Source: Selenomonas sp. TAMA-11512
Lineage (GTDB): Bacteria; Bacillota; Negativicutes; Selenomonadales; Selenomonadaceae
DNA length: 64,000 nt
NCBI RefSeq assembly: GCF_037076525.1
Contig: NZ_AP029018.1
Coordinates: 1,575,001-1,639,000, forward strand
Reading direction: 5' to 3'
This document shows positions 1 to 64,000 of the stretch, one piece after another; position 1 is the stretch's first letter; each line of letters starts with the position of its first letter. The notes under the pieces were generated by a model that was not told the origin of the DNA, made no database searches, and was given only the letters and a program-made list of their open reading frames with translations. The position numbers and the translations under genes were made by a program.

Positions 1-705
1 TGACCTTAACAGTCTTCCAAATAAGGACTTCAAATAGAGCAAAACGATTTCTTCCGCCTGCAGAAGCGCATCTTTCTTGACCTGTAAGGAGGCATCCCGC
101 TTCCAGGAAAGCCGGAGCATATCGGACAAGAGCTCTCGTGCCGCAGATGAAAACGGCATGGATGCTTCTGTCCTGCAGGAAGGACAGAGCAGTCCGCCTT
201 CCTCTATTTCGATAAAGACATCGCCGTTCACAGGCGCACCACAATGCACGCATTGCTCATACCGCAACCCGAGCCCGGCGAGCTCCAGCAACTGACAGGC
301 CGCAGCAAGAGCGGTAATCCTCGGCTGTCTCACCTCGAAGGCTCGAAAAATGAGCAGCAGCCGCTCAAAAACCTCGGGCTGCGGTTCCCCTTCGGGAGAG
401 AGCTCCGTCGCCAGCTCTGCCACAAATGACCCGTAAGCAATCGTCTCCAGGTCTTCGCTTAAGCGGCGAAAATGCTCTTTGATCGTGCACTGGCGAATGG
501 TCGATATACGAGCCCCCTCCGTGAGCTCCACCTCAACATAAGAAAAGAGCTGCAGCGAAGCCGCCAGGGGGCTTTTCGGGCGTCGTGCGCCAAAGGCGGC
601 GGCTTTGCACTTCCCTTGCTCACGAGTCAACAGGGTGACCATCTTGTCGGCCTCACCCCAGTTAATGGCTCCGAGGACCAATGCCTCAACGAAAACTTTT
701 GCCAT
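1..705 (-). CDS. recO: DNA repair protein RecO (3' end cut by window edge)
   Basis: Reading the minus strand from the ATG at 705 gives an uninterrupted frame to base 1 with no stop, so the C-terminus lies outside the window. The protein begins MAKVFVEALVLGAINWGEAD, the OB-fold N-terminus typical of RecO, and about 145 residues in has a zinc-type CVHC...CPSC pair. RecO anneals ssDNA and loads RecA onto SSB-coated gaps in the RecFOR pathway. The start lies 2 bases after the era stop, so it is the last visible gene of the phoH-ybeY-era operon. Identification rests on the zinc motif, the N-terminus and the usual era-recO order. Confidence 0.9.
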   Translation of the reverse strand, partial: MAKVFVEALVLGAINWGEADKMVTLLTREQGKCKAAAFGARRPKSPLAASLQLFSYVEVELTEGARISTIRQCTIKEHFRRLSEDLETIAYGSFVAELATELSPEGEPQPEVFERLLLIFRAFEVRQPRITALAAACQLLELAGLGLRYEQCVHCGAPVNGDVFIEIEEGGLLCPSCRTEASMPFSSAARELLSDMLRLSWKRDASLQVKKDALLQAEEIVLLYLKSLFGRLLRS

Positions 706-707
706 TG

Positions 708-1607
708 TCAATGAAACCCGAGGTTATGGAGGGTTCCGGGCTGATTACGCCAATCCTTCTTAACTTTAACCCACAGATCTAGGTACACTTTTGTTCCTAA
801 AAGCGCCTCGATATCCTTGCGAGCCAGCGTGCTGATCTCTTTTAGGAGCACTCCTTTGTTTCCGATGACGATGCGCTTTTGCGATTCCCGTTCAACGTAG
901 ATGATCATGCGGATATACATGGTTCCGTTTGAGCGCTCGGTCATTTCCTCCGTCTCCACGGCAATTACATGAGGCACCTCATCCCGCGTCGCGTGAAGCA
1001 CCTTTTCCCGCACGAGCTCCGCGACGATGAGCCGCTCCGGCTGATCGGTCACCATATCCTCCGGATAGTATGCCGGTCCTTCCGGCAGATACTGCTTGAC
1101 CTCGCCCAGGAGCGCGTCAAGGTTGACCTCTTCCTTTGCGGAGATCGGCACCGCGCCGTGAAAGGGATACTGCTTCATATAGCTGTCCAAAATAGGGAGC
1201 ACCGCGCTCTTTTCAATCAAATCCAGCTTATTGACGACAAGAATGACCGGTTTTTTCGTCGCGCGCAGGCGCTCTATGATGTATCGCTCGCCTGCTCCCA
1301 TTTTTTCCGTCGCGTCGACCACGAAGAAGATCGCGTCGACTTCTTTCAGCGTCCCCTCCGCCGCTTTTACCATGTATTCCCCGAGCTTGTCAATCGGCTT
1401 ATGGATACCCGGTGTGTCCAGGAATACGACCTGTGCGTCCGGCTCTGTCAGAATGCACAGAATCCGGTTTCTCGTCGTCTGCGGCTTATCGGACATGATG
1501 GCGATTTTCTGTCCGATCAGGCTGTTGATCAGCGTGGACTTTCCGACATTCGGTCTGCCCACAACGGCAATGAATCCGGATTTATGTGCTGCCTTTTTCT
1601 CTTCCAT
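708..1607 (-). CDS. era: GTPase Era
   Basis: This is a 16S rRNA-binding GTPase needed for 30S subunit maturation. The protein (about 299 aa, normal for Era) has the G1 loop GRPNVGKST, G3 DTPG, G4 NKLD and a C-terminal KH domain with the GNKG loop. I place the start at the ATG at 1607 because GAGGAG sits about 5 bases upstream; an in-frame TTG at 1619 overlaps the ybeY stop but has no better ribosome site. It lies between ybeY and recO in a tightly packed operon, which fits the functional link between YbeY and Era in ribosome assembly. Confidence 0.97.
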   Translation of the reverse strand: MEEKKAAHKSGFIAVVGRPNVGKSTLINSLIGQKIAIMSDKPQTTRNRILCILTEPDAQVVFLDTPGIHKPIDKLGEYMVKAAEGTLKEVDAIFFVVDATEKMGAGERYIIERLRATKKPVILVVNKLDLIEKSAVLPILDSYMKQYPFHGAVPISAKEEVNLDALLGEVKQYLPEGPAYYPEDMVTDQPERLIVAELVREKVLHATRDEVPHVIAVETEEMTERSNGTMYIRMIIYVERESQKRIVIGNKGVLLKEISTLARKDIEALLGTKVYLDLWVKVKKDWRNQPGTLHNLGFH

Positions 1608-1615
1608 ATAGCTCC

Positions 1616-2077
1616 TCAATCTCGCGTAATGCCTAATTTCTCGATGATTTCTGTCTGCGCCGCCTCCATCTCTCTGCGGTCTTCCTCTTCGATATGGTCA
1701 AACCCCAGAAGATGCAGCATTCCATGCACCGTCAAAAAGGCGAGCTCTCTTCGCAGACTGTGCCCGTACTCCGAGGCTTGCGCCTCGGCACGCTCAACGG
1801 AAATCAAAATGTCGCCCAAGGTCACATAACCCTCATCGGTGATTTCGGGCTCCTCACTCTCCTGCAAGGCGAAGGAGATCACATCCGTCGGCCGATCGAT
1901 GCCCCGGTACTCCCGATTGACAGTGTGTATATAGGCGTCGTTTGTCAGTGTAATGCTGACCTCCGTCGCCTCGATCTCATACACATTTTCTATGCACTGC
2001 ACGGCTGCGAAAACAGGCTCCCATACGGCATCGTCAAATGTGAGCTCCTCCGGCTCCGTACCGGTCAAAATCGTCAT
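1616..2077 (-). CDS. ybeY: Endoribonuclease YbeY (rRNA maturation factor)
   Basis: A 153-residue metal-dependent RNase involved in 16S rRNA 3' end maturation and ribosome quality control. The diagnostic zinc motif H-x3-H-x5-H is present as [11 protein letters not shown] near residue 118, and the fold-typical [16 protein letters not shown] is present near residue 55. Length is normal. The ATG overlaps the phoH stop (ATGA), indicating translational coupling. The dgkA and 7TM-HD genes often seen near it in Firmicutes are absent here. Confidence 0.96.
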
Positions 2078-3102
2078 GTATTCGCTTCCTCTCCCGTTTT
2101 GTGTTCCCGTATTTCTTCTGTCGCTTCCCTCTCCTGCCGCCGCTCTTCCGCCGCCTTGTCATATGCCTCGACAATCCGCGCGACTACATCATGACGGATG
2201 ACGTCCTGCGCGTGAAGATACGAGACACCGACCCCCTTGACATGCTTTAAAAGGCGGCTTGCCTCGCGAAGCCCGGATGAGACCCCGGTCGGCAGATCGA
2301 TCTGTGAAACGTCGCCCGTCACGACCATCTTTGAGCCGAACCCGAGACGCGTCAGAAACATCTTCATCTGACTGCTCGTCGTATTCTGCGCCTCGTCTAA
2401 AATGACAAAGGCATCCTCCAGCGTTCGCCCGCGCATATAGGCAAGCGGCGCAATCTCTATCACGCCTTTTGCGAGAAGCTTCTGATATGTGTCAAAGCCC
2501 ATAATATCGTGCAGCGCATCGTAGAGCGGACGCAGGTAGGGATCTACCTTATCCTGCAGGTCCCCGGGGAGAAATCCCAGTCGCTCCCCCGCCTCGACCG
2601 CCGGTCTTGTCAGAATGATCTTCTCCACTTCGCGATTGCGAAGTGCCGCGACCGCCATGACGACAGCAAGATATGTCTTGCCTGTACCGGCGGGACCGAT
2701 ACCGAAGCTGACATCATTCTTCCGAATCGTATCAAGATAGATGCGCTGTCCGATGGTCTTGGCGCGCACACGGCGTCCGCGTGACGTGACCAGGATTGCC
2801 TCCGCAAAGAGATTGTGCAGACTCTCGCCGCGCCCATCCTTGACAAGGCTGACGCTGTAGCGCACCTCATGCATGGTGATCGCCGTTCCCTGCCGATGGA
2901 GATACTGGAGCTCGCTGACGACGGATGCCGCCCCCTTGACCTCCGCTTCTTCCCCGTCTATGACCAGAGAATCGCCTCGACTGATGAAGCGGCAGTCAAA
3001 TCCTTCTATAAGAACCTTCAAATATTCATCATTTTCTCCGAGCAGTGCATTTGCCTCCGTAGGATTTGCAAATACAATCTTTTCTTCCCACACGCTTTGC
3101 AA
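2074..3102 (-). CDS. phoH: PhoH family ATPase (PhoH-like protein)
   Basis: A PhoH/Ylak-type P-loop ATPase, thought to act in RNA metabolism. The Walker A is [11 protein letters not shown], followed by a Walker B-like FVILDEAQN and a sensor [12 protein letters not shown], all standard for the family. The open frame extends upstream to 3177, but the best start is a TTG at 3102: GGAAGGAG lies 7 bases before it and the upstream residues are not conserved in character. That gives about 342 aa, closer to the usual PhoH length. It heads the operon and has a clear promoter 37 bases upstream. Confidence 0.93.
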
Positions 3103-3145
3103 GCAAAGACTCCTTCCTTTGCACGGTCGTTTCACACATATTCGT

Positions 3146-3174
3146 ATTATACATTCCCATAGAAATTCTAGCAA
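3146..3174 (-). promoter_or_regulatory. Sigma-A-type promoter for phoH-ybeY-era-recO
   Basis: On the minus strand TTGCTA (3174-3169), a 17-base spacer and TATAAT (3151-3146). A start about 7 bases downstream gives a leader of roughly 37 bases before the proposed TTG start at 3102. This placement independently supports the shorter PhoH start, because the 3177 start would lie upstream of the promoter. Confidence 0.75.
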
Positions 3175-3210
3175 CACTTACCAAGGAATATACGACGGTT
3201 TTATCGCTCA

Positions 3211-3239
3211 TTGTCACCGAAGGAAAAACAGGGTAAAAT
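3211..3239 (+). promoter_or_regulatory. Sigma-A-type promoter for hypF-hydF
   Basis: TTGTCA at 3211-3216, a 17-base spacer and TAAAAT at 3234-3239, about 33 bases before the hypF ATG. It is divergent from the phoH promoter 37 bases away. No operator-like palindrome is evident between them. Confidence 0.7.
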
Positions 3240-3272
3240 AAAGAACATACTTTCATACACGAGGTATTCGCT

Positions 3273-5609
3273 ATGTACGTCTCCATAAAACTCTACGGCA
3301 TCGTCCAAGGCGTAGGCTTTCGCCCGTTCGTCGCACGGCTCGCGGGGATACACGCCGTCTTCGGCACCGTCGCCAACAGGGGCTCCTACGTTGATATCCG
3401 CGCCCTCGGCACAGCGTCTTCCGTCCGGCATTTTCTACAGGACATCCTAACAAACCCGCCGCCGCAGGCAAATATTCTCTATCACACGATGACGGAGCTT
3501 CCGCTCCCTGCGCTTTTGCCGTCCGACTTCACCATCGTTGAAAGCGCGCATGAGGAAGGCAGTGCCTTTATCTCGCCTGACCTCTCCATCTGCCCGACGT
3601 GTGAGCGGGAGCTCTATACCCCGAGCAATCGCCGCTATCTGCATCCCTTCATCAACTGCACCGCCTGCGGTCCGCGTCTCACGATTCTCGATTCGCTGCC
3701 CTACGATCGTGAGCGCACGAGTATGGCAGCCTTTCCCATGTGTCCCTCTTGCGCTGAAGAGTATCACGCTCCATCCTCCAGACGGTACGACGCGCAGCCC
3801 GTCTGCTGTCACGACTGCGGTCCCGAGCTCTATCTCCTGCATCGCACGGAGCGGGGAGATGCCGCACTGCACGCGGCTCGAGAGGCATTGCGCGCAGGGA
3901 AGATTGTCGCCGTCAAAGGCATCGGCGGCTTTCACCTCTCCTGCGACGCAAAAAATGAAGCCGCCGTGCACCGGCTCCGTGAGCGAAAGCGGCGTCCGGC
4001 GAAGCCCTTTGCCGTCATGCTGCGGAATCTTGCCGCCGCATCTCGCGAAGTCCTGATCCCGGAAGGTGCAAAGGAGCTTTTGACGGGCACGCAAAAGCCT
4101 ATTGTCATCCTGGACCGATGCGCGTCGAGTCAGATTGCGCCAAGCGTCGCTCCGGACAATCCGACACTCGGCGTCATGCTCCCCTACACGCCGCTGCACC
4201 ACCTTCTCTTTCACTATCCCGGTACCGACGACATCACAGATTCCCTCGTCATGACAAGCGCCAATCCGACCGATGCCCCGATTTGTCGTACCGATAAAGA
4301 AGCGGAGACAGCGCTGACCGATATCGCCGACCTCATTCTTTCACATAATCGCGCGATACGCATTTCCTGCGACGACAGTGTGATTCTCTACCGGGAACCG
4401 ACACCCGTCATGATACGCCGCAGCCGAGGCTATGCGCCTTTCCCTCTCTTTTCAGAAGAGCAGCCCGAGCCGAATCACATGCCGCCTTCGAAAGATATTC
4501 TCGCCTTGGGCGGTGAGCTGAAAAACACCTTTTGTCTGGGAAAGAACAATCTTCTGTATCCCTCGCCGCACATCGGCAATCTGAGCGATTTACGCACCGT
4601 ACAGGCGATGGAAGAGAGCATCCATCGTCTCTCCTCCATTCTTGAGATCAAACCGGCGCTTGTCGCTGCCGATTTGCACCCGCGCTATCAGACGACACAT
4701 CTTGCGAAAAAAAGCGGTCTCCCCGTACTTCCTGTCCAGCACCACTATGCACATATTCTCTCCTGCATGGCGGAGCACCGACAGACGGCGCCCGTCCTGG
4801 GCATCGCCCTCGACGGCACAGGCTACGGCACCGACGGTACTATATGGGGCGGCGAGATTTTGCTTGCTTCTCTCGACGGGTTCAGCCGCGTTGCCTCCAT
4901 CGCGCCCTTCTCGCACATCGGCGGCGATCTGTCTTCAAAAGAGGGCTGGCGCATTGCGCTCTCCATGCTTTACGATGCCTATGGGAGCAGTGAGGCAAAG
5001 CGTCTCTCTCAAGCGCTCGTCCTCACAAGCGAAAAAGGCTGCAGCCGCTTCTTGATGCAGGCGGAAAAGCGTCTTAACACCATTACCTCAACGAGCACGG
5101 GGCGCCTGTTTGACGCGGTTTCCGCCCTCCTGAACATCAGAAGAATCTCCACCTTTGAGGGAGAGGCGGCCATGGCGCTCCAATTTGCCGCTGAACGCTG
5201 CATCCGTCGCCCCTCCGTGCCAAACATACCCCTGCCCCGACTGAACCTCACCCTGCGCAAGCTGGATGGACGGTATATTCTCCCAACCGACGCTCTTTTC
5301 CTTCAGATTGCCGAACGCATACAGACGGGCGAAGACGCAGACACACTCGCTTACTTCTTTCATCACGCACTCGCCGATCTCTTCCTTCAGGCGGTTCAAA
5401 AGCTGCGCGAAGAGCATGACGTCTCCACCGTCGCTCTCTCCGGCGGTGTCTTCTGCAATCGGCTCCTGCTTCGACTCATCTCTGAAGGACTGACTGCCTC
5501 CGGCTGCAGAGTCCTCACCCATCGGGAAGTCCCCCCCAACGATGGCGGACTCTCCCTCGGACAAGCCTACTACGCTCTTCATCATCAGCGGAAAGGAGAC
5601 CTTTCATGA
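3273..5609 (+). CDS. hypF: Carbamoyltransferase HypF
   Basis: HypF makes the thiocarbamoyl group on HypE that becomes the cyanide ligands of [NiFe] hydrogenases. The 778-residue protein shows the full order: acylphosphatase domain (YGIVQGVGFRPFV at residues 8-20), zinc-finger region (CPTC, CTAC, CPSC and CHDC pairs, about 108-190), YrdC-like domain (KGIGGFHLSCDA about 216; SANPTDAPI about 329) and a Kae1-like C-terminal domain with HHYAHILSCMAEH near 490. GAGG precedes the ATG. Its stop overlaps the hydF start (ATGA), so a [NiFe] maturase is coupled to a [FeFe] maturase. Confidence 0.96.
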   Translation: MYVSIKLYGIVQGVGFRPFVARLAGIHAVFGTVANRGSYVDIRALGTASSVRHFLQDILTNPPPQANILYHTMTELPLPALLPSDFTIVESAHEEGSAFISPDLSICPTCERELYTPSNRRYLHPFINCTACGPRLTILDSLPYDRERTSMAAFPMCPSCAEEYHAPSSRRYDAQPVCCHDCGPELYLLHRTERGDAALHAAREALRAGKIVAVKGIGGFHLSCDAKNEAAVHRLRERKRRPAKPFAVMLRNLAAASREVLIPEGAKELLTGTQKPIVILDRCASSQIAPSVAPDNPTLGVMLPYTPLHHLLFHYPGTDDITDSLVMTSANPTDAPICRTDKEAETALTDIADLILSHNRAIRISCDDSVILYREPTPVMIRRSRGYAPFPLFSEEQPEPNHMPPSKDILALGGELKNTFCLGKNNLLYPSPHIGNLSDLRTVQAMEESIHRLSSILEIKPALVAADLHPRYQTTHLAKKSGLPVLPVQHHYAHILSCMAEHRQTAPVLGIALDGTGYGTDGTIWGGEILLASLDGFSRVASIAPFSHIGGDLSSKEGWRIALSMLYDAYGSSEAKRLSQALVLTSEKGCSRFLMQAEKRLNTITSTSTGRLFDAVSALLNIRRISTFEGEAAMALQFAAERCIRRPSVPNIPLPRLNLTLRKLDGRYILPTDALFLQIAERIQTGEDADTLAYFFHHALADLFLQAVQKLREEHDVSTVALSGGVFCNRLLLRLISEGLTASGCRVLTHREVPPNDGGLSLGQAYYALHHQRKGDLS

Positions 5610-6811
5610 GCCTCACCGATACACCAACTGCCGAACGCACGATAATTGCTTTCTTCGGCCGCACCAACGTCGGCAAGTCCAGCCTCATCAATGCCCTGAC
5701 AGAGCAATCCGTCTCCATTGTCTCACCTGCTGCCGGCACGACTACCGATCCCGTTCGCAAGACGATGGAGCTTCTGCCGATAGGCCCCGTTGAGCTCATT
5801 GATACCGCGGGACTGGACGATGCGACGGAGCTCGGTGAGCTCCGCAGACAAAAGACGCAGGAGATTCTCCGCCGAACCGATATCGCGATTCTGGTCGTCG
5901 AGGCAGGTGCGGAACGATATCCGCTGGAGGAAGATTTAATTCAGCACTTTCAAAATGCCTCCATTCCCTATCTGCTTGTCCACAATAAAGTCGATCGGCT
6001 CCCCTGCTGTCCGACCGCGACTGACCCGCACAGCGTCTGCGTAAGCGCCGAGAAAAAGCTATATCTCAATGCGCTGAAAGAGCGAATCGCTCACCTCCAT
6101 CCCACAAAGAAAGAGTCCCTCATCGTCAGCGACCTCCTGCGGGCAGGGGATCTTACCATCCTCGTCACACCGATTGACAGTTCGGCTCCAAAGGGACGTC
6201 TCATCCTTCCGCAGCAGCTTGTCCTGCGCGATCTGCTTGATCATCATCTCGCCGCTCTCGTCACCCAGCCTGAAGAGCTTCCTCGCCTCCTGCAGGTCCT
6301 CTGTACGCCCCCCGCGCTTATCGTCACCGACAGCCAGGTCTTCGGCAAAGTGCGAGACAGCATCCCATCGGATCTTCCTCTAACCTCCTTTTCCATCCTC
6401 ATGGCGCGCCATAAGGGCTACCTTGCCCCTGCGATCCGCGGCATTGCCGCACTGGATGCCCTGCGGGACGGAGATACCGTCCTGATGGCGGAAGGCTGCA
6501 CCCATCATCGACAATGCGGGGATATCGGCACCGTCAAACTGCCGAATTGGATTCGCAAACACACGGGCAAAGAGCTTCGCATTGAAACAAGCAGCGGACA
6601 CGGCTTTCCCGATGACCTTTCACCGTATAAACTCATCATCCACTGTGGCGCCTGTATGCTTCAACCGAAGGAAATGCTCTATCGCGTTCGGCAAGCCGAG
6701 GTGCAGCAGATTCCCATCACAAACTACGGAACCGCCATTGCTCATCTGAACGGGATTCTGAAGAGGAGCCTCGATCCCTTCCCGGAATTGCTCTCCTATC
6801 TTGCCCGATAA
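5606..6811 (+). CDS. hydF: [FeFe] hydrogenase H-cluster maturation GTPase HydF
   Basis: HydF is the GTPase scaffold that carries the 2Fe precursor to HydA. The protein (401 aa) has an N-terminal Era-like G domain (GRTNVGKSSLIN, DTAG, HNKVD) and a C-terminal cluster-binding region with Cys-x-His (ACCTHH-like region read here as GCTHHRQC) and HCGAC near residue 348, as expected for the CxH...HCxxC ligand set. It is 4 bases overlapped with hypF and followed by a strong terminator. HydE and HydG are not in the window. The likely client is the hydrogenase at 45.8-47.6 kb. Confidence 0.96.
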   Translation: MSLTDTPTAERTIIAFFGRTNVGKSSLINALTEQSVSIVSPAAGTTTDPVRKTMELLPIGPVELIDTAGLDDATELGELRRQKTQEILRRTDIAILVVEAGAERYPLEEDLIQHFQNASIPYLLVHNKVDRLPCCPTATDPHSVCVSAEKKLYLNALKERIAHLHPTKKESLIVSDLLRAGDLTILVTPIDSSAPKGRLILPQQLVLRDLLDHHLAALVTQPEELPRLLQVLCTPPALIVTDSQVFGKVRDSIPSDLPLTSFSILMARHKGYLAPAIRGIAALDALRDGDTVLMAEGCTHHRQCGDIGTVKLPNWIRKHTGKELRIETSSGHGFPDDLSPYKLIIHCGACMLQPKEMLYRVRQAEVQQIPITNYGTAIAHLNGILKRSLDPFPELLSYLAR

Positions 6812-6855
6812 AAGGAGACTGTCACACAATTTTTTCCGTGACAGTCTCCTTTTAT
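6808..6855. terminator. Bidirectional Rho-independent terminator
   Basis: An 18-bp perfect inverted repeat (arms 6808-6825 and 6838-6855) with a 12-base loop. Each arm begins or ends with an A/T run, so it can terminate hydF on the plus strand and the cobalamin operon (ending at 6858) on the minus strand. Confidence 0.9.
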
Positions 6856-6857
6856 TT

Positions 6858-7484
6858 CTATGCTTGTTCCAAATGCGCGAGACGGTTCAAGTAATCGACT
6901 GTGTAAACGCCCTCGCTGTAGGTAATGCGGCTGATGCCCGTATTCCCCTGGCGCGTGCGCCACACATAGCGCATCGGCATGCCGAGAACGTATGCGACGA
7001 TGGTGCGGATGATAGCTCCGTGTGCGACGATGGCAATGCTCTCCCCCGTATGTACTCGCACGATCTCTTCCAAAAAGGGCGTCGCCCGATCCTGTACCAT
7101 TTGGAATGTCTCCCCGTCCGGAGGAATCAACGTATCCGGCGCGTCGAAAAAGGCGGGACCGGCATCCGGCCAGCCGCGGACAATCTCGTCGTAGGAGAGT
7201 CCCTCCCACTGTCCGAAGTACATCTCGCGCAGCTTCTTCGTGAGTTCTATGGGAGCTCCAAGGCGATCGGCGATGGCTCGTCCCGTGTCTGCCGCGCGCG
7301 ACAGGTCACTGGCATATACCTTATCAAGCCTCTCCGCCGGAAAGTACTTTGCCGCCAGTATTGCCTGTTCTCTCCCCACCTCGGAAAGAGGCACATCGGA
7401 CTGTCCTTGAAAGCGCCCTGTCTTATTCCATTCAGTCTGCCCGTGCCGCACCAAAAAAATCTCTGTTGCCTTCAACGATGTCAT
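6858..7484 (-). CDS. cobC: Histidine phosphatase, probable alpha-ribazole phosphatase CobC
   Basis: Phosphoglycerate mutase-like histidine phosphatase with the catalytic LVRHGQTEWN near the N-terminus and a later VAHGAIIRTIVAY carrying the second histidine. CobC removes the 5' phosphate from alpha-ribazole phosphate (or adenosylcobalamin phosphate) in nucleotide-loop assembly. The ATG at 7484 overlaps the cobD stop (ATGA) and has GGAGGAG upstream; an in-frame ATG at 7502 would sit over that ribosome site. The assignment to CobC rather than a generic phosphatase is from its place as last gene of the cobalamin operon. Confidence 0.85.
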   Translation of the reverse strand: MTSLKATEIFLVRHGQTEWNKTGRFQGQSDVPLSEVGREQAILAAKYFPAERLDKVYASDLSRAADTGRAIADRLGAPIELTKKLREMYFGQWEGLSYDEIVRGWPDAGPAFFDAPDTLIPPDGETFQMVQDRATPFLEEIVRVHTGESIAIVAHGAIIRTIVAYVLGMPMRYVWRTRQGNTGISRITYSEGVYTVDYLNRLAHLEQA

Positions 7485-8563
7485 TTCTGCTCCTCCCGCC
7501 AAATCGTCCCGATTGCCTGTAAAAGTCGATGATTCTCCTCGCTGCTGCGTACCGCCGTACGCAGGAAGCGCTCATCCAAGCCGCGATAATTGCTGCAGTC
7601 TCTCAGAAGAATCCCTTGCTCCTTCAGCTTCCGTAAGAGCCCTCCGGCGGAAGTCGGAGACTCCTCTTCCTCAATCCGCAGGAGCAGAAAATTGACTGCA
7701 CTCGGATAGACATACAGGCCCTGCAGCTCGGATAGGTCCCTCTGAAATTCCCCTGCCGCATCCTTGAGCCACCGCCTCGTTGCCTCCTGATATCCGCGGG
7801 CACGCACAGCCGCCACACCGGCGACCTGCGCAAGATGATTGACATTCCATACATCTTTGCCTTGCTCCAGTCGCGCGGCCAACGCTTCGCTGAATACCCC
7901 GAATCCGAGCCGCAGCCCGGGGATGGCATAGAACTTTGTCATCGACTGGAGGATGATGAGACGCGAATGGCTGCTGCAGCGGGATCGCATACTGTACATC
8001 TCCGGCGTCGGCAGAAAGTCAAGAAAGGATTCATCCACCATCAGATAGACGCCCTTCTCCTCCGCCGCTTCTAAGATGCGCAGGAGCACTTCTTTTTCAA
8101 TAAGATTGCCTGTCGGATTATTCGGATTGGCAAGTACAGCGATATCCACATCATCCAACTTTTCTATAAAAGATATTTCGTCCAGCGCGAAATTATCTTC
8201 CGCGGACAAATCGTGATACACAATATCCGCTTCGGCGGCACGCGCCGCCTTTTCATACTCACTGAATGTCGGCGACAAAAGCAGCACGCGTCGGGGGCGA
8301 AGCTGATAGCACACGAGATAGATCAGCTCTGCAGCGCCATTCCCGAGGACCATCTGCTCGGCCGGCACCTGATAGTGCTCGGAAAGCGCATCCTTGAGCG
8401 CCCCTGCCTTCGAATCCGGGTAGTGCACGAGATGATCCAGCGCGTTGACAACAGCCTCTCTTACCTCTTCCGGAAGGCCTAAGGGATTGATATTCGCGCT
8501 GAAATCCAGCCACTCTCCCGCACATGGCTCATAGACATTGCCGCCGTGCTCATAGAGCTTCAT
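7481..8563 (-). CDS. cobD: Threonine-phosphate decarboxylase CobD
   Basis: A PLP-dependent class I/II aminotransferase-fold enzyme that decarboxylates L-threonine-O-3-phosphate to the aminopropanol phosphate attached by CbiB. The 360-aa protein starts with EHGGNVYEPCAGEWLDFSAN, typical of CobD, has NPNNPTGN near 168 and a Schiff-base lysine in SMTKFYAIPGLRLGF near 213. It lies between cobS and cobC. The fold is shared with histidinol-phosphate aminotransferase, but the N-terminus and the context favour CobD. Confidence 0.93.
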   Translation of the reverse strand: MKLYEHGGNVYEPCAGEWLDFSANINPLGLPEEVREAVVNALDHLVHYPDSKAGALKDALSEHYQVPAEQMVLGNGAAELIYLVCYQLRPRRVLLLSPTFSEYEKAARAAEADIVYHDLSAEDNFALDEISFIEKLDDVDIAVLANPNNPTGNLIEKEVLLRILEAAEEKGVYLMVDESFLDFLPTPEMYSMRSRCSSHSRLIILQSMTKFYAIPGLRLGFGVFSEALAARLEQGKDVWNVNHLAQVAGVAAVRARGYQEATRRWLKDAAGEFQRDLSELQGLYVYPSAVNFLLLRIEEEESPTSAGGLLRKLKEQGILLRDCSNYRGLDERFLRTAVRSSEENHRLLQAIGTIWREEQK

Positions 8564-8581
8564 CTCTTCATCCCCTTTTTC

Positions 8582-9424
8582 TCAAAATAAAACGGTTCCC
8601 CGCGGGAGCAGTAAAAAGAGTGCCAATGTCAGGAGTTCGGAGAGCATCACCGTCGCGCCATAGACATCCCCTGTCAGTCCTCCTAACAGCTTCGAGACGT
8701 GCCGACAGAAGAAATACGTCATCGCCGTCACCGACAGAAGGATGAGAAGCGAGACCGTCCCCCACGAAAGCATCCACATGACCAATACATGATGAAAATT
8801 CGGCAGAAGCAGCCATGAAAACACATAGATTCCTAAGAAAAACACAAGCGGCAGGAATAAGAATGCGGAGAGCAATACCCGCTTGGTGCCTCCCTCGCAA
8901 AATGCCTTCCCCATCCCCTCAGGACGAGCATAGGGAAATGCGCATATCGCGAAGACAAGCATGACCCTCGCGATATACGGTGCGAAAAAGAGCGCCAGGA
9001 TACGGAGGAGCCCCGATCCCATGTCAAGCAGCAGCACATACTCCGCAAAAAAAAAGAGAACAAAGCCGACGATACCGTATGTGCCGACACGGCTGTCCTT
9101 CATGATCTCCAGCATACGCTCACGCGAGCGCCCCGACAGGATGCCGTCCAACGTATCCATCAGGCCGTCGCAGTGTATCCCGCCTGTCAGGAGGATCATC
9201 GATGAGGCAAGCAAAAAGGCCGCTGCGTTCTCCGGCACATACAGCCCCAGTCGAGGCATCCAGAGATCAATGCACCATGCAAGAATCGCATAACACACAC
9301 CGAGCAGCAAGCCAACCAAAGGAAAATATCGCACGCTCTTGGAAAAATCGATCGGCTGTAAATCATCCTGCCGCACAACGTGAATTCGTGTCAAAAACTG
9401 TAAACCTACAAGAAAAGCCCGCAT
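8582..9424 (-). CDS. cobS: Adenosylcobinamide-GDP ribazoletransferase CobS
   Basis: Integral membrane cobalamin synthase that joins AdoCbi-GDP to alpha-ribazole. The 280-aa protein begins RAFLVGLQFLTRIHV, has the characteristic GGIHCDGLMDTLDGI (acidic Mg site, near residue 80) with SRERMLEIMKDSRVGTYG after it, and several hydrophobic spans. GGAGGAG precedes the ATG. It is 18 bases upstream of cobD and about 50 bases after cbiB. Confidence 0.95.
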   Translation of the reverse strand: MRAFLVGLQFLTRIHVVRQDDLQPIDFSKSVRYFPLVGLLLGVCYAILAWCIDLWMPRLGLYVPENAAAFLLASSMILLTGGIHCDGLMDTLDGILSGRSRERMLEIMKDSRVGTYGIVGFVLFFFAEYVLLLDMGSGLLRILALFFAPYIARVMLVFAICAFPYARPEGMGKAFCEGGTKRVLLSAFLFLPLVFFLGIYVFSWLLLPNFHHVLVMWMLSWGTVSLLILLSVTAMTYFFCRHVSKLLGGLTGDVYGATVMLSELLTLALFLLLPRGTVLF

Positions 9425-9473
9425 TGTCTCCTCCTTTCCTTCTTTCTCTTACAAAGAGGACTCTGTATCCGAG

Positions 9474-10448
9474 TCATAGCCATGAAACGTACACGTCATA
9501 GATGGAAAATGCCGCATACGCAAAGAGCATAAACAAAATCGCAGCCGTATACATGAGACGAATTGTATCTCTTATCGCACCGGCATCAACGGGCTGCTCA
9601 GGATCCCCCATATGCGCGCGAAAGTGCACCTCTCCAAAGTATAGGTTCTCACCGCCAAGTCGTATTCCAAGAGCTCCCGCCACAGGAGCCTCGGCGTATC
9701 CGCCGTTCGGGCTCGGATGCTTCGAAGCGTCCCGCCAAAGCATCCGCCATGCCCCCACGGCATCCTTCCGCAAAAGGAACGCCGCTATCACAAAGAGAAT
9801 GCCTGTCATCCGGGCGGGAATATAGTTCAGCACATCGTCCAGGCGCGCGGCAATCTTTCCGAAGTAAAGATATTTCTCATTTCGATAGCCGATCATCGCG
9901 TCCATCGTGTTGGACGCCCGATAGAGGACAGCCAGAGGCAAGCCTCCGATAAAATAGAAAAAAAGCGGCGCTATGACACCATCCACCGTATTCTCGGCGA
10001 CCGTCTCGACAGCGGCACGCGCAATCTCCGCCTCATCAAGCGTCTCCGTATCACGACTGACGATCATGCCGACCGCCTGTCGGGCGGCGGCGATGTCCTT
10101 CTCCCGCAAGAGATGGTAGATTTCCATTCCCGCCTCCGCCAAGCTCCGCGGCGAAATCATAAAGGCGAGTGCAATCGACTCCAGCGCCATCCCCAAATGC
10201 GGCAGCCTCAGCTGACGAAAGAGCTTCTCCATCCCTTCCGCTGCATTAAAGCAGAGAAGGAGAACGATCAGGAGCAGCATCCCGCCCATGAAAAGCTTCT
10301 TCCCTGCATCGTCCGTCGCTCGGTAAAAGACCCTTTCCAAGAAGGCAATCATAGAACCCATCAGAGCCACAGGATGATATTTTGACCTCGGATCCCCCAG
10401 AAGGCAATCCACAAAAAAGGCGCCAAAAACAATCACCAACTGCTCCAT
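9474..10448 (-). CDS. cbiB: Adenosylcobinamide-phosphate synthase CbiB
   Basis: Membrane enzyme that amidates adenosylcobyrate with aminopropanol (phosphate). About 324 aa with the family N-terminus FVDCLLGDPRSKYHPVALMG and several membrane spans; SRDTETLDEAEIARAAVETV and ENTVDGVIAPLF are typical of CbiB. I use the ATG at 10448, which shares one base with the cbiP stop (TGATG), rather than the longer frame from 10505, which runs back into cbiP. Confidence 0.94.
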   Translation of the reverse strand: MEQLVIVFGAFFVDCLLGDPRSKYHPVALMGSMIAFLERVFYRATDDAGKKLFMGGMLLLIVLLLCFNAAEGMEKLFRQLRLPHLGMALESIALAFMISPRSLAEAGMEIYHLLREKDIAAARQAVGMIVSRDTETLDEAEIARAAVETVAENTVDGVIAPLFFYFIGGLPLAVLYRASNTMDAMIGYRNEKYLYFGKIAARLDDVLNYIPARMTGILFVIAAFLLRKDAVGAWRMLWRDASKHPSPNGGYAEAPVAGALGIRLGGENLYFGEVHFRAHMGDPEQPVDAGAIRDTIRLMYTAAILFMLFAYAAFSIYDVYVSWL

Positions 10449-11980
10449 CAGTCCTGCTCCCCGATCAGTCTGTAAATCGTCTTCATATCGAGCTCGGCGC
10501 GGCACTTCTCCGCCAGTCGATCATAAGCGGCCTGCCGCTCCTTGTGAAGATTTCGCGTCCCCGCCGCAGGCGGCAGACCCTTCCTCTTGCGCAGAATGTT
10601 GAGGATGGAACGTCGAAAATCATCGTGGTCGAAGAGCCCATGCAGATATGTTCCAAAGACAAGCCCGTCCTCGCTGACCGTCCCGCAGCCTGCCATAATC
10701 TCTCCGGAACGCCGCGTAATCGTAAACGGATGCGTCTCCGCGCCGCGTGTACATGTTGTCTGCCCCGTGTGAATCTCATAGCCCAAGAGACCTTCGGCAG
10801 AGACCGTTTCTCCGCAGAAGGAAAGCCCCGATATACTTGCCGTCGCCTGATTCGTCTGCTTCTCTGCGGCGAAGACCGTATGCAGCCCCAAGAGCGACAG
10901 CCCCTCGATCTCTCCGATCGACGACTCTGTTTCCAGCGGGTCGGAGATTCTCTCTCCGAGCATCTGATAGCCGCCGCAGATACCGATGACAGGCGTTCCC
11001 GATCGATGTCTTTCGAGGATGGCGTCCGCCAGTCCGGACGTCTTCAGATACAGCAGATCTTCACTTGTATTCTTGCTGCCGCCCAATAGGATAAGATCGG
11101 GATTGCCAAGCTCTTCCGCCCTGCGCACATAGGTAAGCCGCACATCCTCCTCACCTGCCAGCGCGTCAAAGTCCGTAAAATTCGATATCTTCGGCGTGCG
11201 TATCACAGCCAGTTGTATATCCGCCTGCTTTTCTCCCTCCTTCGCCTCCATCTCATCGAGAGAGACAGAATCCTCCTCGTCAATACCGAGCGCTTCGATG
11301 TGGTGTATGACGCCGAGCACCGGCTTTCCCGTTTTCTCCTCGAGGAAATCAAGCGCCGGCTGCAGCAGCGACACATCCCCGCGAAATTTATTGATGATCA
11401 AGCCCCGAATGAGGGCACGTTCATCTTCCTCCAAAAGCTCAAGCGTACCGACTAAGGACGCCAGCGCTCCTCCGCGATCGATGTCCGCGATCAGGAGGAC
11501 AGGCGCCTGCAAATACTTTGCCACGCGCATATTGACGATATCGTTTGCCTTGAGATTGACCTCGGCTGGGCTTCCGGCCCCTTCAATGACAATCGTATCA
11601 TAGTCGCGGTCAAGGCGGGCAAGCGCCTCTTTGACTGTATCAAATGCCTTCAGCGAATAGCCGCGATGGTATTCCCTCGCCGTCATATTGCCGACCGGCT
11701 TTCCCATCAGCACGACCTGTGATTTCGCGTCGCCCGTGGGCTTCAAGAGCACGGGATTCATATCGACAAACGGCTCGAGACCGGCCGCCTCCGCCTGCGC
11801 TACCTGCGCGCGCCCCATCTCATCGCCGTCTCTCGTCACGAAGGAATTGAGCGCCATATTCTGTGCCTTGAAGGGGACGACACGCTGTCCATCCTGATAA
11901 AAGATACGGCAGAGAGCGGTCGTCAGAATGCTCTTTCCGACATGGGAACTCGTCCCCATGAGCATGATATGCTTTGCCAC
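10448..11980 (-). CDS. cbiP: Cobyric acid synthase CbiP
   Basis: Glutamine-dependent amidase that adds four amides (b, d, e, g) to adenosylcobyrinate a,c-diamide. The 510-aa protein has an N-terminal dethiobiotin-synthetase-like ATPase domain (MGTSSHVGKSILTTALCR) and a C-terminal GATase-1-like domain with the nucleophile in GICGGYQMLG near 338 and YLHGLFDHDDF near 445. The start is a GTG at 11980 with GGAGGAG about 6 bases upstream. It lies 12 bases after cobU. Confidence 0.96.
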   Translation of the reverse strand: MAKHIMLMGTSSHVGKSILTTALCRIFYQDGQRVVPFKAQNMALNSFVTRDGDEMGRAQVAQAEAAGLEPFVDMNPVLLKPTGDAKSQVVLMGKPVGNMTAREYHRGYSLKAFDTVKEALARLDRDYDTIVIEGAGSPAEVNLKANDIVNMRVAKYLQAPVLLIADIDRGGALASLVGTLELLEEDERALIRGLIINKFRGDVSLLQPALDFLEEKTGKPVLGVIHHIEALGIDEEDSVSLDEMEAKEGEKQADIQLAVIRTPKISNFTDFDALAGEEDVRLTYVRRAEELGNPDLILLGGSKNTSEDLLYLKTSGLADAILERHRSGTPVIGICGGYQMLGERISDPLETESSIGEIEGLSLLGLHTVFAAEKQTNQATASISGLSFCGETVSAEGLLGYEIHTGQTTCTRGAETHPFTITRRSGEIMAGCGTVSEDGLVFGTYLHGLFDHDDFRRSILNILRKRKGLPPAAGTRNLHKERQAAYDRLAEKCRAELDMKTIYRLIGEQD

Positions 11981-11992
11981 GCAAAACTCCTC

Positions 11993-12583
11993 CTATTCGA
12001 CACGCTCTGCCCACTTCTTCAAATCGATTGCCAGTCCGCATGTAACGAGGTACACTTCGTCCGCCAGCGCAGCCGCCTTCTGATTTACGATTCCCACCAT
12101 ATCCCGATAGAGTCTGGATAGGTGATTATCGGGGACAATGCCCGTCCCCACCTCATTCGTCACGAAAACAACATCGGCGGGAGTCTCTTTCGCCGCGCGG
12201 AGAAGCCGTGCCGCATAGGCGATTGTGCGTTCATAAAGCGTCTCCTCCGCCGCATAACGGTCCGTCTTCGCATTGATGAGCGGCACGTTTTCCTCTGATA
12301 AGATAAAATTGCTCAGATACATCGTCAGACAATCAAAGAGAATCATCTCATATTTTTGCCCCGCTTCCAAAATCGCATGCTCGGCGTTTTTGGGAGCTTC
12401 CCACAGCCCCCAGTCCGAAGGGCGGCGCTCCCGATGCAGACGGATACGGTATGCCATCTCGTCATCGAGCACCTCCGCCGTCGCGATGTAAGCGACAGGG
12501 CAGTTCGCCCGCGCGGCATACCGCTCCGCATAGCTGCTCTTTCCCGAGCGCGCTCCGCCTGTGATCAGTATTATGCGCCCCAT
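11993..12583 (-). CDS. cobU: Adenosylcobinamide kinase/guanylyltransferase CobU
   Basis: Bifunctional enzyme that phosphorylates and then guanylylates adenosylcobinamide. It starts MGRIILITGGARSGKSSYAE, with the P-loop and adjoining residues specific for CobU, and contains VTNEVGTGIVPDNHLSRLYRD near 120-140. The ATG at 12583 has GAGGAG 6 bases upstream and overlaps the cbiA 3' end by 13 bases; the longer frame to 12676 is not conserved in character. About 196 aa. Confidence 0.95.
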   Translation of the reverse strand: MGRIILITGGARSGKSSYAERYAARANCPVAYIATAEVLDDEMAYRIRLHRERRPSDWGLWEAPKNAEHAILEAGQKYEMILFDCLTMYLSNFILSEENVPLINAKTDRYAAEETLYERTIAYAARLLRAAKETPADVVFVTNEVGTGIVPDNHLSRLYRDMVGIVNQKAAALADEVYLVTCGLAIDLKKWAERVE

Positions 12584-13956
12584 CTGTATCTCCTCGCCGC
12601 CTCCATGAAATGCACGGCCGCCTCTCCGGCTCCGGCAAAGTGTATGTGCAGGTATGAGCCCAGCACATTCTTCCACGCCTGCCCCGCGGGATATTTTCTG
12701 TCGTCTCGCAGCTTTGTAAAGATAAAGGGACGCTCTGCACGACCCTTTTCCTCCTGCTCGACGGAAAAGTGAAACTCATGTCCATGAAAAATATCGCCGC
12801 TCTTTCCGAGACAAGTATCCGTACGCAGCTCCGCTTCGACGTAACCGACCATTTGCAGTTTTTCGGTCATCCTTGCCGTTCCGGACAGAACCCCGACCAT
12901 CGAATGCGTCACACCGGCAAAATCCACAAGCCGCTCCAAGAGATACATATAGCCGCCGCACTCGGCATAAACAGGCAGTCCCGCCTCCGCCGCCCCGCGG
13001 ATGGAGGTACGCATGGACACATTCCGAGCGAGTTCTTTGGAAAACATCTCCGGAAAGCCTCCGCCGATGATCAAGGCGTCCGCCTCCGGCAGCTTCGCAT
13101 CGCGAAGCGGACTGAAAAAAATCATCTCGGCTCCCAGCCCCTCCAAAACGGCAAGGCTTTCCGGATAGTAGAAGGAAAACGCCTCATCGTGCGCCACGGC
13201 GATTCGGACATGCTTTTCCTGTATGGAGGCCGCCTGCACAGATATCCCTGCGGCAGGCACATCCATCGGTCGAGCCGCCTTAGCCAGCTCCAGGATTCCA
13301 TCCACGTCGAGTTCCCGCTCCATCAGCTCACCCATGCGGTCAACGACCTCCGGTGCTTTGTTCTCCTCTGTCGGGAGAAGCCCCAGATGACGCTCCGGCA
13401 TGGTGAGACTCGCATCGCGTCGTACAGCGCCGAGAACAGGCATCCCGATTCCCTGCATCGCCTCCCGTATCATGCTCTCATGTGTCGGTGAGCCGAGACG
13501 GTTTAGGAGAACCCCTCGAAGCTCCACCTCTCGGTCATAGTCTCGATACCCCATGGCGATCGCCGCGGCTGAAGCGCCCATCGATTTCGCGTCGATGACA
13601 AGGAGCACGGGGGCATCGAGCAGCTTTGCGATTTCCGCTGTTGAGGACACGCCCCGCCGCCCGCCATCGTAAAGTCCCATGACACCTTCCATGACGGCAA
13701 TATCCGCCTCCTGCGCCGTTCTCGCGAACAGCACGCGGAGTTCTTCCGCGGGGAGCAGCCAGCTGTCAAGATTGTGCGAGGGACGCCCGGACGCTAACCG
13801 ATGGTACCCTGTATCGATATAATCCGGACCGACCTTATACGACTGCACACGAAGCCCACGCTCTCGGAGCGCGCGAAGAAGTCCCGTCACAAGCGTCGTT
13901 TTGCCGGAGCCGGATGAGACCGCCGCCACCACAAGCCGAGGAATCTGTGTTCTCAT
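12571..13956 (-). CDS. cbiA: Cobyrinate a,c-diamide synthase CbiA
   Basis: ATP- and glutamine-dependent amidation of the a and c side chains of cobyrinate. The 461-aa protein has an N-terminal ATPase P-loop GSGKTTLVTGLLRAL, VMEGVMGLYDG near 90, and a C-terminal GATase domain with PVYAECGGYMYLLE near 333. It overlaps the cbiC stop by 4 bases (ATGA). Confidence 0.96.
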   Translation of the reverse strand: MRTQIPRLVVAAVSSGSGKTTLVTGLLRALRERGLRVQSYKVGPDYIDTGYHRLASGRPSHNLDSWLLPAEELRVLFARTAQEADIAVMEGVMGLYDGGRRGVSSTAEIAKLLDAPVLLVIDAKSMGASAAAIAMGYRDYDREVELRGVLLNRLGSPTHESMIREAMQGIGMPVLGAVRRDASLTMPERHLGLLPTEENKAPEVVDRMGELMERELDVDGILELAKAARPMDVPAAGISVQAASIQEKHVRIAVAHDEAFSFYYPESLAVLEGLGAEMIFFSPLRDAKLPEADALIIGGGFPEMFSKELARNVSMRTSIRGAAEAGLPVYAECGGYMYLLERLVDFAGVTHSMVGVLSGTARMTEKLQMVGYVEAELRTDTCLGKSGDIFHGHEFHFSVEQEEKGRAERPFIFTKLRDDRKYPAGQAWKNVLGSYLHIHFAGAGEAAVHFMEAARRYRWGA

Positions 13957-14585
13957 CTCGTATTGTCCAGCAGATACATTACAGCATTGACTGCCGCGGC
14001 AGCAATCGGACTGCCGCCCTTCGTCCCTTCAACCGTGATATACGGCACCTTCGTATTCTTCGCCAGGAGCTCTTTTGAGTCCGCCGCGCCGACGAAGCCG
14101 ACCGGGATGCCGACAATCGCCGCCGGGCGAATACCTTCCTCCTCGACGAGGCGCAGCACCTCAAAAAGTGCCGTAGGCGCATTGCCGATCGCGACAACCG
14201 CGCCGTCCAGTGCTTTTCCGAAGGCACGCATCGCCGCCATAGAGCGCGTGATACCCGCCTTCTTGGCAATCTCCGCGATCTCCTCGTCCGCCACACGACA
14301 AAAAACCTCGCCGCCAAACGAGGCGAGCTTCTTCTTATTGATGCCCGTCCTGACCATCTCGACATCCGTGTATATATTTGCGCCGCGTTTAAATGCCTGC
14401 TGCATCGACACAATCACATCCGGGTGCATCCGAATGATCGGCGCGTACTCCACATCCCCTGAGGCGTGGATAATACGTGAATACACTTTCACTGCCTCTT
14501 CATTTAAATGAAGTCCGTCCAAGTGCGGTGCGATGATCTCCATGCTGCGGTTCTCGATCTCCATCGGCTGCTTAATAAAGTCCAT
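13953..14585 (-). CDS. cbiC: Cobalt-precorrin-8 methylmutase CbiC
   Basis: Catalyses the C11-to-C12 methyl shift giving cobyrinate. The protein is 210 aa, normal for CbiC/CobH, with RIIHASGDVEYAPIIRMHPD near residue 40 (catalytic His in the IHASGD segment), DVEMVRTGI near 75 and GNAPTALFEVLRLVEE near 140. The start overlaps cbiJ by 14 bases; an internal ATG is possible but less likely. Confidence 0.95.
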   Translation of the reverse strand: MDFIKQPMEIENRSMEIIAPHLDGLHLNEEAVKVYSRIIHASGDVEYAPIIRMHPDVIVSMQQAFKRGANIYTDVEMVRTGINKKKLASFGGEVFCRVADEEIAEIAKKAGITRSMAAMRAFGKALDGAVVAIGNAPTALFEVLRLVEEEGIRPAAIVGIPVGFVGAADSKELLAKNTKVPYITVEGTKGGSPIAAAAVNAVMYLLDNTR

Positions 14586-15345
14586 TCGTTACCTCTTTCA
14601 AAAATGTCAGTACTCCTTCAAAATCCTCGGCAAGGCGATCGTAGGCGATGTGCGGACGATCGATCAGCACGATGGGCACCTGAAGCGCCATCGCCGCCGA
14701 AATCTTCGTATCCGTGCCTCCAACGGCGCCGCTGTTCTTCGTGACGACGACATCCGCGTTGTATTTTCGATACAGCTCTATGTTAAGCTCTTCCGAAAAG
14801 GGCCCCTGCATGGCTATGATTTCTTTCGGTGTAAAGCCCAGCTCCTCACATTCCTTGAGCACCCGGCTGTCCGGCAGGACACGTATTGTCAGACACTTAT
14901 CCCGGAGCGCCTCGGAGCTCTTAAAGATGTGCAGGCGACGGCTCCCCGTCGTCAAGAAAATATGTTCTCCGAGTGAAGCGGCTGCTTCAGCCGCTTCCTC
15001 GTAGCTTGTCACGCGATGCAGTCTCTCATAGACGATCGGTGTCTCCGCGCGCTCATAGCGAATGTAAGGCACACAAAGCGCTCGACAAGCCTCCATTGCA
15101 TTTTGCGAGACATTTTCCGCATAGGGATGACTTGCATCGACAAAGCACTTGATCGCATGCTCCTCTAAATACGCCTCCAGCGCATCTCTATCCAACGGCT
15201 CATCATTGATCCGCATCTTCGGATAGGCTTCCAGCAGTGACTTCCCATATCGGCTCACCACGGATGCCGTAACTTCATACCCCGCCTCCAGGATGGCGCC
15301 CGCAAGCTCTCTGCCGTCCTGCGTGCCGGCTGCCACAAAGATCAT
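14572..15345 (-). CDS. cbiJ: Cobalt-precorrin-6A reductase CbiJ
   Basis: NAD(P)H-dependent reduction of the macrocycle of cobalt-precorrin-6A. The 257-aa protein begins IFVAAGTQDGRELAGAILEAG, has FVDASHPYAENVSQNA near 90, LTTGSRRLHIFK near 130 and VTKNSGAVGGTDTKISAA near 205, all CobK/CbiJ signatures. It overlaps cbiH by 4 bases and cbiC by 14. Confidence 0.93.
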   Translation of the reverse strand: MIFVAAGTQDGRELAGAILEAGYEVTASVVSRYGKSLLEAYPKMRINDEPLDRDALEAYLEEHAIKCFVDASHPYAENVSQNAMEACRALCVPYIRYERAETPIVYERLHRVTSYEEAAEAAASLGEHIFLTTGSRRLHIFKSSEALRDKCLTIRVLPDSRVLKECEELGFTPKEIIAMQGPFSEELNIELYRKYNADVVVTKNSGAVGGTDTKISAAMALQVPIVLIDRPHIAYDRLAEDFEGVLTFLKEVTNGLY

Positions 15346-16082
15346 AGAGCATACCCTCGGGGCGTCAGCATATAGCCGTCTTTGACGTAGGTCTTGCTGC
15401 TGCCGATGATGACGAGCGAAAACATATCGATGTCCTCACCCGTAAAGTCCCGCAGCGTCGATATCACCTTCACCTCGTCGGGGCGTGTCGCCGCGCTGAC
15501 AATCCCCACCGGCGTATCCGGCGACTTATATTTCAGCAAAATCTCGCGGATTTCTTCAATGTGCGTTACACGCTTTTTGCTCTTCGGATTGTAGAGGGCA
15601 ATGACAAAATCTCCCTGCGCCGCCATATCGGCACGCTTCTTGATAAGCTCCCACGGGGTCATGAGATCGCTCAGACTGATGACCGCAAAATCATGCATCA
15701 GAGGCGCTCCCAGTGCTGCAGCCGCCGCATTGACCGCTGATACGCCGGGGATCGTGCCTCCATAGACGGGACGACACTCCTCCGGCTCCTGCAGCAAGAG
15801 CTCAAGAATGAGCCCTGCCATGCCGTAGACACCCGCGTCACCGCTCGAAACGACGACTGTCTCCGCCCCCTCTTTCGCTTTCTCGACGGCCATCCTGCAG
15901 CGGTCAATCTCCTGCATCATTCCCGTGCCGATGACCTCTTTATCGGCCAAAAGCGTCTCTATGAGCTTGATATATGTCGTGTATCCCGCAATGCAGTCCG
16001 CACGCTCGATTGCTTCTCTCGCGCGGGGGGTCATATCCATGAGAGCTCCCGGGCCGATGCCTACTACCGTTAATTTCGCCAT
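15342..16082 (-). CDS. cbiH: Cobalt-precorrin-3B C17-methyltransferase CbiH
   Basis: SAM-dependent methylation at C17 with ring contraction. The 246-aa tetrapyrrole methylase starts AKLTVVGIGPGALMDMTPRA with the N-terminal GxGPG, then VVVSSGDAGVYGMAGL near 80 and GIPGVSAVNAAAAALGAPL near 110. CobJ and CbiH share the fold; the oxygen-independent context (CbiD, CbiG present) indicates the cobalt-early form. It lies 8 bases after cbiG. Confidence 0.93.
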   Translation of the reverse strand: MAKLTVVGIGPGALMDMTPRAREAIERADCIAGYTTYIKLIETLLADKEVIGTGMMQEIDRCRMAVEKAKEGAETVVVSSGDAGVYGMAGLILELLLQEPEECRPVYGGTIPGVSAVNAAAAALGAPLMHDFAVISLSDLMTPWELIKKRADMAAQGDFVIALYNPKSKKRVTHIEEIREILLKYKSPDTPVGIVSAATRPDEVKVISTLRDFTGEDIDMFSLVIIGSSKTYVKDGYMLTPRGYAL

Positions 16083-16090
16083 GATTTCTC

Positions 16091-17212
16091 CTATCTTTCC
16101 CAGAGAAGTGCCACCGTCACATTGTTATACTTCGTCTTCGGAAGCGCGCGGATACCGGACTCCACCGATGCGTAAGCCGCCGCCTCGGCGACATTGCCGA
16201 CGCCGATCGTCATCTTGACAAATTGTGACTCCTCAAGGCTGTACTTCTTTATCTGATACGCGAGCGCGATGTTCTCATGGAAATCAATTTCGACTCCCAT
16301 GCGCTTCGCCGCCTCCAAAAGGCCTTCTTCGTTGCGCTTGACAACCGTGGTTGCCACCATCGAAATGTGACGTACCGACAAGTCAAGCTTTTTCGTCGCG
16401 GCCTTCAATGCCCCGATGATCTCCGGCGCCAATGTGCCTGCACGGCATCCGACACCCGCAACCAAGCGACGCGGCAGGAGATTGAGGACACGCGTGTTAT
16501 AGACCGCGTCATCTGTGATGTAGACAATATTTCCGGGGAAGGAATGCACCGCCTCCGGAAACGCGAAGCCAGCCTGAATCCCCATGCGCTCCAATGCCTT
16601 ATAAGTCCACTCCGCCGTCTTCATGGACTTGTTGATCAGGTAATGAACCTCTTTTCCCTGCAGGAGCGCCATATTGATCATCTGTATCTGCTCCTTCGGC
16701 CATGGATGCAGGGCAAGCTGCCCGGCAAACGCGTCGGGAGCCTGCACACCCTCGCGATCCGTAGCCGTTGTAATGACAGGTGTCGCGTGCAGCTTCTCGG
16801 CAATCTGCTCCGCGAGCCGATTCGCGCCGCCGACATGCCCCGACAGCAGGCTGATAACGAAACGCCCCGTTTCATCCATGACGAGAACCGCGGGATCGGT
16901 GAGCTTATCCTTGATGACAGGCGCTAGGAGACGTACGACGATTCCCGTCGCCATAATGCAGATGAGCGCGTCATAGGAGGCAAACGCCGATTGCAATGTC
17001 GGCCCCAGCTCCGCAAAGGTATTCGTTGCCTCGGCTTCTGCCATCTTGGTTTTTCCGGTAATAATGATTCGTTGCTTCTCGACGTCTGTCTCCGCAATAT
17101 CCGCCTCGGCAAGGTCCTCCTTGACATAGATATCCGCTCCGTCAAGTACCTCACGAAGCCGCCTTGCCTGCTTGTACCCGGCCGCCGTGATGGCAAATAC
17201 CGCGACTCTCAT
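16091..17212 (-). CDS. cbiG: Cobalt-precorrin-5A hydrolase CbiG
   Basis: Opens the delta-lactone of cobalt-precorrin-5A with loss of the C2 fragment. The 373-aa protein has the CbiG N-terminal domain (ITAAGYKQARRLREV), the central region with SLLSGHVGGANRLAEQIAE near 125 and the C-terminal GVGCRAGT segment near 258. CbiG is diagnostic of the anaerobic route. Start overlaps cbiF by 4 bases. Confidence 0.95.
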   Translation of the reverse strand: MRVAVFAITAAGYKQARRLREVLDGADIYVKEDLAEADIAETDVEKQRIIITGKTKMAEAEATNTFAELGPTLQSAFASYDALICIMATGIVVRLLAPVIKDKLTDPAVLVMDETGRFVISLLSGHVGGANRLAEQIAEKLHATPVITTATDREGVQAPDAFAGQLALHPWPKEQIQMINMALLQGKEVHYLINKSMKTAEWTYKALERMGIQAGFAFPEAVHSFPGNIVYITDDAVYNTRVLNLLPRRLVAGVGCRAGTLAPEIIGALKAATKKLDLSVRHISMVATTVVKRNEEGLLEAAKRMGVEIDFHENIALAYQIKKYSLEESQFVKMTIGVGNVAEAAAYASVESGIRALPKTKYNNVTVALLWER

Positions 17213-17979
17213 CCCTGATTTCCCTCTCTGAAGCCATGACTGAACTCCGGCGCGTAGAGTCTGGACAGCTCATAATCCGCGCCGAGACAATGGCTGACGA
17301 CAATCATCGCCGTACGATCAATATCTTTATCCGCGATTTCCTCAACAATCGTCTGCAGGGTCGCACGCACAATTTTTTCCTCCGGCCAAGAAGCCCTCTG
17401 CACAATGGCAATCGGCGTTGTCTCCGGATACCCGCCTGCGATGAGCTCACGAACGACCTCATCCAGCATCGAAATCGACAGAAAAATGCACATCGTCGCC
17501 TGATGGGCAGCCAGTGCGCGCAGCTTTTCCCGCTCCGGCACAGGCGTGCGTCCCTCATTTCGCGTGATGATGACCGTCTGTGATATCCCTGGGAGCGTAT
17601 ACTCCTGCTTCAGCGCGGCCGCCGTAGCCAAAAATGAGCTGACACCGGGAACAACCTCGTAGCGAATCCCCTTTTTATCGAGCGCATCCATCTGCTCCTG
17701 TATGGCCCCGTAAATGGCGGGATCGCCCGTATGCAGGCGAACGACTGACTTGTCTGCCTGCACCGCCTGTTCGATGACCGCGATGACCTCCGGGAGCGTC
17801 ATTGATGCCGAATTATGAATCTCTGCCCCCGTCTTTGCCATCGTGAGCAGTGCGGGATTGACGAGCGATCCCGCATAGATGATGACATCCGCCTCCTCTA
17901 AGAGACGTGCGCCCTTACGTGTGATGAGCTCCGGGTCGCCCGGTCCGGCACCGACAATGTGTACTTGTATCTCTTTCAC
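17209..17979 (-). CDS. cbiF: Cobalt-precorrin-4 C11-methyltransferase CbiF
   Basis: SAM-dependent C11 methylation. The 256-aa tetrapyrrole methylase has HIVGAGPGDPELITRKGARL at the start, RLHTGDPAIYGAIQEQMDAL near 85 and VVPGVSSFLATAAAL near 110. The start codon is GTG, overlapped with the cbiT stop (GTGA). It lies between cbiT and cbiG. Confidence 0.95.
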   Translation of the reverse strand: MKEIQVHIVGAGPGDPELITRKGARLLEEADVIIYAGSLVNPALLTMAKTGAEIHNSASMTLPEVIAVIEQAVQADKSVVRLHTGDPAIYGAIQEQMDALDKKGIRYEVVPGVSSFLATAAALKQEYTLPGISQTVIITRNEGRTPVPEREKLRALAAHQATMCIFLSISMLDEVVRELIAGGYPETTPIAIVQRASWPEEKIVRATLQTIVEEIADKDIDRTAMIVVSHCLGADYELSRLYAPEFSHGFREGNQG

Positions 17980-18599
17980 GCCTCTGCATCCTCTCTGTCC
18001 GTCTCCGGCGCCGCTTCTTCATCTTTGACTGCCGTTACGATTGTAATAGGGTTTTGCGCCGCCTTCATATCATAGCGTCCTACCTGCTTGAGCTGTGTCA
18101 CCTGTACTTCGGCCGCTGTATACGTGAAATCCTCACGCGCACGGAAAAACTCTATTGTCTCCATCAATGTCTGCACCGTAATACAGGTCAGCACAATACG
18201 CCCACCCGGCTTGATTCGAGCGGCCAGATCTGCGAGAATCGCCGGCAATTCCTTTCCGCTCCCGCCGACGAGCGCCGCGTCCAGGCGCTCGGGCAGCTTC
18301 TCCATGCCCTTTGGCGCCTCATTCTGAATGACCGCGAGGTTCATCACCTCGAATTTTTCCTTGTTCTCTCGAAGCAGCTTGATTGCCTCCGGATTGCGCT
18401 CGATGGCATAGACCATCCCCTTCTCCGCCAAGAGTGCTGCCTCGATGGAGAGAGAGCCCGTTCCGGCGCCGATGTCACAGACGAGATCATACGTATCGAT
18501 ACGCGCCGCCGAAAGAGCGAGGATACGAACCTCCTTCTTCGTCATAGGCACCTTGCCCCGTATGAATTCATCGTCCTCTATTCCCGGAAAATGCTTCAT
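17976..18599 (-). CDS. cbiT: Cobalt-precorrin-6B C15-methyltransferase (decarboxylating) CbiT
   Basis: Class I methyltransferase that methylates C15 and decarboxylates the acetate side chain. It opens with GIEDDEFIRGKVPMTKKEVR, the normal CbiT N-terminus, followed by the SAM loop CDIGAGTGSLSIEAA and VGGSGKELPAIL. I choose the ATG at 18599, which overlaps the cbiE stop (ATGA), over a GTG two codons upstream. CbiE and CbiT are separate genes here, not a fused CobL. Confidence 0.94.
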   Translation of the reverse strand: MKHFPGIEDDEFIRGKVPMTKKEVRILALSAARIDTYDLVCDIGAGTGSLSIEAALLAEKGMVYAIERNPEAIKLLRENKEKFEVMNLAVIQNEAPKGMEKLPERLDAALVGGSGKELPAILADLAARIKPGGRIVLTCITVQTLMETIEFFRAREDFTYTAAEVQVTQLKQVGRYDMKAAQNPITIVTAVKDEEAAPETDREDAEA

Positions 18600-19261
18600 G
18601 CACACACCACCAATATTCCATGTGAAACAGCGGGAAGCTCCACCGCTTCACCAAGCGTTGTCTCAATGATCGATTCATCTTCATAGGACAGTCTCGATAG
18701 TATATAGAGCTTTGCCTCCCGCTTCCATCCCAACGAAAGGAGCTTCTCGGGAATGGTTTTCGAATTTTGCTTTGCGTCCGTCAGGAGCCCTAAGACAGCT
18801 CCTTCCTCGTAGGCAAGAACTGCATCCGACGGTGTCCGGCCGTGAAAAGACAGAAATTTGGCTTCATGCCAAGGAATCGCCAGTCTGGAAAAGGCCATCT
18901 GCAAAGAGCTGATACCCGGAATGACCTCGATGGGCTCATCAAGAAAGCGTCGCTTCAAGGCGTCCAAGAGCGAAAAGTAGCCGGGATCGCCCGATACCAA
19001 GACAACGACACGCGCCCGCTGACGCGCCTCATCAATACCATGCAGCACCGCTTCAATATCGGCTCCGATGACAATCTGCTCCTGCTCCTCCCGAGCATAA
19101 TCGGCAAGAGCTCGACGTCCTCCGACAAGTATATCTGCGGACGCAATGGCGCGAAGTGCCGCCGGCAGAACATAATCCTTGCTTCCCGGTCCAATGCCGA
19201 CTACAAGGATAGGATATGCATCCCTGTTGCTGTCCTTTTTCTTTTGCTCCAACCTCATCAC
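18596..19261 (-). CDS. cbiE: Cobalt-precorrin-7 C5-methyltransferase CbiE
   Basis: SAM-dependent tetrapyrrole methylase acting at C5. The 221-aa frame has ILVVGIGPGSKDYVLPAALR near residue 20, VVLVSGDPGYFSLLDAL near 88 and VIPGISSLQMAFSRLAIPW near 112. The reading frame can start at GTG 19261 or ATG 19258; no ribosome site clearly decides. It is coupled to cbiT and follows cbiD after a 60-base gap in which I see no hairpin. Confidence 0.93.
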   Translation of the reverse strand: MMRLEQKKKDSNRDAYPILVVGIGPGSKDYVLPAALRAIASADILVGGRRALADYAREEQEQIVIGADIEAVLHGIDEARQRARVVVLVSGDPGYFSLLDALKRRFLDEPIEVIPGISSLQMAFSRLAIPWHEAKFLSFHGRTPSDAVLAYEEGAVLGLLTDAKQNSKTIPEKLLSLGWKREAKLYILSRLSYEDESIIETTLGEAVELPAVSHGILVVCA

Positions 19262-19321
19262 TCCGGCCTATCTCAAAATATCCCGTATTTTCTTATTATG
19301 ATATGTTTACCTTTTTTCCTG

Positions 19322-20437
19322 CTAAAACTTCAAGTTCCATCCCAGCGCTTTTCCTATTTCTTTTGCCTCTCTATCCGCACCGAGCACCGTCCCCTGCAGC
19401 GTCGTCATCAGCGTACCGACCCGCATGGTGCCGAAGAGATATCGCTTCGCGCGCTCCGAGGCCCGCTCAGATAAGATATCATAGACATATGTGAGATGCT
19501 GCGCCTCTATAACGGGCAGAGCCTCTTCCGTTGTCGCGGCGGCAAGAATTTTTTTGACCTCCGCTGCCGGCAGCCCTTCCGCCGCGGCGTAAGCGGCAAT
19601 CGCCTCAAGACGACCGTCCGCCATGCGGTTATGCGTGTAAAAAGAACCTGCGGCGACCTTGGCAAGTTTGCCGATATGCCCCAGGAGCAGCACGCTCTCG
19701 ATATCCCGATCCGCTGCCGCCTCAAGCATAAAACCAATAAAATTGCTCGTCTGAACGAGCGCTTCCTCCGGAAGTCCAAAGGAGACTGCCACGCGCTCGC
19801 CGATCTTCCCGGGGACAAAGATGAGAGACTTGTACCCTGCAGCCTTTGCCATATCAATCTGCAGTACCAAAGAATTTTTGAACCCTTCCTCCGACATCGG
19901 ACGCAGTACGCCTGTCGTACCGATGACGGATATGCCTCCCACAATGCCCAATGTCGGGTTGAGTGTTTTCTTAGAGAGTTCTACACCGGCAGGGATGGAG
20001 ATCGTGACATCGACGTCCGCCTTTTCCCCCAAGACCTCTTTCACCATATTCGCAATGAGCTCTCGAGGCCCCGGATTGATTGACGGTTCACCAACAGCGA
20101 CCGAAAGCCCCGGCTTCGTCACATAGCCGATGCCCTCTCCCGCGAAGTAACGTATACCTTCCCCATCCTCACGCAGGACGACCTCCGTAAAGACCGATAC
20201 ACCATTCGTGATGTCCGGATCATCGCCCGCATCCTTGATGACCTCAGCGATAACACCCTTCTCCGTCAATTGAAGGGATTGAATAGGAATAGAGAGCCGC
20301 GTGCCGTCCAGTGCCCGAACCTCTATCGGCAATGTATGATCCGCATCCCATTCTCCCTTGAGATATAGGAGCGCCGCCTTCACGCCTGCCGCCGCGCACG
20401 CACCCGTTGTATAACCGCCCCGCAGCACCTTTGCCAT
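19322..20437 (-). CDS. cbiD: Cobalt-precorrin-5B C1-methyltransferase CbiD
   Basis: Methylates C1 in the anaerobic pathway. The 371-aa protein begins KVLRGGYTTGACAAAGVKAA, the CbiD hallmark, with INPGPRELIANMV near 120 and LLGHIGKLAKVAAGSFYTHN near 245. It is the first gene of the 15-gene cobalamin operon, with its own promoter 45-73 bases upstream and an insertion sequence just beyond. CbiL, which acts earlier in the pathway, is not in the cluster. Confidence 0.96.
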   Translation of the reverse strand: MAKVLRGGYTTGACAAAGVKAALLYLKGEWDADHTLPIEVRALDGTRLSIPIQSLQLTEKGVIAEVIKDAGDDPDITNGVSVFTEVVLREDGEGIRYFAGEGIGYVTKPGLSVAVGEPSINPGPRELIANMVKEVLGEKADVDVTISIPAGVELSKKTLNPTLGIVGGISVIGTTGVLRPMSEEGFKNSLVLQIDMAKAAGYKSLIFVPGKIGERVAVSFGLPEEALVQTSNFIGFMLEAAADRDIESVLLLGHIGKLAKVAAGSFYTHNRMADGRLEAIAAYAAAEGLPAAEVKKILAAATTEEALPVIEAQHLTYVYDILSERASERAKRYLFGTMRVGTLMTTLQGTVLGADREAKEIGKALGWNLKF

Positions 20438-20481
20438 CCCTGTCCCTCCCTTGACGGTCTTATTGTATGATATTGCCTCTT

Positions 20482-20510
20482 ATTATAACACTTCTCAATG
20501 GAACTGTAAA
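20482..20510 (-). promoter_or_regulatory. Sigma-A-type promoter of the cobalamin operon
   Basis: On the minus strand TTTACA (20510-20505), a 17-base spacer and TATAAT (20487-20482). The implied leader to the cbiD ATG at 20437 is under 45 bases, far too short for a cobalamin riboswitch of about 200 bases. The promoter lies 30 bases from the inner edge of the IS481-like element and is not made by its terminal repeat. Confidence 0.75.
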
Positions 20511-20540
20511 AGAGGCTATATCCCACTGCAAAGTCTACAC

Positions 20541-21597
20541 TGTAGGTTTACAATAGATATGTTACACAAGTAAATGAAAAGAAAGCCTTTTTGTGATATG
20601 CTCTATCTACGAAAACAAACCATACACAAAGGAGGCTTTCTCATGAAGAGCATAACACAGGACCTCAAGTATTATCAAGCGATTCTTTCCTACGCAGATA
20701 AGCACGGCGTCACAAAGGCTGCCATCAAGTACCGTACCTATCGCCAATTCATCTACCGACTGCGCAACCGCTACGATGGTACTTTGGAATCCCTTGCCCC
20801 TAAGTCTCGTCGTCCACATCATCATCCCAACGAGCACGCAGACGAGGAGATCGCTCTCATTCGTCGGATGCGCAAACGTCACACCAATACAGGTCTTGTC
20901 CGCTTCTGGGTGTGCCTACGCAAAAAGGGCTATACTCGATCCATCGCAGGTCTTTACCGCTGCATGAGACGCCTCGGGCTCCAAACGGTCAAACCCAAGA
21001 AGCCCGCATATAAACCAAAACCCTATAAGCAGGCAACCTTCCCCGGAGAAAAGGTACAGATTGATGTCAAAGTCGTTCCCTCTGCCTGCATTGTTGGAGA
21101 TGCAAAGGAACAGGGCGAGAAAATGTACCAATATACAGCCATTGATGAATGTACGCGTTTCCGCTTTATCGCAGCATTTAAGGAGCAATCCACCTACTCG
21201 TCCATGCGCTTCCTGCAGCAGCTGATCCAACGTTTCCCGTTCAAGATACACAAGGTACAAACGGATAATGGAGTGGAATTTACGAAGCGTTTCCAAGCGG
21301 CAGATGAGGAAAATCTGACGCTGTTTGAAAGAGAACTGAAGCGCCTTGGCATTGCGCATCAGAAGATTCGCCCCTATACCCCGAGACATAACGGTAAGGT
21401 AGAGCGTTCACATCGAAAGGACAACGAGGAGTTTTACGCCACGCATACGTTTTATTCGTTTGAGGATTTCAAGGTGCAGCTTGCCCGACGCAACAGGGAG
21501 TATAACAACTTCCCTATGCGTCCCCTCGGATGGAAGTCTCCTCGTGAGGCGCTTTCTCTGCTCCTCTCTTGTGTAACATATGATTGACAAACCTACA
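20541..21597 (+). mobile_element. IS481-like insertion sequence, copy 1
   Basis: Terminal inverted repeats of about 30 bp lie at 20541-20570 and 21568-21597; both begin TGTAGGTTT and end ATGTTACACAAG. They enclose one transposase gene whose stop codon falls inside the right repeat. The flanks show no direct repeat: the left side is the cbiD upstream region, the right side is the 3' end of an IS30 element. Loss of the target duplication suggests a deletion or recombination after insertion. Confidence 0.88.
20643..21587 (+). CDS. IS481-like DDE transposase
   Basis: About 314 aa with an N-terminal helix-turn-helix (KAAIKYRTYRQFIYRLRNRY) and an rve-type DDE core: D in KVQIDVKVV, D in VQTDNGVEF, E in HNGKVERSH. 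The ATG at 20643 has AAAGGAGG about 7 bases upstream. It is related to the transposase at 28287-29306 (same DDE surroundings, VVPSAC and GWKSP segments) but clearly diverged, so they are separate elements of one group rather than recent copies. Confidence 0.9.
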   Translation: MKSITQDLKYYQAILSYADKHGVTKAAIKYRTYRQFIYRLRNRYDGTLESLAPKSRRPHHHPNEHADEEIALIRRMRKRHTNTGLVRFWVCLRKKGYTRSIAGLYRCMRRLGLQTVKPKKPAYKPKPYKQATFPGEKVQIDVKVVPSACIVGDAKEQGEKMYQYTAIDECTRFRFIAAFKEQSTYSSMRFLQQLIQRFPFKIHKVQTDNGVEFTKRFQAADEENLTLFERELKRLGIAHQKIRPYTPRHNGKVERSHRKDNEEFYATHTFYSFEDFKVQLARRNREYNNFPMRPLGWKSPREALSLLLSCVTYD

Positions 21598-21704
21598 TAC
21601 CCACGCAAAATCTTCGACTATAAGACGGCAAATGATATGTATGCAGAGGCTATATCATGTATCAAAGTTTAACTGAACCTATGCGACAATTAAACTTGCA
21701 ATTT
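21598..21704 (+). repeat. IS30-family 3' end remnant (107 bp, shared with 56616-56722)
   Basis: This stretch is the same as 56616-56722, the last about 28 codons of an IS30 transposase (ending with YAEAISCIKV and a stop) plus the right terminal repeat. It begins exactly at the outer edge of the IS481-like element, which therefore inserted in, or recombined with, an IS30 copy whose remainder is gone. Confidence 0.9.
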
Positions 21705-21734
21705 GCCCCAGGTAAGTCAAGTAATTAAAATTGC

Positions 21735-21763
21735 TTGCACACCATATCACTTTGTGATAAAAT
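21735..21763 (+). promoter_or_regulatory. Sigma-A-type promoter for rpmB
   Basis: TTGCAC (21735-21740), 17-base spacer, TAAAAT (21758-21763). The leader to the rpmB ATG is about 90 bases and ends in AAGGAGGTG. The insertion debris stops 30 bases upstream, so the promoter is intact. Confidence 0.72.
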
Positions 21764-21860
21764 AATTCTGTTGTCACGAAGCCTGTTTTTGAAGCAGCTC
21801 GTACAGCGTATCTATAAAGTCCGCAGCTCAAGGCTCAGCGGCTGTTAAGGAGGTGTCCCC

Positions 21861-22052
21861 ATGGCAAGTGTTTGCGAAGTCTGCGCAAAGGGTGAAATGT
21901 CCGGCATGAATGTCAGCCACTCCCACCTCAAGACAAAGCGCAAGTGGAAACCGAACATTCAGCGCGTTCGTGCTGTTGTTGCCGGTGAAACAAAGCATAT
22001 CAATGTATGCACTCGTTGCCTGCGTTCCGGCAAGGTTGAGCGTGCCATCTGA
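21861..22052 (+). CDS. rpmB: 50S ribosomal protein L28
   Basis: A 63-aa ribosomal protein with the L28 pattern: MASVCEVC at the start, GMNVSHSHLKTKRKWKPNIQ in the middle and CTRCLRSGKVER near the end. The two Cys pairs (5/8 and 51/54) indicate the zinc-binding form. AAGGAGGTG lies about 7 bases upstream of the ATG. It is monocistronic, with its own promoter and terminator. Confidence 0.97.
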   Translation: MASVCEVCAKGEMSGMNVSHSHLKTKRKWKPNIQRVRAVVAGETKHINVCTRCLRSGKVERAI

Positions 22053-22137
22053 GATCTTTCGCGAGGATCTGTAAGAATTACATTGATATATCAAACCTCA
22101 AGAACGCATAAACCTTTTAATTAAACGGTTTACAGAG

Positions 22138-22173
22138 AAAGAACCTGCCTCTCGAAGGTCGGGTTCTTTTTTC
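22138..22173 (+). terminator. Rho-independent terminator of rpmB
   Basis: Hairpin with arms AAAGAACC (22138-22145) and GGTTCTTT (22162-22169), followed by a T-rich tract. About 85 bases after the rpmB stop. Confidence 0.75.
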
Positions 22174-22219
22174 TTTCTGTTGTCACCCTTTCGCGTCCAT
22201 AGTTCGATCTGTCAAACAA

Positions 22220-22283
22220 CAATAAAGCCGCCTTGGCCTGCAATGCTCTCACGGAGCGGGCGCAAGCCAAGACGGCTTTATTG
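22220..22283. terminator. Long hairpin, terminator of the cupin gene (and backup for rpmB)
   Basis: Arms of 18 bases at 22220-22237 and 22266-22283 (one mismatch in CAATAAAGCCG...CTTGGC), with A/T-rich outer ends on both strands. It lies between the convergent rpmB and cupin genes. Confidence 0.75.
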
Positions 22284-22314
22284 TGTTCTGCCGACACGAT
22301 TGTTATCAACGTCT

Positions 22315-22650
22315 CTATGCCGGGAAGGCAACCGTCAAGAGCATCTTAAAGTTTTCAATCCCATAGACTGCGTGCGGATGATTTGCCGGCATGACGATGG
22401 CCTGCCCTGTCTCAAGGATGAACTTCTCATCGTCGATTGTGACCTCGCCCTTTCCGTCGAGGACCTGAACGATGGCATCCCCTTTGGACTCGTGTGTGCT
22501 GATTCCCTCTCCTTTTGCAAAGGCAAACAGCGTCAGCCCAATCCCCTGATTCTGAACCAGTGTCTTTGAGACGACCTGGCCATCCGCGTAAGCAATCTGA
22601 TCTGCAAAGCGCAGCACTTCTTTTTCGGCTATATTCTTCAAGACGGACAT
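22315..22650 (-). CDS. Small cupin-domain protein
   Basis: About 111 aa single-domain cupin with the two conserved motifs: G-x5-HxHExxE-like GISTHESKGDAIVQVLDGKGE and GQAIVMPANHPHAVYGIENFKM. Substrate cannot be told from sequence; such proteins are often metal-binding sensors or small enzymes. The ATG at 22650 has GAGGAGG 7 bases upstream and is preferred over a start at 22680. Upstream on the minus strand a TATACT lies beside a short palindrome (AACAAG...CTTGTT, 22701-22722), a possible operator. Confidence 0.85.
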   Translation of the reverse strand: MSVLKNIAEKEVLRFADQIAYADGQVVSKTLVQNQGIGLTLFAFAKGEGISTHESKGDAIVQVLDGKGEVTIDDEKFILETGQAIVMPANHPHAVYGIENFKMLLTVAFPA

Positions 22651-22757
22651 AGTAAAAACCTCCTCATTAACTCTCAGCAAAAATTGATTTCACTGACAGT
22701 ATAACAAGGAGGTTCCCGCTTGTTTGTAATATTTGGTACAAGACCGGTATCGCCCGT

Positions 22758-23591
22758 TCAGGCTTCTACATAGAGTCCTTTCACGGCGATATTGACCTCT
22801 CGTACATTCATGCCCGTCATATATTCGACGGTCTCTCGCACCTTTTCCTGCGCTTCTTTAATGAGCGTAGGGATATGCGCGCCGTACGTCAGAACGACCT
22901 CGCAGCTGATGGACAGGCCGTAGTTCTCGTCGCCTTTTAACAGGTGCTTGACGGAGATCGCTCCGATTTCCGAGACATACTTCTTTTCTTTCGCTACACG
23001 GCGTACAATCATCTTGACCGCCGCGTCATCAATGAGAAGTTTGCCGTAATAGCTGAACGCCGGCCGAACAATCGACTTCTCACCGAGCTTGCGTCTATGG
23101 GAGCGTCCGCGCTTGAAGAAGGTCTGTATGGGATCGATCAGCAGCCCTGAAGCATGCGGCTTCAGCTCAATCGTGGGCACGGGAATAATGTGTTTGCCCT
23201 GTTTAAGACGGGCAAATTGCGCTTTCTGCATCTCGCGCTGCGTCGCTATGTCTTCAATGCGAATGATTTGCTCAATCGTGGGCAGCTCCAAAATACGAGC
23301 AATTTTGTGAACCATATTCTCGCTCGTACCGAGTATCAAGATACGATGCGGCTTGTGCTTCGCAATCGCCTTCCGCACTTCTTCCGCATGTCCCGGAGGT
23401 GTAAAGATGGCGCGGCGCACGGCCATAATCTTACTTGGCTCTGTCTTCGCGGATGTCCCGGCAATGATTTTCCCATCTTGAATCAAAAGCCCGTCATCAA
23501 TGATGGCATCTGCTTGATGCGCATGCGCAACCAAAAGAGCACGGTGGCTTTTGCCGGTGCCGGAAGGTCCGACAAGCGCAATCACATCCAT
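22758..23591 (-). CDS. P-loop NTPase fused to an Asp23/Gls24-like domain
   Basis: About 277 aa with an unusual architecture. Residues 1-20 hold a Walker A (VGPSGTGKSHRA), followed by IDDGLLIQDGKII near 32 and RRAIFTPPGHAEEVRKAI near 62, an NTPase-like half. The C-terminal about 100 residues (SYYGKLLIDDAAVKMIVRRV to the end) resemble Asp23/Gls24 (DUF322) envelope-stress proteins. Start ATG 23591 has GAGGTG upstream. Function unknown; it is downstream of the PHP gene on the same strand with a 74-base gap. Confidence 0.7.
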   Translation of the reverse strand: MDVIALVGPSGTGKSHRALLVAHAHQADAIIDDGLLIQDGKIIAGTSAKTEPSKIMAVRRAIFTPPGHAEEVRKAIAKHKPHRILILGTSENMVHKIARILELPTIEQIIRIEDIATQREMQKAQFARLKQGKHIIPVPTIELKPHASGLLIDPIQTFFKRGRSHRRKLGEKSIVRPAFSYYGKLLIDDAAVKMIVRRVAKEKKYVSEIGAISVKHLLKGDENYGLSISCEVVLTYGAHIPTLIKEAQEKVRETVEYMTGMNVREVNIAVKGLYVEA

Positions 23592-23665
23592 CGACTTCAC
23601 CTCTTTACAAACCCGTTCCATCCGTCAGACACCTTCCAAGGGCGCGCGTTGGATACAGCAAAGAA

Positions 23666-24508
23666 TCAAGCGTACGTATGCCCCTTAATAGGGCGATACA
23701 GCTCCTCTCCGATTTTGTCATCTATGACAAACAGACCGAGATCTCCGGGGTATCTGGGATTATTAGCCCCATGAAAATCCGATCCGCCGGTCACAAGAAG
23801 ACCGTGTTTTTCCGCTAACTGCAGGTATCGATTCGTATCTTCCTCACTGTGCTTCGGATAGTACGCCTCTATGCCGTCGAATCCTTTTCGCAGCAAGCTT
23901 TCAACAAGCGAATCATCGCCAATCAGCTTCGGATGTGCAAGGACAGAGATTCCGCCCGCGTTGTGAATCAGACGCAAAACCTCCTCAACGGAGAGTCGGT
24001 AATGGGAAACATACGCCTCCTTCCCTCTCGTGAGCAATGTGTCATACGCCTCACTGACCGTCGGAAAGAAGCCTTTGCTGACGAGCACGCGGGCAATGTG
24101 CGAACGGCTGATGGAACGGCTGTCGCCGGCAATCTGCAAGACCTCCGTCTCGCTGATGGGATAACCGATCGTTTTCAGCTTTTCAATGATCTGTGCAAAC
24201 CGCGTCCAGCGTGCTTCACCAACATCGTTTAACCGATCGTTGAGCTCACGCTGATAGATATCGATGTTATAGCCAAGAATGTGCACCTCATGATTAGGAT
24301 TCTCAGCGCTGAACTCAATCCCCGGAATGATGCCGATGCCCTTCGTCGGATAAAGTCCTTCTTCGTAGAGATACGTAATGCCTTCCACGGTATCGTGATC
24401 CGTAATGGCGATATACCGCAGCTTTTTCTCTCGCGCCAGGGCTATAATCTCTTCCGGCGTCATCGTCCCATCTGAAAACGTGGTGTGCATATGAAGGTCG
24501 CTAGCTAT
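23666..24508 (-). CDS. PHP-domain phosphoesterase, probable AUA start
   Basis: PHP metal-dependent phosphoesterase of the YciV (nucleotide 3',5'-bisphosphatase/RNase AM) type: [18 protein letters not shown] at the start, ITDHDTVEG near 38, GIEFSAEN near 70, VLAHPKL near 190 and TGGSDFHG near 240, covering the usual metal ligands. The first canonical ATG (24490) would remove the first His of the HxH motif and has no ribosome site. An in-frame ATA at 24508 restores the standard N-terminus and lies 5 bases after GAAGGGG. I therefore place the start there, with an assembly error as the alternative. Confidence 0.82.
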
Positions 24509-24534
24509 GGGAGCCCCTTCTTTCTTTATAATCG

Positions 24535-24795
24535 TTATTTCTTTTGGACAACAAGGCGGATTGCTGTGCGCTCCTCGCCATTGATTTCAATTTCGGCAAA
24601 GGAGGGCACGCAGTAGATATCAATATCCTCAGGTGCCAGGAATCCCTTCGCAATGGCTATCGACTTCACCGCTTGATTCGTGGCGCCGGCGCCGATAGCC
24701 TGCAGCTCCGCTTCACCGGCATTGCGCATAACAGCGGACAATGCGCCTGCAACGCTATGAGGGTTCGACTTCGCGGACACTTTCAAAATTTCCAT
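24535..24795 (-). CDS. spoVS: Stage V sporulation protein S-like protein (SpoVS/Alba-like)
   Basis: 86 aa matching SpoVS almost end to end: [40 protein letters not shown] and [17 protein letters not shown]. SpoVS is a small nucleic-acid-binding-like protein affecting late sporulation in Bacillus, and it is widespread in lineages that do not sporulate. It sits beside ymdB and near rny, a conserved Firmicute neighbourhood. Confidence 0.95.
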
Positions 24796-24813
24796 GTAAA
24801 TCCTCGTTCCTTT

Positions 24814-25605
24814 CTAAAAACAATTTGTTTTATGATGATACTGTAATCTCTCAATGGAAACGGTGCGGTTTGTCGCATCGTCAATCTCCACAATCACAGC
24901 GGAATAGACCTCATCACCTTCCGCAACCTCAAACCGAACGGGGCGTCCCGTCAAGAACTTCTCTATGACACGCTCTGTGCGTACGCCTAGGATCGAGTTC
25001 GCGGGTCCCGTCATACCGAGATCCGTAATATACGCCGTCCCCTTTGATAGGAGCACCTCATCCGCCGTCTGCACATGCGTATGCGTACCGACGACCGCAT
25101 TGACACGGCCGTCCAAATAGGCGCCCATCGCCATCTTTTCCGAGGTCGCTTCCGCGTGAAAGTCCAAAAAGATGATATCCGCCTCATCCTTTATCTCCTT
25201 CAAAAGCTCATCGACCTTTTGAAACGGACAATCAATCGGCGGCATAAACACTCTGCCGGACAGATTCAGCACAGCGATTGTCTTCGCCTTCCACGGATAG
25301 AGGCAATAGCCCTTACCCGGAGCTCCATCGGGGTAATTGGCGGGACGTATCAAAAACGGTTCATCATCGATAAACTCCAAGACGTCCTTTTTATCCCATA
25401 CATGATTTCCGGAAGTTACAATGTCGGCGCCCGCATGATACAGCGCATCGAGTGACTTCCTCGTAAAACCTTTGCCGCCGGCGGAGTTTTCTCCATTGAC
25501 GACAATGATGTCAATGTTTTTCTCTCTTTTGAGCTTCGGGGTAAAACGGGCAAATGCTTCACGACCTGTGCGGCCGCATACATCTCCCACCAGCATGACT
25601 TTCAA
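24814..25605 (-). CDS. ymdB: YmdB family metallophosphoesterase
   Basis: 263-aa calcineurin-like phosphoesterase (2',3'-cyclic nucleotide phosphodiesterase family). It begins KVMLVGDVCGRTGREAF with the first metal ligands, then VVNGENSAGGKGFT, SGNHVWDKKD near 66 and GTHTHVQTADEVLL near 175. The start is a TTG at 25605 with AGGAGG 8 bases upstream. YmdB influences RNase Y-linked regulation in Bacillus, and rny lies two genes upstream here. Confidence 0.94.
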   Translation of the reverse strand: MKVMLVGDVCGRTGREAFARFTPKLKREKNIDIIVVNGENSAGGKGFTRKSLDALYHAGADIVTSGNHVWDKKDVLEFIDDEPFLIRPANYPDGAPGKGYCLYPWKAKTIAVLNLSGRVFMPPIDCPFQKVDELLKEIKDEADIIFLDFHAEATSEKMAMGAYLDGRVNAVVGTHTHVQTADEVLLSKGTAYITDLGMTGPANSILGVRTERVIEKFLTGRPVRFEVAEGDEVYSAVIVEIDDATNRTVSIERLQYHHKTNCF

Positions 25606-25679
25606 GCAGCAGTCCTCCTATAAATTTATTTTCGCTTCTTGCAGTCTTGCTCGTATCTGCCTGAGCGGCAGCACATCTT

Positions 25680-25841
25680 AGGAAACACTGATAAATGCAA
25701 CACAGCCATCTTGGCGCATCTTTTCCGCCCTCTCTTTGTCGGCAACTCCTCCACAGAGAAAGCCTCTGCGTCCGGGTTGCCTCCTTGATAGAACGAAAAA
25801 TCTACACCAATCTGACAGACTTCATTTTATCAGCGCTTCCT
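25680..25841. repeat. MITE-like palindromic repeat, long copy (162 bp)
   Basis: Ends are inverted: AGGAAACACTGATAAATG at the left, and the right end reads AGGAAGCGCTGATAAAATGA on the other strand, continuing AGTCTGTCAGATTG. The same end sequence occurs in a 57-bp version at 42578-42634. It carries no ORF of note and lies between ymdB and the next gene upstream. The interior is GC-rich with further short inverted repeats, so the transcript would fold strongly. Confidence 0.8.
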
Positions 25842-25842
25842 A

Positions 25843-26364
25843 CTATTTATTGAATACCATAACGCGGCCGCCCTCACGAACACCAATCATCCGTTCATGA
25901 ATGCGGCTGACCTTGAGCGAGCCGATCATGTGGTCAATCGCCTCTTCACGAAGCATTTCTTCCTCTTCGTACAGATCATTTTTCTCTTCCTGCTCACTCA
26001 AGAGGAGCTTTTCAAAGAGCTCCCGCATCAGATTTGCAATCAGATTGATCTCCCCGCGGGAAAGCGTCTCCACATCACGATCAATGTAGAAGAATGCGGT
26101 ATTGCCCTGACCTTCCAAGGTGAAGTTGATTCTGGCGCCGCTGAATCCTTCCAAACCGTGATACGTCAATATGCTTTCTTCAAGGTATTGCGCCGTCTTT
26201 CGGAAGGTCTCCGGCGTTAACATCCCCTGCAGCGTGAAGGAAAAATGCAGTGTTTCATCCTTCGGCTCATAGCTTACCGTACCGATCTCCGGATAGCAAA
26301 CGAGAATAGAGACCAAGAGATTTACCGCATCCATATCCGGTTTTTTCGCTTTTCTAAAATTCAT
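25843..26364 (-). CDS. Conserved-looking hypothetical protein, 173 aa
   Basis: Not recognised. It starts MNFRKAKKPDMDAVNLLVSI with a GAGG about 7 bases before the ATG. The N-terminal two thirds look like an alpha/beta domain (LHFSFTLQGMLTPETF, GARINFTLEGQGNTAFFYID); the C-terminal third is acidic and helical (EQEEKNDLYEEEEMLREEA), possibly coiled coil. No signal peptide, membrane span or metal motif is visible. Position between rny and ymdB suggests a role in RNA turnover, but that is inference. The stop is 2 bases from a MITE-like repeat. Confidence 0.7.
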   Translation of the reverse strand: MNFRKAKKPDMDAVNLLVSILVCYPEIGTVSYEPKDETLHFSFTLQGMLTPETFRKTAQYLEESILTYHGLEGFSGARINFTLEGQGNTAFFYIDRDVETLSRGEINLIANLMRELFEKLLLSEQEEKNDLYEEEEMLREEAIDHMIGSLKVSRIHERMIGVREGGRVMVFNK

Positions 26365-26416
26365 GGCAAATACCTCGTCCGCCCAAAGACTTCCAATCTC
26401 ACAGCGATTCTAAGAA

Positions 26417-26457
26417 AATAAGGGTGCAGAAGAAAGAGACTCTTCGACACCCTTATT
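26417..26457 (-). terminator. Rho-independent terminator after rny
   Basis: Arms AATAAGGGTG and CACCCTTATT (26417-26426 and 26448-26457), followed on the minus strand by TTTTC. It lies 10 bases beyond the rny stop, separating rny from the 173-aa gene. Confidence 0.78.
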
Positions 26458-26466
26458 ATACTACGT

Positions 26467-28002
26467 TTACTTTGCAAACTCAACAACACGTGTCTCACGA
26501 ATGACCGTGGCCTTAATCTGCCCCGGATATTCAAGTTCCTTTTCAATCTTCTTAACAAGATCGTGCGCAAGAGCCACCGATGCGATATCGTCCACCTTAT
26601 CCGGCTTGACCATGACGCGCACCTCTCGCCCCGCCTGAATGGCAAAGCAGCTCTCCACACCCTCAAAGGACTCAGCGAGCTCCTCCAAGCGTCGAAGACG
26701 CTTTAAATACGTTTCGAGACTCTCGCGACGCGCACCGGGACGCGCTGCCGACACTGCATCGGAAGCTGCGACAAGCACGGACTCGACCGTTGTGGCCTCA
26801 TAATCCCCGTGATGAGAAGCAATCGCATTGATCACTTCCTTAGATTCGCGATATTTCTTCGCCAAATCCATGCCGATGGTAACGTGCGATCCCTCAACCT
26901 CATGATCGACAGCCTTGCCAATATCATGCAGAAGGCCGCCTCTCTTTGCAAGCATGACATCCACGCCCAATTCAGCAGCCATCACACCGGCGAGGTGCGA
27001 AACCTCGATCGAGTGATTGAGAACATTTTGCCCATAGCTTGTACGATAGCGAAGTCGACCGAGAAGTCTTATGAGCTCCGGATGCAGACCATGCACATCG
27101 GTGTCGAATGTTGCCTGCTCACCGGCTTCTTTGATTCGCTGGTCTACTTCACGCTTTGCCTTCTCGACCATCTCTTCGATGCGCGCAGGATGAATGCGAC
27201 CATCCTGTATCAGCTTCTCCAGCGCGATGCGAGCCACTTCGCGTCGTACCGGGTCAAAGCCAGATAGGATGACCGCCTCCGGCGTATCATCAATGATAAA
27301 GTCGATCCCCGTCAAAGTTTCCAGTGTCCTAATATTGCGTCCTTCACGGCCGATGATGCGGCCTTTCATCTCATCATTTGGCAGTGCTACGACAGAAACC
27401 GTCGTCTCCGCAACGGCGTCGGCAGAGCAGCGCTGGATGGCTAGCGAGACAATCTCTCTCGCCTTTTTATCGGCCTCATCCTTTGCCTGCTGCTCATACT
27501 CCTTGATCATCAGAGCTTTCTCATGCTTGATCTCCTCTTCGGCTTCCGCCATAAGAAGACCTCTGGCCTCCTCACTTGAGAGACCGGAAATGCGCTCCAG
27601 CTCTTTTTTCTCCTGCTCATGTAACGCATCAATCGCTGCCTGTGAGCGCTCGATGCCAGCCTCCTTAGCGATGAGGGATTCTTCCTTCTTCTCCAAGGCG
27701 TCGAGTTTCTTGTCAAGGTTTTCTTCTTTTTGGACAATGCGCCTTTCCTGTCTTGAGAGCTCATTGCGGCGATCCTTTGTATCCCGATCAAGCTCCTGAC
27801 GGAGACGGTGTATGTCCTCCTTTGCTTCCAGCAAGGCTTCCTTTTTCTTCGCTTCACCCTTTGCCTCCGCGGCAGACACGATTTTTTTCGCTTCTTCCTC
27901 CGCGGCTCCGATGGCTGCTTCCGCCGTACGCTTGCGCATGACATAACCCGCACCACCACCTATGATAAAGGCGGCAACCCCTGCCAGCAGTAGTTCTACG
28001 AT
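26467..28002 (-). CDS. rny: Ribonuclease Y, probable AUC start
   Basis: Membrane-anchored endoribonuclease initiating mRNA decay. From the first ATG (27939) the protein has a long coiled coil, a KH domain ([21 protein letters not shown] near 195), an HD domain ([17 protein letters not shown] near 310; LHDIGKAVD near 335) and the family C-terminus. That ATG lacks the N-terminal membrane helix. Extending the frame 21 codons to an ATC at 28002 adds [20 protein letters not shown], a proper helix, and an in-frame stop lies two codons further up. AGGGGGTG is 6 bases before the ATC. No ATG, GTG or TTG exists in that interval. Confidence 0.92.
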
Positions 28003-28120
28003 GGTTTACACCCCCTGACGATATTCGGTTCTTATATATGCGATACACCTTATACATGCCGGATGTACGCCTGTTATAGCTGCACAGCAATGCTGCACCG
28101 TGGCCTGACTATACCTATCT

Positions 28121-28149
28121 ATTTTAAGGTTTTTATAAGTTGCTGTCAA
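28121..28149 (-). promoter_or_regulatory. Sigma-A-type promoter for rny
   Basis: On the minus strand TTGACA (28149-28144), 17-base spacer, TAAAAT (28126-28121). The leader to the proposed rny start is about 110 bases and includes a short GC hairpin. The direct repeat flanking the IS stack begins 5 bases upstream of the -35 box, so the promoter escaped disruption narrowly. Confidence 0.8.
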
Positions 28150-28153
28150 GAGC

Positions 28154-28180
28154 GAAGTGCCTCTCCGGTCAACTTTTGAT
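28154..28180 (+). repeat. 27-bp direct repeat, left copy (flanks IS stack)
   Basis: Begins GAAGTGCCTCTCC and ends AACTTTTGAT. An identical copy is at 32048-32074, immediately outside the right end of the IS481-like element. It looks like a target-site duplication of unusual length. Confidence 0.88.
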
Positions 28181-28286
28181 TGTAGGATTACAATAGATGT
28201 GAGACTGGAACAGGATATACAAAAGCGATGAAATCCTTTAGAATGTGTTTAGCACCAACAACATGACCAAAGGAGGTTTCATCGCC

Positions 28287-29306
28287 ATGTCCAGTATAAC
28301 ACAAATCAAACGCTATCTGCCACATGAACTTAAGACACGCATCTATGCCGTCCAGCTTTATCGCCATGAAGAGGATATATCCTTTGTCTGCCGTCGTTAC
28401 AAAATCTCCAAAGCCTCACTTATGCGTTGGAACAAAAAATATGACGGCACGCCGGAATCCTTGATGGACAAATCCCATCGACCACACACACAACACCCGA
28501 AAGCACATACCGAAGAGGAACAAACTTGGATTTGCAACCTCCATAGGCGCAACCCGCATATTTCCGTCGGAGAAATGTATGGTAAACTCAAAATGCACAA
28601 AGGCTATCAACGCCACCCGGACTCGCTCTACCGCGTACTTATCCGTCTTGGCTTGCGTCCGTCACGCACCGACACCAAAACAGCATCCAGGAAACCGCAG
28701 CCCTATCATACCCCGCAACAACCCGGCGTAAAATGGCAGATGGATGTCAAATATGTTCCCTCTGCCTGTTATGTCGGAAGTACGCCACAAGCATTTTTTC
28801 AGTACACCGTTATAGACGAGGCCTCCCGCGAGCGTTACATCCATCCCTATGAAGAGGTTAGCAGTGCCTCCACTTGCGATTTCCTGCTCCGTGCAATCAC
28901 CTTTTTCGGCTACCAGCCGCAGACCCTCCAGACTGACAATGGTCCGGAGTTTGCCCACACGTGCAAGACAGAACGAGTCCACCCGCTTGATGCTCTCTGC
29001 GAGAAACTCGGTATCCGGCACAAACGCATCCGACCTCGAACACCACGGCATAATGGGAAGGTGGAACGCAGCCACAGGAACGATCAGGAGCGATTTTACA
29101 ACAAACTGAAATTCTTCTCCCTCGATGATTTGAAAGAGCAAATGCGCCGTTATCTCCATCGATCTAATCGCATTCCCACCAAGGTTCTCGGATGGAAGTC
29201 TCCTTTCGAGAAACGCAAGGAACTGCTGCAAGAATATCCGGTAGTCAAAGCTAAGAGAATTACAGTGGACGCTATGACATTTATTTATGGGTCTCCCGCT
29301 TCTTAA
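28287..29306 (+). CDS. IS481-like DDE transposase
   Basis: About 339 aa with an N-terminal HTH (FVCRRYKISKASLMRWNKKY) and rve core: D in KWQMDVKYV, D in TLQTDNGPEF, E in HNGKVERSHRND. The ATG at 28287 follows AAAGGAGG by about 8 bases. The frame runs to a stop at 29306, 2 bases before the duplication made by the ISLre2-like insertion. Confidence 0.9.
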   Translation: MSSITQIKRYLPHELKTRIYAVQLYRHEEDISFVCRRYKISKASLMRWNKKYDGTPESLMDKSHRPHTQHPKAHTEEEQTWICNLHRRNPHISVGEMYGKLKMHKGYQRHPDSLYRVLIRLGLRPSRTDTKTASRKPQPYHTPQQPGVKWQMDVKYVPSACYVGSTPQAFFQYTVIDEASRERYIHPYEEVSSASTCDFLLRAITFFGYQPQTLQTDNGPEFAHTCKTERVHPLDALCEKLGIRHKRIRPRTPRHNGKVERSHRNDQERFYNKLKFFSLDDLKEQMRRYLHRSNRIPTKVLGWKSPFEKRKELLQEYPVVKAKRITVDAMTFIYGSPAS

Positions 29307-29317
29307 ATTTTCGGTCG

Positions 29318-30885
29318 TAAGTGTAAAATAGTTCTCGGAGGGGGTTGCAAAAAGAGAAAGAGACCAGTACCCTAAAGTGTATGCTAACGAGGCGAATACA
29401 CAAGAAGGAAGGTCTCTTATGGAAACTATTGTAACAGAAATCCTGGAAATAATAAAGGGTACAAAAGACAATATCTCCCAAGAAGAACAACTGCGCAGTT
29501 ACTTTGAAACCCTGATATGCCGTGCAGTTAGTGAGGCATTCGAACGAATTGACAAAGAACTGGCAAAGCGATACGCAGCCAAAGGCTGGCACGTGGAACG
29601 GCTTGATGCACGGTGCGTGCAAGCAAGCTACGGAACGATTCAAATCCGTCGCAGGCGCATGAAAAAAGAAGGAGAAGCCAGTATATACCCCTTGGACAAA
29701 GAAGTGGGTATTCGCCCTTACCGGAGATACACCGCCTATTTGGAATACGTTATTGCCTGTATTGCAGCCAAGAGCGTCTACCGTGATACAGCCGCTGTCG
29801 TCAACCTGCTGAGTCCCGTCACGATAAGCCACCAACAAGTTGCACATGTCGTGAGACGAGTAGGAGAAACCTATGGTGCTTGGGAGAAATTGCAGGAAAG
29901 CACCGATCCCATGGAAGAGACAGAACTGCGCCGGCCGGAAGTTCTCTACATCGAAGGGGATGGACTCATGCTGCACGGGCAGAATAAGAAACAGCTCGAG
30001 CTCCATCGATTCCAAATCGCCGAAGGCGTACAAGAAAACGGCAACCGTCGTACCCTTATTGGCACCCACTATGTAGCGAATCTCGATCACGAGAAAGCCA
30101 AAGAGAGTCTGCTGCACTATCTGGGGAGCCACTATGATCTAACCCATACCCTGGTTCTGAGCAACAGTGATGGAGGTGCCGGTTACACCTGCGGCGTCTT
30201 TGAAGAAATCCTTGGAAGCGTCGGCCAGCATGAGCACTTTCTGGATTGGTACCACGTACAAAGGAAATGCAGAGAACGCCTTTTATGGGCGAATTCGACC
30301 CTGTGTAAGAAACTACACAAAGCGCTGTATATACATGAGCGTGAGGAAGTGAGCCTTGTATTGGATACCGTGGAATCTATGTCCCAAGATGAGCGACAAA
30401 CGGAACAAGTGGAGCTTCTTCGAAAGTACATAGAAAGAAACTGGATATACCTTGCCGGCTTGGAAGAACGAGGGATCGGGGAATACAGGAAGCTTTTGGG
30501 GACGTGTGAAAGCAACCATAGGCTCTACAGCTACCGGATGAAGAAGCAAGGCAGACGATGGAGTCGAGCCGGTGGCGAAGCGATGGTAAAGATCATCACT
30601 GGATTGAAGAACGGTGATCTGCGAGAGGCCATGGCGGCGAAGGCGGAGTGGTTCAATGCGAAGGCAGGAAGAGACTTCCGCGGAGCCGTGCGAGAGGCAT
30701 TGAAAAGAAGCAAGAGGACGACGTATGACGGGGTCCGACATGGGAGGATTACAGTAAGTGCGCCGATGAGCAGTGGGATTGGACATTTGTCCAAATGCTT
30801 TGCTTAGAGGCAAAAAAAAGACTATGCCACGAAGGCAGACACATCAAGGGTGAAAACTCACCACCGAGAAAATCTTGACACATAC
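29318..30885 (+). mobile_element. ISLre2-like element, copy 1 (intact)
   Basis: Ends are inverted: GTAAGTGTAAAATAGTTCTC at the left and, on the opposite strand, GTATGTGTCAAGATTTTCTC at the right. A 9-bp target duplication TTTTCGGTC flanks it (29309-29317 and 30886-30894). Length 1568 bp. The second copy at 39560-42502 shares the same ends and nearly the same coding sequence. Confidence 0.9.
29419..30807 (+). CDS. ISLre2-family (UPF0236) transposase
   Basis: About 462 aa UPF0236-type transposase. Recognisable segments: GTIQIRRRRMKKEGEASIYP, SPVTISHQQVAHVVRRVGE, LYIEGDGLMLHGQ and LSNSDGGAGYTCGVFEE with later FLDWYHVQRKCRE, the acidic residues probably forming the catalytic core. The ATG at 29419 follows AAGGAAGGTC. 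It is complete, so it may supply transposase to the damaged copy 2. Confidence 0.9.
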   Translation: METIVTEILEIIKGTKDNISQEEQLRSYFETLICRAVSEAFERIDKELAKRYAAKGWHVERLDARCVQASYGTIQIRRRRMKKEGEASIYPLDKEVGIRPYRRYTAYLEYVIACIAAKSVYRDTAAVVNLLSPVTISHQQVAHVVRRVGETYGAWEKLQESTDPMEETELRRPEVLYIEGDGLMLHGQNKKQLELHRFQIAEGVQENGNRRTLIGTHYVANLDHEKAKESLLHYLGSHYDLTHTLVLSNSDGGAGYTCGVFEEILGSVGQHEHFLDWYHVQRKCRERLLWANSTLCKKLHKALYIHEREEVSLVLDTVESMSQDERQTEQVELLRKYIERNWIYLAGLEERGIGEYRKLLGTCESNHRLYSYRMKKQGRRWSRAGGEAMVKIITGLKNGDLREAMAAKAEWFNAKAGRDFRGAVREALKRSKRTTYDGVRHGRITVSAPMSSGIGHLSKCFA

Positions 30886-30980
30886 TTTTCGGTCTCATAC
30901 TAATCTCAAGCTAAATTGATTCGTCTGTTCTATTGTGGTATAATGCTAAAAGCGTAATCAAAATGAATAGGAGAACTCAT

Positions 30981-31472
30981 ATGCGCAAATTCACCATAGA
31001 ACCGGAAGAATATGAAAAGATCGTAGCGGCGGAGAAGGCAACACAGGACAAGAAAACATCACGGAAATTAAGAGCACTCATGCTTCGCTATGAAGGCTTG
31101 AGTAACATAGAAGCAGCAAATAGGCTTGGCCTTGGCCGAGTGAGAGTCAGCCAACTGGTGAGCGAATACAAGAAAAACGGCCTTGCCTCCTTTCTCGAGA
31201 ATAAATACAAGGGAAACAATCGCAACATGACGGAAGCCGAAGAACTGGAAATATTGGAACGTTTTCGTAAGAAGGCGGAGGCAGGTCAAGTGGTTGTTGT
31301 AAAAGACATTAAGGCAACCTTTGACGAAAAGCTGGGCAGAGATACGGGACGCGGCTATATCTATATGTTACTCAAAAGACATGGCTGGCGTAAGATAATG
31401 CCGCGCTCCAAGCACTCGAAAAAAGCAAACGAAGAGGCGATCGAGGCCTCAAAAAAATTAAGGGAGTCGTAG
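30981..31472 (+). CDS. IS630 transposase, first reading frame (OrfA)
   Basis: About 163 aa HTH-rich N-terminal half: KTSRKLRALMLRYEGLSNIE, NRLGLGRVRVSQLVSEYKKN and GRGYIYMLLKRHGWRKIMPR. The ATG at 30981 follows AGGAG by about 8 bases. The frame stops at a TAG 12 bases after a run of seven A (31451-31457), where a -1 shift would continue into the DDE domain. Confidence 0.88.
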   Translation: MRKFTIEPEEYEKIVAAEKATQDKKTSRKLRALMLRYEGLSNIEAANRLGLGRVRVSQLVSEYKKNGLASFLENKYKGNNRNMTEAEELEILERFRKKAEAGQVVVVKDIKATFDEKLGRDTGRGYIYMLLKRHGWRKIMPRSKHSKKANEEAIEASKKLRES

Positions 31473-32017
31473 ACGGGCTTTGTATACAATATCCAAGAAA
31501 AAGGATCCGCCTCCTGTTTCAAGACGAAGCCGGCTTTGGACGCATCAACAAACCGAAACATTGCTGGTGTGCTAAAGGGATTCGTCCGCAAGTACCATGT
31601 CATCATATACGGGAATACCGCTACGCTTACGGTGCGGTAGAACCGTTGACAGGAGAAAACTTCTTTCTTGTCATGCCATACTGCAATACAGCGTGCATGA
31701 ATGTCTTCTTAAAAGAACTTTCTGAGGAATATAAAGATGACCACATTGTACTTGTTTGCGATGGAGCGGCGTGGCATAAATCGAACGCACTGCAAATACC
31801 AAGCAATGTGACAATCACCTATATTCCCCCATACACGCCGGAAATGAATCCAATCGAGCAGATTTGGCGTGAATTAAGAACGCAGGGGTTTTGCAACGAA
31901 GTCTTTCAGACACTGGATGCAGTCATCGACCGTCTATGCGCAACAATCCAAAAGCTTACCAGAAATACTGTATGTAGTATAACATCTAGAGAATGGATAT
32001 GTAATATTTTTAATTGA
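31456..32017 (+). CDS. IS630 transposase, second frame (OrfB, DDE domain)
   Basis: In the -1 frame relative to OrfA the reading is open from the A7 run to the stop at 32017, with RIRLLFQDEAGFGRINKP (first D), IVLVCDGAAWHKS (second D) and PEMNPIEQIWRELR (E) of the IS630 DDE core. The first ATG in this frame (31646) would miss the first catalytic Asp, so expression probably needs a -1 frameshift producing one protein of about 345 aa. Confidence 0.85.
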
Positions 32018-32047
32018 GATTAGTATCACATCATTGACATTCCTACA

Positions 32048-32074
32048 GAAGTGCCTCTCCGGTCAACTTTTGAT
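32048..32074 (+). repeat. 27-bp direct repeat, right copy
   Basis: Identical to 28154-28180. It starts directly after the CCTACA end of the IS481-like element. The A/T-rich native sequence resumes after it. Confidence 0.88.
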
Positions 32075-32194
32075 GCAATTGTTAATTGTGTTAATTTTTG
32101 TTAATTTCGGTTCAATTATTTGCAGTTTCATTTGATTATTATCTCTTACGGAAAGTATTTCCAAGATGGCAAATCTCTCTTTATCAAAAAGAAA

Positions 32195-32233
32195 ATCCAC
32201 AGGGGCTTTCGGCAATCATCTTCCCCCGTGGAT
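32195..32233 (-). terminator. Rho-independent terminator of the hexuronate operon
   Basis: Arms ATCCACAGGGG (32195-32205) and CCCCCGTGGAT (32223-32233); on the minus strand the hairpin is followed by TTTTCTTTTT. It lies about 50 bases beyond the eda stop. The rest of 32075-32280 is A/T-rich and shows nothing else I can support. Confidence 0.82.
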
Positions 32234-32280
32234 GCGTTTGAAGCTGTTGTTATTCTTCGTAAAAAAATATGTATCCTGTC

Positions 32281-33240
32281 TTAAACTCTGCGCAGGTGAA
32301 TGGAGAAGCCTCCCGCAGTCTCTGCGAGGTACGCAAGCCTGACGTCCCCCTTCTCATCACGAAAGGTATGCTCCGGATTCAGAGCAATTCCTCGACGCGC
32401 ATAGTAAGCAAGCGCTCGCGGCATATCGTGCGTATCGATGCAGATGTGCCCGAGCTCACCGGGAACGGAGCCTGCACAAATCTCGGCGAATGATCCCGCA
32501 AAGAATCCTCCGCCCGTCGTAATCTTGGCCGTGCCCATGAGATGGCAGAGCGCGTCCGTAATCGTCTCCGCCTCCGTGCGATTCTCGGCATGGATTCCGA
32601 TGTGCCCGACCCGGAATCCGAGCATGCGCTGAACAGCGTCACGGCAAACCGCGGCAATTCCGTCCCAATCCCTCGCCTGCACGAGCTTGTCAGGCGTCAT
32701 AAAGCTACCGCCGATTGCCGCCACGTTCGACAGCGCGAGATAGTCGCACATATTCTCAAGGCTCACACCGCCCGTCGGCAGGAATCGGACATCGGCAAAC
32801 GGTCCTGCGAGCGCCTTGAGCGTCGCCGTGCCGCCGTATGCCGCCGCGGGGAAGAACTTGCAGAGCCGGATGCCGTATGCCCGCGCCGCTTCGACCTCCG
32901 CCGGAGAGACAGTCCCCGGAATGATATCGATCTTGTGTGCAAGGCACCACTCAATGACCGCGGGATTATACGCGGGCGTCACGATGAAGGTCGCTCCTGC
33001 CTTGACTGCCGCCTCTGCCTGCTCCCGCGTGTGTACGGTTCCGGCGCCGACGATGAGCGTCGGAATCTCCTTCATCGCGCGAATGATGTCCAAGCATGCA
33101 TCCGTGCGGAACGTGACCTCCGCGACGGGAATCCCGCCTGTGACGAGAGCCTCTCCAAGCGGTTTTGCACACGCGGCGTCTTCAAGCACGACCAACGGCA
33201 CAAGGCCGATCTCGGACATGGTCTTCAGCTGTTCACTCAT
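32281..33240 (-). CDS. eda: KDPG/KHG aldolase fused to a VOC (glyoxalase-like) domain
   Basis: 319 aa. Residues 1-205 are a class I KDPG aldolase: GGIPVAEVTFRTD, VGAGTVHTREQAEAAVKAGA, FIVTPAYNPAVIEWC, and the Schiff-base lysine in RLCKFFPAAAYGG, with FLPTGGVSLEN. It splits 2-keto-3-deoxy-6-phosphogluconate to pyruvate and glyceraldehyde-3-phosphate. Residues about 208-319 (GFRVGHIGIHAENRTEAE; GELGHICIDTHDMPRALAYY) look like a vicinal-oxygen-chelate fold of unknown role. It overlaps the kdgK stop by 8 bases. Confidence 0.9.
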   Translation of the reverse strand: MSEQLKTMSEIGLVPLVVLEDAACAKPLGEALVTGGIPVAEVTFRTDACLDIIRAMKEIPTLIVGAGTVHTREQAEAAVKAGATFIVTPAYNPAVIEWCLAHKIDIIPGTVSPAEVEAARAYGIRLCKFFPAAAYGGTATLKALAGPFADVRFLPTGGVSLENMCDYLALSNVAAIGGSFMTPDKLVQARDWDGIAAVCRDAVQRMLGFRVGHIGIHAENRTEAETITDALCHLMGTAKITTGGGFFAGSFAEICAGSVPGELGHICIDTHDMPRALAYYARRGIALNPEHTFRDEKGDVRLAYLAETAGGFSIHLRRV

Positions 33241-34186
33241 CAGAGGAATCCGCCTCCTTCATAAACGTATCAAGCTCCTCACGTGTCGGCAGTCCTTCGT
33301 TATCACCTCGGCTCATGACCTGGATTGCCCCGATGGCAGCAGCACGCCGCACAGCTTCAGCGAGCGGCAGTTCTTCCATCAGTCCCGTAATGACGCCGGC
33401 GGCAAAGCCGTCGCCCGCACCAACCGTATCGACGACCTTCCGCACGCGGAAGCCCGGCACATGATAGTGCGCCGCACCGTCAGCGACGTATGCACCGGCG
33501 CTGCCGCATTTCGTGATGACGATCTTCGCGCCGCGTTCCTGATAGAATGCGGCAATAGCGGCGGGATCATCGCTTCCCATGAGGATTTTCCCCTCCGCCG
33601 TGCCTGGCAGGACGATATCGGCGCGCGAGGCGAGATCATTGATCGTCTCGCGCATTGTGCGTTCATCCGGCCAGAGCTGGGGGCGCAGGTTCGGGTCAAA
33701 CGAGATCGTAAGCCCCGCCTTCCTCGCCCTCTCGAACATGAGGAGGACCGCTGCCCGTGTCGTATCTGTCAGCGCCGGGAGAATTCCCGTCAGATGGATG
33801 TGACTGTAGGCGGAGAAATCAATCGCCTCGACGTCCGCAGGCGCAAGGGTAGACGCGGCGGATCCCGCGCGGAAGTAAAAGATCGGCGGATCCCCCTCCC
33901 GCACGCGCCCTTTGAGCATAAAACCCGTGCGCTTTTCATCGCTCCACGCGACGAATTCCGTACCGATTTTATTTTCATTCAGCACGTGAATGATGCGGTC
34001 ACCGAACGGATCGCGGCCGAGCTTCGTCATGTAGGTGACACGGTGTCCGAGACGCGCGACTCCGACGGCGACATTGAACTCCGCCCCCGCAACAGCGAGG
34101 TCGTAGCCGGTGACACTGCCCAGAGCCCCTTCACTCTGCGCAATAAGAAGCCCCATCGGCTCCCCTGCAAGAATCAGACCTTTCAT
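33233..34186 (-). CDS. kdgK: 2-dehydro-3-deoxygluconokinase KdgK
   Basis: 317-aa PfkB/ribokinase-family sugar kinase that phosphorylates KDG to KDPG. PfkB signatures: LAVAGAEFNVAVGVARLGHR near residue 30 and DTVGAGDGFAAGVITGLMEE near 255 (catalytic Asp in GAGD). Coupling to eda makes KDG the likely substrate, though another keto-deoxy sugar acid is possible. About 110 bases separate it from uxaB. Confidence 0.9.
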   Translation of the reverse strand: MKGLILAGEPMGLLIAQSEGALGSVTGYDLAVAGAEFNVAVGVARLGHRVTYMTKLGRDPFGDRIIHVLNENKIGTEFVAWSDEKRTGFMLKGRVREGDPPIFYFRAGSAASTLAPADVEAIDFSAYSHIHLTGILPALTDTTRAAVLLMFERARKAGLTISFDPNLRPQLWPDERTMRETINDLASRADIVLPGTAEGKILMGSDDPAAIAAFYQERGAKIVITKCGSAGAYVADGAAHYHVPGFRVRKVVDTVGAGDGFAAGVITGLMEELPLAEAVRRAAAIGAIQVMSRGDNEGLPTREELDTFMKEADSSDE

Positions 34187-34298
34187 TCTAAACCTCTTTT
34201 CCAGATTCTTTGTTACTCGCAGAAATTACATCTCATACCGCCCTTTGAATCCTGAACTCTATTCTGTCCATGACATCGAAAAAAGCCTTCTTAGACCG

Positions 34299-35759
34299 TC
34301 ATAAAACTTTTCCGAGCTCTTTAATGTGTGCTCTTGCACCAATCGCGGCAATGCGCTCGAAATGCTCCTTTACCTTCGTCTCAAGTCCCGCAACCCGCGT
34401 CAGATCTTCGCCCCAGAAATCCTTGGCCGCAAGTACGTTGTGTACATATTCCTGCGCAGGAAGCGTCGCCCATACGGCGAGTTTCTTCAATTTGTCCGCA
34501 TCATCGTGAATCTCATACATGTCCTTGCCGCGATGTCCGATGAGGCAGCCATCTCCCTGTTCGCTCGTATGATAAAACGCAAGCAGGGCTGCGAGAGAGT
34601 AAGTAAGCCATTTCGGAAGCTTGCCCGTATTCTTAAAACTGTCTTTCAGAGATGGTAGAACGCGCGCGCGCCATTTCGAGATAGAATTGAGCGAGATGGA
34701 GAGCAGCACGTGATGAACAAACGGATTATCAAATCGTTCAAAGACCGCCTCCGCAAACGCACGTGCATCCGCCTCAGACAGATGTACCGTCGGGACAATC
34801 TCGCCATAGACAGACTGATCCAGCTGGGCGCGGATGGCGGAATCCTTCATGCAGTCTCCGACATAGTCGAACCCAGCCAGGTAAGCGCCGAGCGCCATTG
34901 AAGTATGCGCACCGTTCAGGATACGCACCTTGCACTCCTTGTATTTTGCGACATCGCTCGTGAAAACAGCATTAAATTTCGAAGAAGCGATCGGCAGCTC
35001 GTCGGCAAGTGCTTCACTCCCGATGACCCAGAGGGAGAACGGCTCCGCTTGGCATAGGAGCGCGTCACGATAGCCCAGCTCCGCCTCATACTGTGCTGCC
35101 TCTGCTTGCGGATATCCGACAACGATCCGATCGACAAGCGTGTCGGTAAAAGTACATGCCGAGTCGATCCATGCGGCAAAATCCGTGCCGAGTTTCCACT
35201 GCTTGACGTATTCCGTCACACAGCGACGCAGCTCCTGTCCGTTGTTCTCGATAAGTTCGGTAGGCAGCATGTGAAGCCCCTTGTCAGCAGCGCCCTTGAA
35301 ATGGCGAAAGCGTGCATAGAGAAATTGCGTGAGCTTTGCCGGAAACGCCTTCGGCGGCGTATCTGCCAGCGCACTGTCAGAGTCAAAGACAATGCCCGCT
35401 TCCGTTGTGTTCGAGACGACAAAGCGCAGCGTATCTATCTCTGCAACCTGCATATAGGCATGGTAGTCACTATGAGCGCTCAGTACACGATCTATGCATC
35501 TCACCACGCGATTTTCCTTGTAAGTCGTGCCTTTCTGCTGCCCACGCAGACAAACGGTGTAGATGTTCTTCTGCGCAGCGAACTGCGGTCGGGCGTTTGC
35601 TCGTGGGATAATGACAGCGACGCTCGCGTCAAAATTGTTCTCCTCATTCGCTACATCGACGGCATAGTCGACAAAGGCGCGAAGGAAGTTGCCCTCGCCG
35701 AACTGCAGGATACGGACGAGATGCTTCTCGGGACTGTATATCTCCTGAATTTCCTTCAT
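34299..35759 (-). CDS. uxaB: Tagaturonate reductase UxaB
   Basis: About 486-aa mannitol-dehydrogenase-family oxidoreductase reducing tagaturonate to altronate with NADH. Features include the N-terminal VRILQFGEGNFLRAFVDYAV nucleotide-binding region, VSNTTEAGIVFD near 125, and RILNGAHTSMALGAYLAGFD near 280 (family Asn/His). Start at ATG 35759 has GGAGAG about 6 bases upstream; the ORF extends to 35792 without support. The UxaA altronate dehydratase and UxaC isomerase are not in the window. Confidence 0.92.
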   Translation of the reverse strand: MKEIQEIYSPEKHLVRILQFGEGNFLRAFVDYAVDVANEENNFDASVAVIIPRANARPQFAAQKNIYTVCLRGQQKGTTYKENRVVRCIDRVLSAHSDYHAYMQVAEIDTLRFVVSNTTEAGIVFDSDSALADTPPKAFPAKLTQFLYARFRHFKGAADKGLHMLPTELIENNGQELRRCVTEYVKQWKLGTDFAAWIDSACTFTDTLVDRIVVGYPQAEAAQYEAELGYRDALLCQAEPFSLWVIGSEALADELPIASSKFNAVFTSDVAKYKECKVRILNGAHTSMALGAYLAGFDYVGDCMKDSAIRAQLDQSVYGEIVPTVHLSEADARAFAEAVFERFDNPFVHHVLLSISLNSISKWRARVLPSLKDSFKNTGKLPKWLTYSLAALLAFYHTSEQGDGCLIGHRGKDMYEIHDDADKLKKLAVWATLPAQEYVHNVLAAKDFWGEDLTRVAGLETKVKEHFERIAAIGARAHIKELGKVL

Positions 35760-35891
35760 AGCAGACTCTCCTTTATTTGCTATGTGAGTCATGTTGCGGA
35801 AACTTTGGAAACCATAGGCAAACGTCTGCGTTACGAGAAGTTCGCCTGCGTACTACGACATCACACAATGCACAGAAAGCATTCATTCTGT

Positions 35892-36932
35892 TTACTCCGG
35901 ATCGGCAAAGTGGATGACGACCTTGAGCATCTTGTCAGCGTGCTCCGAGAAATCCTTGAACGCCTGTGCTCCGTCTGCAAGCTCATATTTGTTCGTGACG
36001 ATCTTCGTGATGTCAATTCTGCCGGACTTCACGAGATCTATCAGGGAGAGAAAGTCCTTCTTGAGCGCATTGCGCGATCCGTAGAGCTTCAGCTCCTTCT
36101 TCTGCAGCAGGGTAAAGTTGAAATCCGCGTTGCGCTTGCCAACACCGACCTGCACCACACGCCCACCGAATGCCGCCGCATCGACGCAGGCGAGAAATGT
36201 CGCGGGCAGCCCCACCGCTTCAATTGTCACATCAAAGCCGTTGCCGTTTGTAACCTCTTGCACCTGCTCCGTGAAGTGCTCGGAAGAGTCATTGAGAATC
36301 CTGCCGGCAAGCCCCATGATCTCGACAGCATGATCGAGTTTCTTCGGAGCAATGTCCGAAATGTAGACCTCCGCGTCGGCCGCCTTTGCCGCCGCTGCGG
36401 CAAGCACCCCAATCGTGCCCGCGCCGATGACGAGCACCTTTTCACCCGGCTTCACATCTGCATGGCTTACACCGTGGTAGCTGATGCAGAACGGCTCAAT
36501 GAGGGCAAGTTCGAGCGGTGAGAGTCCCTTGCCGTCATAGATACGCTCCACAGGCATCGTGATGTACTCCATGAACGCACCATCTCGCTGTGCTCCCATG
36601 GTCTCATTTTGTTCGCAGCAGTTAACGAAGCCGCGTTTGCAGGAGTAGCAGCTGCCGCAGTTGAAGTACGGGTTGCAGGTGATGATCTGCCCTACATGGA
36701 GATTGTATTTTTCCGCGTCCGCCGAGTCGATCTCGACAATCTGCGCCGAGAATTCATGTCCCGGGATGCGCGGATAGGATGCATAGGCGAATGTGCCGCG
36801 ATATGTGCCAAGGTCACTTCCGCAGATGCCCCCGTAGAGCAACTTCAGCAGAGCCTCACCTTCCTTTCGTACGGGCTGTTCGGTCTCGAATATCTCTGCC
36901 TCTCCGGGCTGATTGATATGAATTGCTTTCAT
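35892..36932 (-). CDS. Zinc-dependent alcohol dehydrogenase, likely sugar-acid (L-galactonate-type) dehydrogenase
   Basis: 346-aa medium-chain dehydrogenase. Catalytic zinc ligands are seen in GGICGSDLGTYRG and GHEFSAQIVE, the structural zinc set is CGSCYSCKRGFVNCC, and the NAD loop is VLVIGAGTIGVLAAAAA. It resembles the sorbitol/L-galactonate 5-dehydrogenase branch; with uxaB, kdgK and eda beside it a sugar-acid substrate is likely but unproven. ATG at 36932 follows AAGGAAGGAG. The 209 bases upstream show no clear promoter or hairpin. Confidence 0.85.
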   Translation of the reverse strand: MKAIHINQPGEAEIFETEQPVRKEGEALLKLLYGGICGSDLGTYRGTFAYASYPRIPGHEFSAQIVEIDSADAEKYNLHVGQIITCNPYFNCGSCYSCKRGFVNCCEQNETMGAQRDGAFMEYITMPVERIYDGKGLSPLELALIEPFCISYHGVSHADVKPGEKVLVIGAGTIGVLAAAAAKAADAEVYISDIAPKKLDHAVEIMGLAGRILNDSSEHFTEQVQEVTNGNGFDVTIEAVGLPATFLACVDAAAFGGRVVQVGVGKRNADFNFTLLQKKELKLYGSRNALKKDFLSLIDLVKSGRIDITKIVTNKYELADGAQAFKDFSEHADKMLKVVIHFADPE

Positions 36933-37141
36933 TGCGGCTCCTTCCTTTGTCACGTTTATTGTGTATCGTCATGTCCCTGTCGGTACATTCCTCTACGCTC
37001 GTGCAGCACCTGTTGAAGACCGCCAACCCAACCGCAAAAGTGTCACACAACTGACAAATTGCTATTCCGACGCTTCAAGTCATTATCCATCCGAAGTAGA
37101 CCGATCAGGGAATTACCCGATTCCACATTGTACCGCTCGGC

Positions 37142-38437
37142 TTACCACAAGTCACCGTTTGCGTTGAACCCCCACTCCTCCGGCTCACTTTCGACTGTCA
37201 GTCCGTCGATTCCCTTCACTTCGTCCCAATATGCTTCCGAAAGAAGGATGTGCTCGAGGTGCAGGCTGTTCGCGATACGAACAATGCGCGCACGCGTTTT
37301 GTCGATTTCATTGCACGTCCGCACACAGCACTGGATGCACTCCTTGTCGCTCTCCATGACGAGAGGAACACGCACTCCGCCAAGAACTGTGCAGGTAATT
37401 GCATTCGGATACATGGCGGCAAAGTTCAGTTGGCGAAATACGCGTGTTGTTGTCGCGCTTGCATAGCCGAGGCCGATTGCATTGCCGTGTGTTTCGGGGC
37501 TCAGATCCAGCACCGCGACTCTCTGTGCATCGATGCCGCCGGTCGCGTAAGGTGTACAGAAGGTTCCCGTAATGTTCGGATCCATGCCGTCGCCGCTGAA
37601 ATTTTTCCCGATTTGGTCGACAACCAGCACGTCGCACGTATCGACCAAAATGCACGGCATATACGTAAATGCCTCTTTGAGCAGAGGCGGTTCTTTCTCT
37701 TCGACATCCTCGGCGGCGACTGCGACAATCTTTACAGTTTCATCAAAAGCGTTTTCAATGGTCGCCAGTCCGAAGAGAATGGGCGCGTGCTTCAGAATCG
37801 CTTTGCCGAAGAGGGGGACATTCTTTGCCATGTTTTTGAAGCCCGCTTCATGACAAACCTCGGCTCCGTACTGTTTGCCGAGACCGATTGCCATCATCTT
37901 CATGATACCGCTCTCATAGGGGCCGCGGAATGCCGTGTGCGGTTTGATGCGGCAGCTGACAATGATGCCGTCTGACTCCGCCGCGTATTTGTCAATAAAG
38001 ACATCCCCGCCTTCATCGTTTACCCCGATTTTTTTCACTTCCATCGAGGACAGAATGGGGCATCCGACATAGTCCTCCGTAACATTATATCCGGCAAGGA
38101 TTTCCGTCTGACCCTCGGCAGTCGCACCGCCGTGGCTCCCCATCGAAGGTACGACAAACGGCTGGGCTCCTTGCTCTTTTACAAAATCAGCAATGCTCTT
38201 TGTAATAAGCGCGACATTGGCAACACCGCGCGAACCGGCCGTGATGGCAATGCGCATGCCGGGGCGAATTCTCTGCGCAAGGCGCTTATCCGAGAGTTCC
38301 TTTTTCACAATTTCGGGAATCTCATCGACGGAAATGTGTTCATGCGAAAAATTCTGTCGAACGCGAAACATTTTGGGAAGCGCGATATCGCTGACCAATT
38401 TTGCAACTATAGGTCGCTCACGTTTTAAAGTATCCAA
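37142..38437 (-). CDS. LarA-like (DUF2088) nickel-pincer racemase-family protein
   Basis: About 431 aa, lactate racemase N-terminal-domain family. Visible are the glycine-rich ITAGSRGVANVALITKSIAD near 65, the SMGSHGGATAEGQ segment near 95 and the H-containing SCRIKPHTAFRGPYESGIMK near 165. The frame can start at ATG 38461, but GGGGGAG lies 6 bases before a TTG at 38437, which is the better start. A TATAAT (38499-38494, minus) lies about 57 bases upstream with only a weak -35. In this uronate cluster it may epimerise a sugar acid; LarB/C/E cofactor genes are not present here. Confidence 0.75.
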   Translation of the reverse strand: MDTLKRERPIVAKLVSDIALPKMFRVRQNFSHEHISVDEIPEIVKKELSDKRLAQRIRPGMRIAITAGSRGVANVALITKSIADFVKEQGAQPFVVPSMGSHGGATAEGQTEILAGYNVTEDYVGCPILSSMEVKKIGVNDEGGDVFIDKYAAESDGIIVSCRIKPHTAFRGPYESGIMKMMAIGLGKQYGAEVCHEAGFKNMAKNVPLFGKAILKHAPILFGLATIENAFDETVKIVAVAAEDVEEKEPPLLKEAFTYMPCILVDTCDVLVVDQIGKNFSGDGMDPNITGTFCTPYATGGIDAQRVAVLDLSPETHGNAIGLGYASATTTRVFRQLNFAAMYPNAITCTVLGGVRVPLVMESDKECIQCCVRTCNEIDKTRARIVRIANSLHLEHILLSEAYWDEVKGIDGLTVESEPEEWGFNANGDLW

Positions 38438-38634
38438 TATATTCTCCCCCTTCTGTGACATATATGATACTTCGCATTTTTGCTCATATTCTGATTATAG
38501 CGCAAATTTCATTCCAATGCACCTAGTCTTTCATATAAAATTTACGGAATTATAAAAACAACACATAATTTCAGCTTTTGGAGACATAAATCTTTTCATC
38601 ATGAATCGGTGTATTTGCAGAGTCCCTCCTTTCA

Positions 38635-39420
38635 TCATTTCTTACCAACCAACAATCCCGAGCCTGCCAGTGCCATCCATCTTGCCTCTGATTTTGACAT
38701 GAACAATCCGTCCGTCGTATCAATGAGTCGGACATCTTCATATCCCATGTCCTTCAGCTTCCTGACAAATGCCTGCATGTCACCATAGCAAGCTTTGGAG
38801 AAAATGTCATGGATGGCAAATGTACCACCCTTTTTCAAAACTCTCAGCGTCTCCAGAAGAAGAGCCTGTCGATCGCCGAAAATGTTATGGTATACATAAT
38901 TGCTGGTCACTGCGTCAAAGCTCTCCCCCGGAAAGTCGATCCGCTTCGCGTCCCCTCTCTCGAAGCGCACGTTGCTTACCCCTTCCGCGTCGGCATTGCT
39001 CTCGCAAAGAGTCTTGTTAAAGGAAGAATATTCCCTGCCCCAACGATCTATTCCGATAAAGAAAGCGTTCGGATTTCTCTTTGCGCACGCGATGGTGAGC
39101 GCACCGCTTCCGCATCCGATATCCAGCCCCTTGCCTCCATCCGGAAGCTTCACATGTGTGGATACGCCTTCGATGATCTGCTTGGACATCTGCCGCTTGC
39201 CGTCATAGGAAAAAGTGCAGTACAGAAAGATCAGCCAAATAGAAACGCCCAATCCGCCAACAGCCCCGATGAGAAATATGAGAGACAGCACGGTTTTTAT
39301 CCAGCCCGAGACAATCCCGATGATCCCGAAAAGGATGCATAAAAGAAGTGATATCCCGGTTGCTCCGATAGCGGCAAATATCATCCCTTTCGGTACCCAA
39401 TTCTTATAATTTGGCTTCAT
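38635..39420 (-). CDS. Membrane-anchored class I SAM methyltransferase
   Basis: 261 aa. Two hydrophobic helices occupy about residues 12-65 (GMIFAAIGATGISLLLCILF and TVLSLIFLIGAVGGLGVSIW), followed by a Rossmann methyltransferase with GLDIGCGSGALTIACAK near 97, FIGIDRWG and RALLLETLRVLKKGGTFAIH-like motif IV/post-motif region. The substrate is unknown. The ATG at 39420 has AAGGAAGG upstream; the frame upstream runs into an insertion sequence and is not coding. Confidence 0.85.
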   Translation of the reverse strand: MKPNYKNWVPKGMIFAAIGATGISLLLCILFGIIGIVSGWIKTVLSLIFLIGAVGGLGVSIWLIFLYCTFSYDGKRQMSKQIIEGVSTHVKLPDGGKGLDIGCGSGALTIACAKRNPNAFFIGIDRWGREYSSFNKTLCESNADAEGVSNVRFERGDAKRIDFPGESFDAVTSNYVYHNIFGDRQALLLETLRVLKKGGTFAIHDIFSKACYGDMQAFVRKLKDMGYEDVRLIDTTDGLFMSKSEARWMALAGSGLLVGKK

Positions 39421-39727
39421 GTTTGACCTTCCTTTCTTAGAGGTATGATTCTTACATCGCTCGCTGTACATCCCCATTCGCCGACGCACATTCGTCTTCT
39501 GTCCATTATACTTGATAGTTCTTCTCTTTTGCAAATTTTCGAACTTTGCCTGCTCATGTGTAAGTGTAAAATAGTTCTCGGAGGGGGTTGCAAAAAGAGA
39601 AAGTGCACTAGTCAACAAAAACTGGACACAAAAACCTAAAAATTAGTCATTAGAATTGAGATACTGTACATATTCATCGAAGATGTGATACACAGAATAT
39701 CCATGACCTCCATTCAAAGGACACGTA

Positions 39728-40597
39728 TCAAGGAGCCGCACCTTCGTGCTTTGGCGCGAACTGCTCCCGATACTGCTTCGGCGTAAGGTATCCAAGGGCA
39801 TATGCAGGGCGCTCCTCGTTGAAGAAGCGGATGTAGTCGGATACCTGAGCGGGGACATTCTCCGGCGAAGTAATATGGAAATCTGTAAAGAGTTCGGCCT
39901 TGATCCAACCATTAATCGCCTCCATCGCGGCATTGTCTGTCGGTGTGCCGGCTCTGGACATTGACCTGACAATGTTGTACATGGGCAGGAGTTCGTTGTA
40001 GCTCTTGGATGCGTAAACAGAGCCTTGATCGCTGTGCAGGATGAGCTTCTGATTCGGATACTGCTTCTTGAACGCAAGCACGTCCTGCAAGCCGTCGAGG
40101 TAGGTCATACGATCGCCGCGCTTGGATGAGAGCGCGTGGGCAATGAGCTCGTCATTCCACAAATCCATATATAGTGTGAGCTCGTAGTATGTGCGCTCCA
40201 CATAAAAGGCGGTCATATCACTCACCACACATTCCATGGGGCCGGTGATGTTGATTCCTGCAAGCAACAAGTTCGGATAGGTTCTGGACGGATCGCCCTC
40301 CTTCTTGTAGCTGTAATGTTTGCAAAGGCTCTTGATCCCTGCGATCTTACAGCATTTATGGGCATAGGGATCGGAAAATACGATTCCTTTGTCCAATCGG
40401 ATTTTGGCATTCAGCCAGCGGTAGCCATGGGAGGGAAAGCGCCCATGGTATTCCTGAAACAATCCGATGCTCTGCACAAGCCGTTTCTTCTGTTCGGGTG
40501 GATGTTCCACGCTCTTCTTCCAGTTGTAGAAGCTGCTGCGTGGGATTCCGGTCTTTGTACAGAGCAGCCGGATGGGGAACTGTCCGGAAAGCTCCAT
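39728..40597 (-). CDS. IS3-family transposase OrfB (DDE integrase core)
   Basis: 289 aa beginning with HTH_21-like RLVQSIGLFQEYHGRFPSHG and an rve core: D in CVVSDMTAFYVER, D in LILHSDQGSVYAS, E in NAAMEAINGWIKAE. Ends with the usual FNEERPAYALGYLTPKQYRE. It lies in a different frame from orfA, with 2 bases between the orfA stop and its ATG; no clear A-run slippery site is visible. Confidence 0.9.
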   Translation of the reverse strand: MELSGQFPIRLLCTKTGIPRSSFYNWKKSVEHPPEQKKRLVQSIGLFQEYHGRFPSHGYRWLNAKIRLDKGIVFSDPYAHKCCKIAGIKSLCKHYSYKKEGDPSRTYPNLLLAGINITGPMECVVSDMTAFYVERTYYELTLYMDLWNDELIAHALSSKRGDRMTYLDGLQDVLAFKKQYPNQKLILHSDQGSVYASKSYNELLPMYNIVRSMSRAGTPTDNAAMEAINGWIKAELFTDFHITSPENVPAQVSDYIRFFNEERPAYALGYLTPKQYREQFAPKHEGAAP

Positions 40598-40599
40598 GA

Positions 40600-40968
40600 C
40601 TACTTGGTATTCTTCCTGCCGATAGGAATGAACGTCTTTTCCGCACCAACTCCTTCCACCAGATAACCTTTTTTTAAGCGTGCCTCTGTGATCCTTGCCA
40701 TAACGAGGGCATCGATTAGTTCTTTTTTCGTCATGGACTGGAGATCTTCCAGGCCGGTGGGAACTGGTATGGATTTGGTCTTGGCAAGACCCAAGCAGCT
40801 GCGCACCCCCCTTTTCGGCGGGAGCTGGTTGGCATCCCGGTAGTGGCGCATGTAATCCCGTGCGGTCTGCTCGCTGATCCCGTATTCTTCTGCTGCTTCA
40901 TATCTCGTGAGCTCGCCGTCGTAGATCCGACGGCCTATGTCCAAACGTTGCTCCTTGGTGTACTTCAC
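40600..40968 (-). CDS. IS3-family transposase OrfA (HTH protein)
   Basis: About 122 aa: YTKEQRLDIGRRIYDGELTR with a helix-turn-helix YEAAEEYGISEQTARDYMRH and a C-terminal helical stretch (MTKKELIDALVMARITEARL) likely forming a leucine zipper. The start is a GTG at 40968 with AGGAGG 6 bases upstream; an ATG at 40989 lies before that ribosome site. Confidence 0.85.
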   Translation of the reverse strand: MKYTKEQRLDIGRRIYDGELTRYEAAEEYGISEQTARDYMRHYRDANQLPPKRGVRSCLGLAKTKSIPVPTGLEDLQSMTKKELIDALVMARITEARLKKGYLVEGVGAEKTFIPIGRKNTK

Positions 40969-41090
40969 GTGGCAACCTCCTGTCTGCATCGGGAGATAGG
41001 CTGTCCGCTGCCTGTCATCCTGTGTACAGGATACTGCAAACAGTGTCCATTTTCTACCCCCTCTGTGTCCAGTTTTAGTTTACCACTTCA

Positions 41091-42425
41091 ATCTCCCAAG
41101 AAGAACAACTGCGCAGTTACTTTGAGATCCTGATATGCCGTGCAGTTAGTGAGGCATTCGAACGAATTGACAAAGAACTGGCAAAGCGATACGCAGCCAA
41201 AGGCTGGCACGTGGAACGGCTTGATGCACGGTGCGTGCAAGCAAGCTACGGAACGATTCAAATCCGTCGCAGGCGCATGAAAAAAGAAGGAGAAGCCAGT
41301 ATATACCCCTTGGACAAAGAAGTGGGTATTCGCCCTTACCGGAGATACACCGCCTATTTGGAATACGTTATTGCCTGTATTGCAGCCAAGAGCGTCTACC
41401 GTGATACAGCCGCTGTCGTCAACCTGCTGAGTCCCGTCACGATAAGCCACCAACAAGTTGCACATGTCGTGAGACGAGTAGGAGAAACCTATGGTGCTTG
41501 GGAGAAATTGCAGGAAAGCACCGATCCCATGGAAGAGACAGAACTGCGCCGACCGGAAGTTCTCTACATCGAAGGGGATGGACTCATGCTGCACGGGCAG
41601 AATAAGAAACAGCTCGAGCTCCATCGATTCCAAATCGCCGAAGGCGTGCAAGAAAACGGCAACCGTCGTACCCTTATTGGCACCCACTATGTAGCGAATC
41701 TCGATCACGAGAAAGCCAAAGAGAGTCTGCTGCACTATCTGGGGAGCCACTATGATCTAACCCATACCCTGGTTCTGAGCAACAGTGATGGAGGTGCCGG
41801 TTACACCTGCGGCGTCTTTGAAGAAATCCTTGGAAGCGTCGGCCAGCATGAGCACTTTCTGGATTGGTACCACGTACAAAGGAAATGCAGAGAACGCCTT
41901 TTATGGGCGAATTCGACCCTGTGTAAGAAACTACACAAAGCGCTGTATATACATGAGCGTGAGGAAGTGAGCCTTGTATTGGATACCGTGGAATCTATGT
42001 CCCAAGATGAGCGACAAACGGAACAAGTGGAGCTTCTTCGAAAGTACATAGAAAGAAACTGGATATACCTTGCCGGCTTGGAAGAACGAGGGATCGGGGA
42101 ATACAGGAAGCTTTTGGGGACGTGTGAAAGCAACCATAGGCTCTACAGCTACCGGATGAAGAAGCAAGGCAGACGATGGAGTCGAGCCGGTGGCGAAGCG
42201 ATGGTAAAGATCATCACTGGATTGAAGAACGGTGATCTGCGAGAGGCCATGGCGGCGAAGGCGGAGTGGTTCAATGCGAAGGTAGGAAGAGACTTCCGCG
42301 GAGCCGTGCGAGAGGCATTGAAAAGAAGAAAAAGCACGACATATGACGGGGTCCGACATGGGAGGATTACAATAAGTGCGCCGATGAGCAGTGGGATTGG
42401 ACATTTGTCCAAATGCTTTGCTTAG
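41091..42425 (+). pseudogene. ISLre2-family transposase, 5'-truncated by IS3
   Basis: Nearly identical to residues 19-462 of the transposase at 29419-30807, but the start codon and first 18 codons are lost together with the deleted 112 bp. An internal ATG at 41211 leaves 404 aa lacking the N-terminal region. Minor substitutions near the 3' end (RRKSTTYDG against RSKRTTYDG) show the copies have diverged slightly. Confidence 0.88.
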
Positions 42426-42511
42426 AGGCAAAAAAAGACTATGCCACGAAGGCAGACACATCAAGGGTGAAAACTCACCACCGAGAAAATCTTGACACAT
42501 ACGCTCATGTT

Positions 42512-42530
42512 GTATGATTTTACATCATAC
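42512..42530 (+). promoter_or_regulatory. Operator-like palindrome over the MFS promoter
   Basis: GTATGAT and ATCATAC arms of 7 bp with a 5-base centre, overlapping the -35 box of the promoter at 42519-42547. Its geometry suits a dimeric repressor such as TetR or MarR type, but no such gene is adjacent. Its first bases begin next to the ISLre2-like target duplication. Confidence 0.5.
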
Positions 42531-42547
42531 GACAAAAAAGTTATAAT
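42519..42547 (+). promoter_or_regulatory. Sigma-A-type promoter for the MFS exporter
   Basis: TTTACA (42519-42524), 17-base spacer, TATAAT (42542-42547). The leader to the ATG at 42657 is about 100 bases and includes the short MITE-like repeat. Confidence 0.72.
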
Positions 42548-42577
42548 GATGTTAAAAGACAGGATTTTAACATCCTA

Positions 42578-42634
42578 AGGAATTGCTGATAAAATGAAGT
42601 CTGTCAGATTGGGCTGCATTTATCAGTGCTTCCT
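42578..42634. repeat. MITE-like palindromic repeat, short copy (57 bp)
   Basis: AGGAATTGCTGATAAAATGA at the left and, inverted, AGGAAGCACTGATAAATGCA at the right, joined by AGTCTGTCAGATTGGG. Both ends match those of the 162-bp repeat at 25680-25841, so this is an internally deleted member. It would form a hairpin in the leader of the downstream MFS gene. Confidence 0.8.
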
Positions 42635-42656
42635 ATTACAGGAAAGGCTCAAGTGA

Positions 42657-43829
42657 ATGAACAAACACTTTCTCTATCTGCTTGCGCTCGCGCATCTGAG
42701 CGTTGATATCAATAGCGGTTCGATTGCCGCGATTCTTCCATTTTTTGTTCAATACTACGGCATGGATTATACCGATGTCGCGGGACTGATGTTCGCCTCC
42801 TCCTTTCTCTCCTCCGTTATTCAGCCCCTCTTCGGGTGGCTTGCGGATCGTGGTTCACGGCAGTGGTTCATGCCGCTCGGCGTGCTGCTCGTCAGCATAT
42901 CTCTTGGCAGTACGGGCTTTTTAACAAATTACTGGGCGATCTTTGCCGCTGTTACGCTCATGGGGATCGGCAGCGCGATCTTTCACCCCGAGGCGGCGCG
43001 GAACGTCAATGTCGTCTCCGGCACACAACGCGGTCAGGGCATGAGCATCTTCAGCGTCGGCGGCAACGGCGGCTTTGGCTTGGGGCCGCTGCTCGCGGTC
43101 TTTCTCATCTCGACGTTCGGCATGGAGGGAACGGCGTTCTATGCCGCGTTCGGCATCGTGATGAGCATCGTTCTGCTCTTCGTTCTGCCGCACATCCGCC
43201 GTGCCGCCGCGCCTACAAAGAGCGCTACGAACCCGTCTGAGCCGCAGGAGAATATGCGCATCGAGAACGACTGGCCCGCATTCGGTCGCCTCTCGCTTGT
43301 CATTCTCTTTCGATCAACGGTATTCACAGGACTGAGCAGCTTCCTTCCGCTCTACTGCATTCACGTGCTCGGCTCATCCGCTGCCGTCGGCAGCGGGACA
43401 CTCTCGATCATCTCTCTCACGGGCATCGTTGCGACGCTTGTCGGCGGCCGGCTCGCCGATCGCAAGGGATATGTGTATACACTGCGTCTCGCCTGCTCGA
43501 TGCTCGTTCCGTGCCTTGCCGTCACCGCGTTTTCGGGGAGCATTTGGGGCATCTATGCCATACTGATTCCGATGAGCTTCGCGATGCAGATGCCGTATTC
43601 CTCCATCGTCGTTCTCGGACAGAGCTATCTTGCTAAAAATGTCGGTTTCGCGTCGGGCATAACGCTCGGCGTGTCCTTCAGCATCGGCGGTATTGTCGTA
43701 CCGTCGCTCGGACAATACGCCGATCGATTCGGTCTGGAGTCACTTATGGCACTGCTCGTCGTATTGTCCTTCTGCGCCGCACTTGCGACATTCCTTCTGT
43801 CGCAGCCGAAGGATCAGCGGTGCGTATGA
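42657..43829 (+). CDS. MFS transporter, fosmidomycin-resistance (Fsr) type
   Basis: 390 aa, about 12 hydrophobic spans. It starts LYLLALAHLSVDINSGSIAA, close to the Fsr-type N-terminus with the acidic residue in the first helix, and has IGSAIFHPEAARNV near 103 and GQGMSIFSVGGNGGFGLGPL near 125, both typical of this group. Exported compound unknown. AAAGGCTCAAGTGA precedes the ATG, a weak ribosome site. The gene lies just downstream of an insertion element. Confidence 0.85.
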   Translation: MNKHFLYLLALAHLSVDINSGSIAAILPFFVQYYGMDYTDVAGLMFASSFLSSVIQPLFGWLADRGSRQWFMPLGVLLVSISLGSTGFLTNYWAIFAAVTLMGIGSAIFHPEAARNVNVVSGTQRGQGMSIFSVGGNGGFGLGPLLAVFLISTFGMEGTAFYAAFGIVMSIVLLFVLPHIRRAAAPTKSATNPSEPQENMRIENDWPAFGRLSLVILFRSTVFTGLSSFLPLYCIHVLGSSAAVGSGTLSIISLTGIVATLVGGRLADRKGYVYTLRLACSMLVPCLAVTAFSGSIWGIYAILIPMSFAMQMPYSSIVVLGQSYLAKNVGFASGITLGVSFSIGGIVVPSLGQYADRFGLESLMALLVVLSFCAALATFLLSQPKDQRCV

Positions 43830-44051
43830 TGGAGATCCCCCCGACGATAAGATGAGAAGCCGACACGCATTCATCGTTTGAATGGGTCTTAGATTGATAT
43901 CTCGTCTCATTTCCCATAAATGCTTTAAAATTTTTCATTTCTATGTGAATTTGTATGAAATATGCCCATCGTCAATTACTTTCTAATCGTATATAATAGA
44001 AGTAACCATGGAAGTTTTGTATCATGAGTCGTACTACAAGGAGGTTCTTTT
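43830..44051 (+). promoter_or_regulatory. Intergenic leader of the hydrogenase operon
   Basis: 222 bases between the MFS gene and the hydrogenase operon. The only clear element is TATAAT at 43992-43997, about 55 bases before the first ATG; the matching -35 is poor (TCGTCA-like), which would fit an activated promoter. I see no TTGTGA...TCACAA Rex palindrome and no strong terminator for the MFS gene. Confidence 0.45.
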
Positions 44052-44552
44052 ATGCTCGAAGAAAAGCATCCGCCCCTTGATGGGGACATACGCAAGAAGC
44101 TTGACGAGATTCTCGCCGCGCACGAGCACGATGCGACACAAATCGTCGATATTCTTCTCGACGCGCAGGCACTCTCAACGCAGCACTATGTCTCTCCTCC
44201 GGTCGCCGCCTACATCTCCGAAATGCTTCCCATCAAACTGGCTCTCATCTATGACTGTCTTACATTCTACGATGCCCTCTCCGAGGTTCCCAAAGCACTT
44301 TATCCGATTGAGGTCTGCTCCTCCGCGGTCTGCTTTGTCGAAGACAATCACGAGGTACCTCTCGGCGATGTTCTCTCCGATATCCTGGGCATTGGATTCG
44401 GTGAAAGCACCAAGGACGGCCGCTTCTCGCTGCGTCAGGTTGCCTGTTTCGGGGCCTGCGATATTGCCCCGGCTCTGCGTATCAACGGCAAAGTCTACGG
44501 ACACCTCACGAGTCGCGAAAAAATCCAATCGATTATTACGCCATTAGCTTAA
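44052..44552 (+). CDS. hydC: NuoE-like [2Fe-2S] subunit of the [FeFe] hydrogenase (HydC type)
   Basis: 166-aa thioredoxin-like ferredoxin subunit. The four cluster cysteines are in EVCSSAVC (C-x4-C) near residue 98 and in CFGACDIAPALRING (C-x3-C) near 137, the NuoE/HoxE pattern. It passes electrons between the flavin subunit and HydA. AAGGAGG lies 8 bases before the ATG. It is the first gene of a three-gene operon. Confidence 0.92.
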   Translation: MLEEKHPPLDGDIRKKLDEILAAHEHDATQIVDILLDAQALSTQHYVSPPVAAYISEMLPIKLALIYDCLTFYDALSEVPKALYPIEVCSSAVCFVEDNHEVPLGDVLSDILGIGFGESTKDGRFSLRQVACFGACDIAPALRINGKVYGHLTSREKIQSIITPLA

Positions 44553-44564
44553 AGGAGGGATATT

Positions 44565-45815
44565 ATGCCAACACACTCGTTTATCACATCGAATTTCCAC
44601 CGATACGATCCCTCCTCCATTGATTCATACATCGGCATCGGCGGCTTTACAGCTCTCAAAAAAGCGCTTGAGATGGGCGGTGACGCTGTCTGTCAGAGAC
44701 TATCCTCCGCGCAGATCAAGGGACGTGGCGGTGCGGCCTACGATATGGGGCGCAAGTGGACACAGGCAAAATCGGTCGCCCGAGATCATAAACTGATCAT
44801 CTGCAATGCGGATGAAGGTGAGCCCTGCACGTTTAAAGATCGAGAGATTCTGAAAAACGATCCCTTCAATCTCATTGAGGCAATGGCTATCGCCGGTGTC
44901 TCCATTGATGCACAGGACGGCTATATCTACATGCGCGAGGAATATGCATACCTTCGCCCACAGCTTCTCTCCGCCATTCGTCAGGCAGAGGAGAAAGGCT
45001 TCCTCGGCGACAGCGTCCTCGGCTCCGGCTTCCCTTTTCACATCCACCTCTACTCCGGTGCCGGCGCTTACGTCTGCGGCGAAGGCACGGCGCTCATTCG
45101 CTCCATCGAAGGCAAGGCGGGCCGTCCGCGCATGAAACCGCCTTTCATCAAAGTCAGCGGCCTCTTCGCTCTCCCGACCTGTGTCAACAACGTGGAAAGC
45201 CTCGCCATCGTTCCCCATCTCCTCCTTGATGAAGAAGATGTTTACATCAACGCCGGAACGAAGACGGCGCCCGGCACGAAGCTTGTCTCCGTCGCCGGCA
45301 ATGTCAATAAGCCGGGCGTCTATGAGATTGAGTTCGGCACGCCGGTACGAGAGATCGTCGAAGACCTCGCCGGCGGCATCAAGGACGGACGCAGGCTGCG
45401 CCTGATCCAATTCGGCGGTGCCTCCGGCTGCATTGCCGATAACTCCGTCCTCGATGTCCCCTATGCCTACGACACACTGAAAAAAGCGGGTGTCACCGTC
45501 GGATCGGGCGCGATGCTCGTCGTCGATGAACGCACGACCGTCCTCGACTTTCTCCTGACGACCCAGCGCTTCTTCTCCCATGAAAGCTGCGGTCAGTGCA
45601 CACCGTGCCGCGAAGGCAACCTGCACTTAAAGAACGCGCTCGAAGCCATCAAAGCCGGTACAGCGACCGGGCAAACGATAGACAACATCCGTCTCATCAC
45701 AAGAGTCATGCCGATATCCGCCCTCTGCGGTCTCGGCGAGGGTGCTCCCAACGCGATCCTGACGGCATTGAAAATTTTCCCTGAGACCTTTCAGATTGGA
45801 GGGCGGACAGTATGA
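44565..45815 (+). CDS. hydB: NuoF-like NAD(H)/FMN subunit of the [FeFe] hydrogenase (HydB type)
   Basis: 416 aa. NADH-binding glycine loop RGGAAYDMGRKW near residue 50, FMN site NADEGEPCTFKDREIL near 84, GAGAYVCGEGTALIRSIEG near 165 and a 4Fe-4S set in SCGQCTPCREG near 342 with a fourth Cys in ALCGLGEGAPN. It lacks the extra N-terminal thioredoxin-like and C-terminal ferredoxin domains of the larger bifurcating HydB proteins, so its electron scheme may differ from the classic enzyme. Its stop overlaps the hydA start. Confidence 0.92.
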   Translation: MPTHSFITSNFHRYDPSSIDSYIGIGGFTALKKALEMGGDAVCQRLSSAQIKGRGGAAYDMGRKWTQAKSVARDHKLIICNADEGEPCTFKDREILKNDPFNLIEAMAIAGVSIDAQDGYIYMREEYAYLRPQLLSAIRQAEEKGFLGDSVLGSGFPFHIHLYSGAGAYVCGEGTALIRSIEGKAGRPRMKPPFIKVSGLFALPTCVNNVESLAIVPHLLLDEEDVYINAGTKTAPGTKLVSVAGNVNKPGVYEIEFGTPVREIVEDLAGGIKDGRRLRLIQFGGASGCIADNSVLDVPYAYDTLKKAGVTVGSGAMLVVDERTTVLDFLLTTQRFFSHESCGQCTPCREGNLHLKNALEAIKAGTATGQTIDNIRLITRVMPISALCGLGEGAPNAILTALKIFPETFQIGGRTV

Positions 45816-47566
45816 GCGCAACGAGTGAAATGATACACCTCACCATCAACAACATCCCTGTGAGTGTCCCCAAAGGCACGAAAATTCTCGCGGCCGCCAA
45901 ACAGATCGGCATTGACATCCCGCATCTCTGCTACCATCCCGACCAGCGCGTCAAAGCCCGATGTCGCATCTGCTGTGTCGAAGTCAAAGGAGGACGCCGT
46001 CTCTCCGCAGCATGCGCTACCGAGGTATGGGACGGCATGGAAGTCTTCACGAATACGGCAAAAGTACGTGAGGCGCAAGTTGCCATCCTGCAGATGATCC
46101 TTGCCGATCATCATCAGGACTGCCTCCACTGCGAGCGCTCCGGCAGCTGCGACTTGCAAAAACTCTGCGCCAGGTTTAATATACAGAGTACACCCTTTGA
46201 TCCCGTCGTCAAATTCCATGAAGATCTCGCAAACAATCCGGCGATTCGCCGCGATCCCACGAAGTGTGTCAAATGCGGCCGCTGTATCCGTGCCTGCAAG
46301 GATGTACAGGGCATCGAGGCGCTTTGCTTCTCGGGCCGCAGCGACCATATCCGCGTGACGACCGCCTACAATCTGCCGCTTGAGACAACAGACTGCATTC
46401 TCTGCGGACAGTGCAGCCTCGTCTGCCCGACTGCCGCCATCACGGAGGTCGACGACACAGGCAAGACGCTTCGTGCGATACAGGATGAGACAAAACACGT
46501 CATCGTACAGGTTGCTCCCTCCGTGCGCGTGGCGCTCGGAGACGACTTCGGCCTGAAACCCGGTGAGATTGTCACGGGACAGATGGTCTCCGCGCTCAAA
46601 CTCTTGGGCTTTGACAGAGTCTTCGATACGAACTTCGGCGCGGATCTTACGATCATGGAAGAGGGTCACGAACTGCTCGAGCGTCTGACGACAGGCGGCA
46701 AACTCCCCATGATCACCTCCTGCAGCCCCGGCTGGGTCAACTTCATGGAAAAGCACTTCAGCGACTGCATCGACCATCTCTCAACGGCGAAATCTCCCAT
46801 GACGATGTTCGGCGCTGTTGCGAAGACTTACTACGCAAAGCAGGCAAACATCGATCCGACATCCATCGTCACCGTCGCCATCATGCCCTGCACTGCAAAG
46901 AAATTCGAAGCGGCACGGCCGGAAATGGGCAACGGCAGCCTCGCCGATGTCGATATCGTCCTGACAACGCGTGAGCTTGCCAAACTCATCCGATTCAACG
47001 GCATTTCCTTTACCGACCTGCCCTCCTCCGACTTTGACAATCCTCTCGGCGTCGCGACAGGCGCCGGCGCTATCTTCGGCTCCACAGGCGGCGTCATGGA
47101 GGCGGCTCTGCGCACGGTCTACGAGATCGAGACCGGAGAGACGCTCCCCTCGATTGACTTCCTCGATGTGCGCGGCATGGACGGCATCAAGGAAGCGGAT
47201 GTCAAGCTTAAGAGCGGCACTGTCAAAATCGCCGTCGCGCATACGCTCAAGAACGCGAAAATCATCATGGAGGAAGTCCGCGCAGGCAAGAGCCCCTATC
47301 ATTTCATTGAGATTATGGCATGTCCCGGCGGCTGCTTGGGCGGCGGCGGGCAGCCCCTCACAACGACCAACGAAAAACGCAAAGAACGCATGGCGGCCAT
47401 TTACGCCATCGACAAGGGACTTCCGAAGCGCAAGTCCCACGAGAATCCGGAAATCATCGCTCTCTATCGAGACTATCTCGGTAAACCGCTTGGTGAACTG
47501 GCACACAAATTGCTGCATACGCACTACCACAAAGTAGCTCGAGTAGAGGAGCGGCTGACGAAGTAA
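45812..47566 (+). CDS. hydA: [FeFe] hydrogenase catalytic subunit HydA
   Basis: 584 aa. In order: an N-terminal [2Fe-2S] domain (CRICCVEVKGGRRL), a His/Cys 4Fe-4S site (DHHQDCLHCERSGSCDLQ near 95), two 4Fe-4S motifs (CVKCGRCIRACKDV, CILCGQCSLVCPTAAI) and the H-cluster segments TSCSPGWVNFMEKH (L1), IMPCTAKKFEAARPE (L2) and MACPGGCLGGGGQP (L3). All H-cluster cysteines are present. With the NuoE- and NuoF-like partners it forms a group A3-type NAD-linked hydrogenase. Maturation GTPase hydF is at 5.6-6.8 kb. Confidence 0.96.
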   Translation: MSATSEMIHLTINNIPVSVPKGTKILAAAKQIGIDIPHLCYHPDQRVKARCRICCVEVKGGRRLSAACATEVWDGMEVFTNTAKVREAQVAILQMILADHHQDCLHCERSGSCDLQKLCARFNIQSTPFDPVVKFHEDLANNPAIRRDPTKCVKCGRCIRACKDVQGIEALCFSGRSDHIRVTTAYNLPLETTDCILCGQCSLVCPTAAITEVDDTGKTLRAIQDETKHVIVQVAPSVRVALGDDFGLKPGEIVTGQMVSALKLLGFDRVFDTNFGADLTIMEEGHELLERLTTGGKLPMITSCSPGWVNFMEKHFSDCIDHLSTAKSPMTMFGAVAKTYYAKQANIDPTSIVTVAIMPCTAKKFEAARPEMGNGSLADVDIVLTTRELAKLIRFNGISFTDLPSSDFDNPLGVATGAGAIFGSTGGVMEAALRTVYEIETGETLPSIDFLDVRGMDGIKEADVKLKSGTVKIAVAHTLKNAKIIMEEVRAGKSPYHFIEIMACPGGCLGGGGQPLTTTNEKRKERMAAIYAIDKGLPKRKSHENPEIIALYRDYLGKPLGELAHKLLHTHYHKVARVEERLTK

Positions 47567-47583
47567 GGAGAGTATTTTCTTTT

Positions 47584-48948
47584 ATGTCAACCGATACGGC
47601 TATTACCAACAGTATATCGGATACAGCGAAGAAGATAGGGACATATGCGTCCCTATCTTCTTTTGCTGATATCCCCTACAAGATGCACCTGCTTCTGGAG
47701 ATTGGACAGCTCCTGATGGAAAACGGTACCGACTCGGAGCGTATCATGCACTATTTAAAGCGCACCGCTGTCTATATGGGCATTCCTCCCAACCATTTAC
47801 AAATTCACATCACCTATACAAGCATACTGCTCAATGTTTCCAATCCCGAACGCACCTATACCAAGATTCGAAAGTGCCGCAAGCATTCCGTCAATATGTA
47901 TACACTCGCCTCCACGGCACGGCTCATTTGGCGTGCGATGCGGGCTCGCTATTCTCTAAACCGCTTCAAAAAACGCATCGATCAAATCAAAGCTAAAGAA
48001 CTCCCCTATACCCCGCTGCAGACAGCCATCGGTTCGAGTTTTGCCTGCGGCGGCTCATGCCTTCTCTTCGGCGGTGACCTGGGGGCTTTCTTTATCACGG
48101 CAGTCTGCGCTTTTTTAGGCTTTTTTACGCGCATCTTCTGCAATAAGCACGGTTTTAATCCGTATGCGAGTATATCGATTGCCGCCTTCGTTGCCACCCT
48201 CATGGCGTGCCTTTCGCAGCAGCTTCACATATCCGCGACACCGATGCTTCCCATTGTTGCCTGCGCTCTCTTCATGGTACCGGGCGTGCCCCTGATGAAC
48301 TCGGCGGCGGACATGATCAACAACTACATCAACGCGGGCATGACACGCGCCGCGGATACACTGCTCATCATCAGCAGCATGGCTTTCGGAACAGCCATTG
48401 CGATGCAGGTCGGACAGTTCTCCGATTTTGCGTCACTCAGCCTGTCCCCCGGGGATATCTACCTCTACCATCCGATTGCCGGTGCCATATCGGCAGGCGG
48501 CTTCTCCCTCCTCTTCAATGTTCCTCGCCGTGTGGTTTGGGTCGTTGCAGTCGGCGGTATGCTCACCATTCTGATTCGCAATATCTGCATGTTTGATCTG
48601 GGACTCAGTCAAGCGGTCTCCTCTTTCTTTGGCGCGGCCAGCCTCGGCATCCTCGCACTCTCCGCGGTACGTTGGTTCCATATCCCGAATATCGTCCTGA
48701 CACTGCCTTCCGCCATCCCGCTCATTCCCGGCGTTCTCCTCTACCGCTCCCTTTTCACACTTCTCAATATCGATACCATCTCTCCGGAGATGCTCTCCGC
48801 AGGCGTACGCAGCGGCATTGAGGCGGTAACCATCATCATCTCCATCACCATCGGCGTTACGATACATAACATCTTCTTCTCCAGACAAATACGCCGCCGC
48901 AACATCGAACAGGAACGCAAATTAATGGAAAGCTTTGAAGGTGATTAA
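47584..48948 (+). CDS. ThrE family threonine/serine exporter (fused two-domain form)
   Basis: 454 aa with an N-terminal cytosolic DUF1212 region (LLEIGQLLMENGTDSERIMH, near 36) and about ten hydrophobic spans, including MVPGVPLMNSAADMINNYIN near 235 and IPLIPGVLLYRSLF near 380, the two PGxP repeats of ThrE. AAGGAGAG lies 11 bases before the ATG at 47584. Codons 16-26 also form a strong hairpin, so a start at ATG 47683, just upstream of the recognisable domain, is possible. The 3' end overlaps convergent nupC by 27 bases. Confidence 0.85.
   Translation: MSTDTAITNSISDTAKKIGTYASLSSFADIPYKMHLLLEIGQLLMENGTDSERIMHYLKRTAVYMGIPPNHLQIHITYTSILLNVSNPERTYTKIRKCRKHSVNMYTLASTARLIWRAMRARYSLNRFKKRIDQIKAKELPYTPLQTAIGSSFACGGSCLLFGGDLGAFFITAVCAFLGFFTRIFCNKHGFNPYASISIAAFVATLMACLSQQLHISATPMLPIVACALFMVPGVPLMNSAADMINNYINAGMTRAADTLLIISSMAFGTAIAMQVGQFSDFASLSLSPGDIYLYHPIAGAISAGGFSLLFNVPRRVVWVVAVGGMLTILIRNICMFDLGLSQAVSSFFGAASLGILALSAVRWFHIPNIVLTLPSAIPLIPGVLLYRSLFTLLNIDTISPEMLSAGVRSGIEAVTIIISITIGVTIHNIFFSRQIRRRNIEQERKLMESFEGD
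47629..47662 (+). terminator. Terminator-like hairpin inside the thrE 5' coding region
   Basis: 14-bp perfect stem (arms 47629-47642 and 47649-47662) with a 6-base loop, ending in CTTCTTTTG. It lies 63 bases beyond the hydA stop, where an operon terminator would be expected, yet falls in the reading frame of the exporter. The U-tract is short, so partial read-through is likely. Confidence 0.65.
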
Positions 48949-50122
48949 AGCAGACAGCAAGGAGACCAGCAATCCGGACAGTATCATGTAGGACACGTTA
49001 CGTGCGACCATCGTGTTGCGCTCGCCGTCAACGAGTCCCTTGAAGCAGCCCAGGATGATGCCGATCGTCCCGAGGTTGGCGAATGACGTAATGAACACGG
49101 TCATCACAGCCTGCATATGCGCAGGCCACGTCCGGACGATATCCTGGATTTGCAGCATGACGACAAACTCGTTCGTGATGAACTTCGTCCCCATGTACTG
49201 GGCAATCTGGAATGCCTCTGCCGGCGCGAGACCAAGCAGCCACGCGAACGGGAACAGCACGACGCCGAGGACAAGCTCGAGCGAGAGCGATGGGTGCAGC
49301 ACGCCGAGGAGGACGTTGACGCACTTGAGCAGCGCAACGATGGCGATGACGTTCGCACAGATGATGAGCACGAGGCGTCCTGCGCCGATAATCGACTCCG
49401 CAAGGTAGGAAAAGAACGGCTCGCGCCCCCCTCCTTCGTGGATCGTTGCGATCGTGTCCTCCTCCGGCGCAACCTTCACGGGATGGAGGATCGAGGAGAC
49501 GAGCAGCGCGTTGATGACATTCAGCGGGATTGCCGTGACGACATACTCCGCCGGCATCATCTTGACATAGACGGCGATGAGTGCCGCCGTCACGCAGCTC
49601 ATCGACATGAGACCGATGGTCAGCACGCGTTCCTTGCTCATCTGCATGAGCTGGAGTTTCGACACGGCAAGCGCCTCCGTGTTGCCGAGAAACATCATCT
49701 CGATGGAGAAGAATGACTCGAACTTCGGCGCGCGCGTGAGAAATGTGAGCAGCTTGCCAATCCAGCGAATGATGAACGGCAAAATGCCGAAATACGTGAG
49801 AATGTCAAAGAGCGGAACGACGAAGAGGATCGGCAGCAGTGCCGCAGCGAAGAAGTTCATCTGCGGCACGTTGACCCAGTCGGGGAACACGAACGCGATG
49901 CCGACGTACGAGATGTTGATCAGCTCCGTGAATCCGCCCGCAGCGGCCGTAATCATCTCACGCCCGATATCGAACGAGGTCAGAAACCACGCAAGCGTGA
50001 GGTTCAGCGTGAGAAGAGAAGCGACCGAACGCCAGTGAATCTCCTTGCGGTTCCGCGATGCGAGCGAGTACGCCGATTCCGAGGAACACAACAAGGCCGA
50101 GCAAGTTGACGAAGAAAAACAT
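48922..50122 (-). pseudogene. nupC: NupC nucleoside transporter with a 4-bp frameshift near the 5' end
   Basis: CNT-family H+/nucleoside symporter, about 400 aa when repaired. From an ATG at 50122 (with GGGGGGA upstream) the frame gives MFFFVNLLGLVVFLGIGVLA, the normal first helix, then runs out of register. The rest (ASRNRKEIHWRSV onward, with AAGGFTELINISYVGIAFVF, GNTEALAVSKLQLM and ITSFANLGTIGIILGCFKGL) is in another frame open to 50094. A tandem TCGC, present twice at the junction (about 50058-50065), explains the shift exactly. Either the gene is inactive, or short-start forms lack helix 1. Confidence 0.82.
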
Positions 50123-50149
50123 ACGAAATCCCCCCATAGGAGTATGTGG

Positions 50150-51472
50150 TTAGTACCGAACGACCTTGTCTATCTCCACACGGGCGTAGATGAGCGGACG
50201 AACGGGCGGCTCCTCTGCGCCGATGGTAATCGCCGCGCGGTAGAGCTGCGTCGCGCTGTCGCTGCGCTGTGCGCTGTCCGTGTAGAGCGTTGCGATGACG
50301 TCATCCGACTTCACTGCATCGCCGTATTTCTTGTGCAGGATAAGACCGGCAGCGAAATCGATCGGACTGTCCTTCGTCTCGCGCCCCGCACCGAGCACGA
50401 CGCTCGCCTCACCGATTTTCTCCGCGTCCATGGCCGTGATGTAGCCGTCCGCATGCGCGCGGATCTGCACCTGCACGGCCGCCTGCGGAAATTTCGACGC
50501 GTCGCGCAGCACGGTATCGTCACCGCCCTGCCGCCGCACCATCGTGCAGAATGTCTCGAACGCCGATCCGTCTACGATCGACTGCTCCGCCATGCGGCGG
50601 CACTCCTCAATCGTGCCCTTGCCGACAAGGTAGAGCATATTCTCTGCGAGCTGGAGCGACACCTCCGTCAGGTCATGCGGCCCCTTGCCGCGCAGCACGT
50701 CCATCGACTCCGCGACCTCGATGCTGTTGCCGATGCCGAGTCCAAGCGGCGTGTCCATGTCGGTAATCAGCGCGACGGTGCGACGTCCTGCGCCCTCGCC
50801 GATGGCGACCATCGTCTGAGCGAGCGCGATGGCGTCGTCGAGTGTCTTCATGAACGCGCCCGATCCTGTCTTGACATCGAGCAGGATACAGTCCGAGCCG
50901 GCGGCGAGCTTCTTGCTCATAATCGAGGACGCGATCAGCGGGATTGAGTCGACCGTCGCCGTCACGTCGCGCAGCGCGTAGAGTTTCTTGTCCGCCGGAG
51001 CGAGGTTGCCCGACTGTCCGATGACGGATACGCCGCATTCGTTTACAATGGAGAAGAATTTTTCCCGCGAAATCGCCGTCTCATAGCCGGGGATGGCCTC
51101 CAGTTTGTCCACAGTGCCGCCCGTGTGCCCGAGACCGCGGCCGCTCATCTTCGCGACGCGTCCGCCGCAGGCGGCGACAATCGGGGCGCAGATGAGCGTA
51201 GTCTTGTCGCCGACACCGCCGGTGGAGTGCTTGTCCACCTTTTTGCCGGCAATCGCCGAGAGGTCGACACGGTCGCCCGAGTCCGCCATTGCAATCGTCA
51301 GCTCCGTCGTCTCCTGTGCCGTCATGCCGCTGAACCAGATTGCCATCAGCATGGCGGACATCTGGTAGTCGGGAATCTCGCCCGCGACATAGCCTTCGAT
51401 CATGTAGCGCAGCTCCTCGGCAGTGAGTGTGCCGCCATGCTTTTTCTTCGTAATCAGGTCATACATGCGCAT
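50150..51472 (-). CDS. pdp: Pyrimidine-nucleoside phosphorylase
   Basis: 440 aa, glycosyltransferase family 3 phosphorylase splitting thymidine/uridine/deoxyuridine to base and sugar-1-phosphate. It starts MRMYDLITKKKHGGTLTAEE and contains KVDKHSTGGVGDKTTLICAP near 82 (phosphate site), MSGRGLGHTGGTVDKLEAIP near 112 and LDVKTGSGAFMKTLDDA near 190. GAGGAGG precedes the ATG at 51472, which I prefer over the start at 51496. It overlaps the deoB 3' end region closely (14 bases between stop and start). Confidence 0.95.
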   Translation of the reverse strand: MRMYDLITKKKHGGTLTAEELRYMIEGYVAGEIPDYQMSAMLMAIWFSGMTAQETTELTIAMADSGDRVDLSAIAGKKVDKHSTGGVGDKTTLICAPIVAACGGRVAKMSGRGLGHTGGTVDKLEAIPGYETAISREKFFSIVNECGVSVIGQSGNLAPADKKLYALRDVTATVDSIPLIASSIMSKKLAAGSDCILLDVKTGSGAFMKTLDDAIALAQTMVAIGEGAGRRTVALITDMDTPLGLGIGNSIEVAESMDVLRGKGPHDLTEVSLQLAENMLYLVGKGTIEECRRMAEQSIVDGSAFETFCTMVRRQGGDDTVLRDASKFPQAAVQVQIRAHADGYITAMDAEKIGEASVVLGAGRETKDSPIDFAAGLILHKKYGDAVKSDDVIATLYTDSAQRSDSATQLYRAAITIGAEEPPVRPLIYARVEIDKVVRY

Positions 51473-51485
51473 GGGTAGATCCTCC

Positions 51486-52670
51486 TCAGTGCGCAAGAAC
51501 GCGCGGCAGCAGGCTCTCGCCCTTCGTCGTCAGTCCCGCACCGAACATATCCGCCACGGTCGCGCCGATCATGGCGAAGGTCGGGTACGTCCCGAGGTTG
51601 ATCCCTTGGCGGATCTGTGCGCCGTAGACGAGGAGCGGCACGTACTCACGCGTGTGATCCGTGCCGGGTGCGCCGGGGTCGCAGCCGTGGTCGGCCGTAA
51701 TCATCAGCACGTCGTCCTCACGCATACGCTCCATGAACGTGCCGAGCTGCACGTCGAACTCCGTTGTCGCGCGTGCATAGCCTGCAATGTCACGCCTGTG
51801 TCCATACGTCATGTCGAAATCGACGAGGTTGACGAAGCACAGCCCCGTGAAGTCCTCCTGCTGGATGCGAAGTGTCTTTTCCATACCGTCGGCGTTGCTC
51901 TCGTTGACACCCGTGCTGCGCGTGACGCCACGCCCCGCAAAGATGTCGCTGATCTTGCCGACGGCGATGACCTCATGCCCCTGCCGCACGAGTGCATCCA
52001 TCATCGTATCGCCCGTCGGGTCGAGGGAGAAGTCGTGACGATGTGCTGTGCGCTCGTAGTTCGGATAGCTGCCGACGTACGGCCGTGCAATAATGCGCCC
52101 GACGCCGTGCTCGCCCTGCATGATCTTGCGTGCCGCACGGCAGTAGTCATAGAGCCGCTCGACGGGGACATCGGCCTCGTTCGCCGCGATCTGCAGTACG
52201 CTGTCCGCCGACGTGTAGACGATGAGTCCGCCCGTCTCCTCCTGCTCGCGTCCGTAGTCGTGGATGACCTGTGTGCCGGAGTAGGGCTTGTTGCAGAGGA
52301 TTTTCTTCCCGTCGCATGCCGCCGAGAGCTGCTCGAGGATCTCCGTCGGGAATCCGTTCGGATACGTCGGCATGGGCTGCTCGGAGACAATGCCTGCGAT
52401 TTCCCAGTGCCCGATCGTCGTGTCCTTGCCGCGCGAGAGCTCCCGCAATCGTGCAAAAGTACCGATGGGACTGTCTGCGGGCGTACCACAGCCAACGCCG
52501 TCGATGTTAAAGAGACCTAGCTTCGTGAGGTTCGGCGCGTGCAGTTCCGACGACGTCGTCAGCGATGCGAGCGTGTTGCAGTGCCCATCACCGAAGTCGG
52601 CTGCGTCCGGAGCACACCCGATGCCGAAGCTGTCGAGGACGATGAGGAATACGCGTTTGATACCGGCCAT
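51486..52670 (-). CDS. deoB: Phosphopentomutase DeoB
   Basis: 394-aa alkaline-phosphatase-superfamily metalloenzyme converting (deoxy)ribose-1-phosphate to the 5-phosphate. N-terminal IVLDSFGIGCAPDAADFGD provides metal ligands, GKDTTIGHWEIAG near 80 holds the catalytic Thr, and NLVDFDMTYGHRRD and ITADHGCDPGAPGTDHTRE carry later ligands. AGGAGG precedes the ATG. It links deoD and pdp products to central metabolism. Confidence 0.96.
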   Translation of the reverse strand: MAGIKRVFLIVLDSFGIGCAPDAADFGDGHCNTLASLTTSSELHAPNLTKLGLFNIDGVGCGTPADSPIGTFARLRELSRGKDTTIGHWEIAGIVSEQPMPTYPNGFPTEILEQLSAACDGKKILCNKPYSGTQVIHDYGREQEETGGLIVYTSADSVLQIAANEADVPVERLYDYCRAARKIMQGEHGVGRIIARPYVGSYPNYERTAHRHDFSLDPTGDTMMDALVRQGHEVIAVGKISDIFAGRGVTRSTGVNESNADGMEKTLRIQQEDFTGLCFVNLVDFDMTYGHRRDIAGYARATTEFDVQLGTFMERMREDDVLMITADHGCDPGAPGTDHTREYVPLLVYGAQIRQGINLGTYPTFAMIGATVADMFGAGLTTKGESLLPRVLAH

Positions 52671-52688
52671 TGCTATCTCCTCCTTCCA

Positions 52689-53399
52689 TCAGGCGATCGA
52701 CGCCTCCAGTGCAATCTCGATCATCTCGCTGAACGATGTCTGACGCTCCTCTGCCGTGGAAGGCGGCTCGTCACTGACGAGGTGGTCGCTGACGGTAAAG
52801 AGTGCGAGGGCGCGTACGCCGAACTTCGCCGCGATGAGGTAGAGTGCCGCTGCCTCCATCTCCAGACCGAGGACGCCGTAGCTCGCGAGCTTTTGAATGT
52901 CGAGTTCGTCATCGTAGAAGCGATCCTGCGACATCACGTTTCCGACGCGCACGGCGATGCCTTTGTCGACGGCGGCCTGATAGGCAGAGCGCAGCAGATC
53001 AAAGTTCGCGACCGGTGCAAAGTTGACCGCAGAACCGAAGATGTTGCGCGGCATGGAGGAGTCGGTCGTCGTCGCCTGCGCGATGAGGACGTCGCGGATG
53101 TGGATGTCCTTGTGGCATGCGCCGCAGCTGCCGATGCGGATCAGCGTCTTGCAGCCGTACTCGCGGATGAGCTCGTTGACGTAGATGGAGATGGACGGCA
53201 TCCCCATGCCCGTTCCCTGCACGGAGATGGGATGCCCCTTGTACGTGCCGGTGTAGCCGAGGATGTTGCGGATGTTCGTGTACTCTTTCGCACCCTCGAG
53301 GAAGTTCTCGGCGATGTACTTGGCGCGGAGCGGGTCATCCGGCAGGAGAATGCGCTCAGCGACTTCGCCCTTTGCAGCTGCAATGTGTGGGGTTGGCAT
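52689..53399 (-). CDS. deoD: Purine nucleoside phosphorylase DeoD
   Basis: 236-aa hexameric-type purine nucleoside phosphorylase. Begins [20 protein letters not shown] with the substrate-site His and [16 protein letters not shown], then [20 protein letters not shown] near 60, [14 protein letters not shown] and [20 protein letters not shown] near 178, with [16 protein letters not shown] holding the catalytic Asp. It lies between azgA and deoB on the same strand. Confidence 0.96.
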
Positions 53400-53479
53400 G
53401 ATGTGTACCTCTCTTTCATAACAGTGAAGAAAATTTATCGAAAAACCGACATAGCGGTCTATGCCCTATGGAAGCGCAC

Positions 53480-54742
53480 TTACTGCACCGCCTCAAAGAT
53501 GAGCTGCAGGAGGAACAGAACGCCAAGGACGTAAGAGAGCGTGCCGAGCTCGCGCCGGCGGCCCGTAAACACCTTCATCATCGGGTGCGCGGCGAAACCG
53601 AACGCCAAGCCCGTCGAGATACTGTTCGTCAGCGGGATGAGGACGATGATGAGAAACGCAGGGAACCACTCGGAGAAATCCTGAAATTGGATGTTCTCAA
53701 GCTGCTGCATCATTAAGGCACCCGTGATGATAATGACCGGTGCGACAGCCGCCTGTGGAACGTAGGCGAGCAGCGGGATGAAACGAGTGTGAGCCAGAAC
53801 AATGCGCTGCCAACGAGTGCCGTCAGCCCGCGCCGCCCCCCCCTCGACGATGCCCGCCGCACTCTCCGCGGCGGCGACCGTCGGGCTCGTCCCGAGCACC
53901 GAGGAGAACACCGCCGTCAACGACGAGGCGCGGAACGCGTTGCGGAACTTCTCCGTATCGGGCAGCAGTCCTTCGAGCAATCCGATGGACTCAAAGACGA
54001 GGATCATTGTCATCGAGAAGACCGCGAGCCAGAACGAAATCGTCAGCACGGAGGAGAAGTCCTCTGCAAAGAGCAGTGCGCCGTACTCACCGAGCCGCGT
54101 CATATCAATCTCAATCGTATTCGCATGGACAATGCCGAACACATTGGCGATGACCGTCACGATGAGGATGGCGATGAAAAATCCTCCCTTCACGCGCTGC
54201 TGATAGAATAGCAAGCTCAGCACGAGGCCGAGGAGTGCGAGCTGCGCAGACGGGTTTTGCAGATCGCCGAGCGCGAGGATCGAGTTCTCGCCGGCACGGA
54301 TCAGCTCCGCCTTCTCCAGTCCGATCTCCACGAGGAACAGCCCGATGCCCGCCGTCACTGCGTACTTTAGCGATTTCGGCACGGCATCCGCCAGCACCCT
54401 TCCCGCGCGTGTCACCGCCAGCGCGAAGAAGATGAGCGCCGAGACGAGCGAGATGGCGAGCGCCTCCTGCCAACGGAACCCCATGTTCGTCACGACAGTA
54501 TATGTGAAGAACGCATTGATGCCCATACCGGGCGTCAAAATGATCGGCGCATCCGCCCAGAGTGCCATCAGCAGACACCCGATCACCGAGGCGAATATCG
54601 TCGCGAACACGCTCAGTTCCGCCGGAATCCCTCCGTCCGCGAGAATCAGCGGATTGACGATGATGATGTACGAGATGGCGAAGAACGACGTCAGCCCCGC
54701 CATCACCTCCACGCGCCTGCTCTGCACGTTGTCCGAACCCAT
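53480..54742 (-). CDS. AzgA/PbuG-type purine permease (NCS2 family)
   Basis: 420-aa nucleobase permease with about 12 hydrophobic spans. N-terminal EVMAGLTSFFAISYIIIVNP, DAPIILTPGMGINAFFTYTV near 65 and SVLGTSPTVAAAESAAGIVEGG near 290 are the conserved AzgA-like (hypoxanthine/guanine) segments. It probably imports bases in the same pathway as deoD. It is the first gene of the minus-strand nucleoside cluster. Confidence 0.92.
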   Translation of the reverse strand: MGSDNVQSRRVEVMAGLTSFFAISYIIIVNPLILADGGIPAELSVFATIFASVIGCLLMALWADAPIILTPGMGINAFFTYTVVTNMGFRWQEALAISLVSALIFFALAVTRAGRVLADAVPKSLKYAVTAGIGLFLVEIGLEKAELIRAGENSILALGDLQNPSAQLALLGLVLSLLFYQQRVKGGFFIAILIVTVIANVFGIVHANTIEIDMTRLGEYGALLFAEDFSSVLTISFWLAVFSMTMILVFESIGLLEGLLPDTEKFRNAFRASSLTAVFSSVLGTSPTVAAAESAAGIVEGGAARADGTRWQRIVLAHTRFIPLLAYVPQAAVAPVIIITGALMMQQLENIQFQDFSEWFPAFLIIVLIPLTNSISTGLAFGFAAHPMMKVFTGRRRELGTLSYVLGVLFLLQLIFEAVQ

Positions 54743-54770
54743 ACCTCATTCCCCTTTCCAATTTTTTCCA

Positions 54771-54779
54771 ATTATATCA
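54771..54779 (-). promoter_or_regulatory. Extended -10 promoter for the nucleoside cluster
   Basis: On the minus strand TGATATAAT, an extended -10 (TGnTATAAT), 29 bases before the azgA ATG. No good -35 is present. The divergent regulator gene begins about 100 bases away, so its product could act here. Confidence 0.5.
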
Positions 54780-54870
54780 GATACGCCAAGTTAAAAAAAA
54801 GGACATATGACTTTTCAGCGCGGTTTTTTTCGTTAAAATAGGGAGAGACTGTACTGAGAGGAGAGTCATC

Positions 54871-55538
54871 ATGCTTTTGCCGCCATTCCCCGAAATACCA
54901 CCACACCTGCTGCGCGTTGCGCGGCCGCTCACATTCCAGCCCGACGAGATCATCCGCTGTAAGGGGACGCATGCCGATACGGTCTACATCCTCCTCGCGG
55001 GGCGCGTGCGCATCATCAACGAGTTCAAAGACGGCGATCGGTATGTCTTCGCCATCGCCGACTCGCCCACATTCCTCGGCGAGTACGAGGCACTTGCAGG
55101 CGCGCCGTACTATGCCGCGACGTGCGAGGCAGAGATGGTATGCGATCTGCTTGCCGTCAGCACCGAGGCGTTCGGCGCGTGGCTTCAGCGCGACGCGGGA
55201 GCAGCATTTGCCGTCGCCTGTATGATCGCGCGAAAATCTTGGCCCATCTCGGACGAATACGGCCAGATCAAATACCTAACGGCTCAATCGCGCCTCCTCG
55301 CCTACCTGCAAAAAACCTGCCCTCATGCGATGCCGCCGTGCGTCTCCCCATGCGCCGGCAGGACATCGCCGATGCCATCGGTACGAGCTTAAAGACGGTC
55401 AACCGCAGCATTGACCGTCTCCGTGCAGAGGGACTCCTCTCCCTCGACCGCGGCAAGCTCGCCCTCACACCTGAGCAATGCGTCAAGGTAAGAGCGATGG
55501 ATGAGAGCAAAATCAAAAAGGCTCTGCTCTCTAAGTAG
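54871..55538 (+). pseudogene. Crp/Fnr-family regulator with a frameshift before the DNA-binding domain
   Basis: The first frame (to 55392) gives the cyclic-nucleotide-binding-type beta barrel: LTFQPDEIIRCKGTHADTVY, ILLAGRVRIINEFKDGDRYV, SPTFLGEYEALAGAPY. After CTGCAAAAAACC (six A at 55310-55315) the correct continuation is in the -1 frame: LPMRRQDIADAIGTSLKTVNRS and LRAEGLLSLDRGKL, the winged helix. One missing A in an original A7 restores about 222 aa. It is divergent from azgA and probably controlled the nucleoside genes. Slippage could still make some full-length protein. Confidence 0.82.
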
Positions 55539-55571
55539 TGGAAAAGGTATAATCTTCTAGGGTGATGAGAT

Positions 55572-56175
55572 ATGGTCGAGAACTTTGACAAGATGCTTGC
55601 AGGATCACTGTGTCTAGAGGATCCGTCGTATATCATAGGCGCAGAATTTAACGAGAAAAAGTCGGCAATCCATATCATGTGGGCGTAGACAAGGTGGTCG
55701 CGCTATGCTGTCCTGCCTGCGGTGCATCGGCCAAACGGTATGGTTACGAGCCGAAGGAGCGAATTTGACGTCATGCGGACTGCCTGTTTTATCCCTGTTA
55801 TGTCCACTGCAAACGCCCCCCGTCTTCTCTGCGACAAATGCGGTGTCGTGCAGGTCAACGCGCCATTTGAGCGCAAGAAGTCGCTTTAGTTTCGCTATGA
55901 CGGCGCAGTGACAGTCAAACGCCGTGTCTTCGATGTCGAACCTGGCCGCGACAAAGCGGCTGTCAAGAACATGGGCGAAAAACTCGATACGAGCGGCGGC
56001 AACACGAAGCGCGTCAGCTCTGTCACCAGCGACATATCCGCAAGCTATCTGCCCGCCGTCAGGGAAGTGTTTCCGAACGCCAAGCAACCCATCGACAAAT
56101 TTCACGTCAAACAGGGTTTTCTCAAAGCCTTGGATGAGGTACGTAAGGACGAGCAAAACGGCAAAAGCCTTGATG
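55572..56175 (+). pseudogene. ISL3-family transposase remnant (5' and middle parts, decayed)
   Basis: From ATG 55572 the frame reads VENFDKMLAGSLCLEDPSY, then stops and shifts several times through a CPACGASAKRYGY-like zinc motif in another frame. From 55908 a long open stretch resumes with RVFDVEPGRDKAAVKNMGEK and SYLPAVREVFPNAKQPIDKF with HVKQGFLKALDEVR, typical of the ISL3 central domain. It joins IS30 sequence near 56175. No intact terminal repeat was found. Confidence 0.75.
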
Positions 56176-56722
56176 AGTGTCCTGATGAAGTAAACCAACG
56201 AAAAGAATTCGGACATTGGGAGATTGACTCGGTTGTTGGGCGCAAGGGAACAAAGCCCATCCTTCTGACACTGGTCGAAAGGAAAACGAGGAAATCCATC
56301 TATGTGCTGGTAAAAGACAAGAAGCAGAAGGAAGTGATACAAGCGCTCCGACGAGCACAACGGAGAGTCAAAGGAGATTTTACACAAGTGTTCAAAAGCA
56401 TCACGGCAGACAATGGAACGGAGTTTCTTGACGGAGAGGGACTGCGAGAGGCAGCTAAGTGTGATGAGGTGTACTATGCGCACCCATTCAGCAGTTGGGA
56501 AAGAGGAAGCAATGAGAACGGGAACCGCATGTTGCGCCGATGGCTTCCGAAAGGGACAGATTTCAGTACAATAAAGCCGAAGGCGCTGCAACAAATCGAG
56601 GATTGGGTCAACAACTACCCACGCAAAATCTTCGACTATAAGACGGCAAATGATATGTATGCAGAGGCTATATCATGTATCAAAGTTTAACTGAACCTAT
56701 GCGACAATTAAACTTGCAATTT
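56176..56722 (+). pseudogene. IS30-family transposase 3' half, fused in frame to ISL3 remnant
   Basis: NQRKEFGHWEIDSVVGRKGT, LLTLVERKTRKSIYVLVKDK, SITADNGTEFLDGEGLRE, YAHPFSSWERGSNENGNRML and the end YAEAISCIKV are the DDE half of an IS30 transposase (first D, second D and E all present). The N-terminal HTH half is missing, replaced by ISL3 sequence in one open frame 55908-56690. The right terminal repeat ends at 56722 and abuts an IS200 remnant. Confidence 0.85.
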
Positions 56723-56930
56723 ACTATTTTGGCGTAAATACGATGTGATACTTGCATAACCACTTTGTGTGCGATAGACTATTAGCTTTCTGTGCCATAA
56801 GCACCTTTCTGTATACTGGCTTGAACAACCTTATATACTACGGGGAAAGATGTTTTTGGTATAACCTATTGTCTTCCACCCGCATAGCGGGTGGTTTATT
56901 GTGTCGCATACGTTGCATGCAACACTAGGT
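56723..56930 (-). pseudogene. IS200/IS605-type element remnant with tnpA start
   Basis: On the minus strand an ATG at 56798 begins MAQKANSLSHTKWLCKYHIV then FTPK, the N-terminus of IS200 TnpA, and is cut after 24 codons by the IS30 end at 56722. Upstream, the perfect hairpin CCACCCGCATAGCGGGTGG (56876-56894) is the subterminal structure expected of such elements. The catalytic HUH and Tyr parts are gone. Confidence 0.85.
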
Positions 56931-56942
56931 CGCGACCCATAA

Positions 56943-56973
56943 CAAAAAAGCTGCCTGCAAAGCCCGGCAGCTC
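56943..56973 (-). terminator. Rho-independent terminator of the TPP riboswitch
   Basis: On the minus strand AGCTGCC, an apical loop, GGCAGCT and then TTTTTTG. It lies about 25 bases downstream of the TPP aptamer, the usual arrangement for transcription attenuation. No gene follows it. Confidence 0.85.
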
Positions 56974-56994
56974 TTTCGAGATCCTCAGAAAACC

Positions 56995-57082
56995 ATCACT
57001 TCCCTACGCAGGTATTAACCAAACAGGTTCCAAGGGTCGGCTTCGTCATGCGCAAGCCTCTCAGCAAATGCTCCCCCAGTGG
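56995..57082 (-). ncRNA. TPP riboswitch (THI element) without a downstream thi gene
   Basis: Minus-strand sequence has the conserved aptamer parts in order: CACTGGGGGAGC, GCTGAGAGG, GACCCTTGGAACCTG, GGTTAATACCTGCGTAGGGA and a closing AGTG that pairs with the first CACT. These match the thi-box core for thiamine pyrophosphate. A promoter lies upstream and a terminator downstream, but the next sequence is an IS200 remnant, not a thiamine synthesis or transport gene. Confidence 0.93.
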
Positions 57083-57105
57083 ATTCATATTCTTTTGACA
57101 AACTT

Positions 57106-57133
57106 ATTCTATCATGAACAACCGAGAAGTCAA
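57106..57133 (-). promoter_or_regulatory. Sigma-A-type promoter of the TPP riboswitch
   Basis: On the minus strand TTGACT (57133-57128), 16-base spacer, TAGAAT (57111-57106), placed about 25 bases upstream of the aptamer. Confidence 0.7.
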
Positions 57134-57200
57134 CCCAACGGTTCAGACCTGCCGGCAGCTCTATAAAGAGGGTAAAATGGTGATCGGGACACATAGCCAC

Positions 57201-57659
57201 CTACTGATTCATGTCATCGCAGTCGGCGGTGCCGCCTTCCTTTTTCACATCTGCCGCAACATCAGCTATCGTGATATGGCGCAGTTCATTTTCCATTGCG
57301 TCCTGTACCTGCCGGAGCTTTCCGTCCATAGCCCGATGAATGTTCCTTCCCACGGGGCATTTGGTATTCGGATTCTCATGGAAATGGAAAAGTCCCTCGT
57401 CCTCCACACAGTCTACAGCCTTATACACATCATAAAAGGTGATCTCAGCAAGTCCTTTTGTAAGTCGGATGCCGCTTTTGCCCTGACTGATTCCAATGAT
57501 GCCGGCCTCTTTCAGATTCCCCATCACATTTCTTACAATAACAGGATTTGCTCCGATACTTCCTGCGAGAAAACTGCTGGTGACTTTTTCGCTGTCTTGA
57601 AAATAATCAATGGCACTGATCATATGAACCGCTATCGTGAATTTACTTGTAATCTGCAT
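57201..57659 (-). CDS. Rrf2-family transcriptional regulator (YwnA-like)
   Basis: 152 aa with an N-terminal winged helix (SKFTIAVHMISAIDYFQDSE, FLAGSIGANPVIVRNVMGNL, GIIGISQGKSGIRLTKGLAE). Only single Cys residues are seen at KCPVGR and near the C-terminus (DCDD), so an Fe-S cluster as in IscR is unlikely. It lies downstream of, and on the same strand as, an NAD(P)-binding protein, the arrangement of ywnA-ywnB in Bacillus. It has its own promoter. Confidence 0.9.
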   Translation of the reverse strand: MQITSKFTIAVHMISAIDYFQDSEKVTSSFLAGSIGANPVIVRNVMGNLKEAGIIGISQGKSGIRLTKGLAEITFYDVYKAVDCVEDEGLFHFHENPNTKCPVGRNIHRAMDGKLRQVQDAMENELRHITIADVAADVKKEGGTADCDDMNQ

Positions 57660-57682
57660 TGAACATCCCTCCTGCTTGTAAT

Positions 57683-57711
57683 AATATACATTCTTACAGA
57701 AAAGATGTCCA
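57683..57711 (-). promoter_or_regulatory. Sigma-A-type promoter and possible operator for the Rrf2 gene
   Basis: On the minus strand TGGACA (57711-57706), 17-base spacer, TATATT (57688-57683). ATTACAAG (57682-57675) follows the -10 directly and its inverse CTTGTAA occurs at 57726-57720; the same word recurs in the promoter at 58425-58453, suggesting autoregulation. Confidence 0.65.
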
Positions 57712-57737
57712 TGCAGATGTTACAAGCTGCGATGCAG

Positions 57738-58367
57738 TCATTCTCCTGCCACGCTGATTCTCTGCCGGATATGGTCACCCTTCTCAATCTCATCAATCAT
57801 CGCGACGGCATAGTCCGCATAGCTGATAATACTCTCACCTTTGCTGTTAAGCGTCAATTCCTCTCCGCCAAGAATATACTTGCCGCCGCGCTCTCCATCT
57901 GCCCGGAAATCGCATGCGGGGCTGATGTATGTCCACTTCACATCCTTACGGTCCCGAAGCTCGGTGAGTGCCTTTGCCATAGCTGCCGCGAGAGGCTTGA
58001 ATGAATCCGGAAAATCGGGACTGTCAGCAACCTGTGCGGTATGTTCCGGATTGACATACAGACTGCCCGCGCCGCCTACAACAAGAAGACGGGTGTCCGT
58101 GCCGGAAAGCACGTCGCAAAGATACTTCAGCGACGTGCTGTGCTGAGGAAGAGTCTCCTCCGTCCATGCTCCGAATGCGTCAACTACCGCATCATACCCC
58201 TTCAAATCCTCTGCGGTCAAATCGAACAAGTCCTTCTGCACATAGTCCTTCGCATCGGTGTTGTTCTCCCTGCGGCCGAACGCTGTAACCTCGAATCCCC
58301 TGTTCAGCGCTTCGGTGATGATCTTTCCTGCCGCTTTGCCGTTTGCTGCTGCTACTGCGATTTTCAT
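57738..58367 (-). CDS. NAD(P)-binding (NmrA/SDR-like) protein, YwnB type
   Basis: 209 aa Rossmann protein: KIAVAAANGKAAGKIITEAL at the N-terminus (atypical GxxG-like NADP loop), YDAVVDAFGAWTEETLPQHS near 75, LLVVGGAGSLYVNP near 96 and VKWTYISPACDF near 145. It lacks the YxxxK of classical SDRs and resembles NmrA-like or YwnB proteins. A GGAGG precedes the ATG. Its promoter carries inverted repeats. Substrate unknown. Confidence 0.88.
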   Translation of the reverse strand: MKIAVAAANGKAAGKIITEALNRGFEVTAFGRRENNTDAKDYVQKDLFDLTAEDLKGYDAVVDAFGAWTEETLPQHSTSLKYLCDVLSGTDTRLLVVGGAGSLYVNPEHTAQVADSPDFPDSFKPLAAAMAKALTELRDRKDVKWTYISPACDFRADGERGGKYILGGEELTLNSKGESIISYADYAVAMIDEIEKGDHIRQRISVAGE

Positions 58368-58394
58368 AATGAAATCCTCCTTGTGAAGTACACC

Positions 58395-58469
58395 TTACAT
58401 GTAATATTTGTTTTTACATGTTGTATTGTATCATCCTGTTTTTAACTTGTCAATAAATTTATTACAAGT
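58395..58469 (-). promoter_or_regulatory. Promoter with two operator-like inverted repeats (NAD(P)-binding gene)
   Basis: On the minus strand TTGACA (58453-58448), 17-base spacer, TACAAT (58430-58425). ACTTGT and ACAAGT (58445-58450, 58464-58469) form an inverted repeat over the -35, and TTACATGTAA (58395-58404) with a further TTACATGT (58414-58421) lies just downstream of the -10. These fit repression, possibly by the adjacent Rrf2 protein. Confidence 0.7.
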
Positions 58470-58650
58470 TTTGAAAAACTTCTTGGATTTGCAAATCTCC
58501 ACGCTTTTTCCTTCGGAGCTCGTGCGTACAGAGACTTATTTTTCAAGACTTTCCGCATGTTTTAATATGCTGCCTTTACGGCAGTAACGCGAACAGAGCT
58601 GACTTATGAGGGCTGTGCATCCTCACAAATCTTTTACCGCCTTTCATTGG

Positions 58651-58716
58651 CAAACGCCTCCTATGCTGTCTTTGTGGCTGCCAGTCCACATATAGTCCAG
58701 CATAGGAGGCGCTTGT
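58651..58716. repeat. Long palindrome with 14-bp arms
   Basis: CGCCTCCTATGCTG (58655-58668) and its exact inverse (58698-58711), extended by CAA/TTG, enclosing a second small stem GTGG/CCAC. It lacks a good T-tract on either strand, so a terminator role is uncertain; it could be a small palindromic repeat unit. Confidence 0.65.
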
Positions 58717-58833
58717 CTTTTCTGTAGATTTTCTCTCGTATTGAACCGTTAGAGTTATCGTGCCTGCTCAGTATCAACAATAAGGTTGATTCATATTCAC
58801 TTTATACGGCAACTCTGAAGTTATATATACACA

Positions 58834-59510
58834 TCACTGCATTACACGCTTCAACAATCCCTCGAAATCCTTCACATGCTCATAGATCACACAATCTCCA
58901 TGCAGTGTCTCAAAGAGACGCTTCGCACACTTGATCTTTGCCTTCTCAATGGGGCTGATATCGAGTGAGGAGAGCGATCCTTTCGTCTCCGCAACGAAAT
59001 AGATATTCTTCATCGTGCCCTCACGAAAGACGATCGCCCAATCCGGAGCGTAGTTTCCGACGGGGGTTGGGATCGCAAAACCGCGCGGCAGCTTCGCATA
59101 AATCAGCACCTCGTCTCTGCCGTCGATCGCCTCAGCAAACTTCCGCTCCACCTTACTGTCCGTGAACACATAGTCCTGGATTGCCCGATCCGCCGCATAC
59201 GCTTCCGCGATAGGACGTTTCTCTGTCGTAAAGATATGTGCATCGTAGCTGCCCTCAATCATATCATATGCGATGTGGTCAACAATGCACGTCACCTTTT
59301 TCTCAAGGATGAGGCACGTCTCCGTACGGATGAAATCCTCGGAATTGTTGCACTAGCTCGCAAAGGCCATAGGTTTTGTCCCCTGTAAAATTGTTGCCAC
59401 CGTCCCCCGCGTGAATCGTTATCCCATTGAAGAACAACACATCCCGCGCGCGGACAACCGCCTTCCACTGCATCCGCCTGATACGGCTGCAGAGTAAAGT
59501 GAAATTTCAT
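58834..59510 (-). pseudogene. Type III restriction endonuclease subunit Res, internal deletion remnant
   Basis: The 5' end (ATG at 59510) reads MKFHFTLQPYQADAVE, a type III Res N-terminus. The 3' part, EDFIRTETCLILEKKVTCIV, then GSYDAHIFTTEKRP and NYAPDWAIVFREG with FVAETKGS, is the C-terminal PD-(D/E)xK nuclease domain. The helicase body (several hundred residues) is missing and the pieces are in different frames. The nuclease motif survives in an open frame of 153 codons from 59295, probably not functional. Confidence 0.82.
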
Positions 59511-60523
59511 CGCTCTGCATCCTCTTCCATTCTGGCAGATTTCAGTGCCTGATATTCATGGCGAATCTCTTTACTCAACTCTTCCTCACTTGGGAGATAT
59601 AGCTTATACTTCGAGGCAAAAATCTGTGTTTCACCCTCCGGCAGCGTATATCGCACAACCGCATCACTTTTATCTGCACAAAGAACAATGCCGATCGGCG
59701 GATTGTCTCCCTCATTCATCAACTCACGCTCGTAGTAATGTACATACATCTGCATCTGACCCAAATCTTGATGCGTTAAATCACCAACCTTCAAATCGAT
59801 CAGAACGAAACACTTCAAAATATAATTGTAAAATACAAGATCGATACGAAAGTGACGCCCATCAAACGTAAAATGCTTCTGTCGTGCAACAAAGGAAAAG
59901 CCCCTGCCGAGTTCCAGCAAAAACTTCTACAAATGTGTAATAAGCACTTGCTCCAAGTCGCTCTCATAAAAATCATCACGCGGGGATAGACCAAGGAATT
60001 CCAGTACATACGGATCGCGAATCAAATCCTCCGACGTTTTAGAAGCCTCCAAATGAAGCACTTCTTTCCCCACAGCTTCCTTATTCTTGCTGGAAAGCAA
60101 TCGTTCATAGAGGAACGAATTGATTTGCCGATCCAGTTGACGCGTACTCCATTGAGATGAGACTGCTTCTTCCATATAAAATAAGCGTGCAGCCTGATTT
60201 TCCACACGCATAAGCAGACGATAATGCGTCCAGCTCAATTCGCTACGCAGTGCGTAGCCATTTGGAAAAGTCAAATAGAACTGTCGCATATTCTTTAAAT
60301 TTGCCACAGTAAAACCTTTCCCAAAATCTGCTGTCAGTCGAGCAGACAGCTCCTTCAGCAGTCCGACGCCATATTCTGCGCGCTCTGCCCCGCCTTGCTC
60401 CACGACAATGGATTTGCCGATCTGCCAATAGGACTCCACCATGGCAAAATTCGCAGCCTGATATGCTCTGTTTCTGGCGGATGCAAGTATTTTTTTAATC
60501 CCCTCATAGAACTTGTTATTCAT
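59507..60523 (-). pseudogene. DUF1016 (YhcG-like) PD-(D/E)xK nuclease with an in-frame amber stop
   Basis: One reading frame from ATG 60523 to 59507 encodes about 338 aa. The N-terminal DUF1016 part includes FYEGIKKILASARNRAYQAA, MVESYWQIGKSIVVEQGG and ELSWTHYRLLMRVENQAARL; the C-terminal nuclease includes FTFDGRHFRIDLVFYN, FVLIDLKVGDLTHQDLGQMQ and YVHYYERE. A TAG at 59929-59927 interrupts it at ITHL-stop-KFLLELGRG, where Q or another sense codon is expected. Both halves are otherwise open. Such genes usually accompany restriction-modification loci. Confidence 0.85.
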
Positions 60524-60803
60524 AGAGCCCCTCATCCATCTCCCCCTGCAGCACGCACAGCTGCTGTACAAGAGCAACCTTTTTCTTCGGCTGCTTCTCC
60601 CGCGCAATCTTCCCTTCGAGTGCGGCGATCTGTTTCGCGAGACGCTCTCTGTGCACCTGCTCCGCGACGCGCTGCTTGAGCGTTACAGCGGTATCAGCCC
60701 CGAGTGCTGCGCCTGCAATGCGGCGGACGAGGTTCTCATAGACGACGTCCATCGACAGCCCCTCGAGCCGCAGCGTGATTGCCTTCTGAACAAGGAAACA
60801 CAT
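60516..60803 (-). pseudogene. DUF4391-like protein, N-terminally truncated
   Basis: 95 codons containing AITLRLEGLSMDVVYENLVR and ALEGKIAREKQPKKKVALVQ with QLCVLQGEMDEGLYE, which resemble the C-terminal part of DUF4391 proteins found between mod and res of type III systems. The usual N-terminal half is missing. Its apparent ATG shares a base with the hsdR stop (TAATG), so it may be translated by coupling, but I regard it as a fragment. Confidence 0.65.
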
Positions 60804-63800
60804 TATTCCTTCCCGTACGTTGCTGGCTTGCCATCTGCAGCGATGGGGACAGAGTCTCCATGCCGTGCCAGCAAATCGTATCGGACAGATGGCTCTTCCA
60901 AAACGCCACTGTACTTCTTGAAATTCTCTGCTTGCTCCATCACCTGTTCAAAGACTTCCTCGTTCCACTGGGGCGGGTAGCCGTTGTCATAGAGGAGGAT
61001 GGTGAGTTCCATGTCAAGCTGGTTCTTGATGTCGTCGCGCGTAGACCAGTTGGCGAATTTCGCTTTGTCCTCCACAAGCTCTTTGATTTTCTTAGCCAAG
61101 ACGATACACTTCTCATCCTCGTATGGAAAATCGTGCGTGTCGCGAACCTTGGTCAGTATGTCGAAAAACGCCTTTTCCTCGAATGAAATCCCCATCTTCT
61201 CAAAAGAAGCTTGATCTTCCTGCATATCCTTCAGGATGCCGATCAGCCGGTCAGAGAGGTCGTTGACGAAGTCCGCCACCACTTCGCTGGTAAAGGCCAG
61301 ATTGTCACGATTGTTGTATTCCTCCACGACCTTTCGCAGTCGCTCGTCAAATTCCACGGACTTCACCTTGTTCGTGCGTCCATAGGCAGTGATGGCTTTT
61401 CGCACCATTTTTAAGAGGGCGTTGAACTTCGTGATGGGGAGTTTCACCGCGTCGGCTTCTCTCAAGAATTCCTCGCTGAACATATCGACGGCTTTGCTTT
61501 CGCCCACGATGTTGTCTATGCCGGTGCAGGCAAGAGCCTCTTGCACCATGCGTTCCACCACCTGATTCATGACTTCCGCATCCGGCGCGTCGCCCTTGGT
61601 CTGCTTGTAGATGATGGAGCGGATGGCGAGATAGAACTGCGCCTTGGCCGTTTCGTCACTCGTCAGTTCTCCGGAGGGATAGCAGATAATGTAGGCGGCC
61701 TTCAGCCTTTGGGACAGCCCCATGAAGCGCGTCTGCCGCTCCTTGCCCGCTTGCACGAATTCAGCGGCATCATTGAGGCAGTTCAGCCTTTGGAGAGGCC
61801 TCCCCTTGAAGAAGATCGAGGCATCGAAGCCGACCATGAGTTCGTCCAGCATGGCGAGATGATTGCGGAAGATGGAGAGGGATATGGGCAGTTCATCCAC
61901 GGGATTTTCCTGCGGGCCTCCATACTTTTTGACAGCTTCCAACATATCGTTCTTGATGCCGATATAATCGACTACCAAGCCATGGTCTTTGCCGTCGAAT
62001 ACACGATTGACGCGGGAGATGGTCTGGATCAGGGTATGCTTCTGAAGCGGCTTGTCGATATACATGACAGCCAGCGACGGAACATCGAAGCCCGTGATCC
62101 ACATATCCACCACGACGGCAATCTTGAAATTGGAATCGTTGTTCTTGAAGTTCTCGTCTAGGGTTTTGCGATATTCCTTCGTGCCGCAGGCGTCGAAAAG
62201 CGTCTTTTCGTCGTTCGCGCCTTGCGTCGCCACGAGATTGATTTTCGGCAGGGCGAGGAGCTTGTCGAGTCGGTCTTTCGGAAGATTGCCTTCCTCGTCC
62301 GCTTTATGCGCCTCGCCCCATTCGGGGCGAAGAAGGGTGATGGCTTTCAGCACCGCAAAGGCGATCTTGCGGTCGGCGCAGACAATCATGGCTTTTTGCA
62401 CCACTTGCGGCTTTTCGGCGCAAAGAGATTCGTAGTGCTGCACGATGTCGGCGGCGAGTTTCTTAAGACGGTCTGGATGACCGAGGATCGCCGTCATTTT
62501 GCTCATCGCTCGCTTGCTCTCTTCGATTTGCTCGAATGTCGAGCCTTGTTCGGCACAGCGTGCATAGTATTTCTCGATTTCCTTCGCCTGCGCATCGGAG
62601 ACGATGACCCGTGCCAGACGCGGCTCATAGGCGATGCGTACGGTGATGCCGTCATCGCTGGATTCCTTCATGGTGTAGCTGTCCACCACACCGCCGAAGA
62701 CGGCGATGGTCTCATCGATGGGCGTGCCCGTGAAGCCCGCATAGGTGGCATTGGGAAAACCGCTTCGAAGGTAGTGGGCAAAGCCGTAGGTGGTGAAAAC
62801 GCCCTTGTCGGTCTTCTTGAGCTTCGCGCCTACTCCCGTTTGCGTGCGATGTGCCTCATCGGAGATGCAGATGATGTTGTTCCGGTTGGAGAGAAGCCCC
62901 GTCTTCTCGCAAAACTTCTGGATAGTGATGATATAGACGCCGCCGCTCCGGCGGTCTTTCAGCGTCTTTGCCATGTCTTCGCGATTCTCGATGCTCCGCA
63001 CATCGTTGTCGCGCAGATAGCGTTTCGCCGTGACAAAGAGCCTGGCAGTCTGCGTGTCCAAGTCTTCCCGGTCGGTGAGGATGATGATGGTGGGATTTTG
63101 AAAGAGAGCGTTGTCCCGCAAGGCAATAAGACGTGAGAGAAAGAGCATCGTGTAGGTCTTGCCGCAGCCCGTTGCGCCGAAATATGTGCCGCCCTTGCCG
63201 TCGCCTAGAGGGCGCAGATGCGCCTTGATATTCGCCAGCATCTTGTTGGCGGCAAAAAACTGAGGATAGCGGCAGACAATGGCTTCCTCCTTGCGGCTGT
63301 CGTCGGGGTAGAAGATGAAGTCCCGCAGCAGTGCGGTCAGGCGGTCTTTGGCAAAAGCCCCCTTTATTATGGTGAAGAGGGAGGAGATGCCGTTCGATGC
63401 CTTGTCATGGTCATTCGCCTTGTTCCACGAGTAATAGTAGGCATACGGCGTGAAGATACTGCCCATCCTGGTGTTCGCCCCGTCGCTGAGAACGGAGAGG
63501 AAAGTATACTTCATCAACCGGGGAATATCTCGGCAGTAACGGATGCAGATCTGCTCCCACGCATCGTGAATGGTCGCCTCTTCATTGATAGCGGATTTGA
63601 ACTCAAAAATCGCCACGGGAATTCCGTTCACGAAAACGAGCAGATCGGGGCGGCGCAGATGTTCCCCCTGCACAGAGTATTGATTCACCACACGGAAGCA
63701 GTTGTTCTCAGGCACGTCAAAATCCATGCAGTCTATATGGAGAGCCACGGCTTCGGCATCATCTCGCGCAAGGTCGAAGCCCTCGTCAAAAAGACGGAAG

Positions 63801-64000
63801 GCTGTGCGATTGCCGATATAGAGAGGGGCCGTCTGGATATGCTCCAGGCGATGGATGATTTTCGTCATTTCCGCTTCGGAGAGATGCGCCTCGGCATAAC
63901 GATGGCAAAGGAAATCCCGCAGATCATCTTTCAGCAAAATTTCTTCATAGCTTCGATGGAGCATACTGCCGTTCGTATAGGCGTAGCCCTCCTCCCGGAA
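60803..64000 (-). CDS. hsdR: Type I restriction endonuclease subunit R, 5' end beyond window
   Basis: The frame is open from the right edge to the stop at 60803, so the N-terminus is outside; the ATG at 63964 is internal (FREEGYAYTNGS precedes it in frame). Nuclease motif: RRPDLLVFVNGIPVAIFEFK. Motor: GATGCGKTYTM (Walker A), ILTDREDLDTQT, CISDEAHRTQTG (DEAD-like II), FTGTPID (III), MWITGFDVPSLAVMY and QTISRVNRVF (VI). HsdR translocates and cuts unmethylated DNA with HsdM/HsdS, not visible here. It follows a different restriction type (III) whose remnants lie directly downstream. Confidence 0.95.
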   Translation of the reverse strand, partial: FREEGYAYTNGSMLHRSYEEILLKDDLRDFLCHRYAEAHLSEAEMTKIIHRLEHIQTAPLYIGNRTAFRLFDEGFDLARDDAEAVALHIDCMDFDVPENNCFRVVNQYSVQGEHLRRPDLLVFVNGIPVAIFEFKSAINEEATIHDAWEQICIRYCRDIPRLMKYTFLSVLSDGANTRMGSIFTPYAYYYSWNKANDHDKASNGISSLFTIIKGAFAKDRLTALLRDFIFYPDDSRKEEAIVCRYPQFFAANKMLANIKAHLRPLGDGKGGTYFGATGCGKTYTMLFLSRLIALRDNALFQNPTIIILTDREDLDTQTARLFVTAKRYLRDNDVRSIENREDMAKTLKDRRSGGVYIITIQKFCEKTGLLSNRNNIICISDEAHRTQTGVGAKLKKTDKGVFTTYGFAHYLRSGFPNATYAGFTGTPIDETIAVFGGVVDSYTMKESSDDGITVRIAYEPRLARVIVSDAQAKEIEKYYARCAEQGSTFEQIEESKRAMSKMTAILGHPDRLKKLAADIVQHYESLCAEKPQVVQKAMIVCADRKIAFAVLKAITLLRPEWGEAHKADEEGNLPKDRLDKLLALPKINLVATQGANDEKTLFDACGTKEYRKTLDENFKNNDSNFKIAVVVDMWITGFDVPSLAVMYIDKPLQKHTLIQTISRVNRVFDGKDHGLVVDYIGIKNDMLEAVKKYGGPQENPVDELPISLSIFRNHLAMLDELMVGFDASIFFKGRPLQRLNCLNDAAEFVQAGKERQTRFMGLSQRLKAAYIICYPSGELTSDETAKAQFYLAIRSIIYKQTKGDAPDAEVMNQVVERMVQEALACTGIDNIVGESKAVDMFSEEFLREADAVKLPITKFNALLKMVRKAITAYGRTNKVKSVEFDERLRKVVEEYNNRDNLAFTSEVVADFVNDLSDRLIGILKDMQEDQASFEKMGISFEEKAFFDILTKVRDTHDFPYEDEKCIVLAKKIKELVEDKAKFANWSTRDDIKNQLDMELTILLYDNGYPPQWNEEVFEQVMEQAENFKKYSGVLEEPSVRYDLLARHGDSVPIAADGKPATYGKE

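Follow-up and report, generated by a model that had tools for sequence, protein, structure and literature searches.

An orphaned TPP riboswitch in a Selenomonadaceae genome, very probably left behind by the loss of thiC

On the minus strand of the DNA analysed here (a stretch of 64,000 nt, the window), a TPP riboswitch leader is followed by pieces of IS200, IS30 and ISL3 elements in place of a thiamine gene. Features are listed in Table 1. The aptamer matches Rfam family RF00059 over its full length (model positions 1-105, all 105 covered; 60.0 bits against a cut-off of 54.3, E 3e-9), is the sole Rfam match above cut-off within the window, and contains the conserved core motifs CTGAGA, GAACCTG, TAATACC and GCGTAGGGAAG. 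The first-pass annotation had described a complete minus-strand thi-box aptamer with its own promoter and intrinsic terminator, followed by an IS200 remnant, an IS30 half and an ISL3 remnant with no thi gene among them, and all of these features were recovered. The promoter-like pattern is weak taken alone (5 found, 3.1 expected by chance), but -35- and -10-like boxes occupy the equivalent position in most homologous thiC leaders, and the site is presumably active. The terminator folds at -20.4 kcal/mol (45-nt stretch), and about 98% of the control TTAT flanks are less stable; the hairpin is missing from the output of the pattern scanner, probably because of that program's limit on loop size. 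The predicted leader RNA is about 155 nt long, starting near 57099 and ending near 56944, and probably controls nothing downstream. In principle the leader should still bind TPP and terminate. The minimum-energy folds of the leaders that were tried all retain the terminator and show no clear antiterminator, so the switching step, and with it the presumed response to TPP, rests on the known behaviour of the riboswitch family.

Table 1. Features of the orphan leader and its surroundings (window positions), and the other TPP riboswitches of the genome (genome positions)
Feature	Position	Strand	Basis or remark
Promoter-like site TTGACT-16-TAGAAT	57106..57133	-	Pattern, and position in homologous thiC leaders
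TPP riboswitch aptamer, RF00059	56984..57087	-	60.0 bits
Aptamer core, P1 to P1	57081-56997	-	
Intrinsic terminator, 13-pair hairpin into T run	56943..56978	-	Folding; homologous hairpin in G029 and G175 thiC leaders
TTAT, target tetranucleotide of the IS200-like element	56939..56942	-	TTAT or close variant before the left end in other copies
IS200-like left end and first tnpA codons (start 56798), truncated	56725..56938	-	89-90% to other copies
IS30-type transposase gene, 3' half, with terminal repeat	56190..56722	+	rve domain; inner edge approximate
ISL3-type transposase fragment joined in frame to the IS30 half	55573..56190	+	PF01610; edges approximate
TPP riboswitch (genome)	387177	+	Precedes CytX-like permease (cytosine/purine/thiamine family)
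TPP riboswitch (genome)	2193611	+	Precedes thiM and a thiE-thiD fusion
TPP riboswitch (genome)	2554132	-	Precedes ykoF-type gene and ABC transporter genes (ykoFEDC)

The break behind the leader is sharp. TTAT starts one G past the T run of the terminator, and the IS200-like left end (GGGTCG...), fixed by comparing copies, begins exactly after it; TTAT precedes the left end in most IS200-like copies. Six copies in a relative, G029, and one further copy in this genome match the piece at 89-90% identity, and it is a 5' fragment of a type whose intact copy (L062:1355-1822) encodes a Y1 transposase (Y1_Tnp, PF01797, 141.7 bits). The tnpA fragment stops at 56725, adjoining the IS30 terminal repeat, the terminal 23 bp of which are present at two further sites in this genome. 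Beyond lies an ORF of 260 aa on the plus strand (55908-56690), a recombination product in which the ISL3 fragment is fused to the IS30 rve fragment. A further hairpin within the IS200 left end (56876-56894, CCACCCGC...GCGGGTGG) stands in the path of any read-through from the leader.

The client gene can be named from relatives. The comparison set comprised 189 family genomes, none of them a second member of this genus, and 48 genomes yielded a DNA match to the leader. In 47 of 47 other leader-bearing genomes thiC lies on the same strand, 37-257 nt downstream (median 68); this genome alone of the 48 has no thiC behind it. The closest leaders, those of G029 and G175, are 89% identical to the orphan from the -10 box through the T run and stand directly upstream of an intact thiC. 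Neither a Pfam profile nor a protein search found thiC anywhere in the genome, a single contig of 2,593,422 bases with a completeness of 100%. Because the same leader stands before thiC in 47 other genomes and thiC is absent genome-wide, the lost gene is named as thiC, and the orphan, judged by its sequence, is orthologous to the family's thiC leaders. An intermediate with an IS between leader and thiC was not seen among the family genomes compared, none of which is of the same genus, nor was a second orphan leader of this kind among the 189. The leader DNA pattern was also sought in named genomes, a set from which near relatives may have been left out, and gave no match; the thiC scan of named genomes returned only more distant Selenomonadaceae, e.g. 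Schwartzia and Selenomonas. Elsewhere in the family, a decayed thiC fragment in G083 (C1:175009-175176; 48% identity, two internal stops) adjoins no riboswitch and appears to record an independent loss in which no leader survived.

We therefore read the element as a thiC leader that has lost its gene, a relic that formerly acted as a TPP-off attenuator, was parted from its gene by IS elements and persists in a host relying on salvage; we hold this reading with high confidence. In the ancestral state, TPP binding would have let the terminator form, while without TPP transcription would have read through into thiC. An IS200-like element would then have inserted 3' of TTAT right behind the terminator, parting leader from gene; an IS30 element would have inserted into it, and recombination with an ISL3 copy would have removed the remaining IS200-like sequence together with thiC. 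The IS insertions are the likely cause of the loss, since the IS200-like end adjoins the terminator and is itself truncated by the IS30 and ISL3 pieces, and the order given is the simplest one that we infer from the junctions. The first-pass annotation had offered deletion of a thiamine gene by the insertions as one of two readings: the loss now stands, with thiC as the gene (47 of 47 other leaders, thiC absent genome-wide), and the insertions probably caused it.

What remains of thiamine metabolism in the genome agrees with such a loss. There are four TPP riboswitches, three with obvious client genes and the orphan as the fourth; the gene names CytX and YkoFEDC, and the role of these genes in HMP uptake, are taken from general background. 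No convincing thiG was found in the genome, weak TIM-barrel matches of about 27 bits or less being the only ones, as against 333 in G029. With thiC absent and thiG matches weak, HMP synthesis is gone and thiazole synthesis probably gone, and salvage remains. The bacterium would now depend on the other three TPP-controlled operons for salvaging HMP and thiazole.

The other reading in the first-pass annotation was that the short RNA is now made for its own sake. On that view the terminated riboswitch RNA would have been retained to act in trans, as a small RNA or decoy responding to TPP. The leader has an intact promoter-like site, aptamer and terminator, its T run is stronger than those of G029 and G175, the two nearest relatives, and trans-acting riboswitch RNAs occur in Listeria (SreA). 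Conservation was compared among the three lineages. The aptamer has 2 lineage-specific differences here, 3 in G029 and 4 in G175, so it decays no faster than in relatives that use it; 3' of the aptamer the counts are 8, 3 and 4, and the extra changes here include changes on both sides of the terminator stem that preserve pairing. An aptamer so well kept, with stem pairing preserved, is a counterpoint to the relic reading, but recent loss of thiC explains the undecayed aptamer equally well. The sequence conservation would fit recent loss with no new function required, and no signal of selection exceeds what recent loss predicts. With no second such orphan among the 189 family genomes and no positive evidence for an RNA made for its own sake, a role in trans is improbable. 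The RNA most likely has no function of its own.

Less probable still is a role in cis, in which the leader would act as a TPP-controlled terminator of transcripts entering the IS remnants and would, for instance, curb antisense RNA to the fused ISL3-IS30 ORF just downstream on the opposite strand; that ORF consists of two transposase fragments and is an implausible product, and the extra hairpin in the IS200 left end stands in the read-through path. Assemblies are prone to break at repeated IS pieces, but an assembly artefact hiding a thiC that is really present is the least credible explanation of all, given a complete single contig that lacks thiC everywhere and any convincing thiG and yet carries the salvage genes.

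The orphan leader can be set beside known systems as a relic of thiC loss. It shares sequence, aptamer core, promoter position and terminator with thiC TPP leaders that work by attenuation, and departs from them in having no downstream gene and an IS sequence starting a few bases past its T run. Like the SreA and SreB RNAs of Listeria it would be a terminated riboswitch RNA acting with no gene downstream; unlike them it is not conserved as an orphan and has no known target, and any trans function would be hypothetical.

The position of the IS200-like end raised the question of target choice. The left-hand flanks of several kinds of IS200-like copy, in this genome and in others of the family, were folded; the sample is small and holds only comparable copies. 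Folding is more stable than that of at least 97% of dinucleotide shuffles in 23 of the 26 flanks, where the hairpin stops 0-16 nt short of the IS. Another flank, L277, whose longer terminator is cut by the 48-nt stretch but can be read directly, raises the number behind an intrinsic terminator to 24 of 26. For the element type in the window, 9 of the 11 independent sites counted are at or below -16.9 kcal/mol, a level reached by 3.7% of all control TTAT sites and 6.7% of the intergenic ones. At the matching position in the sister genome, two of the sites carry the terminator but lack the IS, which makes the hairpin a host sequence. Terminator-adjacent IS200-like loci on the same strand are window 56938-56725, L061-L065, L170-L177, L260-L270, L274-L279 and L290-L292.

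A terminator preference as a general property of IS200 was considered and rejected, since in most of the other bacterial families tested the copies are not so placed. All three IS200-like flanks of G321 lie behind a terminator, whereas flanks at p<=0.05 number 1 of 6 in G312, 1 of 4 in G282, 0 of 3 in G293 and 0 of 2 in G214, which mostly lack the habit. This contrast between IS200-like groups argues against mere avoidance of genes, and the habit looks like a subgroup-specific target preference of IS200-like elements in Selenomonadaceae. The elements otherwise belong with IS200/IS605 (tnpA-only, Y1): the intact copy encodes a Y1 (HUH) transposase with a Y1_Tnp domain, insertion is 3' of a fixed tetranucleotide, and the left end is rich in hairpins. 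They differ from IS200/IS605 generally in the marked preference of this subgroup for sites behind intrinsic terminators, and the copy in the window is a fragment. Group IIC introns also insert behind intrinsic terminators; these are unrelated retroelements, and none was found here. A limited literature search turned up no description of IS200-type elements behind terminators, which is no proof that the habit is unreported; it may be one of the less well known.

If the targeting is real, the 3' side of a terminator is normally a harmless landing place behind ordinary genes. A riboswitch terminator sits before its gene, and elements that target terminators would there cut switch from gene. That this subgroup targets the 3' side of intrinsic terminators and so severs riboswitches from their genes, the orphan TPP switch being one product, strikes us as about an even chance. 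None of the 20 loci scanned with Rfam has another IS copy behind a known riboswitch, so this route to an orphan has been seen only once.

The DNA upstream of the leader, window 58834-63964, is a partly decayed restriction/defence island. A nuclease gene of YhcG/DUF1016 type is split there into an N part (59927-60607) and a C part (59507-59920), beside hsdR (60803-63964) and an ORF with an endonuclease domain (58834-59295). The thiC leader of G029 likewise follows immediately after a type I restriction locus (L059:445-6890), whose HsdR looks unlike the window's; the neighbourhood of the leader is perhaps a recurrent insertion place.

The orphan is a known TPP riboswitch lacking only its usual client gene, and such relics are to be expected wherever a pathway is lost. 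It is a nearly intact regulatory fossil, in which a bacterium without HMP synthesis keeps the switch and not the enzyme, and thiamine regulation inferred from riboswitch counts would mislead annotation here. A possible way to such a state is suggested as well, an IS200-like subgroup that lands at terminators and ends up between a switch and its gene.
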